Shown piece by piece: positions 1 to 51,087 of a stretch of DNA of 51,087 nt (the first letter of the stretch is position 1; every line of letters begins with the position of its first letter). The notes under the pieces are model-generated. The model had not been told where the DNA came from and did no database searches. It saw only the letters and a list, made by a program, of their open reading frames with translations. This stretch comes from a virus, in the IMG/VR virus record IMGVR_UViG_3300030329_002097, positions 1,950 through 53,036 of that record, one strand, 5' to 3'. Position numbers and translations under genes: made by a program.

Positions 1-1
1 T

Positions 2-196
2 TTTACACCATCAAAATATTATTTTTTTGGTTGTTCTGCTTATAACACTACTTCAATAGTAGAGGCTAATTTTGGCAACCCACCTTTTTCAATATCAAGT
101 GGTAATTCAGATGCAAATGGTTATGGTAATTTTGAATACGCAGTACCTAGTGGGTACTATGCATTATGCACTAAAAACTTAGCGGAGTACGGATAA
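2..196 (+). CDS. C-terminal end of a tail fibre-like protein (partial)
   Basis: An open frame enters at the left edge and stops at a TAA that overlaps the next ATG by one base. The 64 visible residues are Gly/Asn/Tyr-rich and end in a motif of the type PSGYYALCTKNLAEYG, which recurs at the ends of SPRY-like domains in marine phage fibre proteins. The N-terminus lies outside the window. It could belong to the fibre gene that runs off the right edge if the genome is circularly permuted, but joining the two ends directly does not keep one frame, so sequence would be missing between them. Confidence 0.7.
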   Translation, partial: FTPSKYYFFGCSAYNTTSIVEANFGNPPFSISSGNSDANGYGNFEYAVPSGYYALCTKNLAEYG

Positions 197-1284
197 TGGC
201 TTATACAACAATAGACGACCCATCAGAAAATTTTCAAATTGCTTTATATACAGGTAATGGAAATGCCGATAAAAATATACCTTTAAGTTCTGCTAATTAT
301 ACAGATGAATATGTGGGAGCAACAATGGCACCAGATTTAGTTTGGATAAAAAATAGAGCAATATCTGCAAGTCATGTTTTAACTGATACTACAAGAGGTG
401 CAACAAAATCTATTTTTTCTGACCAAGGTAATGGGGAATCAACAGAGGCACAACAATTAACAGCATTTGGTTCAAATGATTTTACTCTTGGTACAAGTAA
501 CAATGTAAATGATGCAGATGAAGCCCATGTAGCTTGGTGTTGGAAAGCTAATGGCGGAACAAGAACAACTAATACAGAAAGTGGAAATAACCCCGCAGGT
601 GGCTATCAAGCTAATACTACAGCAGGATTTTCTATTGTAGATTATACAGGAACTGGTGCAGCAGGAACCATGGCACATGGTTTAGGTGCAGTTCCAAAAG
701 TTATGATTGTAAGAAACAGAGATGAAAATAGTGTTGACTGGGCAGTATATCATAGAAACGCAAGTGCCGCAGGTAATGATTCTTATTTAGAGTTGAATAC
801 AACTGATGCCGCTGCAACAGCAGGAACTGTTTGGAATGATACTTCACCAACCTCATCTGTTTTTACAATAGGTTCAAATACTAAAACTAATAAAGATGGT
901 GTTAAGTATATAGCTTATCTTTTTGCAGAAATACAAGGATATAGTAAATTTGGACACTACACATCTAATAATAATGCAGATGGCCCATTTATCTATACCG
1001 GATTTAAACCTGCGTGTGTGATAACGAAAATGTATGCAGATGCCGGAACAAACTGGAGAATCTATGATAATTTAAGAGAAGGGTTTAATGGAGATAATGA
1101 ATTTTTTGAGCTTAATAGTAATAGTGCTGAAGCATCAAGTAGTGAAATGGATTTCCATAGTAATGGTTTTAAATTAGTAGATTCAGAAGGTGATGCAAAT
1201 TACAATGATTTAAAAGTACTATATTTCGCTTGGGCAGAAAGTCCATTTGTATCATCAGAGGGAATACCAACAACAGCAAGGTAA
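196..1284 (+). CDS. DUF7483-type tail fibre / receptor-binding protein
   Basis: 362 aa with no signal peptide. The sequence has the pattern I associate with the DUF7483 fibre domain: DLVWIKNR near residue 48, a HVLTDTTRGA segment, FTLGTSNNVN, VAWCWKANGG, then KVMIVRNRDENSVDWAVYHR, and an AWAESPFVSS tail. Asn, Thr, Ser and Gly are abundant, as expected of beta-rich trimeric fibres. It follows another fibre-like gene with a TAATG overlap and precedes a tiny basic protein. The likely role is host receptor binding at the tail tip. The family name is from memory; the fibre assignment itself is fairly secure from composition and neighbours. Confidence 0.75.
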   Translation: MAYTTIDDPSENFQIALYTGNGNADKNIPLSSANYTDEYVGATMAPDLVWIKNRAISASHVLTDTTRGATKSIFSDQGNGESTEAQQLTAFGSNDFTLGTSNNVNDADEAHVAWCWKANGGTRTTNTESGNNPAGGYQANTTAGFSIVDYTGTGAAGTMAHGLGAVPKVMIVRNRDENSVDWAVYHRNASAAGNDSYLELNTTDAAATAGTVWNDTSPTSSVFTIGSNTKTNKDGVKYIAYLFAEIQGYSKFGHYTSNNNADGPFIYTGFKPACVITKMYADAGTNWRIYDNLREGFNGDNEFFELNSNSAEASSSEMDFHSNGFKLVDSEGDANYNDLKVLYFAWAESPFVSSEGIPTTAR

Positions 1285-1418
1285 TGGCTAAACAAACAAC
1301 AAGAGCATATTTTACACCAGTAAGAAAAAGAACAAGTATAGGAAATTCAACAAGGAGTAAACCTAAAAATAAACATAAATTAAAATCATGGAAAAAATAT
1401 AACAGGCAAGGAAAATAA
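1284..1418 (+). CDS. Tiny basic protein (44 aa)
   Basis: The start is the ATG that overlaps the upstream stop (TAATG); a longer reading of the frame would lie mostly inside the fibre gene. The product begins MAKQTTRAYFTPVRKRTS and is very rich in Lys/Arg with no hydrophobic core. Similar short Lys/Arg proteins occur next to structural genes in marine podovirus-like phages. It may bind nucleic acid or a virion surface; the function is unknown. Confidence 0.65.
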   Translation: MAKQTTRAYFTPVRKRTSIGNSTRSKPKNKHKLKSWKKYNRQGK

Positions 1419-1420
1419 TT

Positions 1421-2791
1421 ATGGCAACACAAAAAATACCGGCAGTACAATTACCCCCAGGGGCAGTACCTCAACCACAATCTGGTGCATCGAAAGATAC
1501 TTTAGATAAAATAAAGCAATCTGTATTTACACCTGCATTACCTATTGGTTCACAAATAAAACCACAAATGCAAGTTGCTGCTCCTACTTATGAAAAAATG
1601 ACAACACCAGGAGTATCAACTACTTCTCCTACAGCAGTAGTACCTACTTCAACAGCACAACAAGCAACTACAACAACTCCAGGTGCAACTCAAACTATTA
1701 CTGACCCTGCAGCAATGACTGCTGCAAATTATGCAGCAACTACTGTTGGTACAGCACCTACAATGGCTGCAGCTCAAGGTACAGTTACACAACCTATGTC
1801 AGGTCAAACTGGAGCAGTTACAAGTGATGCTACTGTTAGGGGACAATTAGAAGATTTACAACAACAAGTAACAAGTGCTGTACAGTCTGGTCAAAATGTT
1901 CCGGCATGGGCATTAGGTGCACAAAAACTAGTTGAAGCTAATATGGCTAAACGTGGAATGGGGGCATCAAGTGCATATGCAGAAGCTATGGCTCAAGGAA
2001 TTATGCAAGCAGCAACTCCAATTGCAGCAGCAGATGCTGAAACCTATAAACAAATGATTTTTCAAAATCTTAATAATAGACAACAAGCAGCAGTAACAAA
2101 TGCTCAAAGTTATATGCAAATGGACATGTCTAATTTAGCAAATAATCAACAAGCTAATTTACAAAATCTAGCAGTTAGACAAGCAACTTTATTTAGCGAC
2201 CAAGCAGCTTCAAATGCAGCCGCACAATTTAATGCTACTAGTCAAAATCAAGTAGATGAATTTTTTAATAGTTTACAAAAACAAGTACAAACTAGTAATG
2301 CACAAAGAGCAGATGCAATGAATCAATTTGATACTGCAGAAAAAAATAAAATAGCAGCTATTAATGCCGAAAATGTAACAGAAGTAAATAGAGCTAATGC
2401 TGAGCGAACAGCAGCAATTGAACAATTTAATGCGTCTTTAAAAGATAATAGAGAAAAATTTAATGTTGAAAACCAACGTGTTATTGACCAATCAAATACT
2501 GCGTGGCGTAGACAAATTAATACTGCAAATACTGCAGCAATAAATGCCGCTAATCAAACTAATGCTCAAAATTTATTAAATATGTCTAATTTTGCATTAT
2601 CTTCTATGTGGCAACAATGGAGAGACGAAGCGACCTGGACAAATGATGCAGCTCAAAATGGTTTAAATAGAGCACATAATATTGCTATGGCAGCATTAGA
2701 AAGACAAACAGAATTTGATTTACTAGATAAACAAAATGGTGATAAAATTTTTGATTTAATTGGTAAATTTATTTCTGGAATATGGGATTAG
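1421..2791 (+). CDS. Ala/Gln/Asn-rich coiled-coil virion protein, probably internal/ejection protein
   Basis: 456 aa. Residues 1-50 are Pro-rich, about 55-130 are Thr/Ala/Pro low-complexity, and from about 150 to 430 the chain is a long helical Ala/Gln/Asn repeat with few charges, compatible with an extended coiled coil. A conserved-looking segment around residues 160-200 (WALGAQKLVEANMAKRGMG) starts the helical part. There is no signal peptide. It heads a block of proteins (1.4-10.2 kb) placed where podoviruses encode internal or ejection proteins. I infer a virion role; no enzymatic motif is visible. Confidence 0.6.
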   Translation: MATQKIPAVQLPPGAVPQPQSGASKDTLDKIKQSVFTPALPIGSQIKPQMQVAAPTYEKMTTPGVSTTSPTAVVPTSTAQQATTTTPGATQTITDPAAMTAANYAATTVGTAPTMAAAQGTVTQPMSGQTGAVTSDATVRGQLEDLQQQVTSAVQSGQNVPAWALGAQKLVEANMAKRGMGASSAYAEAMAQGIMQAATPIAAADAETYKQMIFQNLNNRQQAAVTNAQSYMQMDMSNLANNQQANLQNLAVRQATLFSDQAASNAAAQFNATSQNQVDEFFNSLQKQVQTSNAQRADAMNQFDTAEKNKIAAINAENVTEVNRANAERTAAIEQFNASLKDNREKFNVENQRVIDQSNTAWRRQINTANTAAINAANQTNAQNLLNMSNFALSSMWQQWRDEATWTNDAAQNGLNRAHNIAMAALERQTEFDLLDKQNGDKIFDLIGKFISGIWD

Positions 2792-2801
2792 GAGGAATAC
2801 A

Positions 2802-3188
2802 ATGTTTAAGAATTTAGTTAAAAATATAGTACCTTTAGGTATAGGAGCAGCAGCAGCTTATACAGGGGCATCAATGCTTCCAGGTATGTCTACAAAATTT
2901 AGTAATCTATGGGCTAGTTCTTCTTTAACTAATAAGTTTAAAGAAAAAATAGGAAAAGAAGCTGTAAAAAAGGGTATGAAAGCTATGTTTAAAACTCCTA
3001 GTTCACCTGTTAGTCCTACTGATTATGATGTTAACTTTGATAAATATTTAATGGAATTAGTACAATCTGCTAGTACACCTAAAGGCTCTCAAGGATTTGG
3101 TGAGTTACAATCTGCAAATGCCGAAGCTATTGCATATGCTTGGCAAAGAAGATTAACTAGTTATGTTAAATCAGGAGATATAGTATAA
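2802..3188 (+). CDS. Unknown small structural protein
   Basis: The ATG at 2802 is preceded by an AGGAGG Shine-Dalgarno; the open frame extends upstream of it but that part overlaps the previous gene and has no ribosome site. 128 aa: a weakly hydrophobic Gly/Ala stretch at about residues 9-27 (VPLGIGAAAAYTGASMLPG), then a basic linker and an acidic C-terminal half. It lies in the internal-virion-protein cluster and overlaps the next gene. Not recognised; possibly a virion-associated or membrane-active minor protein. Confidence 0.6.
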   Translation: MFKNLVKNIVPLGIGAAAAYTGASMLPGMSTKFSNLWASSSLTNKFKEKIGKEAVKKGMKAMFKTPSSPVSPTDYDVNFDKYLMELVQSASTPKGSQGFGELQSANAEAIAYAWQRRLTSYVKSGDIV

Positions 3189-3694
3189 TGACATCAGATA
3201 TTAGAAATCCTTTTGACGCACCTATACCAGGACAATCTTTAACAGATGAGCCAGGAAATAATAGATGGGAACATCCACCTCAATTTGTAAACATGGATGA
3301 GGCATCAGAATATGTTTGGGAATTATTACATGAGCCTACAAAATTAGAACAGACTATATTATTACTTAACTCTGGAGTTTCTATTGAAGCTTTAACAAAA
3401 GGTATATTATTTTCTGGATTTGTTGAAGGTAAATGGACACCAGATTTAGCTGTATTATTAACTGAAGTTGTATTTAATCAAATTATGGCAATAGGAATGA
3501 AAGGAAATATAAAAAATATAAGAGTGCTTATTGGAGACCATACTAATACAAAATTTAAAAAAGATTTAGCTGATTTTACTGTAAGTAAAGATGATGAAAA
3601 AAAACAAATGAAAGCAATTGGTAAAATTAAAGAAGACATAATTGAAGTAACAGACAAACAACCTAAAATGGGTTTAATGGCAGGAGGACAATAA
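3188..3694 (+). CDS. Conserved marine-phage virion-associated protein
   Basis: 168 aa starting NPFDAPIPGQSLTDEPGNN, a motif I recall from virion-associated proteins of marine phages, including cyanophages. A helical middle (residues 50-100) contains VSIEALTKGILFSGFVEG. It is cytosolic in character, with a Lys-rich C-terminus. It sits between small structural proteins and a 703-aa protein, with stop/start spacing of only a few bases on both sides, so it is probably co-translated. The precise role (neck, minor capsid or internal) is not known. Confidence 0.65.
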   Translation: MTSDIRNPFDAPIPGQSLTDEPGNNRWEHPPQFVNMDEASEYVWELLHEPTKLEQTILLLNSGVSIEALTKGILFSGFVEGKWTPDLAVLLTEVVFNQIMAIGMKGNIKNIRVLIGDHTNTKFKKDLADFTVSKDDEKKQMKAIGKIKEDIIEVTDKQPKMGLMAGGQ

Positions 3695-3695
3695 T

Positions 3696-5807
3696 ATGGG
3701 ATTAATGGACAGATTATCAAGTTTAGCTGCAGGCCCTGTAGGACAAACTTTAGGCGGATTTCTTGAAGGTGAAATAGAAGAGCAAAGACTTGACCAAGAG
3801 TTATTAGCAAAAAAGGATGCAGATAAAGCGGCACTTGTTTCATATGCTAGTAAAGGTCTAATTGACTCAAATATAAATAATATAAATACTGCAAATATTA
3901 AACTTGATGCTATAAAAAATTTAAAAAGTAGAGGTATTCCAAATTATATAATATATGAAATGAATTCTTTAGGTTTATTTGACCAAGATAATCCTAATAA
4001 TGCCTTAAATTCTGCACAAGAATTGTGGGGTGATGGCTTTTGGATGGATGAAAGTAATCCTTATCATCAAAAAATGATAGAGCGTAGTGGACAATATGAG
4101 TTTCCAGATGTTTCATCTAATTATAAAAATAATATATCAAATTATCAAAATCAAATAAATAAAATTTTAAATACTGATTTTAATATGACTGAAAATGTAT
4201 CAAAAATTTTTACACAAACTGATACGGCTCCAGGACAAAAAGAGGGAAGTAAAATTGTAGAGGCAGGTACAGATGTTATACCCCCATTACCATTAATATC
4301 AACAAATCAAACATATGAAGTTGACCAATCTCAAACTAGAATGGCTAGAGAAAATGTAGATTTTTTAGTAACTAGTGGATTTAAAATTGATAGAGAAAGT
4401 CATTTTACAGCAGATGGAGAGTTTAACTGGGCAGCGTTATATGCTGAACAACCAGAAGCACAAAAAGCTGTACAATTATTTGAAAGTGTTTTAAAAACTC
4501 CATTTACTTTAATTTCAAGTGGTAAAGCTAGTGATGCCGGTCTTCAACATATGGCAACAGCTCATATTGATGCTTCTAGTAATAAAATCTTATCAAAAGA
4601 TTTAGTTAATACTGTTGGTATTCTTACATCAGATGTAATTAATGCTGTAAAAGAAAAAAGTAATAAAGAATTAATTATTGAAAGAATTAGAGCAAATAAT
4701 CCAGATGTACCTATAGCAACTAGCAATGACGAATTAATAAAATATTTAAATAATGCTAATGCTAATTGGGTAGACACATATAATAATTTATTTGAAGGAG
4801 AGGCTATTAAATCTGTTATAAATAGACATCCATTTCAAGGCGTACAACCTTTAGATTTTTTATTTGAAGAAAAAAATAATCAATTTGAATTAACTGCAGG
4901 AAGTAAATTAACATATTTAAGTCCAAATGATTATAAAGATTATTCTAATATTAAATTAAATGAAACATTGTATAATCCAAGAGAACCTGTAGGGTATATG
5001 AAACTTCGAGATATTCATAGTGAATACTATGGTGCATCTGCAACATTATCTAGAGAAAGCGGTATATCAATTCCTCAACCAGATATGCCAATTACAGGAA
5101 CATCAAGAGCAACTGTAGGTGTTGGAGGCCCAACTGCTGAACAAATGGTAGGAAGTAATATAGAATATTTAGTTCCTAATGCTGTTAGATATAAAAAAGA
5201 CAAAGCTAATATAGATTATGTTCCTATAGAAGGAATGGGAGAAACAACATCTGTTTTATTAAGTGGAACAGCTATGTCAACAATTCCTCAAATTGAAGGA
5301 GTTTTAAAAGATTTTGTTGGTGATACAGAAGGTCTTGAACAATATGTTTTAGCTTTATTATTAGAGCAACAACAAAATGGTTTACTTCCAGAAGGAATAC
5401 CTTTATTTCAAATGGAAGCAATAAGAGATAGTGTTTTAGATGATATATTTGAGTATGAATATGATATAAAAGAAAATATATCTGAAGCTCAAGGCAGTAT
5501 AGATGATACTGATTTAGAAGAAACAAATATTAAAAATTTAACTGATAATATTATTACAGATGGTGAAAGTTTTCCAACAGAAATAACAGAATTAAAAAAC
5601 GAAAAAGAATTGGAGCTTAAGAAAAAACAAGAAGAGAGAAGAAGCGAACTTGATGCTGTACTTGATAATGCCACAGCAGTAGTTGATAATGCTAAAAAAT
5701 TTATGGAAGATAATAAATCTCAAACATATGAAGAAAAAAGAGAAATTGCAAAAGATAGAGAAGATAAAGTTATAGATTGGTTTAAAAATATATTTAAAGG
5801 GGAGTAA
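3696..5807 (+). CDS. Large unknown virion protein (703 aa)
   Basis: The ATG lies directly after the upstream stop with an AGGAGG-like site inside the previous gene's end. The N-terminal part is mixed alpha/beta and Asn-rich; the middle has few distinctive motifs; the C-terminal 130 residues are a strongly charged Glu/Lys coiled coil (ELKNEKELELKKKQEERRSE). There is no signal peptide or transmembrane segment. Position between the conserved 168-aa protein and the 1448-aa LPD38-like protein suggests it is one of the proteins ejected with DNA or lining the capsid interior. Not recognised as a named family. Confidence 0.6.
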   Translation: MGLMDRLSSLAAGPVGQTLGGFLEGEIEEQRLDQELLAKKDADKAALVSYASKGLIDSNINNINTANIKLDAIKNLKSRGIPNYIIYEMNSLGLFDQDNPNNALNSAQELWGDGFWMDESNPYHQKMIERSGQYEFPDVSSNYKNNISNYQNQINKILNTDFNMTENVSKIFTQTDTAPGQKEGSKIVEAGTDVIPPLPLISTNQTYEVDQSQTRMARENVDFLVTSGFKIDRESHFTADGEFNWAALYAEQPEAQKAVQLFESVLKTPFTLISSGKASDAGLQHMATAHIDASSNKILSKDLVNTVGILTSDVINAVKEKSNKELIIERIRANNPDVPIATSNDELIKYLNNANANWVDTYNNLFEGEAIKSVINRHPFQGVQPLDFLFEEKNNQFELTAGSKLTYLSPNDYKDYSNIKLNETLYNPREPVGYMKLRDIHSEYYGASATLSRESGISIPQPDMPITGTSRATVGVGGPTAEQMVGSNIEYLVPNAVRYKKDKANIDYVPIEGMGETTSVLLSGTAMSTIPQIEGVLKDFVGDTEGLEQYVLALLLEQQQNGLLPEGIPLFQMEAIRDSVLDDIFEYEYDIKENISEAQGSIDDTDLEETNIKNLTDNIITDGESFPTEITELKNEKELELKKKQEERRSELDAVLDNATAVVDNAKKFMEDNKSQTYEEKREIAKDREDKVIDWFKNIFKGE

Positions 5808-5810
5808 TAA

Positions 5811-8800
5811 ATGGCTGACCTAACTCTTGATGAGTTTAACCAATTAAAAAATGATTGGAAAACTCGTAAAGTAAAAAAAGAAGATGAGGTATTAGATAAA
5901 GAAGATTCTCTTGTAAAAGAAGAAATACCAGAAGATAATGACATTTTTTACACACCTAATCCTGAATATGTAAATAATCAAAGGTACATGCAGCAATATG
6001 ATTTGCACAAAAATTGGGCACAAAAAATGCATCCAGATGATATTGAAGCTCAAAATAAATTTTTATCTAAAAAAAGAAAATCTTTAGATAAGTCATTTAT
6101 ATACGGAGAGCAAATAACAGGAGGAGTTTATGATGCTATAGATTCAGCTCTTAACTTTACAGTTAATAGAGTTTTACCAGAAGACTATAAACTTCATATG
6201 CCTGAAACAAAAGAGCCAGAAAATATGAAACAGGCATTTGTTAGAGGTGGTATACAATTTGCTATTCCTTATGCAGGATGGTTGAAAGTACTCAATACAG
6301 GTTATAAACTTTTAAAAGGTGGAAAAAAGGGAGCAGACATGTTTCAAAAAACATGGAAAGCTGATATGGCAATAGCAACCGGTGCAGGTGCTATTACTGA
6401 TGTAGTTCATTTCGAAGCGGAAGACCCCACCTTATCAAATCTTATCCAACAATATCCGCATTTACAAAATCCAATAACAGAATTTTTACAAACTAATCCA
6501 GATGACCCAAAAGCTCTTAATCGTTTTAAGAGAGCAATTGAGGGGGCAGGACTTGGTGCGTTCTTTCCAGTTATATTTAAAGGTATACAAAAAGGTTTTA
6601 GTTATAGTAGAACCGCAGCTACAGAAAAAATTATTAAAAGTAATTTAAAACAAACAGATAGTGGATGGAATAAACGAAGAGATAATAAAGGTGATACAAT
6701 AAAAGGTGCTTATCATGCAAGAATAGATGAGCAAGATTTATTTATTGATTATAATAAAGCTACTAAACGATATGATGTTACTGTAAATAATGCAGTTGTT
6801 CATTCATACAAGACAGTTAAAGATGCTAAAAAAGGTGTTGATAATTTACTAAACCATAAAGAAAATATTGATGAAGGATTAAAGGGTACTAGTAAAAAAC
6901 CGGTTATTGAAGATGAACCTTTAATGCCGGCTTTTAGAAATAAAAAACCTAAATCATTTTCTCAAAGATTACAAGATTTTTGGAATAAAAGTCAAGTACG
7001 TACATATATGGCGATGAGATTATTTGACCAACATCATGGTTCTAAATTACTTGGTGAAGAAGTATTTAAAGGTCAGTTAACTAAAAAAGGTTTAAGTAAA
7101 TTAGGTGATGATTATTTAGGTGGCTATAAAGAAGCACGATTAAATGCTGCAACTGCAGGTATATTTGAACATGCAATGAAATATGGTTCATTTAAATGGA
7201 CACGAAATGGTAATCTTATAAAGACAGGCCCTGGACTAAAACAAATTTTAGAACCTATAGGAAAAGACATAAATAACTTTATGCATTTTTGGGCTGCTTC
7301 TAGAATGTTAAATCTTAAACGATTAGATAAAACCACTAACACCTGGGTTAAAGACACAGAAAAGATTAAGAGAATGTGGGGTACTGATAAAGAAATTGAA
7401 AAAGCTTTTAAACAAGCTTATGCACTTGGTACAAAAAGGAGTGAAAGTGGTAAAACATATAGTGAAATATTAAAAGATGTTGATAAATTTAATGATTCAA
7501 TTTTAGATTTTGCAAGAGCATCTCAAATTTTAGATGATAAACATTTAAAATCTCTAAAACAATCACCACACTTTATACCTTTTTATAGAGATTTTACTGA
7601 TGCAAGTGGTGGGGGTACAGGTATACTTGGAAAAGGTGGTTTAGCAAGTGTATTAAATAAAAAACTTAAAGGTGCTGCAATTGGTACAGGCAGGCGAAAA
7701 GTTAAAGTTTTAGGTGTGCGTGGAAAGTGGAAAGAAGAGTATGTAGATGCTTATCCTTTACGAGATTTAGTTGGAGGATATTTACAAAATACTTTTGGTA
7801 TTATTCGTAATGCACAACGCAATAGAATAATGCTAAATCAGATAGACCATATTGAAGAATTAATTAGACAAGAAGCTAGGCGTTTAATACAAGCGGGTGC
7901 TCGTAAAAAAGAAGCTTTTAAACAGGCCGAAGAAGAGATTGGAAAACGTTGGGCTAAAAAATTACCAACAAAACTTAGAAAAAATCAAATTAATCTTAAA
8001 GATGGTAATTTTGAAAAACAACTTAAAGATATGAATATTGATACTTCTAATGCAGAAGATTTAATTTTTTATGCACCAGAAAGAATAGTACTTGGGCCTA
8101 GAGAATTTGCTGTTAGTAAAGTTATTAAAGGAAAAAGAAAAGTTGAAGTATGGAGAGTATCAGACAACCAACCATTTCTTTTTGAATCATGGTTAGGTGT
8201 AAATGATAAACTAGCTAAATTTACTGGACAGTTTATGAAAGTATCTGGTCAATTTAAAAATTTATTAACAAGGGGTGTTACATATGACCCTGGATTTTTT
8301 GCCTGGGCAAACTTTATTCGTGATACTGTAGCAGCTTCTGTATTATCAAAAGGTGCATTTATTCCAGTGTATTCCTCTGCAGTTGGTCTTATGAAACAAA
8401 TAAGAAAAAATGGTGTAGTAAAAGGAAAAGATGGTAAAGCCCTTAAAAATGCAGATGGTACAGATATGCGTCATCAAGATATGTGGGAAGAATTTGTATT
8501 AAATGGTGGTTCATTTGGTTCAACTTTACTTCGAAGTGAAATAAATGAAAATGCATTAAAACGTTTATATAAAGAATTAAATATTCCTTATAAAAATGTT
8601 GTTAATAAACCAACACAAATATTAGGTGCTACAAAAAGAGGTACAGGAAAAATAGTTAGAGGTTATGATGACTTTGTAGGTATTTTTGAGTATGCTTCTC
8701 GTCTTCAAGAATATTCAAGATTACGACAAAGTGGAGTTGGGGCAAGAGCTGCAGCTTACCAAGCAAGAGAAATTGCAACAGATTTTGGTATGCATGGTTC

Positions 8801-10157
8801 ATCTGCAATAGTTAGAATACTAACACAACAAGTTCCATTTTTAAATGCAGGATTACAAGGTTTATATAGAAGTACTAGAGCATTTGAAGGATTAACAAGA
8901 GGTGAAAAATATATTGTTGGTAGTAAAATTGCAGCAGTGTTAATTGGCCCATCATTATTCTTTAGATATTTAAATAGAGATAGTGAAGAATACAAAAATC
9001 TTGCACCTCATATAAAAGACATGAACTGGACAATCCCACTTAAAGGTGGAAATTTTATGTATATTCCAAAACCATTTGAATGGGGTGCAATGGCAACTAT
9101 ACTTGATAGATTTTGGGATACAGTTGGCCCACAAAAATTAACTATGGGTGGTAAAGATATTAGTTGGGCCGGTGGAAAAGAAGGATTTACTTGGGATAAA
9201 TTTGTAGAAATTGGAAGTAAAGTTTTTGCAGAACAAATGAGATTAGATGTTACTCCTCAAATTATAGACCCTTGGCTTGATTTGATGATTAATAAACGTT
9301 TTACAGGTTCTCCTCTTACACCAAACTTTATGAAAAATTATATGCCAACAGAAGAAGGGTATTATCCTTGGTCTAACGCTGCAATAGTTAATGTATGGCA
9401 AAAATATAATTTAGCTGATAAAACAAATTTAAGTCCAATTGCATTTGAACATTTATTAAAAACGTATACAGGTGCTATGGGGCAATACTTTTTAGATTTT
9501 GTTATAGACCCTATGGGAAGAGATAATGAAATAATGTTTGACCAACCTACTATAACAGGAGACCTTCCATTTGGTTTAAGTAATATAGTTGGAGATGACC
9601 CTGGTGTATTTCAAGATTGGAATAGAGTGCCTTTAATTAAACGTATGTTTAGTGTAGGGCCACAAAGACATACCCAAACATTACTTGAAGCATATAAGTT
9701 AGAAAGGGAATTATCACAAAGAATTTCTGCACTAAAAAAATATGAACCTGGAAAACCATCTGCTAATTCTAAAATGTACAAAGAAATATTAAGTGACCCT
9801 TATATGCAAGATGTTTTAGCGTTAGATAAAGCCCTGGCTGCTGAGTTTGATAAACTTAGAAAAATATCTGAAATGGAAACAATGTTATGGGGAGAATACC
9901 AAAAAAATAAAACAGATGTTGAAAAAGGAAATACTCTTAAAAAACTTCGTATGGAAAGGGAAAAAATTTCTAAAAATATAATTAGTAGAGTTGAAGGTAT
10001 GGACTTAGATTATATGATACCAAGACATGCAGTATTACCTTTTAGTAAAGCAGAATTAGGTTTATTACAATTTAAACGACCAGATGAACCTATGTCTAAA
10101 GGAAATATAAAAGAAAGAAATAGAACTAAAAATGAAATTATACAAGGAATAAAATAA
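5811..10157 (+). CDS. Giant internal virion protein with LPD38-like region
   Basis: 1448 aa, the largest gene in the window. The N-terminal about 100 residues are charged; residues 140-175 contain an aromatic, weakly hydrophobic stretch. The region about 820-1050 contains VTYDPGFFAWANFIRDTVAA, then a VGIFEYASRLQEYSRLRQ segment, ARAAAYQAREIATDFGMHGS and PFLNAGLQGLYRSTRAFEG, a series I associate with the large polyvalent protein associated domain LPD38. Such proteins are carried in podovirus virions and probably ejected into the host. No protease or lysozyme motif was evident. The gene overlaps the cell-wall hydrolase start by one base (TAATG). Confidence 0.7.
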   Translation: MADLTLDEFNQLKNDWKTRKVKKEDEVLDKEDSLVKEEIPEDNDIFYTPNPEYVNNQRYMQQYDLHKNWAQKMHPDDIEAQNKFLSKKRKSLDKSFIYGEQITGGVYDAIDSALNFTVNRVLPEDYKLHMPETKEPENMKQAFVRGGIQFAIPYAGWLKVLNTGYKLLKGGKKGADMFQKTWKADMAIATGAGAITDVVHFEAEDPTLSNLIQQYPHLQNPITEFLQTNPDDPKALNRFKRAIEGAGLGAFFPVIFKGIQKGFSYSRTAATEKIIKSNLKQTDSGWNKRRDNKGDTIKGAYHARIDEQDLFIDYNKATKRYDVTVNNAVVHSYKTVKDAKKGVDNLLNHKENIDEGLKGTSKKPVIEDEPLMPAFRNKKPKSFSQRLQDFWNKSQVRTYMAMRLFDQHHGSKLLGEEVFKGQLTKKGLSKLGDDYLGGYKEARLNAATAGIFEHAMKYGSFKWTRNGNLIKTGPGLKQILEPIGKDINNFMHFWAASRMLNLKRLDKTTNTWVKDTEKIKRMWGTDKEIEKAFKQAYALGTKRSESGKTYSEILKDVDKFNDSILDFARASQILDDKHLKSLKQSPHFIPFYRDFTDASGGGTGILGKGGLASVLNKKLKGAAIGTGRRKVKVLGVRGKWKEEYVDAYPLRDLVGGYLQNTFGIIRNAQRNRIMLNQIDHIEELIRQEARRLIQAGARKKEAFKQAEEEIGKRWAKKLPTKLRKNQINLKDGNFEKQLKDMNIDTSNAEDLIFYAPERIVLGPREFAVSKVIKGKRKVEVWRVSDNQPFLFESWLGVNDKLAKFTGQFMKVSGQFKNLLTRGVTYDPGFFAWANFIRDTVAASVLSKGAFIPVYSSAVGLMKQIRKNGVVKGKDGKALKNADGTDMRHQDMWEEFVLNGGSFGSTLLRSEINENALKRLYKELNIPYKNVVNKPTQILGATKRGTGKIVRGYDDFVGIFEYASRLQEYSRLRQSGVGARAAAYQAREIATDFGMHGSSAIVRILTQQVPFLNAGLQGLYRSTRAFEGLTRGEKYIVGSKIAAVLIGPSLFFRYLNRDSEEYKNLAPHIKDMNWTIPLKGGNFMYIPKPFEWGAMATILDRFWDTVGPQKLTMGGKDISWAGGKEGFTWDKFVEIGSKVFAEQMRLDVTPQIIDPWLDLMINKRFTGSPLTPNFMKNYMPTEEGYYPWSNAAIVNVWQKYNLADKTNLSPIAFEHLLKTYTGAMGQYFLDFVIDPMGRDNEIMFDQPTITGDLPFGLSNIVGDDPGVFQDWNRVPLIKRMFSVGPQRHTQTLLEAYKLERELSQRISALKKYEPGKPSANSKMYKEILSDPYMQDVLALDKALAAEFDKLRKISEMETMLWGEYQKNKTDVEKGNTLKKLRMEREKISKNIISRVEGMDLDYMIPRHAVLPFSKAELGLLQFKRPDEPMSKGNIKERNRTKNEIIQGIK

Positions 10158-10612
10158 TGGTAGAAATAAAAGTAAAACCTAATAATCCAGATGGTAGACA
10201 ACCAGGACTTGATAATATTCCAGTTGTAGATATTTTAGCTAGAGTTATTTGGGGTGAAGCTGAAGGTGAAGGTGCTGAAGGAATGCAAGCTGTAGGAAAT
10301 GTTATTTTAAATAGGGCAAATATAAAAAAAGATAAAAACATACCAGAGATAATGTTTAGAAAAGACCAGTTTAGTGCTATTGGAGATGAAACTAGATTTA
10401 ATGATATGCTTAATTTAACTAAAGATAATCCAGAATATATTCAAGCATTAGAAATTTCTAAAAAATTATTATCTGGAGAGTTAGGAGATATAACAAAAGG
10501 GGCAACACATTTTTATAATCCAAATACAGCAAATATGGAACTTGATTGGATTAAACAATATCCAGTTGTTACTACTATAGGTAATCATACATTTGCAAAA
10601 GGAGCATTTTAA
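10157..10612 (+). CDS. SleB/Hydrolase_2-type cell wall hydrolase (endolysin candidate)
   Basis: 151 aa. Residues 28-55 read ARVIWGEAEGEG followed by MQAVGNVILNRA, the signature of the Hydrolase_2 (SleB/CwlJ) family, with the catalytic-type Glu at about 34. Further family marks are DQFSA, ATHFYNP and a C-terminal HTFAKGAF. The predicted reaction is cleavage of peptidoglycan glycan strands. There is no signal peptide, so export in lysis would need a holin; several small membrane proteins follow immediately. It could alternatively be a virion-borne entry hydrolase, given that it follows the internal virion proteins. Confidence 0.85.
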   Translation: MVEIKVKPNNPDGRQPGLDNIPVVDILARVIWGEAEGEGAEGMQAVGNVILNRANIKKDKNIPEIMFRKDQFSAIGDETRFNDMLNLTKDNPEYIQALEISKKLLSGELGDITKGATHFYNPNTANMELDWIKQYPVVTTIGNHTFAKGAF

Positions 10613-10613
10613 T

Positions 10614-10808
10614 ATGGCTGAATGGGAAAAAGAAATTGCAGTACTTAAAACTGATATCCGATATATTCGAGATGATGTTAATATGATGCAAAAACAATTA
10701 AGAGATTTAAATAAGACATCCAACATGGGGGTTGGAGGAATAAAAGTTTTTTTAGCTGTAGGTGGTATACTTGGAGCTATATGGGCTTTTATGAAAATAA
10801 CTAACTAG
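10614..10808 (+). CDS. Holin-like XhlA-type small membrane protein
   Basis: The start chosen is the ATG at 10614, just after the hydrolase stop; an upstream alternative lies inside the hydrolase. 64 aa: an amphipathic helical N-terminal half (KEIAVLKTDIRYIRDDVNMM), then one C-terminal transmembrane segment (KVFLAVGGILGAIWAFM). This arrangement is that of haemolysin XhlA-like proteins that act with holins. Position directly after the cell-wall hydrolase supports a lysis role. The next gene has its own AGGAGG site. Confidence 0.65.
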   Translation: MAEWEKEIAVLKTDIRYIRDDVNMMQKQLRDLNKTSNMGVGGIKVFLAVGGILGAIWAFMKITN

Positions 10809-10816
10809 GAGGAAAC

Positions 10817-10924
10817 ATGAATAAGTTAAAAGATATGTGGAATAATCTAAGCAAAAAGGGTAAAATATTTACCAGTGCTTTAGTGATTATTCTTTTAGTG
10901 ATTATATATAGTTATATATTTTAA
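10817..10924 (+). CDS. Tiny single-pass membrane protein (35 aa)
   Basis: Follows an AGGAGGAAAC ribosome site by a standard spacing. The product has a basic N-terminal half (MNKLKDMWNNLSKKGK) and a C-terminal hydrophobic helix ending at the stop (SALVIILLVIIYSYIF). It lies in the lysis cluster between an XhlA-like protein and a multi-pass membrane protein; an accessory holin or antiholin is possible but unproven. Confidence 0.6.
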   Translation: MNKLKDMWNNLSKKGKIFTSALVIILLVIIYSYIF

Positions 10925-10942
10925 ATAAATAGGAGATAAAAA

Positions 10943-11380
10943 ATGTTAGGTGGGTTACCTGTCGAGATGATTACAATGCTAGGCTCTAGTATACTAGGTG
11001 GATTTATGTCTATCTGGGGACAGAGTATTAAAGCAAAACAAGAAGAACAAAAAATGTTACTTGCAAGAGCTGACAATCAAATGAAACATATTGAAAGTGC
11101 AAGAACATATGATAACAAAGGATTTCAATGGACTAGAAGAATTATAGCATTAACTGCTGTATTCTTTATTATTGGATGGCCTAAATTAGTACCTGTATTT
11201 TTTGATACAAGTGTGTATTTAACTTGGACAGAATTTACTAGAGGATTTTTATTCTTAATAGAACAGAAAGAAATTACTATGGATAAAGAATTTTTTGGTG
11301 TAGTTATTACACCATTAGATACCCACCTAATGTCAGCAATTATTGGACTATACTTTGGAGGTAGCCTTGTCAAAAAATAA
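10943..11380 (+). CDS. Multi-pass membrane protein, holin-like
   Basis: 145 aa. An N-terminal weakly hydrophobic Gly-rich segment (MITMLGSSILGGFMSIWG), a charged linker, a strong transmembrane helix at about 67-88 (RIIALTAVFFIIGWPKLVPV) and a C-terminal segment at about 122-142 (LMSAIIGLYFGGSLV). This resembles the three-segment layout of GTA/phage holins of the PF11351 type. It belongs to the lysis cluster started by the SleB-like hydrolase. The holin role is inferred from topology and position only. Confidence 0.6.
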   Translation: MLGGLPVEMITMLGSSILGGFMSIWGQSIKAKQEEQKMLLARADNQMKHIESARTYDNKGFQWTRRIIALTAVFFIIGWPKLVPVFFDTSVYLTWTEFTRGFLFLIEQKEITMDKEFFGVVITPLDTHLMSAIIGLYFGGSLVKK

Positions 11381-11444
11381 TCAAAAACAATACAATTGGT
11401 TCTTAGTTAAACGAAGAAGAATTAAAAAGAAAAAGAGAAAGTAA
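11367..11444 (+). CDS. Possible tiny Lys/Arg-rich ORF with TTG start
   Basis: A TTG codon 5 bp after GGAGG opens 25 codons whose stop forms TAATG with the next gene's start. The product is strongly basic, ending VKRRRIKKKKRK. It overlaps the end of the membrane protein gene. The spacing and coupled stop/start argue for translation; the short length and TTG start argue against. It may simply couple translation across the junction. Confidence 0.4.
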   Translation: MSKNNQKQYNWFLVKRRRIKKKKRK

Positions 11445-11839
11445 TGAAGGTATCTGAACACACAAATGTACAGATGCCACTTAAGACAGTTGTCAGTTTA
11501 ATTACACTGGTTGCTGTAGGAACGTGGGCGTATTTTGGGATTATTGAGAGGCTAAATTCCGTGGAAACTCGTGTCACTTTATCAGAAGCTGACCTTACGA
11601 AGAATACAGAGTTTCGTATACGTTGGCCAAGAGGAGAACTAGGCTCGCTCCCGGCAGATGCTCAGCAGGATTTATTAATCGAGTTTATGGCCTCGCAGCT
11701 CGAGTCTATGCAGGAAGAAATGGAAAGTATGATGAGTAATACCGTGAATATTAAGAGAGCACAGCAGGATATAGAACGTCTAATTGGGGACGTGGAGAAG
11801 CTAAAGGACAAATTGAGGGAGTCTAATGGAAGTTATTAG
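11444..11839 (+). CDS. Membrane-anchored coiled-coil protein of a marine phage cassette
   Basis: 131 aa. One transmembrane helix near the N-terminus (KTVVSLITLVAVGTWAYFGI), then a conserved ERLNSVETRVTLSEADL stretch and a long Glu/Lys coiled coil. The topology suggests a cytoplasmic N-terminus and a periplasmic coiled coil, or the reverse. The codons are visibly more GC-rich (CGT, CTC, GAG, CTG) than those of neighbours. I recall similar proteins in T4-like marine myophages, next to secreted proteins like those encoded downstream here. Function unknown. Confidence 0.65.
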   Translation: MKVSEHTNVQMPLKTVVSLITLVAVGTWAYFGIIERLNSVETRVTLSEADLTKNTEFRIRWPRGELGSLPADAQQDLLIEFMASQLESMQEEMESMMSNTVNIKRAQQDIERLIGDVEKLKDKLRESNGSY

Positions 11840-12137
11840 TGTAATACTTATGTTTGTTTTTGGTAATATGAATGACCAAAAAACACAAATGACACAGTAT
11901 ATTCCTATGGAGTCATTATCTTCTTGTATGAAAGAAGTAAGATTACTTAAAAAAAAGAATACAGGATATGATAAAGATGCTTTTTGTAGTCCTGGAATTG
12001 TACATATAGAAGATGGTGAAGTAATTGCTTTGTATAATGAAGTACCAGAAGGTGCTACAATGGTTAAAAAAAATATAAGTAAAGAAGCATTTGAAAGATG
12101 GACTTTAAGAGCTAAAGAAAAATGGGAGAAGGATTAA
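11826..12137 (+). CDS. Small unknown protein with two cysteines
   Basis: 103 aa overlapping the previous gene by 14 bp. A short hydrophobic N-terminus (MEVISVILMFVFGNM) could be a signal or anchor; the rest holds two Cys (about residues 34 and 54) about 20 apart and a Lys/Glu-rich end. The next ATG follows the stop directly. A similar-sized protein with a hydrophobic start and two Cys is encoded at 47.6 kb. Not recognised; it belongs by position to the membrane/secreted cassette. Confidence 0.55.
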   Translation: MEVISVILMFVFGNMNDQKTQMTQYIPMESLSSCMKEVRLLKKKNTGYDKDAFCSPGIVHIEDGEVIALYNEVPEGATMVKKNISKEAFERWTLRAKEKWEKD

Positions 12138-12923
12138 ATGAACTGGGTAATACGAAACTTTATATTACTTACAATACTAATATTAGTTGCTGTATGGGCA
12201 AAACCTGTTGTAGCAGATTCAACAAATGATGATAACACCCAGACAAATTCTTCCGGTAGTAATACTCAGATAACGGGTGGCTATACATCAACAACAACAA
12301 ATAATAATGATGGACAAACAAACACAACAACATCAACGACTACAAATACAACAACTACCAATGGGTCAGATGTACCCGTCAATTCAGCTAACGCCCCGTC
12401 ATTTTCTGCAATGTCTCAAGATGTATGCAGCACTGGTATTAGCGGTTCCGTTTCTACTTTGGGTCTTGGCGTATCTGCAGGAAAACATGTCCGGGACTTA
12501 AATTGTGAGCGTATTAAGCTAGCCAAAGTACTTTTCGACTTTAATATGAAGATTGGTGCAATTAGTTTGCTCTGTCAAGATGAAAGAGTATTTGAAGCAA
12601 TGCTTATGGCAGGAACTCCCTGTCCTTTTGAAGGTAAAATTGGTAAGGAAGCATTAGAACAGTGGACTAAGTATGATGTTGAAAGACCAGATTATGATTC
12701 CTATGTATCAAAATTAGAAAATCGTTCTCGTATAGATGAAGAACTTGCGGAAATAAAAAGACAAGAAGAAGTAGAAAGAATTAAAAAAGAACAAGAAGAA
12801 CTTGCTAGAAAAATAGAAGAAGAAAAGAAAAAATTAGCTACATTAAAAGAGCAGGAGGAAGTAGATGAGATTGTGGACATTGACATTATTGTTGACCCTA
12901 CTCCTATCAACATACACAACTAG
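12138..12923 (+). CDS. Secreted Ser/Thr/Asn-linker protein with conserved Cys domain
   Basis: 261 aa. The N-terminus is a clear signal peptide (ILLTILILVAVWA, likely cut near VVADS). Residues about 28-85 are Thr/Asn/Ser low complexity. Residues about 88-170 form a compact domain with four Cys, including DVCSTGISGS, RDLNCERIKLAK, ISLLCQDERVFEAM and AGTPCPFEGKIG. The end is a Glu/Lys coiled coil. The Cys domain is the most GC-rich part and resembles secreted proteins I recall from T4-like cyanophages. It overlaps the next gene by 59 bp. A periplasmic location and disulphides are inferred. Confidence 0.65.
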   Translation: MNWVIRNFILLTILILVAVWAKPVVADSTNDDNTQTNSSGSNTQITGGYTSTTTNNNDGQTNTTTSTTTNTTTTNGSDVPVNSANAPSFSAMSQDVCSTGISGSVSTLGLGVSAGKHVRDLNCERIKLAKVLFDFNMKIGAISLLCQDERVFEAMLMAGTPCPFEGKIGKEALEQWTKYDVERPDYDSYVSKLENRSRIDEELAEIKRQEEVERIKKEQEELARKIEEEKKKLATLKEQEEVDEIVDIDIIVDPTPINIHN

Positions 12924-14745
12924 TACAGAAGTAACTACAGGTAATTTATTACCTAATTCTGGAGATGGTGTAGATTGGGGTTCTAATAGTACAGACCAAA
13001 TTAATTCTGCTAATTCTTCTGGGTATGTAAGTAATGATAGTACAGTAAATGGATTTGATATTACTTGTTCTACCTCACAGTCTAATTGTGGATACAAATA
13101 TAGTGTTGGTGGTGACTTTGAAGTTACAGGTACAGCAACAGTAAGTGTAGATGATATAGCATTAACAAATAATTCTATTAATCAATCAATGCTAGATAAT
13201 GGTATAACATTAAATAGTTATATTGATGTAGCAAATTGTGAAAGTACAGAGGGTAATTGTGAATCTAAAGGTGGTAGTAATGATTCTCATACTACAACTA
13301 TAAAACTAAAAGATTCTAATGGTAATGTCTTAAGTACATCAACACAAACTAGAACAGAAGTTACAGGATTTCAAGGAAATTGTAATGGCTATCCTGGTAC
13401 AACTACTACAGGTATAACTGCAAATTGTGGCCAGTATAATGACAGAATAATATATTTAGGTGTAGGTAGCAATAAAGTAGATTGGTCTTGGTCTGGTACT
13501 GATAGCAATTACTCAAATCAATCTAGACAAGGGCCAAATTTATTAGGTGCATCTTTAAAGATGACATACAATAATACTGAGTTTAGCCCCATTGATGACA
13601 CCACACAAGATGTTATTGAAGATATTGATGAAGATATTGTAGATATTATAGAAGATATACCAGATGATTTTGATTGGTATAATGATGAGATAATATTTGA
13701 TGATACATATACTTGGGAAGAAGATATGTATTTTGAAGAAGAATATGTCATGGATGAAGACATATACTTTGAAGAATTTGAAATGGAAGAATTTGACATG
13801 GTAGAGTTTGAAGAACTACCAATGTTTGAAGAGTTTGAAGTTTTTGAAGAAATGCCTATGATTGAAGAGGTATTTTTTGAAGAAGAGTATATAATGGAAC
13901 CCCCACCAATGATGATGGAGGAGATATTTACTGAAGAATTTGAAGAAGATTTTACAGATTTTTTAGAAGAAACTGGCATGGAAGAAGAATTCATGGAGTT
14001 TTTAGAAGATGAAGGCATAACAGCCGAAGAATTTTTTGAAGAGATAGCCGAGGAGGAGTTTAATGATGAACCTACTACGGAATCTTTTGAAGAGTTTGAG
14101 GAAGAGTTTGAAGAAATCGAAACAGTTGAAGAAAGCCCACCAGAGATTATTGAAACTGAGGAAGAAACAGTGGAGCTTGAATCAGAATCAGAAATAGTAG
14201 AGGAAGAAAAAGTAACCAAAAATGAATCAACAGAAGAAGCAGAGCCACAAGAAGACGAATCCAGTAGCGAAAGCACTGAGGAGTCCGAAGTACAATCAGA
14301 AGATAGTGAAAAGCAAGATGGTGTACAACAGGAAGGAAGAGAAGAAGTGGACACCAATGACAGGGTTATTGCAGATGTTGCAAAGATAGAGAGTAAATTT
14401 AAAAAGAATTTAAAAAAGATAGCTAAACAAATAGCTAAAGTAACAAAACAAACAACTCAAAACTTAACAAAAGAGGATTTATTTTTTAAGAATAATACAT
14501 TAGACGCCTATAATAAAATACAATTTTATAAATCAAAAGATATATACAAAGATATGAGTTTAGATTTATTTAATAACCAAATAGATTTAGGCGTCTATGA
14601 TAAAGAAATTTATGGTGATATAACTCTTGCTAGTTATTCACAAAACGACCCAGTAGAAGTACACAGGGTACAACTACTAAAAGCAAAACAAAAAACTAAT
14701 AAATTAAAACTAGAATTGGAGGTTATGAAGAATGAAAATAATTGA
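12865..14745 (+). CDS. Secreted protein with long Glu/Asp-rich low-complexity region
   Basis: 626 aa. An N-terminal signal-like helix (LWTLTLLLTLLLSTY) is followed by a beta-rich Ser/Thr/Asn domain with several Cys to about residue 240, then about 250 residues dominated by Glu/Asp with Phe/Met/Tyr punctuation (EEFEMEEFDMVEFEELP), a Ser/Glu stretch, and a basic helical C-terminus (about 510-626). The first domain contains NLLPNSGDGVDWGSN, resembling a carbohydrate-binding-like fold. The acidic region would bind cations or basic surfaces. The gene sits in the membrane/secreted cassette and is translationally overlapped on both sides. Function unknown. Confidence 0.65.
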   Translation: MRLWTLTLLLTLLLSTYTTSTEVTTGNLLPNSGDGVDWGSNSTDQINSANSSGYVSNDSTVNGFDITCSTSQSNCGYKYSVGGDFEVTGTATVSVDDIALTNNSINQSMLDNGITLNSYIDVANCESTEGNCESKGGSNDSHTTTIKLKDSNGNVLSTSTQTRTEVTGFQGNCNGYPGTTTTGITANCGQYNDRIIYLGVGSNKVDWSWSGTDSNYSNQSRQGPNLLGASLKMTYNNTEFSPIDDTTQDVIEDIDEDIVDIIEDIPDDFDWYNDEIIFDDTYTWEEDMYFEEEYVMDEDIYFEEFEMEEFDMVEFEELPMFEEFEVFEEMPMIEEVFFEEEYIMEPPPMMMEEIFTEEFEEDFTDFLEETGMEEEFMEFLEDEGITAEEFFEEIAEEEFNDEPTTESFEEFEEEFEEIETVEESPPEIIETEEETVELESESEIVEEEKVTKNESTEEAEPQEDESSSESTEESEVQSEDSEKQDGVQQEGREEVDTNDRVIADVAKIESKFKKNLKKIAKQIAKVTKQTTQNLTKEDLFFKNNTLDAYNKIQFYKSKDIYKDMSLDLFNNQIDLGVYDKEIYGDITLASYSQNDPVEVHRVQLLKAKQKTNKLKLELEVMKNENN

Positions 14746-15232
14746 AAAACTTAGTACCTATGCGGCACTTGTAGGAGTAATTGGAGCTATTGGTGGAGGT
14801 TTTTATGCATGGGGTGAGTTCAATACTAGACTTTCTGCATTGGAAAATGAACCACCAGTTAATTTACAACCCTTAAAAACTAAAGATAAAGAATTAGAAA
14901 AACAATTTGATGATGTCTTATTGTATGCTAATGAGTATAAAGTAGACTTAATAGATAGAATTAAAAAAGTTGATGATAAAATACAACCTGTTGATTTAAC
15001 GGCTGTATTTAAAGAAATAGGAAAAGTAAAAGAACAAATTGCTATGCTTGACATACCTGAACCTCTTATTATAGACCCTATTTTAGCACCAATTCGTCAG
15101 ACTATTAAATCACTTGAAAGTATAATATCTGAATTGTCTAAACAAGTTGCAATAGCTTTAAAAGAAAATGAATTACAAGATTCTCAAATTGAAGAGATTA
15201 AATTAGAATCAGATAATCCTTTAGGAGGTTAA
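14732..15232 (+). CDS. Membrane-anchored coiled-coil protein
   Basis: 166 aa overlapping the acidic protein gene by 14 bp. An N-terminal transmembrane helix (TYAALVGVIGAIGGGFYAWG) is followed by FNTRLSALE and a coiled-coil or helical region. The layout mirrors the 131-aa protein at 11.4 kb (helix, then WAYFGIIERLNSVE), so the two may be distant paralogues or partners bracketing the secreted proteins. No enzymatic motif is visible. Confidence 0.6.
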   Translation: MKIIEKLSTYAALVGVIGAIGGGFYAWGEFNTRLSALENEPPVNLQPLKTKDKELEKQFDDVLLYANEYKVDLIDRIKKVDDKIQPVDLTAVFKEIGKVKEQIAMLDIPEPLIIDPILAPIRQTIKSLESIISELSKQVAIALKENELQDSQIEEIKLESDNPLGG

Positions 15233-15233
15233 T

Positions 15234-15932
15234 GTGTCAATTGCAGCAACAGGATTAATGAAACAACAATTAATGAAAGAACCTTTAGATACAACTCCAG
15301 AAGCAGGAATGGAAGGTAACGTTAATAGACCTTCTATGGCAGAAGATTTAACTAAGGCAATGAATGATGTAGATTTTAGAAATCTTATAGAACAATACTC
15401 TGCAATGGCAGGTGTAGGGACAAAAACTCCTATGGCAGATAAATTTATGCAAGAAGAAAGAAATAAATTTAATTCAAAGAAAACAGTAGATACTCAAAAA
15501 AATGTAGTAAATAATTTTACAACACGAGGTCAAGCTGATTTTGAACAGCAAAAACAAATAGATTTAAGTACAAGAAATCCTAGTGATTGGCGAGTAGTAA
15601 AGGCGGCTGAAACGGGAGGTACAATGGAAAATCCATATAATACTGAGTTTGTTGGTTTAGGTGCAGATAGGACAAATTTGTTTGGATATAGAGTACCAGA
15701 TGAAGTTATAGCTGAACAAGAAGAAAGAGCGAGAAACATTTCTAGAAACTTTTTTAACTGGACTCCTCCAAATGAACTAACTGAGATAAATCTTTTAAGT
15801 GAACATGGACAAGACGTTACTGGAAATAATCCTGTAGAGATAGCAGTGCCCTCAATATCCAATTCTAATATACAACAAGTGGGTTTATTAGGTGAAGGCT
15901 TAATGACTAACCCATTTCCAATAAAAATATAA
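15234..15932 (+). CDS. Unknown protein, GTG start
   Basis: 232 aa. The GTG start lies two bases after the previous stop, with a strong AGGAGG site inside the previous gene end; there is no better ATG. The chain is hydrophilic with many Met, Asn and Glu, no membrane segment, and the mixed composition of a virion or ejected protein. It precedes the 794-aa polyvalent protein without a gap; both carry short GLM(S/T)NP-like motifs (GLMTNPFP here, GLMSNPYK there), hinting at a shared sorting or packaging signal. Not recognised. Confidence 0.5.
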   Translation: MSIAATGLMKQQLMKEPLDTTPEAGMEGNVNRPSMAEDLTKAMNDVDFRNLIEQYSAMAGVGTKTPMADKFMQEERNKFNSKKTVDTQKNVVNNFTTRGQADFEQQKQIDLSTRNPSDWRVVKAAETGGTMENPYNTEFVGLGADRTNLFGYRVPDEVIAEQEERARNISRNFFNWTPPNELTEINLLSEHGQDVTGNNPVEIAVPSISNSNIQQVGLLGEGLMTNPFPIKI

Positions 15933-18317
15933 ATGCCACACGTTTCCGGACATAAAGGGCAAACAGGGTTAATGTCTAATCCTTATAAACAAGCGGCTGA
16001 ATCAATGAAACAGGCAGGTATATCTGGTTTTGGTGATGTTGGTATTAAACAAAGAAAACAAACAAGTAAAAAGAATATTAATTATGTTCCCCCACCACCA
16101 AGTGGACGTATAACTGAAACACAACCTAAAGGGCCTGTTGGCGGTACTGGTAACAGTAACTGGAATGCAGGGTGGGGTGGAGAACGAGAATCTAATGAAT
16201 GGGATAAATTGAGAGAAGAAACTAAAGATAAAAATAGAGTTTTAAATCAAGTTGTAGAAAAATATAATAAATCTTGGCTAGGTGCACATAATGAATTTGG
16301 AAATTTTGAAGATGATTTACCTATTACAAAAGCAGCAAAATTTACTACTAATTTTTTATTAAGAGCTACATCACTTCCATTTGAATTAGGTGCTGCTAAA
16401 TTTGTAGGAGACCCTGCAGCAAATATATATGAGGGATTACAAGAAGCAGGTTATATAAAACCAACAGGTACAAAAACAGATTACTTTATTGATAAAGCTA
16501 CTGGTATGTATCTTGACGCAAATGGAATGGCAGTTTCTGGTATGTATCCTGATGAATATACTAGTGCTTTTGATAATGCAGAAAGAATAGCATATACACA
16601 ACCAAGCCCAATACAAATAGGTACAGGTGCTAAAAATGCAGCAGAAGTAGCTACGGCTATATATGCAGCCCCTAGTTTATTTAAATTAGGTGGATTAGCA
16701 ATTGTAGGTGGATATAAAAAAGTTCAGAATTTTTTTAAACCTAAAGAACCAATAAAAGGAAATCTTGTTATTGATGATTTAACAAATGCAAGTGTAGGAG
16801 CAAGTTATAAACCAGAAAAATTTGTAAAAAAATTAGCAGATTTACCAGATGGTTATGCCCCACATATTGAAGGTTATACTGGTTATGTAACACTAGTAAA
16901 TAAAAATACTGGAAAAGAATGGAGTGGCACAACTGTGGCAAGTAAAACTCATGGTTTTGCTACAAATGAAAAAGATTATCATATATGGACTGATGGTAAA
17001 TATTATACAGGAAGAAAAGAAAATCATTTTAGTAATATAAATCCTGCTGAACCTTTAGACGAAGTAGTTATATACCACAAAAATCAAAACACAGTATTAT
17101 CTGCATTTGATGACCAATTTGATATGCGGCATACTATGACAACAGATAATTCCGGTGTATTACTACATCATCATTTAGATGAAGCATACCAAGTTAATCA
17201 GTCTTTTGTTGAGGGTGTTCCTATAATTAATAATTGGAAAAGAGCTGAAGGTAGATTAGAAGATGTTATTTATAATTCTTATAAAGATTCAAATTCAAAA
17301 CTTAATATAGCATTACAAGAGGCGGGAATTACACCAGAAAATAATCCATCTATGTTTAAATTTATTAAAAGAGATGGTGAAGTAGTTCCTGTACCTAAAG
17401 TAGTATATCATGGCACTTCAAAAATATTTACAAATGGATTAAAAGGTGATGCAATTAAAATAAGTAGCCCAGATGGAAGTAAATTTATTGGGGGTACTGA
17501 TAATCTTGAAAAAACACTACCTTATATTATGGATGTTGAATCCTTAGACAATCCACTTTATATACAGCCTAGAGTATATATATCAATTCCAAAAGTTAAA
17601 AACACATTTGATATTGGAAGAAATAATGAGCATTTAGAATTTGCAATTAATCATATTGCAAATCAAAGATTTAATCATTGGCAAGGAAATAAAGTATTAA
17701 AATGGGAAGAACTTGATGATACAGGGTTACCTTATCCATCGGCAATTAATATGTTTTCAGCAGATGATACAGCAAAATTTAAAGGTTTTTCTGTAGATGA
17801 TTGGAAAAGACAAGTTAAAAGTGAATTATTAAATGATAACTCAAATTGGAAACCTTTAGAAAAAGAAATGAGGGTATTTGCAGATGATGGAACTGTGACG
17901 CCTAATCATATAATTAAAGATAAGGGATTTGATTCTTTTGTTACAGTAGAACGTGGAGCAGATGAGTTATTTGGAAATAAAGGGGATATGAATATAATGA
18001 TATTTGAACCCGAAAAAAATTTAATGCCTATTTCAACAGTAATTGATGGTTTAAAACCTCAAAAATATAGTGAGTTTTTAAGTAAGCAATTAAACAAACC
18101 TAATCAAGGTTATGGTGGTGGATGGAATACAGTTGGTCAATATATGCATAAATGGGAAGAGAGAATAGGTTCTGGAAGACCAGATATAAAACCAGAAGAA
18201 ACTGGTAATAAAATATTACTTGAATTACTTGGAGATGCGGGTGAGACTATAAATCAACCTATTACTCCATTTGACAATAAAGAACTAGAAGCAGATAACT
18301 TTGCTAGATTTGTTTAA
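15933..18317 (+). CDS. Polyvalent protein with ADP-ribosyltransferase-like (ART-PolyVal) segment
   Basis: 794 aa. N-terminal disordered Gly/Pro/Lys segment, an Ala-rich helical region at about 130-270, then mixed domains. From about residue 487 it reads PKVVYHGTSKIFTNG, then SKFIGGTDNLEKTLPYI, PRVYISIPKVKNTFDI, and near 670 GFDSFVTVERGAD followed by NIMIFEPEKNLMPIS. That order (YHGT, a GxxF-like turn, a VYLxIxNPxD-like strand, a closing GYDxxxx...FxPxxI strand) is the pattern of ART domains in polyvalent phage proteins. It would transfer ADP-ribose from NAD to host targets if active. Catalytic residues beyond the His cannot be fixed by eye. It is the last gene before a terminator. Confidence 0.55.
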   Translation: MPHVSGHKGQTGLMSNPYKQAAESMKQAGISGFGDVGIKQRKQTSKKNINYVPPPPSGRITETQPKGPVGGTGNSNWNAGWGGERESNEWDKLREETKDKNRVLNQVVEKYNKSWLGAHNEFGNFEDDLPITKAAKFTTNFLLRATSLPFELGAAKFVGDPAANIYEGLQEAGYIKPTGTKTDYFIDKATGMYLDANGMAVSGMYPDEYTSAFDNAERIAYTQPSPIQIGTGAKNAAEVATAIYAAPSLFKLGGLAIVGGYKKVQNFFKPKEPIKGNLVIDDLTNASVGASYKPEKFVKKLADLPDGYAPHIEGYTGYVTLVNKNTGKEWSGTTVASKTHGFATNEKDYHIWTDGKYYTGRKENHFSNINPAEPLDEVVIYHKNQNTVLSAFDDQFDMRHTMTTDNSGVLLHHHLDEAYQVNQSFVEGVPIINNWKRAEGRLEDVIYNSYKDSNSKLNIALQEAGITPENNPSMFKFIKRDGEVVPVPKVVYHGTSKIFTNGLKGDAIKISSPDGSKFIGGTDNLEKTLPYIMDVESLDNPLYIQPRVYISIPKVKNTFDIGRNNEHLEFAINHIANQRFNHWQGNKVLKWEELDDTGLPYPSAINMFSADDTAKFKGFSVDDWKRQVKSELLNDNSNWKPLEKEMRVFADDGTVTPNHIIKDKGFDSFVTVERGADELFGNKGDMNIMIFEPEKNLMPISTVIDGLKPQKYSEFLSKQLNKPNQGYGGGWNTVGQYMHKWEERIGSGRPDIKPEETGNKILLELLGDAGETINQPITPFDNKELEADNFARFV

Positions 18318-18543
18318 GAAGTTTATTTAATCGTTCATCAAAGTTAACAGATTCCGACATACAATGTTTTACAATAGAAGCAATTATATATTTATAATGT
18401 GTGTCGTTTAATTGTTCAACTATTTTTTTTGGATTAGGATATTCATGATTTATAATTAAATTACCATCGTTATTAATAGACACTACAGTTTTAAAAAGGG
18501 GAGCCTCGTGCTCCCTTTTTTTATTTTGATTTTGGTTTATCAT
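18304..18543 (-). CDS. Small unknown early protein overlapping the terminator
   Basis: 79 aa from the ATG at 18543. The end reads FDERLNKLLKQI; the start MINQNQNKKREHEAPLFK is encoded across the hairpin of the bidirectional terminator, and the gene overlaps the 3' end of the polyvalent protein gene from the opposite arm. A later GTG start would avoid the hairpin but has no ribosome site. The overlap with the upstream 60-aa gene is 23 bp. Not recognised; coding is plausible but not certain. Confidence 0.45.
   Translation of the reverse strand: MINQNQNKKREHEAPLFKTVVSINNDGNLIINHEYPNPKKIVEQLNDTHYKYIIASIVKHCMSESVNFDERLNKLLKQI
18492..18523. terminator. Bidirectional intrinsic terminator between convergent arms
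   Basis: GGGAGC, a 5-nt loop, then GCTCCC at 18499-18515, flanked by A6 on the left and T7 on the right, so each strand has a U-run after the hairpin. It lies exactly where the rightward structural arm meets the leftward early arm. Confidence 0.85.
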
Positions 18544-18703
18544 CTTGCACAAAACTTGGATTTATTTTTGGGTCAAGTTTAGGTAACTGCATTAAAACAG
18601 CTATTGCCGGTGCAACTTCTTGATAAGGTTTTGTATATAAATATTTTAACAAGACAGACCTATTAGCTTCTGTTAAAATATAGTTATTTATTTCTTTCTC
18701 CAT
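18521..18703 (-). CDS. Small unknown early protein
   Basis: 60 aa with an AGGAGA ribosome site upstream of the ATG at 18703, inside the end of the DUF6378-like gene. Mostly helical (ILTEANRSVLLKYLYTKPYQ) with a Pro/Lys-rich tail. No motif recognised. It is part of the leftward operon of small genes. Confidence 0.55.
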   Translation of the reverse strand: MEKEINNYILTEANRSVLLKYLYTKPYQEVAPAIAVLMQLPKLDPKINPSFVQDDKPKSK

Positions 18704-18957
18704 TTTATTTCTCCTGCTATGGCACTATATGCAGACATATCAATATAAGTATCTTTACTAACAGCTCCAAGTTTTGTTCTTGCAACTTTTAATAGAGCCA
18801 TCATTATAGCTACATCATGTGCTTCAATTTTTACATCTAAGTATGCTGACCACAACTTAGCTATATTATTATGGTTCTCTACCTTGTCACCATAATCTTT
18901 TTGTCTATCTGACCCGACTAATCTAGTAGCTTCAGATAAAATTTCTTTTGTTATCAT
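18688..18957 (-). CDS. DUF6378-like phage protein
   Basis: 89 aa. The series RLVGSDRQKDYGDKVENHNN, then AKLWSAYLDVKIEAHDVAIM, KVARTKLG and YIDMSAYSAIAGE follows the DUF6378 pattern found in many phage early regions; the biochemical function of the family is not known. Its start overlaps the stop of a tiny membrane protein gene (ATGA). Confidence 0.7.
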   Translation of the reverse strand: MITKEILSEATRLVGSDRQKDYGDKVENHNNIAKLWSAYLDVKIEAHDVAIMMALLKVARTKLGAVSKDTYIDMSAYSAIAGEIKWRKK

Positions 18958-19067
18958 TTCTTTTTTGCCTTTTTAAATTTTCTACCTACTACAAAAACAA
19001 TACTATTAATACAAGTGTTAATTGTTACCATAATTAAAATCCACCATTGCCAAAATTCTACACTCAT
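18954..19067 (-). CDS. Tiny membrane protein (37 aa)
   Basis: Starts with an ATG that forms TAATG with the end of the oxygenase gene, and its TGA overlaps the next ATG. The product is MSVEFWQWWILIMVTINTC, a further hydrophobic stretch to about residue 27, and a basic KFKKAKKK tail: a single-pass inner-membrane topology. Coupled starts and stops on both sides support translation. Confidence 0.6.
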   Translation of the reverse strand: MSVEFWQWWILIMVTINTCINSIVFVVGRKFKKAKKK

Positions 19068-19732
19068 TAAAATTCAACACTCACATTAAATGATATACTT
19101 CGTCTTATACCCTTACCTCTAAATGGATATACTTGGTGTAATAACCAATTAGGAAAAACAAATAACTGACCAACATGTGGTTTTACAGGATACTTAGGGT
19201 CTATCCACATTGCAGGATTTCCATATAAAAATTCAATCCAACCTGCACGCTCTCTCTCTTTATCTTTTGCAACAGACTCTGGCATTTTTAACCAACCTGC
19301 AGCAGATAATTGACCATAGTGCATATGAGGTGGATTAAAATCTCCTGCTATAGAATTAACAAGCCAACTATTATGAAGTGCTACTTTTTTAATACCCCTT
19401 TCAGCAGCTTCATTGTCTTGCTCATCACCTTGTTTTAATTTTGTTTTTACATATAAATTAATACAAGCACCCATCCAATTAAATAATGATGGCAGATGCT
19501 CGTTAGGTTTTTCATGCCATATATGTTCTTCAATTTTATGTTCTTGTTTAACATTACCTACAAGATTATCTGACCAATCTAATTGTTTAGATTTTTTATC
19601 ACTTGCAGATATCTTATCTCCATATGTATTTAATAAGTCAATATAGGGTTGTGGAATTTGAAACTCCATTAATATTGGACTAAATGGGGCGTGTAGTGTT
19701 CCTTTTAATTTGTAATCTTTATAATTTTCCAT
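19067..19732 (-). CDS. 2OG-Fe(II) dioxygenase-like protein
   Basis: 221 aa. The C-terminal half carries the double-stranded beta-helix signature of the putative 2OG-Fe(II) oxygenase family (PF13759-type): NPPHMHYGQLSAAGWL with candidate iron ligands His136/His138, and LLHQVYPFRGKGIRRSISFN with His199 and the 2-oxoglutarate-binding Arg210/211. Members are common in marine phages. The substrate is unknown; modification of a protein, nucleotide or metabolite is possible. The acidic middle (EQDNEAAE) is unremarkable. It lies in the early leftward operon. Confidence 0.8.
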   Translation of the reverse strand: MENYKDYKLKGTLHAPFSPILMEFQIPQPYIDLLNTYGDKISASDKKSKQLDWSDNLVGNVKQEHKIEEHIWHEKPNEHLPSLFNWMGACINLYVKTKLKQGDEQDNEAAERGIKKVALHNSWLVNSIAGDFNPPHMHYGQLSAAGWLKMPESVAKDKERERAGWIEFLYGNPAMWIDPKYPVKPHVGQLFVFPNWLLHQVYPFRGKGIRRSISFNVSVEF

Positions 19733-20013
19733 TAGTTTAATTTATTTCTCCTTTTTTCTAAAAATTTTTCAAAATCTAAATTGTCATCAGATTCCATATC
19801 TTCTCCCATAGCTAAAATTCCCTCATCAAATACCATATCGGGATTTTGTAAAGCTAGTCGCAACATGCCTCTAGCTAGAGTTAAACTTACATAATAATCA
19901 TTTGTATGATATAAATGCTCGTCTATAATACCACAAGAAAATCCTTTTTCTGTTTGTGCTATATACAATTTAACAGGTAATATTTTTGTAAAAATTTCTT
20001 TATTTTTAGTCAT
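19732..20013 (-). CDS. Unknown early protein (93 aa)
   Basis: Stop and next start overlap (TAATG), and its own start overlaps the nuclease gene by 8 bp, so it is coupled in both directions. Mixed alpha/beta sequence (LPVKLYIAQTEKGFSCGIID) followed by a helical LTLARGMLRLALQN and an acidic tail with basic end. No family recognised. Confidence 0.55.
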   Translation of the reverse strand: MTKNKEIFTKILPVKLYIAQTEKGFSCGIIDEHLYHTNDYYVSLTLARGMLRLALQNPDMVFDEGILAMGEDMESDDNLDFEKFLEKRRNKLN

Positions 20014-20353
20014 TGCTCATTTTTATACAATTTAAAAAATATTCAGCATCAATAATAGCTAAAGGCTTACATTGATTCATTTTAACAAAAACAACAGGTT
20101 CTAAATCTTTAGAATTATATTCTGCTTGACTATAATCTTTATATAATTTTTTAAATGCTTCTTGATTTTTACATTCAATAGCAAAAGGGATAAACTTTCT
20201 TGCCTTATCAGACAGTTTTACGTCTACCCCTTTTTCTCCCATGATAGCACACACAACATCATTCTCGTTAAGAGAGGGAAATCTTTTTAATAGTTCATCA
20301 CGAACCCAATTTTGTAATCTTCTACCTTTTGCTTTTTTGCTTCGAGTTCTCAT
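20006..20353 (-). CDS. PD-(D/E)XK nuclease, Holliday-junction-resolvase-like
   Basis: 115 aa. A basic N-terminus (MRTRSKKAKGRRLQNWVRD), then GEKGVDVKLS (Asp44) and IPFAIECKNQ (Glu60, Lys62), which together give the D...ExK core of the PD-(D/E)XK fold, followed by a helix with KDYSQAE. Size and arrangement match small phage resolvase-like nucleases that cut branched DNA before packaging. It is encoded two genes downstream of the Cas4-like exonuclease, so the two may act in the same recombination pathway. Confidence 0.75.
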   Translation of the reverse strand: MRTRSKKAKGRRLQNWVRDELLKRFPSLNENDVVCAIMGEKGVDVKLSDKARKFIPFAIECKNQEAFKKLYKDYSQAEYNSKDLEPVVFVKMNQCKPLAIIDAEYFLNCIKMSND

Positions 20354-20459
20354 CTTTAAATTTTTCTATTATTTGCTCGCCAGTTGAATCATCTATATAA
20401 TAAATTATTCCATTAATAGTAATATAAACAGATGTATCAGACCTAACATCAATTATCAT
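20322..20459 (-). CDS. Small unknown protein (45 aa)
   Basis: A short open frame between the Cas4-like exonuclease and the resolvase-like gene, with AGGA upstream inside the exonuclease 3' end. It begins MIIDVRSDTSVYITINGIIY and ends in a Lys-rich helix; it overlaps the resolvase start by 32 bp. A second ATG three bases upstream is an alternative start. Confidence 0.5.
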   Translation of the reverse strand: MIIDVRSDTSVYITINGIIYYIDDSTGEQIIEKFKDENSKQKSKR

Positions 20460-21336
20460 CATCTATCCTGGGATTGTTAACTTCAGTATACCATGTCCAT
20501 TTAGGCGACTTACTTTTAGATTGTTGTTGTGGTAAATATTGTAAATTATCTCCCCAACATGCCCTTTTATATGGGCAAAAACTACAATTAAATCCTAGCA
20601 CTTTATTGCCAGTGGGTTTTTTATAAAAGTATTCATCTTCATCTTCAAAACATCTTTTAAAAGGTTTATTTTCTTTTAATGCTTTTATATTGTTTTTTGC
20701 TGTAGCTATGGCACTATCTTTGTAATGGGTTTCTTCCTTTGGCGTTTCTGTGATACACCATTCTCCTGTTGATTTATTAACAACAATCCATCCTGCGAAG
20801 TCACTTTTATCAGCTTCACCATACATATACCCTTGACTAACATAGCCAAAATTGTCGTCTTTAGCGACCGAATCAAAACCCCCGTTATCTCCAAATTTGT
20901 TTGTAAAAGACCACGGAGAGGCCGATTTAATATCCCATATTTTATCTCCAATTTTAACATCCATTGTTCCACTTATTTCATCTCCTTCTGTATTTAACTT
21001 AACCTTTTTTTGAATATCTTTTACTTCAATGCCCGATGCCTTCATGATAGTAATAGCAGATGCTTCAATTAAATCCCCAAATAAATTTCTCATTTTAAAG
21101 TTATAAGGTAGTGGCTCTGATTCAGCACCAGATTTTTCCATTTGTAATTGACATAATGGTTTACCTATGTTTGACATTCTATAAGAAAATTCTTTTTGAC
21201 GTTTTTCTGTAAATTGTTTTTTAAATGCTTCCTTACATGCATTACCAAATTCTTCAATTAGTTCATCTGATATTTCAACGGAGGCTTTATTGGCCTCCGC
21301 TAAAAATAATTGTACTTTTGTTAAAATACTATTCAT
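20449..21336 (-). CDS. Cas4/RecB-like Fe-S exonuclease
   Basis: 295 aa. PD-(D/E)XK core: GTMDVKIG (Asp126), KIWDIKSA (Asp135, Lys137), then SQGYMYG (Gln168) as in the QxxxY motif of RecB-family nucleases. Four Cys frame it: Cys62 (GKPLCQL) near the N-terminus and CSFCPYKRACW (Cys251, 254, 260) near the end, the 1+3 pattern of the Fe-S cluster in Cas4 and AddB. The predicted role is processing DNA ends for recombination-dependent replication. It lies next to the putative ssDNA-binding protein, consistent with a recombination pair. No CRISPR array or other cas gene is present. Confidence 0.8.
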   Translation of the reverse strand: MNSILTKVQLFLAEANKASVEISDELIEEFGNACKEAFKKQFTEKRQKEFSYRMSNIGKPLCQLQMEKSGAESEPLPYNFKMRNLFGDLIEASAITIMKASGIEVKDIQKKVKLNTEGDEISGTMDVKIGDKIWDIKSASPWSFTNKFGDNGGFDSVAKDDNFGYVSQGYMYGEADKSDFAGWIVVNKSTGEWCITETPKEETHYKDSAIATAKNNIKALKENKPFKRCFEDEDEYFYKKPTGNKVLGFNCSFCPYKRACWGDNLQYLPQQQSKSKSPKWTWYTEVNNPRIDDDN

Positions 21337-22199
21337 TATGATGCAAAAGCTTTCTCTGGACTTTCTGCTTCAACTTCATTTATAACTTTTGCCGATTCAG
21401 CATCATGTACTATGTCACTTTGTGCCGACTTCCAAGATTGAACAACTTCTTTGTTTTCTTCAGTTATTAATTGATTGAACATTTCAATTGTTTCATAATT
21501 CTTTTTAGTAAATTCAACATTGTCTTTATCTAAAGATATAGAAGTCATGTAATAAACATTTGCACCATGTTTTTTACGCTGAGTACTTAATAAAAGATTG
21601 GTATTTTGTTGTAATTTATCTTGACCTTTTATGCTAGTTATAGCTTCATTTATAGGTCTAAAATTCATACCTGTTGCTCTCCACAAAATTGGTAAATCTT
21701 CAATGGTAACTTCTTTACCATCTCCTGTTACCGCATCCATATTAAGTAAACCATAAACTAAAGTATAACATTTTATTTGTTTTTGTTTAGCTTGGTCTTC
21801 TCTTGATAAAGTTTCTATTTCTTTAAAAGGAACTTTACCACATTTTATTCCACCATTCATATCAATGGCCTCGTCCTTCCAGGACTTAAAAATAATTGAT
21901 TTGTTTGAATAATTATTTTCATCTGGATTATATTCCATGTACTGATATGAACGAATAAATGGTCGTAATTTAACTACTCCATTTTTTTTGCTGTATACTA
22001 TTTTTTCAGATACAGGGTCGTAGATTTTGTAAGTACCAACTTCTACTTTATTTCCGTCATCATCCTCTCCCATTCTATTTATTGCTAAACGGGATAAGAT
22101 TACTGATGAACTACCACCAGAGTCATCTTCTTGACCTGTTAGTCGCATTATTTGTTCTTTCGATAAAGAATCAAAATTTGCTAATTCAGTTTTTGTCAT
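21336..22199 (-). CDS. Putative ssDNA-binding / recombination-associated protein
   Basis: 287 aa. Gly/Ser-Asp segment near the N-terminus, then a beta-rich core with VGTYKIYDP, KLRPFIRSYQYMEYNP, IIFKSWKDE and KQKQIKCYTLVYGLL, and an acidic C-terminus (ESPEKAFAS). Related proteins in marine phages lie between polymerase and exonuclease genes, where an SSB (gp2.5-like) is expected; the acidic tail fits. The assignment is positional. It has its own promoter overlapping the polymerase stop and an AGGAGAC ribosome site. Confidence 0.5.
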   Translation of the reverse strand: MTKTELANFDSLSKEQIMRLTGQEDDSGGSSSVILSRLAINRMGEDDDGNKVEVGTYKIYDPVSEKIVYSKKNGVVKLRPFIRSYQYMEYNPDENNYSNKSIIFKSWKDEAIDMNGGIKCGKVPFKEIETLSREDQAKQKQIKCYTLVYGLLNMDAVTGDGKEVTIEDLPILWRATGMNFRPINEAITSIKGQDKLQQNTNLLLSTQRKKHGANVYYMTSISLDKDNVEFTKKNYETIEMFNQLITEENKEVVQSWKSAQSDIVHDAESAKVINEVEAESPEKAFAS

Positions 22200-22233
22200 A
22201 TATTAGTCTCCTATTTTAGGGTTATATTAATTT

Positions 22234-22261
22234 CTTTTAACATAAATACTACTTATGTCAA
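22234..22261 (-). promoter_or_regulatory. Host-type promoter upstream of the putative SSB gene
   Basis: On the - strand: TTGACA, 16 bp, TAAAAG. The -35 hexamer contains the polymerase stop codon. The 12-mer GCTTGACATAAG is identical in the promoter at 29.06-29.08 kb. The -10 is weak. Confidence 0.6.
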
Positions 22262-24312
22262 GCGACTAAATTTAAATTTAGCCAGTTTTCTCCAATTTTT
22301 ACCTCAGTATCAAGAGGAACATTAAAATCTATGCCGTATAGTTCCTTCAGTGAATCTATTACTTGTGCTGAACCTTTTCGCATAAGATAAACTGCAATGT
22401 CCTCTTCATCTGGGCACACATCAGCAACAACTGAATCGTGTACTGTATTAATTAGCATACTTTCTAAATTATGCTCATCAAATAATTTTTGTATATTGAT
22501 ACATGCTAATGGCACAATATCCGCAGTAGCAAATCCTTGAACAGGATAATTTTTTATTTGTGTAGAATAACTAGAACCTCCCCAGGGCATTCTTTCTGCA
22601 TAAGGAAATGCATATTCTCTGCCGCTAGGTAATTTAACAGTTTTATAAGTTATAGCTTCATCTTGTAATTTTTCATGCCATGCTGTTATACCTTTATATT
22701 TTTCTTTAAACGCCTCATAATATCTTTTTTCATCTTCTGTACCAGACATACCACCATACAAAGGTTTAAATGTATGCCCTTTTGCTTCTTGTCTAGATAC
22801 TCCAATAATGTCGGCTGTGTATTGGTGAACATCAACTCCATTTTTTATATCTTCCATACCTTGTTTATCTTGTGATAAAAATACTGCAGTTCTAAATTCT
22901 AATTGTGCAAAATCTATTTCTGCTACTTTACCATTTTCAAATCTAGAAGTTATAACTTTTCGTATTGGAAAAGTATTTCCTCTTGGTTGGTTTTGAAAGT
23001 TAGGGTCTCTACTAGATAACCTTCCTGTTGCTGTAATACATTGCATAAAATTTGGATATAAAAATCCATTACCACGAGTATGTGCCCTAATGCCTTCAAC
23101 AAATGTAGACAAGTAAGTTTCTAATGCATTATATCTTGTTATTTTTTCTACAAATATTTTTAAACTTTCATCATTACCTTTAACTTTATCTAAAGTTATT
23201 CTATCTGTTTTAAAACCACCCTCAGATACATCAAAAACACCTCTTGGTGTAGCATTAAAACCTGCATATTCTTTCGTATCTTCATAGATAACACCCTGGG
23301 ATTTACACCTAGAACACTTTGATAAATTCTTATAAGGGTCTCCATTAACTTTTATCTTTTGAATATATCCTTTACCTAAACATTCTCCACATCTAATAGC
23401 TTTTGTTTTATAAACAGGCATTGTGTATTCCATTAATGTTTTTTTAAATTCTAGTTTAGACATTTTTGGTCTTTTCTTTTGTCGTCTGGTAAATTTATCA
23501 ATACCAATATTAAATTCTTCTACCCAAGATTTTTTATCAATAATTCTAACACCATAAACTAACCAAGATAATTGTTCTGGACTAGAAGGATTAACTTTTG
23601 TATCGCCCATTCTACTATGTATAATCTCATCTAATTCTACTCGTAGTTTAGCATGCTCTTGTTTAAATTCTTCTGCAACTTCCTCTAATTTTTCTGTATC
23701 AATTTTAATACCATTTGTTTCCATGCGTGTAAGTATAGCACAAAACTGACACATTACTCGCACAGTATTAATTAACCCCTTATTGTTGGGCTGTTTAAAA
23801 TCTTCCATCTGGTCATTAAAAAGTGCTCTAGTTGCAATAACATCTTGTCTACCATATTCATCAACAATTTTCATTGGTATATTTTCAAAAGAAATATCTC
23901 GTTCCATATAAGATTCAGTTAAATCTGATTTTCTATGTACATGCCTTCGTTCACAACAATGTTTTAGTTTTAAACTTTTTTTAACACCCCTATTTAAAAC
24001 ATACTCTCCAATCATTGTGTCATATATTTTTCCAGAGTATGTAAATTCTGCAGATAAAATCCAAGCTAAATCAAATTTTATATTGTGGCCAACAAGTAAT
24101 GTTGTCTTATCTAAAATCTCTTGTACTTTTATCTTGTTGGTCATTACATTCCATGCTAGTTTTTTATCGTCAGTAATCTCATTATGATTGAAAAAAAAGT
24201 ATTCATCGTTTAAACCAATGCTAACAATAAAATTATTTGGGTTATTAAATGATGGGTCTTTTTTCTTATCAATAACTTGAAAAGAAGTTTCTATGTCAAA
24301 TACTGTAATCAA
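22258..24312 (-). CDS. polA: Family A DNA polymerase with 3'-5' exonuclease and zinc-knuckle insertion
   Basis: 684 aa. Exonuclease motifs: FDIE (Asp6, Glu8), GHNIKFDLAW (Asp81), YGRQD (Tyr153, Asp157). Polymerase motif A EIDFAQLEFR (Asp467); motif B R507, K511, F515, Y519; motif C VHDSVVAD (His625, Asp626, Ser627 where Glu is usual). Phe515 corresponds to Phe762 of E. coli Pol I. Residues 308-340 insert CGECLGKG and CSRCKSQG, a DnaJ-like four-Cys zinc knuckle. The start is TTG at 24312, needed to include FDIE, with GAGG upstream; it overlaps the helicase stop. This is the replicative polymerase. Confidence 0.92.
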   Translation of the reverse strand: MITVFDIETSFQVIDKKKDPSFNNPNNFIVSIGLNDEYFFFNHNEITDDKKLAWNVMTNKIKVQEILDKTTLLVGHNIKFDLAWILSAEFTYSGKIYDTMIGEYVLNRGVKKSLKLKHCCERRHVHRKSDLTESYMERDISFENIPMKIVDEYGRQDVIATRALFNDQMEDFKQPNNKGLINTVRVMCQFCAILTRMETNGIKIDTEKLEEVAEEFKQEHAKLRVELDEIIHSRMGDTKVNPSSPEQLSWLVYGVRIIDKKSWVEEFNIGIDKFTRRQKKRPKMSKLEFKKTLMEYTMPVYKTKAIRCGECLGKGYIQKIKVNGDPYKNLSKCSRCKSQGVIYEDTKEYAGFNATPRGVFDVSEGGFKTDRITLDKVKGNDESLKIFVEKITRYNALETYLSTFVEGIRAHTRGNGFLYPNFMQCITATGRLSSRDPNFQNQPRGNTFPIRKVITSRFENGKVAEIDFAQLEFRTAVFLSQDKQGMEDIKNGVDVHQYTADIIGVSRQEAKGHTFKPLYGGMSGTEDEKRYYEAFKEKYKGITAWHEKLQDEAITYKTVKLPSGREYAFPYAERMPWGGSSYSTQIKNYPVQGFATADIVPLACINIQKLFDEHNLESMLINTVHDSVVADVCPDEEDIAVYLMRKGSAQVIDSLKELYGIDFNVPLDTEVKIGENWLNLNLVA

Positions 24313-25526
24313 TCTCTATACCTCGATAATTCCGGAACTATCTTAACCATTATTTTTCCATGCCATCCTGTTATTTTATTCTTACTAACTGATAAACTTC
24401 TATCGTTATCATTACTATAATCACTGTTAGGCTTATAACCTACACCTATTATAACATCAGCTTCAGCCGCTTTACCTGTTTTACTATTTTCCATCATATC
24501 AAATGTCATATCCCATTTACCAGATGCATCAGCAGATGCTTGTGATATACCTATTAAAGAGCAATCTCTTCTTTTTGCTATCTCTCTAGCACCTGTGTAT
24601 ATTGCTCTCAATTTCTCATCTCCTCTTGCAAATGAACCACCCATATGTACTTTATCTAACTGGTCAATTATTAATATATCTGGTTTTTCTTTTGCAACAT
24701 AAGAGTCTATCTTTTCCAATGTCCAGTCTACAGTATCTAATATTCTTATTTGATTCTTAATTTGTGACCATAAATCTCCTGCTTTTTGAGGGTCTTCCTT
24801 AATTTCTGCAAATGTCATGCCGGTGTATGCATTAATTAGTCTCATTTGAGTCCTTATTGCAGGTTCTTCATTAATCAATGCACATATTTTTGCCCCTTGA
24901 GTAGCAAAACCGTTCCGACCTGCGACCATATTAACCCAGAATGCAGTCTTGCCACTCTCGGGTCTGGCGAAGACGATGATAAGGTTGCCCTCGCCAATCC
25001 CGTTAACTTTGTTTTTTAAATCTGTTAAATTAAATTTCCATTTTGTATTATCTTTTAACGCATCAATAAGTTTATTAATATCATTTGTAACTGTATCAAA
25101 CTCTTCTTTATTAACACCTTTTAATTCATCTATTAAACTTTGAATGTCATTAAAATTACTCTCTTCTGTATTATTATATATGTTAGTTGACACAACCGCA
25201 ATTCGTCTAGCTATGTCTTGTTTATGCATTGCCTCTAAAATAGTTGTTGCTATTTTTTTATTTGGTTTTTCTTTTTTTACTTCTTCTAGTAAAGAATAAA
25301 AATTATCTTTAGCTGCCCTTGTTAAAGCAGGGTTATATACTTGTGTGTGTAGTGTTGCCAATTCATCAATGCTAATATTGGATTCAGAATCTGAATGTGC
25401 TTTTTGTATAGTTTCATATAATTTACCTGTGCCATTGGTAAACATAGATTTAGATACTCGACCTTTATTTTCTTCATAAAAATCTTTTTCTAATAATAAA
25501 TTTATAAGTTGTTTTTCAATCATCAT
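24309..25526 (-). CDS. DnaB-like replicative helicase
   Basis: 405 aa. An N-terminal helical domain (1-150), then a RecA-type ATPase: Walker A ARPESGKTAF (Lys193, Thr194), an INEEP segment (about 219), Walker B ILIIDQLD (Asp288), the sensor-like SLIGISQAS, and a basic C-terminal SVSKNKITGWHG. It resembles the helicase half of T7 gp4; the primase is encoded separately at 27.2 kb. The about 100 bp around Walker A are unusually GC-rich for this genome. Start and stop overlap neighbours, so helicase and polymerase are probably made together. Confidence 0.85.
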   Translation of the reverse strand: MMIEKQLINLLLEKDFYEENKGRVSKSMFTNGTGKLYETIQKAHSDSESNISIDELATLHTQVYNPALTRAAKDNFYSLLEEVKKEKPNKKIATTILEAMHKQDIARRIAVVSTNIYNNTEESNFNDIQSLIDELKGVNKEEFDTVTNDINKLIDALKDNTKWKFNLTDLKNKVNGIGEGNLIIVFARPESGKTAFWVNMVAGRNGFATQGAKICALINEEPAIRTQMRLINAYTGMTFAEIKEDPQKAGDLWSQIKNQIRILDTVDWTLEKIDSYVAKEKPDILIIDQLDKVHMGGSFARGDEKLRAIYTGAREIAKRRDCSLIGISQASADASGKWDMTFDMMENSKTGKAAEADVIIGVGYKPNSDYSNDNDRSLSVSKNKITGWHGKIMVKIVPELSRYRD

Positions 25527-25819
25527 ATTGTTCGCAGTTGTTTTAAAATTTCTTTCATTAATTTTGTTTTATGTTTATTTTTCCATAACTTTATATAATA
25601 CTTTGCACTTTTTCTGTCAAGTGTGCATGATGATTTTTCAAGAGGCCATGTTCTTAAATACGCCATGTAGCTTCTACATCCCATCATATACATTGGCATT
25701 TCAGTTCTCTTTAACTTTAATTTTTTATATTCCCCATTAAGTGAATATATACAATGAAAATACTTTTGTTTTTGTAAAACAAACCAAGGATATGTTCCGC
25801 AATCAATTAGTTTCCACAT
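25523..25819 (-). CDS. Unknown basic protein (98 aa)
   Basis: The chosen start is ATG at 25819, overlapping the end of the upstream nuclease-like gene; a TTG one codon earlier is possible. The product (MWKLIDCGTYPWFVLQ, then aromatic/Lys-rich sequence) has four Cys and many Lys/Tyr. The segment CRSYMAYLRTWPLEKSSC places two Cys 17 apart. It ends in ATGA overlap with the helicase start. Not recognised. Confidence 0.5.
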   Translation of the reverse strand: MWKLIDCGTYPWFVLQKQKYFHCIYSLNGEYKKLKLKRTEMPMYMMGCRSYMAYLRTWPLEKSSCTLDRKSAKYYIKLWKNKHKTKLMKEILKQLRTI

Positions 25820-26177
25820 CAAATAACTTTCTTATAGGTAGTATAACACATTTAGATGCATTTCTATCTCCAACCATCCTAGTGTATTGTTCCTTATATT
25901 TTTTAACAATTTTTTTTAATTCTTTTACTTCAAAAACTAACATGCAATGATTTTTATTTCCTTTTGCAAGTATTTGTATCCAGTAATCTGACTCAGTAGC
26001 ATTTATACCACTAGGCTTACCATTACACTCGTACTCTAATGCAATGTTTCCTGTTTTAAACCACCAATCTCTTTCAGTTTTAACTTCTATTTTTTTATTA
26101 CTAAAAATATCATGTACTTTTTTTTCTCTCAATTGACCATACTTTAAATCAATATCAAATTTTTTATTTGCCACCAT
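25803..26177 (-). CDS. Putative PD-(D/E)XK-type nuclease
   Basis: 124 aa. KYGQLREKKVHDIFSNKK, then IEVKTERDWWFKTGNIALEY (Glu31, Lys33 of an ExK motif), KPSGINATESDYW and a Lys-rich C-terminus. The EVKT-(x)-TGN-E...SGI...ADYW pattern recurs in small phage nuclease-like proteins that I associate with the PD-(D/E)XK fold. The acidic residue preceding ExK is not obvious. It sits in the replication operon, so a DNA-processing role is plausible. Confidence 0.55.
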   Translation of the reverse strand: MVANKKFDIDLKYGQLREKKVHDIFSNKKIEVKTERDWWFKTGNIALEYECNGKPSGINATESDYWIQILAKGNKNHCMLVFEVKELKKIVKKYKEQYTRMVGDRNASKCVILPIRKLFDVETN

Positions 26178-26185
26178 ATACTTCC

Positions 26186-26407
26186 TTAAGATTGTTTCAT
26201 AATAGAATAGTCATTACCCATTTCCCATTCTTCAGTTCCTTTGCATAAATTACAGATTCTATTATGAATACCCTCACTTTTAAAATCTTCATTACACGCT
26301 AAACATGGTCGTACAGTATAGTTTTTTTTAATTTTTCTATCGTGTACAGCACCTCGTCTAAAAAATCCACTTCGTGGTTTACTATTTCTTTTTAATTTCT
26401 CTCGCAT
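26186..26407 (-). CDS. Small zinc-finger protein
   Basis: 73 aa. A basic N-terminus (REKLKRNSKPRSGFFRRG) followed by RPCLACNEDFKSEG and NRICNLCKG, two CxxC pairs 14 residues apart, giving a zinc-ribbon-like site. Short C-terminal acidic tail. Likely a nucleic-acid-binding or regulatory phage protein; its target is unknown. Confidence 0.6.
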   Translation of the reverse strand: MREKLKRNSKPRSGFFRRGAVHDRKIKKNYTVRPCLACNEDFKSEGIHNRICNLCKGTEEWEMGNDYSIMKQS

Positions 26408-26561
26408 TTGTTTTTGTTTTCCTCATTTCTGATACCCACATTTTTGTGAATATATTTAAAAGTTTTTTTAATTTAGTTCTTGTAACTGATTTTTCTTTTA
26501 AGGTCAAATGTAAAAATGTTGCTAGTGCATCTATAAATAATTTAGTAAACATTAACCACAT
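26382..26561 (-). CDS. Small unknown protein (59 aa)
   Basis: An open frame between the zinc-finger gene and the lipoprotein gene with GGAGAA just upstream of the first ATG. It begins MWLMFTKLFIDALATFLHL, an amphipathic or weakly hydrophobic helix, and ends in a Lys-rich segment; it overlaps the zinc-finger start by 26 bp and the lipoprotein stop by 10 bp. A second ATG nine bases on is an alternative. Confidence 0.5.
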   Translation of the reverse strand: MWLMFTKLFIDALATFLHLTLKEKSVTRTKLKKLLNIFTKMWVSEMRKTKTNAREIKKK

Positions 26562-26764
26562 TTCTCCTTATCTTTTACTTTACTACAATAAAACTCTCTA
26601 GATTTTTCTTTCAATGTTTTTTGCTTTTCTATTATTTCCTTTTTTTTATCCGGATTAGGACTTGTTTCTAGTATTTCATCAATTGTTTTTACTGTTTTAT
26701 TTGCCACTAACAAGGCACAACCACTATTAAACAATAATGCTAATATTAATAAAATTTTAATCAT
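26552..26764 (-). CDS. Small lipoprotein (70 aa)
   Basis: The ATG at 26764 overlaps the upstream stop (ATGA); a longer frame would run into the upstream gene. The start MIKILLILALLFNSGCALL is a lipoprotein signal peptide with a lipobox ending at Cys16, followed by a short charged helical region and two more Cys near the C-terminus (YCSKVKDKEKC). It could be an outer-membrane spanin partner, a superinfection-exclusion lipoprotein or similar. Placement in the early replication arm rather than by the lysis genes favours an early host-surface role. Confidence 0.65.
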   Translation of the reverse strand: MIKILLILALLFNSGCALLVANKTVKTIDEILETSPNPDKKKEIIEKQKTLKEKSREFYCSKVKDKEKCG

Positions 26765-27243
26765 TGTGTCCACCATTCTGGTGCAGATACACCTCGTTCC
26801 CATTTTGCAAAATATGCTTTGGCACCCATATAATATTTTCTATATGCAACAACATAATCTTTATCTTTGTATTCATCGGGCATACATTGAGGTGGTGTTG
26901 TAAATCGTTCATCTGGTATTTCTTTATAATATTGATTATCATATATAACATTTAAAATACGAGATGATTTATGTAATTTTTTAAATCGTTTACAATATTC
27001 TTGACTAATAAATACAGCATTTTCTAATGTCCATTGAAAATTACTAAAAGTAGAACCCACCCATTTAGTCATAGGATGTTTAGGATAAGCGGGCTTATAT
27101 AAATCTTCTAATCGCTCTCCTGCATTTTCTTGCACAGCAGTAGATAACATTTGTGCTGACTCTAATAACATTTTTGGCACATGCTTATCACATAATGCAT
27201 TGGCTGCCCATTGTGGGTCTTTGTGTAAAAAAAATATGTTCAT
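26761..27243 (-). CDS. Conserved phage protein with DKHVPKM motif
   Basis: 160 aa. Starts MNIFFLHKDPQWAANALC and continues DKHVPKMLLESAQMLSTA, HPMTKWVGSTFSNFQW, FTTPPQCMPDEYK and a C-terminal AKWERG, a conserved series I recall from many marine phage genomes (cyanophages included) without firm function. The fixed His, Asp and Trp positions suggest an enzyme or nucleic-acid-binding protein. It is coupled by overlap to the primase gene upstream and the lipoprotein gene downstream. Confidence 0.6.
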   Translation of the reverse strand: MNIFFLHKDPQWAANALCDKHVPKMLLESAQMLSTAVQENAGERLEDLYKPAYPKHPMTKWVGSTFSNFQWTLENAVFISQEYCKRFKKLHKSSRILNVIYDNQYYKEIPDERFTTPPQCMPDEYKDKDYVVAYRKYYMGAKAYFAKWERGVSAPEWWTQ

Positions 27244-28019
27244 CTTAATATACCTTCTATTTGATTACTTCCATAATATTTTAAATCTTCTTCAAGTATT
27301 TTTACTTGAGTATCCATGTAGTACCTTAATTGATTGCTTATGTCAAATGCTTTGGTTGTTGCGTCCCTATCTAAAGCAATTATAACCTTTTTAAAATGTT
27401 TTTTTAATACTGGTATATAGCTTTCCGGTAAACTTGTACCCATCAAAGCCACACCACAATAGAAATTAGATACAGCACACGCACTAGCACAATCCTCTAC
27501 AATAATTGCTGTGTCATGTTTACCACACATAAAAGGATAACTCTTATCTCCATACATAAACCATTTAGGGTAAACCTCCGAAGTTAAACCTCTACCTACT
27601 GCCCCCACAACCTCCTGGCCTTTTTTTATTACAAACACCGCTCGGTGTTGTCTTACATCATATTTAATATCTACTAGCCCATTCATGTACGCAACCATAC
27701 AATGGTTTTTTTTCATATACTCTACACATTTTTCTGTATTATAAACTGATACAAAATTTTTAGGAACAGAAAATGTTTTTTTAATATTTGCATTTGATGA
27801 TAGTAATAATGAATTTTCAACATCTTTCATAGACATTTCTTTTTTAACATTACCTTTGGCATTACATGAGGCATGAAAACAATACCACATAACTTTGCCT
27901 TCTGATTTTTTAATTGTGAGTGTGTTGGTGTGATTACAAAAAGGACAATCTATTCGTGTGTCCACATCATCACCTTGAATGATACCTTCGATAATTTGTA
28001 ATTGATTATTAAAATTCAT
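27240..28019 (-). CDS. Stand-alone primase with zinc-binding and TOPRIM domains
   Basis: 259 aa. Residues 25-52 hold CPFCNH and CFHASC, a four-Cys zinc-binding domain like that of T7 gp4 and DnaG. The TOPRIM core has Glu175 (IIVEDCASA) and the DxD pair Asp217/Asp219 (IIALDRDA). It would make RNA primers for the polymerase and helicase encoded downstream. Compared with T7 gp4, primase and helicase are separate here. The predicted transcription start of its promoter falls at or next to the ATG, so the message may be leaderless. Confidence 0.8.
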   Translation of the reverse strand: MNFNNQLQIIEGIIQGDDVDTRIDCPFCNHTNTLTIKKSEGKVMWYCFHASCNAKGNVKKEMSMKDVENSLLLSSNANIKKTFSVPKNFVSVYNTEKCVEYMKKNHCMVAYMNGLVDIKYDVRQHRAVFVIKKGQEVVGAVGRGLTSEVYPKWFMYGDKSYPFMCGKHDTAIIVEDCASACAVSNFYCGVALMGTSLPESYIPVLKKHFKKVIIALDRDATTKAFDISNQLRYYMDTQVKILEEDLKYYGSNQIEGILR

Positions 28020-28026
28020 AGAATGG

Positions 28027-28054
28027 TTTATAGTTATTATTTAGAATAAGTCAA
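28027..28054 (-). promoter_or_regulatory. Promoter of the primase operon
   Basis: On the - strand: TTGACT (28054-28049), 16 bp, TATAAA (28032-28027). The expected start point, about 7 bp on, coincides with the primase ATG at 28019, leaving no room for a ribosome site. Confidence 0.7.
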
Positions 28055-28088
28055 GTGGGGTTTTAGTGGTTAAACGCAAGAACCCCAC
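28055..28088. repeat. Inverted repeat next to the primase promoter
   Basis: GTGGGGTT at 28055-28062 is complementary to AACCCCAC at 28081-28088, immediately upstream of the -35 hexamer. There is no U-run after it, so it is either a non-terminating hairpin or an operator for the primase promoter. Confidence 0.5.
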
Positions 28089-28100
28089 AAAACGAGCGTA

Positions 28101-28280
28101 TTAGTAGTGTTTAAGCCTTTTCTTTTGCCTTCTAATTTCCTTTAGTATATCTTCATAACTAAAGTAATCTTCAACAAAACCAGATTTTTCAATAATAATG
28201 TTTGCAATATCTATATCATTCTCGTGAGAATTATCTATAGTTGCCAACATTATTTCATTAAATGCTGTTTCTTCAGACAT
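28101..28280 (-). CDS. Small acidic protein (59 aa)
   Basis: An AAGGAGG ribosome site precedes ATG at 28280. The product begins MSEETAFNEIMLATIDNS, is acidic, and ends in a basic KEIRRQKKRLKHY tail. It is the first gene after the large structured segment and could share its transcript. A short hairpin (CCTTTTAAGG) overlaps the ribosome-site region. Unknown function. Confidence 0.6.
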   Translation of the reverse strand: MSEETAFNEIMLATIDNSHENDIDIANIIIEKSGFVEDYFSYEDILKEIRRQKKRLKHY

Positions 28281-28299
28281 AAAATACCTCCTTCCCCAC

Positions 28300-29048
28300 C
28301 TCCTTAAAAGGAAGTGTGAGGAAGTGCTAGCAAATTTGGATTAACACCCTATCTTTGCTAGAGGGATTTGGATTAACACCCTATATCCCTAAACTCTTAA
28401 ACTTACGCTAGTACCAAAGGGTTTCTGGAATCTATCTAGAACCACTTTCTACAGCCAACCACCTACAAGTCAATCGCCGACAGGTTTGATACTAGCGTAA
28501 ACTTAAACTTTCGTAAGGAGTGTGACGGGATTATCTTTTCTTCACAATCATTCTACTCGTCAGTAGACCCCTCTCCTTACGGAAACTTAAGTGAGTGACT
28601 TTCCGTGCCATGTCTTTTAACGGACTTTGACTAGTCGTGGCTAAGTCACCCAAATAAATTTGGGTAGTTTTAACTATGCTTATTGCACATTATGGCACTA
28701 CCCATGCCATTTGTTACATCTGTATGGTTACCCTTGTCTGCCATATCTGTTTCACTATGGTCTGAGAGGTGGACGGAGACGTTGCCACGAACCATTGCCA
28801 TTAATTTCAATTCCACTGGAATCCAAATGTAACAATTATATATACTTGGCATATTTTATACCCACAATGTCAATTCATTGGGACAGGTATATTTTTATAG
28901 CCGTTAGCCTGTATTGTTTATAGACTCTTTGTTTAGTCAGTCTGGTTTTTGGTTATGCCACCTGCTAAGGCAGTAGAATTTAATCTTTCCCAAGCACCTA
29001 CGCACTAAACAATTAAGCCATCAACTTTTCATTATCGGCAACCAAATA
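28300..29048 (-). ncRNA. Candidate ~750-nt ornate structured RNA
   Basis: No credible gene occupies this segment. Complementary arms found by eye: 28403-28418/28485-28500 (16 bp, one G-U as - strand RNA), 28502-28520/28573-28591 (about 19 positions, three non-Watson-Crick) enclosing hairpins 28521-28546 and 28553-28566, 28595-28601/28643-28649 enclosing 28602-28606/28620-28624, 28648-28665, 28692-28710, 28711-28719/28827-28835, 28929-28937/29004-29012 and 28948-28959/29037-29046; the last two cross as a pseudoknot. C-A mismatches on the + strand that become G-U on the - strand outnumber the reverse. A sigma70-type promoter precedes it. Resembles GOLLD/ROOL-class RNAs in size and setting; family unproven. 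Ends are approximate. Confidence 0.7.
28334..28384. repeat. Two tandem hairpins carrying the same apical sequence
   Basis: A 19-nt sequence (ATTTGGATTAACACCCTAT) occurs at 28334-28352 and 28366-28384. The first copy is enclosed by CTAGCAAA/TTTGCTAG (28327-28334, 28354-28361), the second by AGGGAT/ATCCCT (28362-28367, 28385-28390). As - strand RNA the shared loop contains GG-UGUUAAU-CC, compatible with a T-loop (U at position 1 and A at position 5). Different stems with an identical loop indicate selection on the loop. Confidence 0.8.
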
Positions 29049-29055
29049 TATAAAC

Positions 29056-29083
29056 CTTATAAACTAATAACTGCTTATGTCAA
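29056..29083 (-). promoter_or_regulatory. Promoter of the candidate large RNA
   Basis: On the - strand: consensus TTGACA (29083-29078), 16 bp, TATAAG (29061-29056); the expected start is near 29048. The -35 hexamer contains the stop codon of the upstream gene. Confidence 0.8.
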
Positions 29084-30033
29084 GCTGCTATAGATACATC
29101 AGTATTTAATACTCTATTTTTAATACACTCATCAATTAAACTTGAGTTAATAGAGCTTAAAGATAAAGCTGTACCTGTACCTTCAATTTTATGTCTACAA
29201 TTTTCGAATGCAGGGTCTTTTTCAATAAGTTTTTCTAAAGTTCTGCTGTTACGAATAAATTCGACATATGCCATAAACACATTTTTTAAGGTTTCTTTTT
29301 GTTTATGCCATTTAAGATGTATAACTTCTAACTTATCTTTCCAAGAATACAAAATGTTATATTCTTCTGGTGTTATTAGTTGTGCTCTTTGATGGCAAGA
29401 ATTTCTAGAATAGGGCATAGTAAAGCTCATAGATAAGTCATTTTCCTCATAGAATTTTTGACCATATGCTTTTATTGAATTTTCTAATCTTTCAAATTCT
29501 TTACCCCACCTGTTTACTCTTTTTCTATTGTAATCATACATTTCATAATGGTAGCCCTCTTCTTTTTTACCCCACTCAGTTAAAAAAAGATATCTCATAA
29601 CATCTACTCCATCTGCAACCATGTCATCAAAGTATATAGCTATCAAATCTTTCATATTTAGTTTACCAATTTCTGACTCATTTCTGTATGTGTCACAAAC
29701 TCTGTTGCAATCAAACTCAGCATATATAGACCTATCGTTGTCTGTTTTTAAGTTACCACTTTCATCTTTAATTTCTCTATCAGTAAACCAGAAACAAGAT
29801 TCTTCTCTAGTTAGGTCATACTTTTTAAGAACAGCTAAGTCTTCTGCTGTGTTTATGCTAGTTATTTTATTTGTTACAAATTCCTTTATTTTAGGAATAG
29901 TATTTTTAAAGTCTACAATCGCTTCATCTCTAGCAACTTTCCACTTATCTGGAATGCTAGAAACTAACTCTTGTGCGTATACATAGCAAATTGGTCTGCT
30001 ATGTGTTTGATTTAGTACTAATGATTTAGCCAT
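29080..30033 (-). CDS. Unknown 317-aa early protein
   Basis: Starts MAKSLVLNQTHSRPICYVYA with an AGGAG site. Highly charged and helical; segments such as CNRVCDTYRNESE and MPYSRNSCHQRAQLITPEEY contain several Cys and His, but no defined finger or catalytic motif is clear. There is no membrane segment. It has its own promoter and ends on the promoter of the large structured RNA. A regulatory, host-takeover or replication role cannot be distinguished. Confidence 0.6.
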   Translation of the reverse strand: MAKSLVLNQTHSRPICYVYAQELVSSIPDKWKVARDEAIVDFKNTIPKIKEFVTNKITSINTAEDLAVLKKYDLTREESCFWFTDREIKDESGNLKTDNDRSIYAEFDCNRVCDTYRNESEIGKLNMKDLIAIYFDDMVADGVDVMRYLFLTEWGKKEEGYHYEMYDYNRKRVNRWGKEFERLENSIKAYGQKFYEENDLSMSFTMPYSRNSCHQRAQLITPEEYNILYSWKDKLEVIHLKWHKQKETLKNVFMAYVEFIRNSRTLEKLIEKDPAFENCRHKIEGTGTALSLSSINSSLIDECIKNRVLNTDVSIAA

Positions 30034-30066
30034 TTTTTTACTCCTTTGGGTGTTAATTATTATTTA

Positions 30067-30094
30067 CTTATAAACTTTTTTTTTCTTAGGTCAA
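30067..30094 (-). promoter_or_regulatory. Promoter of the 317-aa protein gene
   Basis: On the - strand: TTGACC (30094-30089), 16 bp that are nearly all A, then TATAAG (30072-30067). The leader to the ATG at 30033 is about 25 nt and contains AAAGGAG. Confidence 0.75.
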
Positions 30095-30095
30095 A

Positions 30096-30731
30096 TCAAT
30101 GTTTGTGATAACTGACATTCTTTACCTCCTTACTCCAACAGGCACGACAATCACGACACTCATTATTTTGAAATCGTGATGGACAGTCATGGCCTATTGG
30201 TTTTTTTTTATGATGAACTGTTGATGTATATTCAAAAGATTTTAATGGAGGCCCATCAATCATTGGACTAGATACTCTAACCAAAAGATTATCTGGAAAC
30301 TCTTTATATATTTTTAAATAATCTGAGACAATTTTTACCTCTCGTGTTGGAAGCCAATGAGTTATAGTAGATGTAGCTTGGCATATCATTACAATTTTTT
30401 CTAACATAGATATATTTGCTAAATCTCCAGAATCAAACCAACGAAAATGCCCAGACTTAGCTGAATGTTTATTTATCATATAAATCATAGACTCTACATA
30501 TTGTGGGTGTTTAAAGGCATTGAATCTTCTCATTAAACCTGCTTGAACATTAGGAAATAAATAATTTCCTTTCATAGCATAACAACCATGACAGGTTGAG
30601 CCTTTTACTTTTCTAAGTCTACTGCCTGTATTACATAACTTGGCAGGTGTGTTGTAAGTTGGGCAAGGCATTTTACCTGCCCTACCTAAACTTATCATAA
30701 TCTCTTTTGCTTGCTTATCTGTTGTAATCAT
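30096..30731 (-). CDS. Gp88-like protein
   Basis: 211 aa. Conserved-looking features: GKMPCPTYNTPAKLC, VKGSTCHGCYAMKGNYLF, a RRFNAF segment, FRWFDSGDLANISMLEKI, ITHWLPTREVKIV, and a C-terminal group CPSRFQNNECRDCRACW. This series matches the gene 88 family (PF17338) first named in mycobacteriophages, whose function is not established. The many Cys suggest metal or Fe-S binding. It is the first gene downstream of a pair of facing promoters at 30.81-30.89 kb. Confidence 0.7.
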   Translation of the reverse strand: MITTDKQAKEIMISLGRAGKMPCPTYNTPAKLCNTGSRLRKVKGSTCHGCYAMKGNYLFPNVQAGLMRRFNAFKHPQYVESMIYMINKHSAKSGHFRWFDSGDLANISMLEKIVMICQATSTITHWLPTREVKIVSDYLKIYKEFPDNLLVRVSSPMIDGPPLKSFEYTSTVHHKKKPIGHDCPSRFQNNECRDCRACWSKEVKNVSYHKH

Positions 30732-30806
30732 TTTTTTATCTCATATTCATTGCAATTATTATTAAAACAATAATAAAAATTAACTCTATTAACATATATT
30801 TTTTCC

Positions 30807-30845
30807 TTGACATAATTAGTGATGGTGGTATAATAAATAACCACC
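30807..30845 (+). promoter_or_regulatory. Rightward consensus promoter with inverted repeat over the -10
   Basis: + strand TTGACA (30807-30812), 16 bp, TATAAT (30829-30834). The inverted repeat GGTGGT/ACCACC (30824-30829, 30840-30845) brackets the -10. No + strand gene follows; the promoter faces the leftward one at 30861-30891. Confidence 0.7.
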
Positions 30846-30860
30846 TTATCGGGGGGTTCT

Positions 30861-30891
30861 ATTATATATAGATTTTTTTATATTAAGTCAA
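30861..30891 (-). promoter_or_regulatory. Leftward promoter facing the rightward one
   Basis: On the - strand: TTGACT (30891-30886), then TATATA after 17 bp or TATAAT after 19 bp. It would serve the Gp88-like gene. Its start point lies within about 15 bp of that of the opposing promoter. The region 30732-30892 holds only these promoters and the repeat. Confidence 0.6.
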
Positions 30892-30892
30892 G

Positions 30893-31015
30893 TTACAGGA
30901 AGAAAAGTATTACAAGATAAATAAGAATTAAACTTGCTACTAGGTATACAAATGATTCTGCATGATGTACCATTTTATCCCAGATTTTTTTATCAATATC
31001 TTTTGGGTATTTCAT
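30893..31015 (-). CDS. Tiny membrane protein (40 aa)
   Basis: An AGGAGG site precedes the ATG at 31015, which forms TAATG with the upstream ORF. The product starts MKYPKDIDKKIWDKMVHH and ends with a hydrophobic helix (YLVASLILIYLVILFFL) that runs to the stop. Single-pass membrane topology; function unknown. Confidence 0.65.
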   Translation of the reverse strand: MKYPKDIDKKIWDKMVHHAESFVYLVASLILIYLVILFFL

Positions 31016-31137
31016 TAAAATCCTCCTAATAGTTTTATTGTAAGTTCTGTATGGTTAGCTTCGAAAGTTAATCCTTTCATAACTAACGCTTGAATACCTG
31101 TATAAAAATCTTCAGCATGATGATATTTAATAATCAT
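31015..31137 (-). CDS. Tiny unknown protein (40 aa)
   Basis: Coupled by TAATG to the membrane protein ORF downstream and starting inside the end of the 38-aa ORF upstream. It begins MIIKYHHAEDFYTGIQALV, mixed alpha/beta. The AGGAGG site of the next gene lies in its last codons. No motif. Confidence 0.55.
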   Translation of the reverse strand: MIIKYHHAEDFYTGIQALVMKGLTFEANHTELTIKLLGGF

Positions 31138-31243
31138 TTAATTTTTCCCTTGCTAATTTGTCTGCTTGTTTTTTAGAATAACCTTCTTCTAAAAATTCAT
31201 AATAATATTTTTCTAATAAATAATCATTTCCTATGTGGCTCAT
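31127..31243 (-). CDS. Tiny charged helical protein (38 aa)
   Basis: ATG directly after the upstream stop. The product reads MSHIGNDYLLEKYYYEFLEE and then GYSKKQADKLAREKLNDY, a highly charged amphipathic helix. Overlaps the next ORF by 11 bp. Unknown function. Confidence 0.55.
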   Translation of the reverse strand: MSHIGNDYLLEKYYYEFLEEGYSKKQADKLAREKLNDY

Positions 31244-31486
31244 TTAATTTTTCCCTTGTAATTTTTTTATTGCATTAGTAAATGTTTCCTCAGTAATAGA
31301 AATATTTTTTATATCTCCTCCAAAAACATTTTTAATTTCAATATTTAATTCTAATTTTAAATTTGTATTTTCTATAGGTACATTCATTTTAACAATATTA
31401 TTTATTAATCCGTATTGATACTTTCTAGCTGCATCTACAGGTAATACAAAACTTGTTTGATAATCTAATTGTTTGTTTAGTGTCAT
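31244..31486 (-). CDS. Unknown early protein (80 aa)
   Basis: ATG at 31486 preceded by AAGGAG. Sequence begins MTLNKQLDYQTSFVLPVDAA, followed by beta-type strands (LKLELNIEIKNVFGG) and a helical tail. The terminator of the 180-nt RNA lies about 30 nt upstream, so expression may depend on read-through. Not recognised. Confidence 0.55.
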   Translation of the reverse strand: MTLNKQLDYQTSFVLPVDAARKYQYGLINNIVKMNVPIENTNLKLELNIEIKNVFGGDIKNISITEETFTNAIKKLQGKN

Positions 31487-31512
31487 ATATTCTCCTTATA
31501 TTTCAATGATTT

Positions 31513-31543
31513 AAATAAAAAATAGGGGGCTATTAAACCCCCT
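31513..31543 (-). terminator. Intrinsic terminator of the 180-nt RNA
   Basis: On the - strand: AGGGGG, 8-nt loop, CCCCCT, then ATTTTTTATTT. Stem at 31524-31529/31538-31543. Confidence 0.8.
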
Positions 31544-31693
31544 AGTTTCGCTACTAATAAATCTGTTTCCACCTAAATTGGAATCGGTGATTGTGAAAGG
31601 ACAATCGTTAAGAATATTTTCGCTATTGATTTAGACACTTAGATTTGCAGTATGATTTTATGATACATCTGGAAAATTCTGTCGCCTCAATTA
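31514..31693 (-). ncRNA. Candidate ~180-nt small RNA or attenuated leader
   Basis: A promoter (31727-31700) and an intrinsic terminator (31543-31513) bracket about 180 nt with no credible gene. As - strand RNA it has local hairpins, including GATTGT/ACAATC and TTCCA/TGGAA, and repeats TAGCGAAA twice. It could be a free small RNA of about the length of 6S RNA or an attenuated leader for the 80-aa gene that follows. Confidence 0.6.
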
Positions 31694-31699
31694 TCTATA

Positions 31700-31727
31700 C
31701 TTATAAACTATTTTTTTGTTAAGTCAA
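31700..31727 (-). promoter_or_regulatory. Promoter of the 180-nt RNA
   Basis: On the - strand: TTGACT (31727-31722), 16 bp, TATAAG (31705-31700). The expected start is near 31693. Confidence 0.8.
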
Positions 31728-31795
31728 ATAATATAATGCTTGTAAGTAAACATGAAAAGAAATAATTAAAAACAATATTAAAAATATTACATTAA

Positions 31796-31963
31796 TCATT
31801 TTGATATTCCTGCCCACTTTTTTTCAGACTCAGATAATAAGTTTTCTATTTTATTTTCTTCTTTCATTTTATCGACATCTTTTTTAATTTCTGCAACAGC
31901 ATTTGTTAATTTATCTAAAGTATTAACAATCATGTGCATTACATTTTGTTCATCTCTTGTCAT
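31796..31963 (-). CDS. Small coiled-coil protein (55 aa)
   Basis: The start chosen is the ATG at 31963 after AAAGGAG; the frame is open further upstream but overlaps the previous gene without a ribosome site. It begins MTRDEQNVMHMIVNTLDKLT and continues as a Lys/Glu coiled coil ending EKKWAGISK. Possible oligomerising regulator; unknown. Confidence 0.6.
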   Translation of the reverse strand: MTRDEQNVMHMIVNTLDKLTNAVAEIKKDVDKMKEENKIENLLSESEKKWAGISK

Positions 31964-32294
31964 AATTTTTTCTCCTTTTTTCTTCTTTAGGTTTATCTGA
32001 AAATAGATAAGCAGGATAAACAACTGTGTTTATAATATAAGGTACAGCAGGATTAAATTTCCATTTAGTACAATACTCTAAACCATTTTCAGCAACCATT
32101 ATATACCATGCTTTATGATATTTATTTAGTTGATGAAATGATGTTCTCTTTTTATACAACTTGTATTCTCCCCAATTAACAGATGTGTACCACACACATT
32201 TCTCAGCAATTAATTGTATTTTTTTACGATACTCTTTTCTTTCTTCTGGTGTCATATCAAGTGTATTTGGTGAAATATATTCTGGAACTCCCAT
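31950..32294 (-). CDS. Unknown basic early protein (114 aa)
   Basis: ATG at 32294, forming a one-base overlap with the stop of the upstream gene. Charged N-terminal helix (TPEERKEYRKKIQLIAEKC), then Trp/Tyr-rich beta-like sequence (VWYTSVNWGEYKLYKKRT) and a Lys/Arg tail. No recognised domain; part of the small-gene early operon. Confidence 0.55.
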   Translation of the reverse strand: MGVPEYISPNTLDMTPEERKEYRKKIQLIAEKCVWYTSVNWGEYKLYKKRTSFHQLNKYHKAWYIMVAENGLEYCTKWKFNPAVPYIINTVVYPAYLFSDKPKEEKRRKNYDKR

Positions 32295-32542
32295 TATGTT
32301 TTTCTCCCAATTCTAAAATTATGAGAAGTTCCTCGTCCATCAAGTTTTCCAAATGCTTCTGCGATATCAATAAGAGCTGAACCTAAAGGTAAATCATTAC
32401 TTAACCTCCTAAGATTACTGTTATCTCTAGAACCAACGAGTTTGTGAATAGTTCTCATTGCTTTATATAAATCTTCAGCACGCTCATATTCAAATGCAAA
32501 TTCTTTAAATTTATTTTCAAAGGGTTTATATAAGTTAACCAT
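32294..32542 (-). CDS. Unknown early protein (82 aa)
   Basis: Coupled by TAATG to the upstream gene. Starts MVNLYKPFENKFKEFAFEYE, then two helical segments (AEDLYKAMRTIHKLVGSRD; LGSALIDIAEAFGKLDG) and a basic end. Not recognised. Confidence 0.55.
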   Translation of the reverse strand: MVNLYKPFENKFKEFAFEYERAEDLYKAMRTIHKLVGSRDNSNLRRLSNDLPLGSALIDIAEAFGKLDGRGTSHNFRIGRKT

Positions 32543-32895
32543 TATTTACCCTCCATAGTCATAATTTCATACCATAAACTATTCATGGCACTTTTTACAA
32601 TTCTGTTTTTCCACTTACCTTTAGTTTCAAGTGCAACATTAGTTTTTAATCCAATATTATTTTTAACATCTTGTAATGTAATTGGGCATTTATTTCCATT
32701 TGCCCTGCATAAAAATACATGGCGAAAATAAACATTATGATAGTTCTTACTTGTTATTTCTCCAATGCCTATTGCCATTGAAACCCATGCTAAATATTTT
32801 GTTGGCTCAGAATAATCTAAATCTATTCCTTTATTTCCAACATAGCATACTTTTTCGTGATTTGCGACACCTCTCGTGTCTACTGTTAAAGACAT
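32542..32895 (-). CDS. Unknown early protein (117 aa)
   Basis: The ATG at 32895 follows AAGGAT at normal spacing and is preferred over a TTG eight codons upstream. Contains GVANHEKVCYVGNKGIDLDY, HVFLCRANGNKCPITLQ with two Cys 9 apart, and a basic C-terminus. First gene after the attenuator-like terminator at 32.94-32.97 kb. Not recognised. Confidence 0.55.
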   Translation of the reverse strand: MSLTVDTRGVANHEKVCYVGNKGIDLDYSEPTKYLAWVSMAIGIGEITSKNYHNVYFRHVFLCRANGNKCPITLQDVKNNIGLKTNVALETKGKWKNRIVKSAMNSLWYEIMTMEGK

Positions 32896-32936
32896 ATAAA
32901 TCCTTTTATTTATCTCCAAATTAAATTTACTTATGT

Positions 32937-32997
32937 AAAAACCCCCACACTTAATTATTAAAATGTGAGGGTTTCTTTGGAGAGTACAATGAGTACA
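32937..32997 (-). ncRNA. Candidate ~60-nt RNA or attenuator
   Basis: A promoter (33031-33004) is followed after about 25 nt by a strong hairpin with a U5 tail. Stem arms 32964-32974 and 32937-32949 pair over 11 bp including one G-U. The intervening leader contains TTGTACTC twice in tandem. Either a free small RNA or an attenuator in front of the 117-aa gene. Confidence 0.65.
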
Positions 32998-33003
32998 ATT
33001 ATC

Positions 33004-33031
33004 TATATATAGTATTTTTTTGTTAGGTCAA
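33004..33031 (-). promoter_or_regulatory. Promoter of the attenuator-led operon
   Basis: On the - strand: TTGACC (33031-33026), 16 bp, TATATA (33009-33004). The upstream terminator's U-run abuts the -35. Confidence 0.7.
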
Positions 33032-33067
33032 ATAAAAAACCCCCCAGATATGTTAGCTAGGGGGTTT
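33032..33067 (-). terminator. Intrinsic terminator after the 122-aa gene
   Basis: On the - strand: AAACCCCC, 14 nt, GGGGGG, TTTTTT, ending directly at the next promoter, which isolates the two transcription units. Confidence 0.8.
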
Positions 33068-33097
33068 ATTTCATTAAGGGAGGAGTAATGAAACTTT

Positions 33098-33466
33098 TTA
33101 TTTCATAGGTTTTGGTGTTGGCATATCAGTATCAAACAAAGCATTTCTTATTTGATTATAAGCCGTGTTCCAACCTCTTTTATATTCAGTAGAAGATTCT
33201 ATATTTTCTACCTGTTCTTTTAATTTTTTATTTTCTTCAATCATGCTAGAAAATGCTCGAAGTACATGACCTAAATTCATATCAAGTAAATCTAAATCTT
33301 TTCCTTCACTCTTTGAAGTATATTCATTTAGTTCTGTTAGTCCACTAGGTACTGCTCTATTATATACCATAGCTTCAAGAATACAGATTTTTCTAATTGT
33401 ATTTATTCCATTATCTTTTATATACAAAGAAGCTCGAACTATATTTTCATCTTTTGGTTGTATCAT
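33098..33466 (-). CDS. Unknown early protein (122 aa)
   Basis: Begins MIQPKDENIVRASLYIKDNG, then a helical RKICILEAMVYNRAVPSGLT, an acidic segment and a coiled coil (SSMIEENKKLKEQVENIE). It lies one base pair after the upstream gene's stop and ends before a clear terminator. Not recognised. Confidence 0.55.
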   Translation of the reverse strand: MIQPKDENIVRASLYIKDNGINTIRKICILEAMVYNRAVPSGLTELNEYTSKSEGKDLDLLDMNLGHVLRAFSSMIEENKKLKEQVENIESSTEYKRGWNTAYNQIRNALFDTDMPTPKPMK

Positions 33467-33467
33467 A

Positions 33468-33674
33468 TTACTCTACTCTTTTGATTAAATCATTTTCCAT
33501 AGTCACTTCAGCAAAAAATTCTCTTTTAAATCCTGTAATATGAGGTCTATTACAACCTGCAAATGAGCCATTACTTTTATATTCTTTTCCAAATATACTT
33601 GTTTCAGTATAAGATAGTTTTTTACCAATGTTTTCTTTTAATTGTTTTTTACTCTCGTAATTTAATATCATCAT
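33468..33674 (-). CDS. Conserved small marine-phage protein (68 aa)
   Basis: Sequence pattern GKKLSYTETSIFGKEYKSNG, HITGFKREFFAEVTMENDL and a basic end recalls a small family seen in marine phages (xGKxLxYxETSxFGxEY...FAxVTMxxxLIKxV). Its ATG overlaps the stop of the 31-aa ORF (ATGA). Function unknown. Confidence 0.6.
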   Translation of the reverse strand: MMILNYESKKQLKENIGKKLSYTETSIFGKEYKSNGSFAGCNRPHITGFKREFFAEVTMENDLIKRVE

Positions 33675-33766
33675 AATTCATTCTCCATAATGATAAATTT
33701 TACTTCTTCTGTATCTGCCCAATAACTAAAGTTATTGTTAAAAAATGTAAATAATTCTAATTGCAT
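33671..33766 (-). CDS. Tiny ORF (31 aa)
   Basis: GGAGAT precedes ATG at 33766. The product begins MQLELFTFFNNNFSYWADTE and its stop overlaps the next start. First ORF after the promoter at 33.82-33.85 kb, so it may be a leader peptide coupling translation of the 68-aa protein. Confidence 0.5.
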   Translation of the reverse strand: MQLELFTFFNNNFSYWADTEEVKFIIMENEL

Positions 33767-33819
33767 ATTAATCTCCAATTTTGAGTTAGTTTTTTATAGA
33801 ACTTATTATCTATTCTTTC

Positions 33820-33847
33820 TTTATATATTATTTAGAGGTTAGGTCAA
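33820..33847 (-). promoter_or_regulatory. Promoter of the small-gene operon
   Basis: On the - strand: TTGACC (33847-33842), 16 bp, TATAAA (33825-33820). Confidence 0.75.
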
Positions 33848-33854
33848 ATTATTT

Positions 33855-34165
33855 GGCTGTTTTCTGCCGTTTATTCCTTAAGACGTCTTAACAGAAATTG
33901 CCAACATATTTCCAGTTTTTTTATGATAGTACAATAGGGCACCGAGCCATAGGGCGAGGTGCATAAATAACACTTAAAGTCGACTCGATAGAGTCGTCAA
34001 TAGATACATAAAGAGACGAGCGATTAGCGAGACATTACAGAACACACAAAGGCGAGCGATTAGCGAGACACTCTAAGCGAGCGAAGCGAGCGTAAAAAAA
34101 AATATAGATGTTCTATAAATGTTCTTCAATGATGATAGTATGAAAGCTCAATTATGATAGTACAA
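33855..34165. repeat. Structured repeat module, copy 1 (origin-like)
   Basis: Contains, in order: GGCTGTTTTCTG (33855), the 14-bp palindrome TTAAGACGTCTTAA (33878-33891), ATGATAGTA (33923), a hairpin 33939-33962 whose two helices flank a GA/GA internal loop, CACTTAAAGT (33971), hairpin CGACTC/GAGTCG (33981-33996), GAGCG-rich repeats, two AGAACAT elements in inverted orientation, and ATGATAGTA at 34132 and 34154. Copy 2 at 35.3-35.6 kb repeats the order. No gene lies here, and it is outside the flanking transcription units, which suggests a replication origin or control site. Confidence 0.7.
34017..34070. repeat. Two 18-bp direct repeats plus GAGCG motifs
   Basis: CGAGCGATTAGCGAGACA occurs at 34017-34034 and 34053-34070, and AGCGAGCGAAGCGAGCG follows at about 34076-34092. 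These GC-rich tracts stand out in the AT-rich genome and look like iterons. Confidence 0.8.
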
Positions 34166-34169
34166 ATAG

Positions 34170-34196
34170 AAAAACCCTCCTATAAAAAGGAGGGCT
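34170..34196 (-). terminator. Terminator after the 320-aa gene
   Basis: On the - strand: CCCTCC at one arm and GGAGGG at the other (34189-34194 and 34175-34180), followed by TTTTT. It isolates the 320-aa gene from the module to its left. Confidence 0.8.
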
Positions 34197-34210
34197 TAAA
34201 ATTAAATTAA

Positions 34211-35173
34211 TTAACCTGCTTTTCTCAGTCCTTCTTCAATTTCAAAGGCCAAGTCCTCAGCATTCCCACGATTGCCAAGCATTGTATTTATAGAATCTTT
34301 CAAAGTCATTAAAACCTTTGCTTGTTCTTCTGGTAGTCTTTCAGCATTTCCAGATTTACCACCAGATTTTACATAACCAACATAAATAACATTAATATCA
34401 TTAACAAATTTAGTTAGCTTTTCAGCATTTGCAATTTGCTCATTTTCAGTAAGTGGCTTTGTTGCTCTTGATTTCTTCGCTTGAGGGTAAGCTCTTTTGA
34501 AAAAGCCCGTTGCTAATGCTTTTGAAACAGCTTGTTTAGTTTCAGTTTGATTAGCAAATTTCTCTTTCTTAGTTACATTGTCAGAAACTTTCACATCATT
34601 TTCAATAACAGGTAAAATGAATTTATTAGCAATCATTAACTCGCCTTTGTCATTAAAAGTAAAACCATTTTTAGCATCATTAAATCTAACATTATAATTC
34701 TTGCTGTTAGTGGTTTTAGTTTCTGGGCTGTGGTCAGTCCAAACGCCGTCCTTGTTGTATTCTCCAAAAGCATTAGGATTAACACCTTCAAGAACTAAGA
34801 CAATTTGTTCAGCACTTGCTAACACTCTCATTTCAAAAGCAGGATTTCTCTCGTCTTTATCTTTTGGGGCATATTCAACTAACTGTTTCATTTTATTCTG
34901 AATTTCTGAAATAGTCCATTTGATATTGCTTCCTTGTTTGATTTGCTCTTGAATATAAGGCACACAAGCAAGATTCATTTTAGCAATATCTCCAGATTGA
35001 TTCTTAATCTCTTTATTGCTGTTCTTTAAAGCATTATTTAAAATATCTTTTAAATGTTGCTCAGTAGAATAACATTCATTTTTACTTTTCATTTTAGTCA
35101 TATAGTCGCTTTCTGTTAGTCGCACATCTCTTAAGCTCATCTCAATATTTGTGTTTCTAACTAAATTAATCAT
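34211..35173 (-). CDS. Unknown 320-aa protein flanked by the repeat modules
   Basis: Begins MINLVRNTNIEMSLRDVRLT. Charged, soluble, mixed fold; a helical N-terminal half, a NYNVRFNDAKNGFTFNDKGE beta segment, a Lys-rich region (AYPQAKKSRATKPLTE), and a C-terminal helical EEQAKVLMTLKDSINTML. No helix-turn-helix or ATPase motif is obvious. The codons are richer in GC than most early genes. It is the first gene of the leftward arm and is framed by two copies of the structured repeat, a position typical of a replication initiator or master regulator; this is an inference from location only. Confidence 0.6.
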   Translation of the reverse strand: MINLVRNTNIEMSLRDVRLTESDYMTKMKSKNECYSTEQHLKDILNNALKNSNKEIKNQSGDIAKMNLACVPYIQEQIKQGSNIKWTISEIQNKMKQLVEYAPKDKDERNPAFEMRVLASAEQIVLVLEGVNPNAFGEYNKDGVWTDHSPETKTTNSKNYNVRFNDAKNGFTFNDKGELMIANKFILPVIENDVKVSDNVTKKEKFANQTETKQAVSKALATGFFKRAYPQAKKSRATKPLTENEQIANAEKLTKFVNDINVIYVGYVKSGGKSGNAERLPEEQAKVLMTLKDSINTMLGNRGNAEDLAFEIEEGLRKAG

Positions 35174-35179
35174 TTCTAA

Positions 35180-35208
35180 CAGGTACTACGATTCGCTTTT
35201 AAAGTCAA
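35180..35208 (-). promoter_or_regulatory. Probable promoter of the 320-aa gene
   Basis: On the - strand: TTGACT (35208-35203) followed by a poor -10 (TACCTG) after 17 bp. The ATG lies only about 7 bp beyond, so any transcript would be nearly leaderless. Confidence 0.4.
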
Positions 35209-35213
35209 ATTAA

Positions 35214-35222
35214 TTATGCACA
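35214..35222 (+). promoter_or_regulatory. DnaA-box-like site
   Basis: TTATGCACA matches the consensus TTATNCACA. A single copy; supports but does not prove an origin in this region. Confidence 0.4.
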
Positions 35223-35255
35223 TTTATTGAAAATAATTGGAATTAATTTAATTCT

Positions 35256-35267
35256 TTTCACGTGAAA
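35256..35267. promoter_or_regulatory. parS-like palindrome
   Basis: TTTCACGTGAAA is identical to the 12-bp core of the chromosomal ParB site TGTTTCACGTGAAACA; the outer two bases on each side differ. No parA or parB gene is in the window. Confidence 0.45.
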
Positions 35268-35294
35268 TCTCTAGTTTCCATTAAATAAATAAAT

Positions 35295-35600
35295 GGCTGT
35301 TTTCTGGGGCTTATTCGTTAAGACGTCTTAAGAGATTAAAACTTTTGGCCTGTCTTTCCTTGTTCCCATAGGAAACTAGAACAAAACTAGAACGAATTTA
35401 TGATAGTAGCCTTCTTGGGCTACTCAATAATCACTTAAAGTCAGCTTTAGCTGACACTATAGAGAACATCTAGAGAACATTTAAAGTTTGCTTGGAAGCA
35501 AATCCTGTGAGGTCACTACGAGCGAGCGTAAGCGAGCGAGGGAATTTCTGGTAGAGATATAATGATAGTACTAAAGCTCAATCAATCCTATTTAAAGAAT
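35295..35600. repeat. Structured repeat module, copy 2
   Basis: Same order as copy 1: GGCTGTTTTCTG (35295), TTAAGACGTCTTAA (35318-35331), ATGATAGTA (35400), hairpin AGTAGCC/GGCTACT (35405-35424), CACTTAAAG (35432), hairpin GTCAGC/GCTGAC (35440-35455), two GAGAACAT elements, CGAGCGAGCG repeats (about 35519-35540), ATGATAGTA (35562) and AAAGCTCAAT, also found beside copy 1. The stem sequences differ from copy 1 but stay paired. The rest of 35.6-35.83 kb holds a C-rich tract and no gene. Confidence 0.7.
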
Positions 35601-35837
35601 CTTTTGAGTTTTTTTAAATGACCCTGCCAGGCCACCCCCCCTGCCCCCATACTTATGAATACGTAGTCACTGGAAAAATACTAAAAATGAATGTTAACTA
35701 GACTATGCGGCATCTTCCGGGCATCTTTAAAGTTACTTTAAGTACCCTACCTATATACATAAGGGGGGCCTCTAGGGCCTTAAGTCTATTATACTGTGTA
35801 TTTCAAATCTGTCAAGAAAAAAAATATAAAAAAAGAC

Positions 35838-35865
35838 TTGACAAAAAACTGAGAGTTACTATAAT
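35838..35865 (+). promoter_or_regulatory. Rightward consensus sigma70 promoter
   Basis: TTGACA (35838-35843), 16 bp, TATAAT (35860-35865). It is the only strong + strand promoter I see ahead of the packaging and capsid genes; the predicted start is near 35872. Confidence 0.85.
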
Positions 35866-35871
35866 AGAGTG

Positions 35872-36064
35872 TATGTATTATTTTTAAGGCAAGATAGCAC
35901 ACACTCTTTACTAACACACAGAGGCTTTACACCTTTATAAGTAATACATAATTCCATTGGTGGTCTGGGGAACTCACCACGATAAACACGAGTTCCAGAT
36001 ATTTATTACCAATGGACATAAAAGTTTTCCATTGGTTTCTATACCCTAAACCCTGGAGAACAAA
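35872..36064 (+). promoter_or_regulatory. Structured 190-nt leader with mutually exclusive helices
   Basis: TTCCATTGGT occurs at 35952-35961 and 36027-36036; ACCAATGGA at 36008-36016 can pair over 9 bp with either. The upstream pairing encloses a hairpin GGAACTC/GAGTTCC (35969-35975, 35990-35996) extended by TCT/AGA across a 2-nt bulge. The downstream pairing is a compact hairpin before the ribosome site of the first gene. The layout is that of a switching leader. Confidence 0.6.
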
Positions 36065-36274
36065 ATGACAACAAATGAAATGATTACAGAATTAACACAA
36101 ACTGTCTCCGATTTGAAAAGAGACGTTGAAACATTAAAAAGAGATAAAGATTATTTATATAATAAATTAGAAAAGGCATATGGGGATAGAATTAAACTTA
36201 GAGCAGAGAATCAAAAACTTAAAAATCCTCAACCGATTATAGAAGAAGAAGAATGTCTAGCTTGTTCGGCTTAA
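36065..36274 (+). CDS. Small coiled-coil protein (69 aa)
   Basis: ATG after GGAG at the end of the structured leader. A continuous heptad-type helix (ELTQTVSDLKRDVETLKRDK) and an acidic tail ending CLACSA, a CxxC at the C-terminus. Overlaps the next gene by 22 bp. It is the first product from the rightward promoter; unknown role. Confidence 0.6.
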   Translation: MTTNEMITELTQTVSDLKRDVETLKRDKDYLYNKLEKAYGDRIKLRAENQKLKNPQPIIEEEECLACSA

Positions 36275-36444
36275 AAGAAACTATAATTAAAGAAAGTCAA
36301 GACTATTATACAGCAAAATCCAATGAAGATAAAAGAAAACATAAAGAAAATCTACAAAAACAGTTTAAAAAGTTTCATTACTATAGAAAAACTAATGAAA
36401 AAGACTATAAATTTATTAAAAAACTTATAGAAAATATAACATAG
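36253..36444 (+). CDS. Small basic helical protein (63 aa)
   Basis: Begins MSSLFGLKETIIKESQDYYT and is Lys-rich throughout, ending with an amphipathic helix. It overlaps the upstream coiled-coil gene. Unknown. Confidence 0.5.
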   Translation: MSSLFGLKETIIKESQDYYTAKSNEDKRKHKENLQKQFKKFHYYRKTNEKDYKFIKKLIENIT

Positions 36445-36453
36445 GAGAAAAAT

Positions 36454-36603
36454 ATGGCAATGTATGGAAAATTAGGCAAAGGTAAAGCAAAAGCCAAGTC
36501 TGGTGTAAAAGCTAGAATGGGTAAAGCTGCACCTAAAAAGGGTAAATTGGGTATGAAATCTCAAAAAGAGAAAAAATCCAAAACAACCAAGTATGCCTAC
36601 TAG
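36454..36603 (+). CDS. Tiny Lys-rich protein (49 aa)
   Basis: ATG after AGGAG. The product, starting MAMYGKLGKGKAKAKSGVK, is about one third Lys with Gly/Ala linkers, like bacterial histone-like tails. It overlaps the HNH gene start by 11 bp. Nucleic-acid binding is a reasonable guess. Confidence 0.6.
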   Translation: MAMYGKLGKGKAKAKSGVKARMGKAAPKKGKLGMKSQKEKKSKTTKYAY

Positions 36604-36823
36604 AAATTATAGACAAGAATACGATAGATATCACGCAAAACCCACTCAAAAAAAGAGAAGGGCTGCTAGAAATAAAGCAAATAGTTTAGTTGGTAAGAAG
36701 AATGGTATGGATGTTCATCATAAAGACGGAAATCCTATGAATAATTCAAAAAAGAACTTGACACTTAGAACAAAGCGTTCAAATAGGTCATTTCCAAGAA
36801 ATAAAAAAGCAGGTAAAAAATAA
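36593..36823 (+). CDS. HNH endonuclease
   Basis: 76 aa. Basic N-terminus (RQEYDRYHAKPTQKKRRA), then DVHHKDGNPMNNSKKNLTLR, the beta-beta-alpha-metal HNH core with the His-His-Asp and Asn residues, and a basic end. HNH proteins next to the terminase often take part in DNA packaging; this one lies about 1.2 kb upstream of the terminase genes. Stop and next start overlap (TAATG). Confidence 0.8.
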   Translation: MPTRNYRQEYDRYHAKPTQKKRRAARNKANSLVGKKNGMDVHHKDGNPMNNSKKNLTLRTKRSNRSFPRNKKAGKK

Positions 36824-36957
36824 TGCCAAACGATTGTAAAATTTGTAAAACATGTGGACATGAATGTCATTGTAGTAATGGTGGCTCATGTTGTGGTGGA
36901 GAATGTGAATGTAAATGCTGTGAACATACAGTAAGTTATGAGGCAAACAATGCCTAA
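36823..36957 (+). CDS. Cys-rich metallothionein-like peptide (44 aa)
   Basis: The product has 11 Cys and 3 His in 44 residues, with CxxC, CxC and CC arrangements (for example CKICKTCGHECHC, then GECECKCCEH). This density is typical of metallothioneins or structural zinc clusters. It lies between an HNH nuclease and a Lys-rich protein, overlapping both. Metal buffering or a zinc-linked DNA-binding role is inferred. Confidence 0.6.
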   Translation: MPNDCKICKTCGHECHCSNGGSCCGGECECKCCEHTVSYEANNA

Positions 36958-37102
36958 AAAACCTGGATTATATGCAAACATACATGCTAAAAGAAGAAGA
37001 ATAAAAGCAGGTAGTAAAGAAAAAATGAGAAAAGTAGGAGCTAAAGGTGCACCTACTGCTGCACAATTTAAAAGAGCTGCTAAAACAGCTAAGAAAAAAT
37101 AA
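36950..37102 (+). CDS. Tiny conserved basic protein (50 aa)
   Basis: Begins MPKKPGLYANIHAKRRRIKA and ends in TAAQFKRAAKTAKKK. The MPKKPGLYANIHAKR start is one I recall in many marine phages beside terminase genes. Very basic; probably DNA- or capsid-associated. Overlaps the Cys-rich peptide gene by 8 bp. Confidence 0.65.
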   Translation: MPKKPGLYANIHAKRRRIKAGSKEKMRKVGAKGAPTAAQFKRAAKTAKKK

Positions 37103-37105
37103 ATA

Positions 37106-37255
37106 ATGAAAGGCGTACCTCATTATCTACCCAGTGGTAAAATATATAAAGGTAAAACTCATAAAATGCCTAATGGTAAATTACATACTGGTGCTAAACA
37201 CACAAAAAATTCACAAGTATTAACACATAAGAAACCAAAAAAAGCTAAAGTTTAA
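37106..37255 (+). CDS. Tiny basic His/Lys-rich protein (49 aa)
   Basis: Begins MKGVPHYLPSGKIYKGKTHK, with the repeated pattern (L/M)P(S/N)GK(I/L)(Y/H)(K/T)G, so it may be a small repeat or SH3-like fold. Stop and next start overlap (TAATG). Unknown. Confidence 0.6.
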   Translation: MKGVPHYLPSGKIYKGKTHKMPNGKLHTGAKHTKNSQVLTHKKPKKAKV

Positions 37256-37389
37256 TGAATAAAAATCAAAAAAGGAAAATTAAAAAAGTAGTTAAAGGTT
37301 TAAATAAAGCGTCTAAATCTCATAAAAAACAATCTAACACACTAAAAACAGTTTTAAAAAATGGTACTAAAAAAATATCAAAATCCTAA
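37255..37389 (+). CDS. Tiny Lys-rich protein (44 aa)
   Basis: Begins MNKNQKRKIKKVVKGLNKAS; about 35% Lys. It overlaps the DUF6321-like gene by 29 bp. Part of the series of very basic tiny proteins ahead of the terminase. Confidence 0.6.
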   Translation: MNKNQKRKIKKVVKGLNKASKSHKKQSNTLKTVLKNGTKKISKS

Positions 37390-37633
37390 AGGCGGATTAA
37401 ACGAAGCAGGCCGTAAACACTTTGAAAGAAAGGATGGTGGCAATTTAAAAGCACCAGTGCCTAAAGGAAAAAATCCACGAAGAGTATCTTTTGCTGCAAG
37501 ATTTGCAGGTATGAAAGGCCCAATGAAAGATGCAAAGGGCAGACCTACAAGAAAAGCATTAGCACTTAAGAAATGGGGTTTTGGTTCAGTAGCTGCAGCT
37601 AGAAATTTTGCCAATAGAAATAAAAAGAAATAA
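37361..37633 (+). CDS. DUF6321-like basic protein
   Basis: 90 aa. NPKGGLNEAGRKHFERKDGG, LKAPVPKGKNPRRVSFAARF, then AGMKGPMKDAKGRPTRKALA and LKKWGF: the series I associate with DUF6321, a small basic phage family without known function. The Gly/Lys/Arg-rich composition suggests nucleic-acid contact. It is linked to the next gene by TAATG. Confidence 0.65.
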   Translation: MVLKKYQNPKGGLNEAGRKHFERKDGGNLKAPVPKGKNPRRVSFAARFAGMKGPMKDAKGRPTRKALALKKWGFGSVAAARNFANRNKKK

Positions 37634-37920
37634 TGCCACTATATGAATACGAAAATAAAAAAACTGGGGAAAGATTTACAGAACATCTTCCTATCAGTAA
37701 AAGAAATTATCCGTGTAGGGATAATAATATTAGAAGAGTTATTACAGCTCCTAATCTATCTATTATATCAGATGTGGGTGGAAAGGAAGACAAAGCGAGA
37801 GAACAAATCTTAGCAACAGCAGAGAGAGGCTATAAAGAACGTGAAGAAAAAAATAAAAACATCCCAGAGTGGTCGAAAGAAAGAAGAGAAAAAAGTAAAC
37901 AAAAAAGACGATGGGCTTAA
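37633..37920 (+). CDS. FmdB-like N-terminal domain protein, cysteines mostly lost
   Basis: 95 aa. MPLYEYENKKTGERFTEHL mimics the start of FmdB-type zinc ribbons (MPLYEYxCxxCGxxFE), but the first CxxC is absent and only one Cys remains (NYPCRDNN). The C-terminal half is a charged helix with many Lys/Glu. It may keep the fold without zinc. Unknown role. Confidence 0.55.
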   Translation: MPLYEYENKKTGERFTEHLPISKRNYPCRDNNIRRVITAPNLSIISDVGGKEDKAREQILATAERGYKEREEKNKNIPEWSKERREKSKQKRRWA

Positions 37921-38059
37921 TTGTATTGGTTATCCACACGATGACCCATATGGATTAGTAGCAGCATGGTGGAAAATATTTACTAAACCAACAGAAAAAA
38001 ATGTTACCAGTAAAAAAACAAAACAAAGAACTAACTACTCAGCAAAAGACTTTTATTGA
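37841..38059 (+). CDS. Possible small ORF bridging to the terminase genes
   Basis: A GTG-initiated frame of 72 codons that overlaps both neighbours but alone covers 37921-38000. The central part CIGYPHDDPYGLVAAWWKIF looks like real protein, with an aromatic cluster; the ends are low-complexity Lys/Thr. The start is uncertain. Confidence 0.4.
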   Translation: MKKKIKTSQSGRKKEEKKVNKKDDGLNCIGYPHDDPYGLVAAWWKIFTKPTEKNVTSKKTKQRTNYSAKDFY

Positions 38060-38390
38060 TTTTTTATTTGGAGAAGCTCAAGGTAATCCAAAAAAAGCAG
38101 CAGAACTTGCAGGGTATGCTTCAACATCATATCCAAATGTTGTTAAAAGTTTAAAAAATGATATTGTAGAAAAAGCAGAAGGTATTCTTGCTATGCATTC
38201 ACCAAAAGCAGTTATGGGTTTAGTAAATGCATTAGATGAAGATGGCTTAACTCCTGCAGCAAATATACGAATGGAAGCTGCTAAACAGATATTAGATAGA
38301 GTAGGAATAGTTAAAAGAGAAAAAGTAGATATTAATGCTCAAGTAGCTCACGGAATATTTATATTACCACCAAAAGATGCTCAAACGTAG
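38001..38390 (+). CDS. terS: Terminase small subunit
   Basis: 129 aa. ELTTQQKTFIDFLFGEAQGN, then PKKAAELAGYASTSYPNVVK, a helix-turn-helix arrangement as in Terminase_2-type small subunits, followed by helical MRMEAAKQILD-like sequence. It would recognise packaging sites and load the large subunit encoded one gene later. Confidence 0.7.
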   Translation: MLPVKKQNKELTTQQKTFIDFLFGEAQGNPKKAAELAGYASTSYPNVVKSLKNDIVEKAEGILAMHSPKAVMGLVNALDEDGLTPAANIRMEAAKQILDRVGIVKREKVDINAQVAHGIFILPPKDAQT

Positions 38391-38643
38391 AACATCAACA
38401 ATTCCTTTTGGTTATAAATTATCTGATGACCCTAAATATCTTGAACCAATACAAACAGAATTGGATGCATTGGAAGAAGCTAAACAGTTTACAAGTAATT
38501 GTTCTTACAGAGAAGTTGCGACTTGGTTAGAAAGAAAAACAGGAAGAAAGATTAGTCACGTAGGCTTACGAAAATTATGTCAGAAATCGAACCCCCAAAA
38601 CCAAAATCAAATACTGGAAGAAAAAGAGGAAGTCTTAGCGTAG
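38377..38643 (+). CDS. HTH-like protein between small and large terminase genes
   Basis: 88 aa. DDPKYLEPIQTELDALEEAK, then CSYREVATWLERKTGRKISH and VGLRKLCQK: a likely helix-turn-helix (the SYREVAxWLxxKTGRxISHxGL pattern recurs beside phage terminases). Overlaps the small subunit by 14 bp and the large subunit by 67 bp. Possibly a second DNA-recognition component of packaging. Confidence 0.6.
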   Translation: MLKRRTSTIPFGYKLSDDPKYLEPIQTELDALEEAKQFTSNCSYREVATWLERKTGRKISHVGLRKLCQKSNPQNQNQILEEKEEVLA

Positions 38644-40211
38644 AAGAAAAAGCAAAAATTTTAGCAAGACAATCTCTTAAAGAACAAAAGAAAAAAATAG
38701 ACAAGACTAAAAGTGAACTTGTAAATGCCCGAAAAAAAAGGGACGCTATTATTAAAAGTAGTAATGCCCTGGAGGGAAAGAAATCTTCTGTTTTAGAAAC
38801 TACAGATGTTGAACAACTAACACCAACTGTAAAAGAACATGTAGAAGATAATATTATCTTTCAACCAAATGATGGGCCGCAAACACAATTTTTAGCAGCT
38901 TCAGAAAGAGAAGTATTTTATGGTGGAGCAAGAGGTGGTGGTAAATCTTATGCCATGCTTATTGACCCACTTAGATATTGTCATAAAGAACATCATAGAT
39001 GTCTACTACTAAGACGTTCTATGCCAGAACTTAGAGATATGATTAATCATTCTCAAAGATTATATAATAAAGCATATCCTGGTGCTAAATGGAGAGAGCA
39101 AGAAAAAGAATGGCGATTTCCATCTGGTGCTAGAATTGAATTTGGTTACGCAGAAAACTTAACTGACGTTCTTCGTTACCAAGGACAATCATATACTTGG
39201 ATAGGAATAGATGAGTTACCTCAATATCCTACTCCAGAAATCTATAACTTTTTGCGTTCCTCCCTAAGAAGTGTAGACCCGGAAATACCTGTATATATGA
39301 GAGCTACAGGGAATCCAGGTAATATTGGTTCAATATGGGTTAAAGACATGTTTGTTGACCCTGCAGAACCTGGAAAAAAATTTGATGTAATAATTGATAC
39401 TATAGCAGGTCAGAAAAAAATCACAAGAAGATTTATACCTGCTAAACTTCAAGATAATCCATATCTAATGCAAACAGATGATTATCTTGTAATGTTATCA
39501 TCATTACCAGAAGTACAACGAAAGCAATTTTTAGAAGGTGATTGGAGTGCATTTGAAGATTGTGCATTTCCAGAATTTGATGTTGTTAAACATATTAGTG
39601 ACCCTTTTGAAATACCTCGTAATTGGCACAGGTTTCGTACTTGTGACTGGGGGTATTCTTCTTATGCTTGTTGTTTATGGATTGCTATTGATTTTGATAA
39701 TAACCTATGGGTATATAGAGAATTATATACACAAAGAGTAACAGCAGATGTATTTGCTAGAAAAGTCTTAGAAGCTGAACAAGGTGAGTATATTAGATAT
39801 GGTATGTTAGATTCTTCTACCTGGGCAAAACGTGGAGATGTTGGCCCTAGCATTGCTGAAACAATGATAAGAGAAGGATGTAAATGGAGACCATCAGATA
39901 GGTCACCAAAAAGTCGTATAAATGGTAAATTAGAATTGCATAAAAGATTATCTATTGACGAAAAAACTGGTGAACCTAAATTAAAAATTTTTAATAACTG
40001 TAGAAATTTATTAAAAACATTACCACTTCTTCCAACAGATAAACATAATCCAGAAGATGTGGATACACATGCAGAAGACCACGCATATGATGCATTACGT
40101 TATGGTATAATGTCTAGACCATTACATCCTAATAGTAATGTTAATGACCAATTTATGAAACAACATAAAGAAAATAATTTTAAACCTGCTGACAGAATAT
40201 TTGGATATTAA
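38577..40211 (+). CDS. terL: Terminase large subunit
   Basis: 544 aa. Walker A GGARGGGKS (Lys123), Walker B WIGIDE (Asp212, Glu213), a coupling-type RATGNPGN near 242, and the RNase H-like nuclease with RTCDWGYSS (Asp357), MLDSSTW (Asp412) and EDHAYDALRYG (Asp501, Asp505). These give both the ATPase that translocates DNA into the prohead and the headful or site-specific nuclease. The Lys-rich N-terminal 80 residues are longer than in many homologues. Overlaps the upstream gene; the next gene follows by TAATG. Confidence 0.95.
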   Translation: MSEIEPPKPKSNTGRKRGSLSVEEKAKILARQSLKEQKKKIDKTKSELVNARKKRDAIIKSSNALEGKKSSVLETTDVEQLTPTVKEHVEDNIIFQPNDGPQTQFLAASEREVFYGGARGGGKSYAMLIDPLRYCHKEHHRCLLLRRSMPELRDMINHSQRLYNKAYPGAKWREQEKEWRFPSGARIEFGYAENLTDVLRYQGQSYTWIGIDELPQYPTPEIYNFLRSSLRSVDPEIPVYMRATGNPGNIGSIWVKDMFVDPAEPGKKFDVIIDTIAGQKKITRRFIPAKLQDNPYLMQTDDYLVMLSSLPEVQRKQFLEGDWSAFEDCAFPEFDVVKHISDPFEIPRNWHRFRTCDWGYSSYACCLWIAIDFDNNLWVYRELYTQRVTADVFARKVLEAEQGEYIRYGMLDSSTWAKRGDVGPSIAETMIREGCKWRPSDRSPKSRINGKLELHKRLSIDEKTGEPKLKIFNNCRNLLKTLPLLPTDKHNPEDVDTHAEDHAYDALRYGIMSRPLHPNSNVNDQFMKQHKENNFKPADRIFGY

Positions 40212-40537
40212 TGCAAACACCAGAAAAAATTAAAATAGGTTATAAAGATTATAAATTAGAAGAATGGAAACAAACTGTTGCTAGTGCCAATGAAGCACAA
40301 GGGCAGTTTTTTGCTAAAGAAGGAGTTATCGGTTACACAGCCGAAGAGACAGGAGTTTCTCATGCTAATACTTTAATCCATGAATGTTTACATGCAATAA
40401 TATATCAATGGAATATGGATTTAGAAGAGAAAGTAGAAGAATCAGTAGTTAATGGTTTAGCTAATGGTTTAACAACAATATTTGTAGATAATCCAAAATT
40501 AATGGATTATTTCAAAGAAAAAATCAAGGAGGGCTAA
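40211..40537 (+). CDS. HExxH metallopeptidase-like protein
   Basis: 108 aa. TLIHECLHAIIYQW supplies the HExxH zinc motif (HECLH), followed by KVEESVVNGLANGL, whose Glu could be the third ligand as in minigluzincin/ImmA-like folds. A small beta-rich N-terminal part precedes it. Similar short proteins lie beside terminase or portal genes in marine phages. Substrate unknown; a prohead or host-regulator protease are both possible, the former suggested by position. Confidence 0.65.
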   Translation: MQTPEKIKIGYKDYKLEEWKQTVASANEAQGQFFAKEGVIGYTAEETGVSHANTLIHECLHAIIYQWNMDLEEKVEESVVNGLANGLTTIFVDNPKLMDYFKEKIKEG

Positions 40538-40741
40538 ATGCCACAACCAATATTGACAAAATATAAACAGGGCGACCTTGGTATGCCCTATCCTAAAAAA
40601 AAGGATAAAATGAATAATCTTAATTTATCTGCTCATGGCGGAGAAGCTGACCCAGAGGTTGCTACTAAAGATTATCCAACCAAGAAAAACAATCATGTAC
40701 AAGCATCTTTTAATAAGATGGCTGACGAAAAAGATTACTAG
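40538..40741 (+). CDS. Small protein, tandem paralogue 1 (67 aa)
   Basis: Begins MPQPILTKYKQGDLGMPYPK, strikingly like the next gene's start. The rest is Asn/Lys/Asp-rich and disordered. AGGAGG-like site within the end of the upstream gene. Possibly a small virion or packaging-associated peptide. Confidence 0.6.
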   Translation: MPQPILTKYKQGDLGMPYPKKKDKMNNLNLSAHGGEADPEVATKDYPTKKNNHVQASFNKMADEKDY

Positions 40742-40749
40742 GAGGAAAA

Positions 40750-40950
40750 ATGCCACAACCAATTATGAAAAAATATAAACAAGGCGAAATGGGTATGGAA
40801 TATGGTATGCCATCAAAAGAAAAAATTCAAGGGGGTATGCATAAAAAGTATTCTCATGGAGAATTTTCTAATGCAGGTGGAAAATCATCAAGTCCAAAAC
40901 CAGAAGCATGGTCAAAAGCTAAAATTAAACAAGGCTCACACAATAGTTAA
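40750..40950 (+). CDS. Small protein, tandem paralogue 2 (66 aa)
   Basis: AGGAGG precedes the ATG. Begins MPQPIMKKYKQGEMGMEYGM, matching the upstream protein over its first about 16 residues (MPQPI-x-x-KYKQG-x-x-GM) and diverging later; Gly/Lys/Ser-rich and disordered. The pair looks like a tandem duplication immediately before the portal gene. Confidence 0.6.
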   Translation: MPQPIMKKYKQGEMGMEYGMPSKEKIQGGMHKKYSHGEFSNAGGKSSSPKPEAWSKAKIKQGSHNS

Positions 40951-40952
40951 TA

Positions 40953-43055
40953 ATGGCAGGTGAAGATGAAATCGTAGCTCTTGGTGAAGACCAGGAGGAT
41001 GATGCTTTTTCAAGTCTTGCGGGAACTATAAAAGCAAAGTTTCAAACAGCAGAAAATGCTCGTCAATTTGATGAGAAAAGATGGCTAAGAGCATATAGAA
41101 ACTATAGAGGAATCTATGGTAATGATATGGCTTTTACTGAATCAGAAAAATCTAAAGTATTTGTTAAAATAACAAAAACTAAAGTAATGGCTGCGTATGG
41201 GCAAATTATTGAAGTATTATTCTCTACAGGAAAATTTCCAGTAGGAGTTCAACCAACATCAGTTCCAGAAGGAATTGCTGAATATGCACATGTTTCAAAA
41301 TCAAAAAATCCAGAAACACAAGTACCAGAAAGTCCTTATGGATTTCCTGGAGATGGAAATGATTTAGAACCAGGCACAGTTATTAATAATATTTTAGGTG
41401 GTTTAAAAGAAGAATATCAAGACGCAGATTTTGTAAAAGGTGAAGCTAAAGATTCTCGTTCAGAACCACAAATTAGTCCTGCTGAAATGGCAGCAGCTAA
41501 TATGGAAAAACTAATTCATGACCAATTAGAATCTTCAAGTGCAATTTCTGTAATGAGACATTCATTATTTGAAATGGCTTTATTAGGTACAGGAATTATT
41601 AAAGGGCCATTTTCTTATGATAAAGTTCAACATTATTGGAATAAAGATGAAACTACAGGAGAAACTTCATATGACCCTAAAACAAAATTAGTTCCTAGAA
41701 TTGAAGCAGTATCATGTTGGGATTTTTATCCAGACCCAGATGCTGTTACTATAGAAGATGCAGATTATGTAATACAAAGACATAATTACACAAAGTCTCA
41801 AGTTAGAGATTTAACAAATAGACCTTATTTTAGAAATGAAGCTATTAGAGAATGTCTTGCTATGGGTGCAAATTATGAAGCTCGTGGTTATGAAAGCTCT
41901 CTACTTGATAGAGAAACAACTGATGAATTTGATAAAAATAGATATGAAATTTTAGAATTTTGGGGATACTTAGATAGAGAATTAGCTACACAAGCAGGTT
42001 TAGAAATTGATGATGATATTATTGATGATTTAGACGAAGTACAAGTTAATTGTTGGGTATGTAATGGTAAAATATTACGATTAGTAGTTAATCCATTTAC
42101 ACCTGCTAGAATACCTTATTTAGTATCACCATATGAAATAAATCCTTATCAATTTTTTGGTGTTGGTATTCCAGAAAATATGGATGATTCACAAACAATT
42201 ATGAATGGTCATGCAAGAATGGCTATTGATAATTTAGCATTAGCAGGTAATTTAGTATTTGATATTGATGAAACAATGCTAGTACCAGGACAAGATATGA
42301 AAGTACATCCTGGTAAAATATTTAGAAGACAAAGTGGTATGCCTGGACAAGCATTACATGGTTTAAAATTTCCTAATACATCAAATGAAAATTTAATGAT
42401 GTTTGATAGGTTTAGACAACTTGCTGATGAATCAACAGGAATACCATCTTATTCACATGGAACAACTGGTGTGCAATCTACAACTAGAACTGCAGCAGGT
42501 ATGTCTATGTTAATGGGAGCAGCAGCTCTTAATGTTAAAACAGTAGTTAAAAATATTGATGATTATTTATTGCGACCACTAGGCGAATCAATGTTTGCTT
42601 GGAATATGCAATTTAATGAAGATAGTCCAGAAATTCGTGGAGATGTAGAAATTAAAGCGAGAGGAACTTCATCATTAATGCAAAAAGAAGTAAGGTCTCA
42701 AAGGTTGATGACTTTCTTACAAGCCGCTTCTAATCAAAACCTTGCACCATTCGTAAGATGGCATACAGTATTATCTGAAATAGCAAAGTCACTTGACATA
42801 GAACCGGAAAAATTAATTAATGACCCAGAACGGGCAGCAATTTTTGCAAAAATAATGGGAATGGCAAATGGAACTACAGGAAATCAAGGCAATAATCAAC
42901 AGTCCGGTATGGACGAAGGTGGAGAAAATGTTGGAGGAGCGAATCCGCAAGACCCAACTGGCTCTGGAGGTGGCAACATCGGAACAGGAAATGTACCGCA
43001 ACCAGGGGAAACTGGCTTCTCTTCGCCAGTTACTGGCACTACGGGGGCAACTTAA
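40953..43055 (+). CDS. Portal (head-tail connector) protein
   Basis: 700 aa, encoded between terminase and scaffold. Features include FDEKRWLRAYRNYRGIYGND near 40-58, VFVKITKTKVMAAYGQIIEV, SCWDFYPDPDAVTIEDADY, and the wing/clip-type region NPYQFFGVGIPENMDDSQ. The C-terminal about 65 residues are Gly/Asn/Pro/Thr low complexity. The size matches P22-like podovirus portals. It would form the dodecameric ring through which DNA is packaged. The low-complexity tail is overprinted by another gene in a different frame (42868-43062). Confidence 0.85.
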   Translation: MAGEDEIVALGEDQEDDAFSSLAGTIKAKFQTAENARQFDEKRWLRAYRNYRGIYGNDMAFTESEKSKVFVKITKTKVMAAYGQIIEVLFSTGKFPVGVQPTSVPEGIAEYAHVSKSKNPETQVPESPYGFPGDGNDLEPGTVINNILGGLKEEYQDADFVKGEAKDSRSEPQISPAEMAAANMEKLIHDQLESSSAISVMRHSLFEMALLGTGIIKGPFSYDKVQHYWNKDETTGETSYDPKTKLVPRIEAVSCWDFYPDPDAVTIEDADYVIQRHNYTKSQVRDLTNRPYFRNEAIRECLAMGANYEARGYESSLLDRETTDEFDKNRYEILEFWGYLDRELATQAGLEIDDDIIDDLDEVQVNCWVCNGKILRLVVNPFTPARIPYLVSPYEINPYQFFGVGIPENMDDSQTIMNGHARMAIDNLALAGNLVFDIDETMLVPGQDMKVHPGKIFRRQSGMPGQALHGLKFPNTSNENLMMFDRFRQLADESTGIPSYSHGTTGVQSTTRTAAGMSMLMGAAALNVKTVVKNIDDYLLRPLGESMFAWNMQFNEDSPEIRGDVEIKARGTSSLMQKEVRSQRLMTFLQAASNQNLAPFVRWHTVLSEIAKSLDIEPEKLINDPERAAIFAKIMGMANGTTGNQGNNQQSGMDEGGENVGGANPQDPTGSGGGNIGTGNVPQPGETGFSSPVTGTTGAT

Positions 43056-43062
43056 AAAATGA
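42868..43062 (+). CDS. Overprinted helical protein inside the portal gene 3' end
   Basis: 64 aa, in a different + frame from the portal and overlapping its last 188 bp. The product (MELQEIKAIINSPVWTKVEK, then LEERIRKTQLALEVATSEQE and LASLRQLLALRGQLKK) is a well-formed amphipathic helical protein, whereas the portal frame here is low complexity. Its TGA overlaps the ATG of the next gene. The double-coded stretch is visibly GC-rich. Similar short helical proteins follow portals in other marine phages, as far as I recall, which supports this frame being real. Confidence 0.65.
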   Translation: MELQEIKAIINSPVWTKVEKMLEERIRKTQLALEVATSEQEMYRNQGKLASLRQLLALRGQLKK

Positions 43063-44249
43063 CAACATACCCTGCGACAAATTTAAGACTAGAATTAAAT
43101 AATGATACTGGTGAATGGAGCTATGTAGAACAGGCATATGAATACAATAATACACCACCACCAACATGGAGTGGGTATACATCATCAGACCCAGATTTTG
43201 AATTTGCACCAGATACACCAGATAATACTACACCAACAGACCCAGATGAAGACCCATGTCCTGCAGGATATATTTATGATACTACATTAAAACAATGTGT
43301 ACCAGACCCTAATTACGCACCTAGACAATTTCTAGGAGAGCCTCAAGGTGGGGGTAGAAATGAACCAGACCAAAATTTAATTCCATCTAATGCAGAAAAA
43401 GAAAGAATGATTCAAAATAAAGATGCAAAATCATATATTGATAATTTAAAAGATAGAGGTTTTGTTAAAGTTGGAGATGATGGAAAACTATATTTTAAAA
43501 AAGATAATATAGGAAGTAGTATTGCAAGAGCAGGATTAGCACGTGTAGGTTTAGGTGGAGAAGTAGATGCAAAAACAAATAAAATTATTCAAGATTTACA
43601 ACGTATGGGTGCGATAGATTCTAGTAATATTACTGTAACTGGATATGATGATACAGGTCAACCAATTATAGATTATGCTTCTGATTTAGAGATTTCTGAA
43701 GTACCTGGAACTTTTGGAATATATAATTATGAAGCAGGAACTGCAGATACAGGATATTTTCCAGGAAGATTTATTGGTGTTACTGGCACATCTGGAGTAA
43801 CAGGAAAGCCAAGCCTTGATGCTCAAGGAGATATTATTTTAGGTTCTACATGGACAAATTATATGAATAAGATGATGGAAGCTTCAAATATAGGTAAAAA
43901 AGAAATTACTTCTGTTACTGGAGATATTGATACAGATAAACAAGAAATACTTAAAAAAGAAAAAATTGCAGATAAAAAACAAATAGAAGCAGATATAGCA
44001 AAAATGGAAGCTTTAGAGAAAGGACAATCATTTACTGATGATGCGAAAGATACTTATACAAAAGTAACTGATACTAAAACTGGTGGTGGTGGAAATCAAG
44101 GATTTAGTTTTAAATCTAGTGACCCTAAACCAGTTGGAGATAAAACTTATAAGGGTATAAGAATAGGCCCTAGAGCAGGAGTAATGGCTCAGCCTAGAAA
44201 AAAACCTGCAGTAAATTACGAAACAGCTTATGGTGGAGCTGATATATAA
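43059..44249 (+). CDS. Unknown structural-region protein (396 aa)
   Basis: The N-terminal 110 residues are Pro/Thr/Asp-rich with CPAGYIYDTTLKQCVPDP, a small Cys-bounded motif. The middle is mixed; residues about 290-340 form a Lys/Asp helix (KKEKIADKKQIEADIAKMEA); the tail is Gly/Lys-rich. No enzyme motif. Encoded between portal and scaffold; probably a virion, assembly or minor head protein. Coupled to the overprinted gene by overlap. Confidence 0.55.
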   Translation: MTTYPATNLRLELNNDTGEWSYVEQAYEYNNTPPPTWSGYTSSDPDFEFAPDTPDNTTPTDPDEDPCPAGYIYDTTLKQCVPDPNYAPRQFLGEPQGGGRNEPDQNLIPSNAEKERMIQNKDAKSYIDNLKDRGFVKVGDDGKLYFKKDNIGSSIARAGLARVGLGGEVDAKTNKIIQDLQRMGAIDSSNITVTGYDDTGQPIIDYASDLEISEVPGTFGIYNYEAGTADTGYFPGRFIGVTGTSGVTGKPSLDAQGDIILGSTWTNYMNKMMEASNIGKKEITSVTGDIDTDKQEILKKEKIADKKQIEADIAKMEALEKGQSFTDDAKDTYTKVTDTKTGGGGNQGFSFKSSDPKPVGDKTYKGIRIGPRAGVMAQPRKKPAVNYETAYGGADI

Positions 44250-44264
44250 AATAGGAGAATAAAT

Positions 44265-44675
44265 ATGGCAAATGGAATGATGGGAAATCCAATGGGAGCA
44301 GCTCCTATGGAACAACCAATGGGTGCAGGTGCACCACAAATGGGAGCAGCAAATGATGCTGTTCTTGATATGCATCTTACAGATGATGTAAAAGCAGCAC
44401 TACAACAAAATGGAATTGATATTAGCAGTGTAGCTAATAGAGGCCCAAAAGAACCTGTTGTAGTAGTACCAGTTTCAATAATAGCAAATAGATATCCTGG
44501 AAATACTCCAGAAGAATCTATGCAACAGTTTGTACAGGATATGACAGCAAATGCTGCCGCTCCTGCGACAGAAGGGCCAACGCCACAGCAGGCAATGGCT
44601 TCAGCTTCTCCAACACCTTCACCAGAAGGATTAGGAGCAGCACCAACAATGGATAGGCCACCTATGACAGCTTAG
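44265..44675 (+). CDS. Met/Ala/Pro-rich protein ahead of the scaffold
   Basis: 136 aa. A Met/Gly/Pro/Ala-rich N-terminus (MANGMMGNPMGAAPMEQ), a structured core (VLDMHLTDDVKAALQQNGID; VVVVPVSIIANRYPGN), and an Ala/Pro/Thr tail. AGGAGA site upstream. It sits directly before the scaffold gene; an assembly or minor capsid role is likely but unproven. Confidence 0.5.
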   Translation: MANGMMGNPMGAAPMEQPMGAGAPQMGAANDAVLDMHLTDDVKAALQQNGIDISSVANRGPKEPVVVVPVSIIANRYPGNTPEESMQQFVQDMTANAAAPATEGPTPQQAMASASPTPSPEGLGAAPTMDRPPMTA

Positions 44676-44736
44676 TCATAGCCCCAATGCGACTCTAGGC
44701 CACCTGTTTTCCAACAGCACCACAAAGGAGGATAAA

Positions 44737-45570
44737 ATGGAAGAAAATAAAAAAGAAGAGATTCAAGAAGAATCTCAAACTGCGGCTCTTCTCGAGCCTA
44801 CCCCTTATAAACGTAAAGTAGATAAGGAGGAAACAGAGGACACAGCTACCGACTCAAAGGACACTTCTTCAGAAGAAGGAGCCACTCCAGTAGAGGAACG
44901 CCCTGTTAATGCTGAAGAGAAGGTGTTTAAAAAAAGGTATGACGACCTTAAACGCCATTACGATTCTACTGTTAATAAACATAAAGAAGAAAAATCAAAT
45001 CTTAAACGTCAATTAGAAGAGAATGCTGAAAAGATTCAACTACCAAAAACGAAAGAGGAAGTTGATGCTTGGAAAAAGAAATACCCAGATGTATATGATA
45101 TAATTGAAACTATAGCATATACAAAAGCGGATGAAAAATCTAAGCAAGTTCAGACCAAAATGAAAGATTTAGAAAATCAGCAAGCTAATGTTGAAAAAGA
45201 TAGAGCTGAAGTTGAATTACAAAAACTTCATCCAGACTTTTCAGAAATTAGAGCTGATGAGAAATTTCATGAATGGGTTGGAACTCAAACTCCCGAAATT
45301 CAAGGTTGGTTATATGACAACACATCAAATGCTAAATTAGCAGCCCGTGCCATTGATTTATATAAAATGGATACAGGTGTAACTAAAAAGGCAAGTGTTA
45401 GCAAAAAAGAAGCATCTAAATCAGTTACTTCTACTTCTAAAAAAGATGTTGAAGTAGGAGATAAAAAAATCTGGAAAGTTTCTGATATAGCAAAAATGAA
45501 ACCTCACGAGTTTTTAAAACACGAAAAGGAAATTGATTTAGCTAGAGCAGAAGGTAGAATTCGTACTTAA
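44737..45570 (+). CDS. Capsid scaffolding protein
   Basis: 277 aa, highly charged, Glu/Lys-rich and largely helical: a disordered acidic N-terminus, a coiled coil (KRYDDLKRHYDSTVNKHKEE), a second helical region and a basic C-terminus (MKPHEFLKHEKEIDLARAEG) suited to bind coat protein. It precedes the coat gene by a short gap with an AGGAGG site. Composition and order portal-scaffold-coat identify it. Confidence 0.8.
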   Translation: MEENKKEEIQEESQTAALLEPTPYKRKVDKEETEDTATDSKDTSSEEGATPVEERPVNAEEKVFKKRYDDLKRHYDSTVNKHKEEKSNLKRQLEENAEKIQLPKTKEEVDAWKKKYPDVYDIIETIAYTKADEKSKQVQTKMKDLENQQANVEKDRAEVELQKLHPDFSEIRADEKFHEWVGTQTPEIQGWLYDNTSNAKLAARAIDLYKMDTGVTKKASVSKKEASKSVTSTSKKDVEVGDKKIWKVSDIAKMKPHEFLKHEKEIDLARAEGRIRT

Positions 45571-45598
45571 TCTTAACAGTCTATAGGAGGACTAAACT

Positions 45599-46498
45599 AT
45601 GGCTATTGCAAAAGGTGCCGGATATACAAACTTACCTTCGGGTAATTGGTTACCGGTAATATACAGCCAAAAAGTCCAAAAGTTCTTTAGAACTGCATCA
45701 GTTGTGGAAGATATTACTAACACTGACTATGCAGGTGAGATTGAAAACTACGGAGATACCGTTAACATAATTAAAGAGCCAACAATTAGTGTAAACTCAT
45801 ATACTAGAGGTGGACATATAGCTATTCAAAATTTAGCTGATGACCAACTTCAATTAGTAGTTGACCAAGCTAATGCGTTTGCTTTTAAAGTTGACGATAT
45901 CGAAGAAAGACAAGCTCATGTGAACTGGGAGGCTTTGGCTACTTCTTCTGGAGCATATGCTCTAAAAGATTCTTACGATGAAAACGTTATTGCAGCTATG
46001 GTATCCGGTGCGGGTACTACAGTTGGTTCTGATGGTTCTGGAACTGATACAGGTTTCGGTACTTCAGAAACTGACCCTGCAAATATTTTAGCAAATGCTG
46101 CTAAAAGATTGCATGCTAATGACGTTCCTACAGATAACAGATGGTTCTTAGGAACTCCAGAGTTTTTTGAACAGCTTGGACAAGCTAGTGCAAAACTTAT
46201 GGATGCTTCTGTTACTGGAGACGGAAAATCACCATTACGGAATGGTTCTGTATTGGAAGGTAAAGTAAATGGTTTTAAATTATACATGACTAATAACTTT
46301 GCCGCATCAACAACAAGTAATTACTACAAAGTATTATATGGACATATGAGTTCTACAGCTACTGCTAATGCTATTGCAAAAACAGAAGTTATTAGAGACC
46401 CAGATTCTTTTGCTGATGTAGTAAGAGGCTTACATGTGTTTGGCAGAAAAGTGCTTCGTTCTGATGCTCTTCAAGCAAGACACTTGTTAATTGATTAA
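45599..46498 (+). CDS. Major capsid protein, P22-coat-like
   Basis: 299 aa. NLPSGNWLPVIYSQKVQKFF near the start, then DYAGEIENYGDTVNIIKEP, NLADDQLQLVVDQANAFAFK, and a C-terminal VRGLHVFGRKVLRSDALQ. The pattern fits the P22 coat / HK97-fold superfamily and the gene is in the standard position. The codons are more regular than in neighbouring genes, as expected of a highly expressed gene, and AGGAGG precedes the ATG. It forms the icosahedral shell. Confidence 0.88.
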   Translation: MAIAKGAGYTNLPSGNWLPVIYSQKVQKFFRTASVVEDITNTDYAGEIENYGDTVNIIKEPTISVNSYTRGGHIAIQNLADDQLQLVVDQANAFAFKVDDIEERQAHVNWEALATSSGAYALKDSYDENVIAAMVSGAGTTVGSDGSGTDTGFGTSETDPANILANAAKRLHANDVPTDNRWFLGTPEFFEQLGQASAKLMDASVTGDGKSPLRNGSVLEGKVNGFKLYMTNNFAASTTSNYYKVLYGHMSSTATANAIAKTEVIRDPDSFADVVRGLHVFGRKVLRSDALQARHLLID

Positions 46499-46511
46499 GG
46501 GAGGATAGAAC

Positions 46512-46985
46512 ATGGCAACGTATGACGTAACTGGGCCGGGTGGAACTAACCGCCCTTCTAGAAGAAACCCTGGAGTAAGAACTCCTTATCTAATAGAAAA
46601 TACAATTGATATCTCAGCAATCAATGGAGACAGTGGAGCAGCACAAAATGATGTTCTACGTGTTCTTGATTTACCTGCTGAAACTTTAGTTATGGAAGCA
46701 GGAATTGAAGTAATAACTGCACTTTCAAGTTCTGTAACTATGGACTTGGGTATTACAGGTGGAGATGTCGATATCTATGCAGATGGAGATACTAACGCAA
46801 CGGGTTATTCAACATTAACAGCTACAGCAAGACATATAGCAGCAACTGCTGATACTCTTGATGTACTTGTACTAAGTGCAGCTTCAACTGCGGGTAAAAT
46901 CCGTGTGTGGGCAGTACTTTGTGATGTTGCAGGTGTGGATGAGAACGACAGACAATCTGACGCTCAACACGACACTGCTCAATAA
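46512..46985 (+). CDS. Head decoration-like protein
   Basis: 157 aa, Ala/Thr/Asp-rich and beta-strand rich (AETLVMEAGIEVITALSSSV; DLGITGGDVDIYADGDTN), soluble, directly after the coat gene with its own GGGAGG site and followed by a terminator. This is the place and composition of capsid decoration or cement proteins. No specific family was recognised. Confidence 0.6.
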   Translation: MATYDVTGPGGTNRPSRRNPGVRTPYLIENTIDISAINGDSGAAQNDVLRVLDLPAETLVMEAGIEVITALSSSVTMDLGITGGDVDIYADGDTNATGYSTLTATARHIAATADTLDVLVLSAASTAGKIRVWAVLCDVAGVDENDRQSDAQHDTAQ

Positions 46986-46997
46986 TACATAAAATTT

Positions 46998-47020
46998 AGG
47001 GGGGCTTTTGCCCCCTTTTT
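46998..47020 (+). terminator. Intrinsic terminator after the capsid genes
   Basis: GGGGGC, TTTT loop, GCCCCC, then TTTTT (47000-47020). It can separate highly expressed capsid genes from downstream tail genes. Confidence 0.85.
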
Positions 47021-47036
47021 AAAACTACGAGGCTTT

Positions 47037-47240
47037 ATGGCAGTACATGATTTAAGGAAGGCATCAAAAATTGCTTCCGGACAAAAGATTGTTTCTATGG
47101 GTGCAGATAATTCTGACTTAGAGAAACGAGTATCTAGTATAGAAAATAAATTAGATACATTAATAACCTTGCTTACTAAGGAGGATAACAATGACAAGGA
47201 TAGACCTAAGCCCATTTCGGGCAATGACAGTGGGGTTTGA
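47037..47240 (+). CDS. Small coiled-coil protein (67 aa)
   Basis: GAGG precedes the ATG. Sequence MAVHDLRKASKIASGQKIVS, a short heptad region (LEKRVSSIENKLDTLITLL), and an acidic-to-Lys/Pro tail. Overlaps the Hsp20 gene by 50 bp, in another frame. Unknown role. Confidence 0.55.
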   Translation: MAVHDLRKASKIASGQKIVSMGADNSDLEKRVSSIENKLDTLITLLTKEDNNDKDRPKPISGNDSGV

Positions 47241-47589
47241 CAGCTTATTTAATGATATAGCTGACTTTCGCCCAAGTAATTACCCACCCTATAATATTGA
47301 AAAGGTGAGTGATTATGAGTATAAATTAACTTTTGCTGTAGCAGGATTTTCTGATAAAGATATTTCTGTAACACAAAAAGAAAATACTCTAGCAATTAAA
47401 GGAGAAATAACTCCGTTAGAAAAAGAATATCTTTATAAAGGTATAGCAGAAAGAACATTTGAACAGACATTTAAATTATCTGAATATATGAATGTTAAAA
47501 ATGCTAAATTAAAAGATGGTATGCTTAATATAACATTGGTACAAGAGTTACCAAAAGAAAAGCAACCAAAAGAAATTAAAATAAATTAA
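47191..47589 (+). CDS. Hsp20 / alpha-crystallin small heat-shock protein
   Basis: 132 aa. YPPYNIEKVSDYEYKLTFAV, the AGFSDKDISVTQKENTLAIK segment, a YKGIAERTFEQTFKLSEYM region and LKDGMLNITLVQELPKEKQP: the alpha-crystallin domain, including the AxLxDGxLxI-type signature, with a basic IKIN tail. Marine phages often carry Hsp20, thought to aid folding of capsid or host proteins. It lies between coat and tail genes. Confidence 0.88.
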   Translation: MTRIDLSPFRAMTVGFDSLFNDIADFRPSNYPPYNIEKVSDYEYKLTFAVAGFSDKDISVTQKENTLAIKGEITPLEKEYLYKGIAERTFEQTFKLSEYMNVKNAKLKDGMLNITLVQELPKEKQPKEIKIN

Positions 47590-47592
47590 ATA

Positions 47593-47611
47593 ATGGGGCG
47601 TTAAGCCCCAT
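47593..47611 (+). repeat. Hairpin between Hsp20 and the next gene
   Basis: ATGGGGC, 5-nt loop, GCCCCAT. No U-run follows, so it is not a standard terminator; mRNA stabilisation or processing is possible. Confidence 0.5.
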
Positions 47612-47625
47612 ACAACGAGTTTAAA

Positions 47626-47856
47626 ATGATTAAAATATGGTTTATGCTAATATTAGTATCTATGCCAAATGCACCTTCAGTTAAGTACAATGGATTTTTA
47701 TATCCAAATGAAGAAGAATGCCAAGTAGCAAGATATGAATTTTATGAAGCATATAATAGTAAATCTACAGAATATAAATCAGTAACAGCAATAGATGCAT
47801 ATTGTATAGAATTTGAAAGTTTTCCAATAGCGGGATTAAATAAAACAGGAGTATAA
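47626..47856 (+). CDS. Small secreted-like protein with two Cys (76 aa)
   Basis: Hydrophobic N-terminus (MIKIWFMLILVSMPNAPSV) compatible with a signal or anchor, then two Cys (about residues 29 and 61). The pattern recalls the 103-aa protein at 11.8 kb. Its stop overlaps the next ATG. Unknown. Confidence 0.5.
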   Translation: MIKIWFMLILVSMPNAPSVKYNGFLYPNEEECQVARYEFYEAYNSKSTEYKSVTAIDAYCIEFESFPIAGLNKTGV

Positions 47857-48968
47857 TGGCAACATATTTAGTATTATCAAATAGAGTATTAAACGCATTA
47901 AATGAAGTAGAAATGACTTCATCTAATTTTAGTAGTAGTCGTGGAATACAAACTTCTGTTAAAAATTTTGTTAATCGTGGATTACATGATGTATATAATG
48001 AATTAGAAGAACTTCCAAGTCTTCATAAAGAAACATATCATATAACTAATTCTGGGCAAAGAGAATATTCTTTACCAACTGCTAATTCTCCAGTATCTGG
48101 GGATTTACAATGGCGTAAAATAGATTGGGATACATTTTATTTAAAACCAAATGAATTACTTACTAATGGTGAATTTACTTCTGATATAAGTAGTTGGACT
48201 ACAGTAGCAGGAAGTGGTAGTGCAGCTTATAATAGTGGGGGTAATGGTAGATTAAGATTAAATGATTATGCGGCATACCAATCTTTTTCAACAACAAAAA
48301 ATGAAGAATATAGAATACAAGTAAAAGCATTTGATTCTCATAGTGCAGGACAAGCATTAAAAGTACAAGTAGGAACAGCAGCAGAAGGAACACAAAATTT
48401 AAGTACAACATTAACTGTAGAAGATTTTGGAGAAGGGGCCGTATTAGATACTACTTTTACAGCTACAGCACAAACAAGTTATGTAACTTTAAATAATACT
48501 GTAACATCAACAAATTTAGATATAGATTATGTTCGTATATCTAGAAATATTGGTGTTCAAAAATTACGTTATATATCTTATGATGATTGGGCAAGACGTT
48601 TTTCTGAAAGAGATTTAGCAAATATAAGTACAAGTTATGCTGAGCCACGATATATTTATAGAACACAAAGTAATAAATTAGGATTAACTCCTATACCAGA
48701 TAAAAGTGATTATAGAATAGTTTTTGAATATTGGAAAGAGCATACAGAATTATCTGCTCATGGAGATGAGCCAGATTTAGACGATAGATATGCGGATTTA
48801 ATAGTATCAAGAGCAAGTTATTTTGCATATAATTTACGTTCTGACCCAGAACATGCAATGATTGCAAATAGAGAATTTGAAGAAGGATTAAAACGTTTAC
48901 GTGCTGATTTAGTTTCTAAACAAGAATATATGCGTGATGAACGAATAAATTTAAAAGTTAGTGCCTAA
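47856..48968 (+). CDS. Head-tail adaptor / tail tubular protein with jelly-roll insertion
   Basis: 370 aa. N-terminal helical part (MATYLVLSNRVLNALNEVEM; SVKNFVNRGLHDVYNELEEL) and C-terminal part (YISYDDWARRFSERDLANIS; DDRYADLIVSRASYFAYNLR) match podovirus tail tubular/adaptor proteins. Between them, residues about 100-228 form an insertion starting LTNGEFTSDISSWTTVAGSG and ending LDIDYVRISR, the pattern of a carbohydrate-binding-module-like jelly roll. The adaptor joins portal and nozzle; the insertion probably faces outside. Confidence 0.7.
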   Translation: MATYLVLSNRVLNALNEVEMTSSNFSSSRGIQTSVKNFVNRGLHDVYNELEELPSLHKETYHITNSGQREYSLPTANSPVSGDLQWRKIDWDTFYLKPNELLTNGEFTSDISSWTTVAGSGSAAYNSGGNGRLRLNDYAAYQSFSTTKNEEYRIQVKAFDSHSAGQALKVQVGTAAEGTQNLSTTLTVEDFGEGAVLDTTFTATAQTSYVTLNNTVTSTNLDIDYVRISRNIGVQKLRYISYDDWARRFSERDLANISTSYAEPRYIYRTQSNKLGLTPIPDKSDYRIVFEYWKEHTELSAHGDEPDLDDRYADLIVSRASYFAYNLRSDPEHAMIANREFEEGLKRLRADLVSKQEYMRDERINLKVSA

Positions 48969-50515
48969 TGCCAAATACATCACAAATAGCACCAACAGTT
49001 GTTAGTTGTTACGGAGGTTTAATATTAAATAAAGATATCTTTTCAATGAAACCTGGAGAAGCATTACAGCTTACTAATTTTGAACCAGATATAGCAGGTG
49101 GTTATAAAAAAGTATTAGGAACAACTGCATATAATTCTAATATTGTACCCCAAGTATCTTCATCGGGTGAAATTGTAGATATGACAGCAATATTTAATGA
49201 TGTTGTTTTAGCTGCTAGAGGTGGTACAATATCTCGTGCAGGTACAAGTGGTTCTTGGACTTCTATAACTACTGGTAAAAGTACTACATATCGTTATGAT
49301 TTTGAGCGTTATAATTATAATGGTACAGAAAAAATAATGATAGCAACTGGTGCAGATGCTGCTTTTTCTATTGACACATCATACAACGTTGATATAATTA
49401 ATGCAACGGGTGGTGGAACTGCTCCAACAAATCCTAAATTTGTAGCATCATTTAAAAATCATATGTTTTATGCAGGAATGTCAGATGCTATTTCAACAAT
49501 ACAATATTCCGGCCCTTTTACAGAAGATGATTTTGATACAGGCGGTGGAACAATATTAGTTGATACTACAATAGTAGGACTTAAAGTTTTTCGTGAAGAT
49601 TTATTTATATTTGGCGAGGATAGAATTTATAAGTTAAGTGGCTCAACAACTTCAGATTTTGCTATTGTGCCAGTAACTCGTAGAATAGGATGTGTAGATG
49701 GTAAAAGCATACAAGAGCTTGGTGGTGATTTAATTTATTTAGCACCAGATGGTTTAAGAACTATTGCAGGTACAGAAAGAATTGGTGACGTAGAATTAGG
49801 TACAGTATCAAAACAAATACAAGATAGAATTGGTGATATTGGAACAGATAATATTACATCAACAGTTATAAGAAATAAATCACAATATAGATTGTTTTAT
49901 CCTACAACAAGTGGAACAGAAGGAACAGCAAAAGGAATTATTGCAGTGTTAAAAACAAATCCAGAAACAGGAACGTTAGGATTTGAATATTCTGATTTAA
50001 GAGGATTAAAACCTTCTTGTACTGATTCATTTTTTATAAGTGACACAGAAACAACAATTCATGGTGGATACGATGGATATGTATATAAACAAGAATCTGG
50101 TGGTTCATTTACTAGAGCAGGTTCTACATTTACTATAACGGGTTTTTATCGTTCTCCAGATATGGCATTAGGAGACCCTGGAATACGAAAAACTATGCAA
50201 CGAGCTTTAGTTAATTATAAAGTTAATGAAGCTATGGATACAACAAATCAAACATTTAAGTTAAGATATAATTATGATGATACAGAAACACCACAACCAG
50301 ATTCATATTCATTTTCTTCTGCACAAGTTGCAGCATTTTATGGAAGTGGTCTTTATGGAACTTCAGCATATGGTTCATCTGGATTTCCACTTGAAAGAGT
50401 ATCGGTAGAAGGTTCTGGATTTGTGGTAGCATTTAAATTAGAAGATAAAAGTACAAAACAAGCATTATCCTTACGAGGATTTGAATTAGAATACGTTAAC
50501 GGAGGAAGAAGATAA
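48968..50515 (+). CDS. Tail nozzle / tubular protein B-like
   Basis: 515 aa, beta-rich with Gly/Thr/Ser turns: VVSCYGGLILNKDIFSMKPG, LTNFEPDIAGGYKKVLGTTA, and segments such as DLIYLAPDGLRTIAGTERIG that suggest beta-propeller blades. Order adaptor-nozzle-fibre and size agree with T7 gp12 / P22 gp10-type tail hub proteins. C-terminus Gly/Arg. Stop overlaps the fibre ATG (TAATG). Confidence 0.65.
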   Translation: MPNTSQIAPTVVSCYGGLILNKDIFSMKPGEALQLTNFEPDIAGGYKKVLGTTAYNSNIVPQVSSSGEIVDMTAIFNDVVLAARGGTISRAGTSGSWTSITTGKSTTYRYDFERYNYNGTEKIMIATGADAAFSIDTSYNVDIINATGGGTAPTNPKFVASFKNHMFYAGMSDAISTIQYSGPFTEDDFDTGGGTILVDTTIVGLKVFREDLFIFGEDRIYKLSGSTTSDFAIVPVTRRIGCVDGKSIQELGGDLIYLAPDGLRTIAGTERIGDVELGTVSKQIQDRIGDIGTDNITSTVIRNKSQYRLFYPTTSGTEGTAKGIIAVLKTNPETGTLGFEYSDLRGLKPSCTDSFFISDTETTIHGGYDGYVYKQESGGSFTRAGSTFTITGFYRSPDMALGDPGIRKTMQRALVNYKVNEAMDTTNQTFKLRYNYDDTETPQPDSYSFSSAQVAAFYGSGLYGTSAYGSSGFPLERVSVEGSGFVVAFKLEDKSTKQALSLRGFELEYVNGGRR

Positions 50516-51087
50516 TGGGAGCGACCTATACAAGACAAAGTACTATTTCAGATGGTGCGGTCATTGAAGCATCACATTTTAATGATGAATTTGACCAGAT
50601 ATTAGCTGCTTTTGCAGTAAGTACTGGACATACTCATGATGGAACTGCTGCTGAAGGTGGCCCAATTTCAAAATTACTTAGTAATACATTAACATTTGGA
50701 GCAGGTACAGCAGGCACTGATATTACAATGACATTTGATGGTGAAACATCAGATGGTGTTTTATATTGGATGGAAGATGAAGACCACTTTAAATTTGCTG
50801 ATGATGTTGTTATAGATAGCACAAAACGATTATACTTTAATGATGAAGGTGGAGAATATATTTATGGTGATGGTACAGATTTATATTTAACATCTGGTGC
50901 AGATATAAATGTACCGGCTAACATTGGAATGACCTTTGGTGATGACGGAGAAAAAATTGAAGGTGATGGTACTGATTTAACTATTAGTGCAAGTGCTGAT
51001 TTAAATTTAACAGCAACAACTGATATTAATATTCCTGCTAATGTAGGATTAACTTTTGGTAATGATGGCGAAAAGATTGAAGGTGAT
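50515..51087 (+). CDS. Repeat-rich tail fibre protein (5' part, runs off the window)
   Basis: 191 codons to the window edge without a stop. The start MGATYTRQSTISDGAVIEAS and the segment EFDQILAAFAVSTGHTHDGT are typical of the tail-attachment end of marine phage fibres. From about residue 100 it has Gly/Asp repeats of about 40 residues carrying (I/V)PAN(I/V)G(M/L)TFG(D/N)DGEKIEGD; the second copy ends exactly at the window edge. It would form a trimeric beta-fibre. Confidence 0.75.
   Translation, partial: MGATYTRQSTISDGAVIEASHFNDEFDQILAAFAVSTGHTHDGTAAEGGPISKLLSNTLTFGAGTAGTDITMTFDGETSDGVLYWMEDEDHFKFADDVVIDSTKRLYFNDEGGEYIYGDGTDLYLTSGADINVPANIGMTFGDDGEKIEGDGTDLTISASADLNLTATTDINIPANVGLTFGNDGEKIEGD

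Follow-up and report, generated by a model that had tools for sequence, protein, structure and literature searches.

Recurring structured cassettes compose a putative modular RNA ahead of the primase gene in marine phages

Results

Genomic Setting and Strand of the Region

The window analyzed here, that is, the whole stretch of DNA of 51,087 bases out of a viral record of 53,036, carries replication genes on its − strand: a primase, a DnaB-like helicase, a PolA-type polymerase, and a Cas4-type exonuclease. An earlier note on this DNA had assigned it to a marine phage, and the DNA polymerase agrees: its closest relative is that of Pelagibacter phage HTVC033P (58.5% identical), with roseophages and HMO-2011 next, which by sequence places the phage near the HMO-2011-type group. 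About 1 kb separates the primase gene (27240 through 28019) from a gene for a 317-aa protein (29080 through 30033). In dozens of contigs an RNA array lies 9 to about 380 nt ahead of a DNA primase gene; these primases are 37 to 70% identical to that of the window, and the position of the locus beside replication genes (primase, helicase, PolA) is conserved. The 317-aa protein upstream of the RNA, which found no match in a PHROGs search, has relatives at 41 to 46% in the same place in other contigs.

The earlier note had described the intervening DNA as a highly structured RNA of about 750 nt, free of any credible gene and read from the − strand behind a consensus promoter; this description held in its main points, with an RNA of about 760 nt in a unit that reaches the promoter at 29083. 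No convincing gene is present in 28290 through 29079, where the longest start-to-stop open reading frames (ORFs) encode 87 aa (+ strand) and 60 aa (− strand). A long conserved ORF through the region was considered and rejected, as the region holds short ORFs only and its homologs share RNA helices. The minimum free energy of folding gives z = −6.7 for the − strand and −6.0 for the + strand, and 0 of 20 shuffled sequences were equally stable. Folding energy alone cannot decide the strand, which was assigned from the promoter and from the balance of G-U and C-A cells; over the homologs, in the − strand reading, this balance is 17:0 in module C, 14:2 in module F, and 20:12 in module B. In 15 of 27 loci the 5′ module is preceded by a promoter with at least 10 of 12 consensus matches, compared with 4.6% of shuffled controls. 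Transcription of the window's RNA is predicted to start at about 29047 to 29050, which sets helix P1 of module A at the RNA 5′ end. That the region acts as an RNA from the − strand is, in our judgment, nearly certain; the favored reading is that this strand encodes a single transcript of a new modular class of phage RNA. The features, all on the − strand and in the order of that strand, are as follows.

29056 to 29083, − strand: sigma70-like promoter, TTGACA-N16-TATAAG (11 of 12 consensus matches), just behind the stop of the upstream gene
28290 to 29052, − strand: entire structured RNA, about 760 nt, comprising cassettes A (with E67 inside), D, PK, X, B, C, H1, and H2 and a 3′ hairpin
28837 to 29052, − strand: module A, the 5′ domain
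29042 to 29052 with 28837 to 28849, − strand: module A helix P1, covarying in homologs
29036 to 29039 with 28900 to 28903, − strand: module A pseudoknot GCCG/CGGC, with many compensatory changes in homologs
28930 to 29013, − strand: cassette E67, inserted in the P2 loop of module A; recurs in L022
28908 to 28912 with 28883 to 28887, − strand: module A helix P3
28861 to 28882, − strand: module A P4 hairpin
28710 to 28835, − strand: cassette D; recurs in L021, L111, L025, and L139 at 84 to 95% identity
28661 to 28709, − strand: cassette PK; profile matched in 71 loci
28706 to 28709 with 28693 to 28696, − strand: PK hairpin TGGC/GCCA, whose loop GGGTAGT (28697 to 28703) pairs with ACTACCC (28662 to 28668)
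28592 to 28652, − strand: cassette X; recurs in L024 adjoining B and C
28503 to 28590, − strand: cassette B, with an 18-pair outer helix, two inner hairpins, and a pseudoknot (28569 to 28571 with 28527 to 28529)
28399 to 28504, − strand: cassette C, with a 20-position outer helix (28485 to 28504 with 28399 to 28418), covarying in 9 homologs
28361 to 28391, − strand: hairpin H1, read from the sequence, in tandem with H2; the pair recurs in L063, L070, L100, and L121
28328 to 28360, − strand: hairpin H2, read from the sequence, in tandem with H1
28290 to 28324, − strand: 3′ hairpin (fold z = −3.65), covering the Shine-Dalgarno sequence of the 59-aa ORF
28101 to 28280, − strand: 59-aa ORF after the RNA, from the ORF listing; a related stretch (m45) is found in L019, L031, and L146
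28027 to 28088, − strand: hairpin (28055 to 28088, no U run) abutting a second promoter-like site (28027 to 28054) before the primase gene, from sequence positions

Recurrence, Order, and Nesting of Cassettes

Homologs were gathered by neighbor-protein search and by exact patterns in IMG/VR (L numbers label loci); nearly all are metagenome contigs. Almost all of 28290 through 29052 matches pieces of other phage contigs, differently ordered. Conservation does not span the whole region; instead, separate pieces (q19 through 58, 67 through 152, 162 through 241, 240 through 371, 368 through 419, 419 through 691, and 484 through 581, where q counts down from 29079) recur in varied combinations at up to 98% identity. 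An unsupervised search returned 45 recurring segments, about 30 of them in RNA arrays, and the class is present in well over 100 IMG/VR contigs as counted with few short exact patterns.

Arrays share a layout in which module A or G comes first behind the promoter, variable cassettes follow (PK, D, X, B, C, E67, m06, m08, m17, m18, m24, m26 through m30, m34 through m40, and m44), and module F with an intrinsic terminator often comes last. Cassette order varies: B precedes C in the window, L024, and L019, and C precedes B in L023. Nesting varies as well: PK harbors segment m34 in L025 and L139, whereas in L075 and L078 this segment occupies the P2 loop of module A. Cassette D directly follows the promoter, without module A, in L021 and L111. 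Cassette B stands alone in L033 and also, on the opposite strand, in L021; positions 28490 through 28590 of the window are 98% identical to L016, L025, and L027, within surroundings that differ. The module B profile did not confirm two exact-pattern matches to B in bacterial genomes, which were treated as chance.

The cassettes are far better conserved than the adjacent genes. Cassette D of the window is 95.5% identical in nucleotides to that of L021, although the two primases agree at 38% of residues, which suggests that distant phages have exchanged the cassette or that it is very strongly constrained. The outer helices of B, C, and others have common terminal sequences (AARTTTA..TAAGTTTAA), which might serve as a recombination handle, and hairpins H1 and H2 carry a common inner sequence (ATAGGGTGTTAATCCAAAT) within differing stems. 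Together with the covariation of cassettes A, B, and F described below, recurrence in changed order and nesting shows a cassette-built RNA, its predicted closed and conserved domains having been recombined, permuted, and nested in each other's loops between phages. The earlier picture of one fixed ornate RNA is replaced by independently recurring, nestable cassettes. Four of the window's ten cassette junctions (D-PK, X-B, B-C, and H1-H2) were found again in other contigs and six were not, so that the exact cassette order of the window rests on one assembly.

The alternative 5′ module, G (CTGTGAAAGTGGATAAAACCGCCACCGACTAGTGTTCCG), was seen in L046 (2951 through 3028), L024 (1137 through 1211), and L105 (10766 through 10840). 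It has the motif CCAC(C)GACTAGT..TCCGTTAA in common with the window's cassette X, of which it may be a relative.

Covariation and Pseudoknots

Covariation was examined in A, B, F, C, and PK, homologs of D, X, E67, and H being too scarce; it was strong in A, B, and F and was also found in the outer helix of C. Among the 54 parsed homologs of module A, helix P1 forms at least 8 of 9 pairs in 52, with 14 distinct 5′ strands; the mean is 8.35 of 9 pairs, compared with 5.91 when the 3′ strands are re-dealt (maximum 7.0 in 1000). The pseudoknot strands of A also covary (GCCG/CGGC, TCTG/CAGA, TTGAC/GTCAA, and TAAGAC/GTCTTA), and the P2 loop is 15 to 129 nt long.

A pair of crossing helices proposed in the earlier note survives in part. 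Helix 28929 through 28937 with 29004 through 29012 is plausible and closes cassette E67, both halves of which recur in L022; there, E67 lies downstream of module A and its own loop carries a further insertion. The proposed partner helix, 29037 through 29046 with 28948 through 28959, was rejected because homologs use the former strand for P1 and for the GCCG/CGGC pseudoknot. Beyond the helices listed in that note, modules PK and B each contain a pseudoknot.

In 22 distinct homologs of module B, 17 of 32 pairs are changed on both sides, 97.4% of cells are paired, and the covariation score is 0.274 (0.132 in shuffles); in module F, 8 of 14 pairs are changed on both sides. For each of the two modules 0 of 500 shuffles were as high, a count that is no probability where sequences are related. 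One pair of the B pseudoknot (columns 26 through 28 with 68 through 70) is changed on both sides in two sequences. PK is almost invariant (97.8% of cells paired, low variation) and is weakly backed, by pairing rather than by variation. The 16-base PK pattern alone would yield chance matches; most of those used are backed by the profile and by the downstream ACTACCC.

Module A Outside the Arrays

Module A is a leader before a ribosome-binding site in 28 of the 54 parsed cases (by a loose pattern), and other copies head long noncoding arrays. It stands alone in L034 through L039 and in the cultured phage HTVC115P. A blastn search against isolates gave a single match, of 71 bases, to HTVC115P between two annotated genes; among INPHARED isolates, module A was found in HTVC115P only, and the other arrays had no match except one chance match of 22 nt. 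In HTVC115P (L001, 2738 through 2869) the lone, unannotated module lies between two hypothetical genes, directly before a ribosome-binding site. As HTVC115P is a cultured SAR11 phage (host HTCC7211), module A is open to laboratory tests.

3′ Ends and Self-Complementary Loops

In most loci a GC-rich hairpin and a T run lie behind module F, and in many arrays an intrinsic terminator immediately precedes the primase gene. The array of the window has neither module F nor a U-run terminator; it ends in the H hairpins and the 3′ hairpin, and a similar terminal hairpin and ORF occur in L010, L011, and L150. With its Shine-Dalgarno sequence in a stable hairpin, the 59-aa ORF may be under translational control. 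L151 was matched by the F pattern, but the F hairpins are missing there and the match, within coding sequence, appears to be due to chance. In L045 (around 3623 through 3677), the 3′ arm of the terminator behind F runs into a promoter-like TTGACT..TATAAT and apparently doubles as the −35 region of a primase promoter; read in this way, array and primase would be separate transcripts.

The hairpin loop of F is always a 6-nt palindrome (GCTAGC, GTTAAC, or GTATAC; for example L029, 2060 through 2172). A loop that is its own reverse complement in three versions predicts a kissing-loop homodimer. One position of cassette C likewise holds TCTAGA, CCTAGG, or ACTAGT, with an exception in L045 (TCTAGG, nonpalindromic), and CTAG occurs more often in the cassette library than expected (19 versus 8.4). 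Because the window has no F, self-pairing of its own RNA is suggestive only.

Comparison with Known RNAs

At the gathering score, Rfam gave 0 matches in the window and 16 homologous loci, self-cleaving ribozymes and riboswitches included. With E values of up to 10, positions 28000 through 29100 of the window and L023 (1 through 730) matched chance families only (miRNA, thermometer, and others, with scores well under the family cutoffs); a lone glmS match in L023 (E = 5.2, 11 bits versus 37) was discarded. The Rfam covariance models of GOLLD, ROOL, and OLE matched neither the window nor the homologous loci. The RNA is accordingly filed under none of these, and of the two options left by the earlier note, a divergent GOLLD or ROOL member or a new class, the evidence favors the second.

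GOLLD often lies near tRNA islands, whereas ARAGORN found 0 tRNA or tmRNA genes in the window. GOLLD is phage encoded, about 800 nt long, and rich in pseudoknots, with a conserved 3′ region and a less conserved 5′ region (PMC12286853). The window's RNA is similar in size, phage origin, and pseudoknots, but it differs in its combinatorial composition, with cassettes moving between loci and loops; no part of the conserved GOLLD 3′ region was matched, the 3′ ends here being F and a terminator or, in the window, the H hairpins. ROOL is likewise a large, ornate RNA of phages and prophages with pseudoknots and conserved kissing loops (PMC12286853); its fixed P1 through P19 architecture is absent here, where cassettes are exchangeable.

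Other likenesses are partial. HIV-type dimer-initiation hairpins kiss through self-complementary loops, and the F loop has such a 6-mer; its sequence and setting are unrelated, however, and its dimerization is predicted for a module outside the window. The put RNAs of phage HK022 are antitermination elements; like them, module A is a structured RNA near a phage transcript 5′ end, but size and fold differ, and A is found as well at the head of arrays closed by intrinsic terminators. Phage tRNA arrays and anti-defense islands, too, are clustered, exchangeable units of variable content at a fixed locus, whereas here the units are structured RNAs other than tRNAs, in one transcript and nested in loops. 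The paper on HMO-2011-type genomes does not mention noncoding or intergenic RNA. Our search covered the open-license literature; an earlier description elsewhere is possible, and single cassettes may already figure in large lists of candidate phage RNAs. What appears new is the RNA class and its combinatorial architecture.

Discussion

Large structured phage RNAs are few, and to our knowledge no other RNAs are built of structured domains that are shuffled, and inserted in one another's loops, in the manner of protein domains. Our preferred reading of their role is a tentative one, in which a protective 5′ domain is joined to exchangeable cargo domains that bind partners such as host factors. 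The 5′ module (A, or G elsewhere), with its closing helix at the first nucleotides, would shield the 5′ end, and F with the terminator would shield the 3′ end in loci having both. The inner cassettes would be the cargo, each folding independently and each binding or titrating its own partner (a host RNA-binding protein, a nuclease, or a defense component), and cassette exchange would let phages alter the set of partners. Binding elements that are interchangeable and selected one by one would be expected to vary in their combinations while each unit stays tightly conserved. About half of the parsed copies of module A precede ribosome-binding sites, so its role is not confined to the array, and 5′-end protection may be the simplest role common to all copies; its use as leader or array head and the variable length of its P2 loop fit a 5′-end role with a loop tolerant of cargo. 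Against the cargo reading stand the 59-aa ORF with its ribosome-binding site in the last hairpin, which equally fits a cis-acting leader; the palindromic loops of F, which point equally to self-assembly; and the window itself, which has neither F nor a U-run terminator.

A broader version is possible but doubtful: a combinatorial RNA system with protective 5′ and self-pairing 3′ domains around a recombining library of dozens of partner-selected cassettes. If true, the locus would be an RNA counterpart of a protein anti-defense island.

A self-assembling RNA scaffold strikes us as rather unlikely. The RNA would form homo-oligomers by kissing loops as in GOLLD and ROOL, with cassettes decorating the particle. 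GOLLD and ROOL, which the window's RNA resembles in size and phage origin, do form RNA-only particles (PMC12286853); the F loop varies yet stays self-complementary, as dimer-initiation loops do, and the palindromes of cassette C and the CTAG enrichment fit as well. The window's array, however, lacks F, and cassette order and number are too variable to conserve a fixed symmetric particle easily; moreover, the palindromes come from few independent lineages, some CTAG sites lie in stems, and C is nonpalindromic in L045.

We find it still less probable that the region is a long cis-acting 5′ leader tuning the stability, termination, or translation of the small ORF or of the primase operon. Synteny with the primase gene, the copies of module A that alone precede coding genes, and the ribosome-binding site within the window's last hairpin all speak for such a leader, but an intrinsic terminator closes many arrays just ahead of the primase gene, the terminator arm in L045 runs into a promoter that would separate the two transcripts, and the cassettes vary freely while the downstream gene is constant.

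A role in replication, as a promoter-driven transcript beside the primase gene that would prime replication or mark its origin by a logic comparable to that of ColE1 RNA II and T4 R-loop origins, is very improbable: the locus keeps its place beside primase, helicase, and PolA genes, but single cassettes and module A also occur away from replication genes (L033, L034 through L039, and HTVC115P), the composition is too variable for an origin, and on casual reading no origin-like repeats were noticed in the region. We give least credence to cassettes as selfish, mobile palindromic DNA without RNA function, of which nested insertion, stand-alone copies (L021 and L033), and common ends would be typical, given the covariation in complex pseudoknotted cores, the one-strand G-U bias, the consistent orientation after promoters and before terminators, and the conserved synteny.

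For experiments aimed at the preferred reading and its rivals, stand-alone cassette copies are natural minimal units for work on structure and binding, and the self-complementary F loop allows a one-experiment test of RNA self-assembly. Other noncoding segments adjoin the PK motif in the closely related contigs L064, L083, L110, L112, L120, L127, and L135, which have segments m12, m13, m21, m25, m32, and m33 in common, some with m06; these contigs are probably a second phage group having the same RNA.
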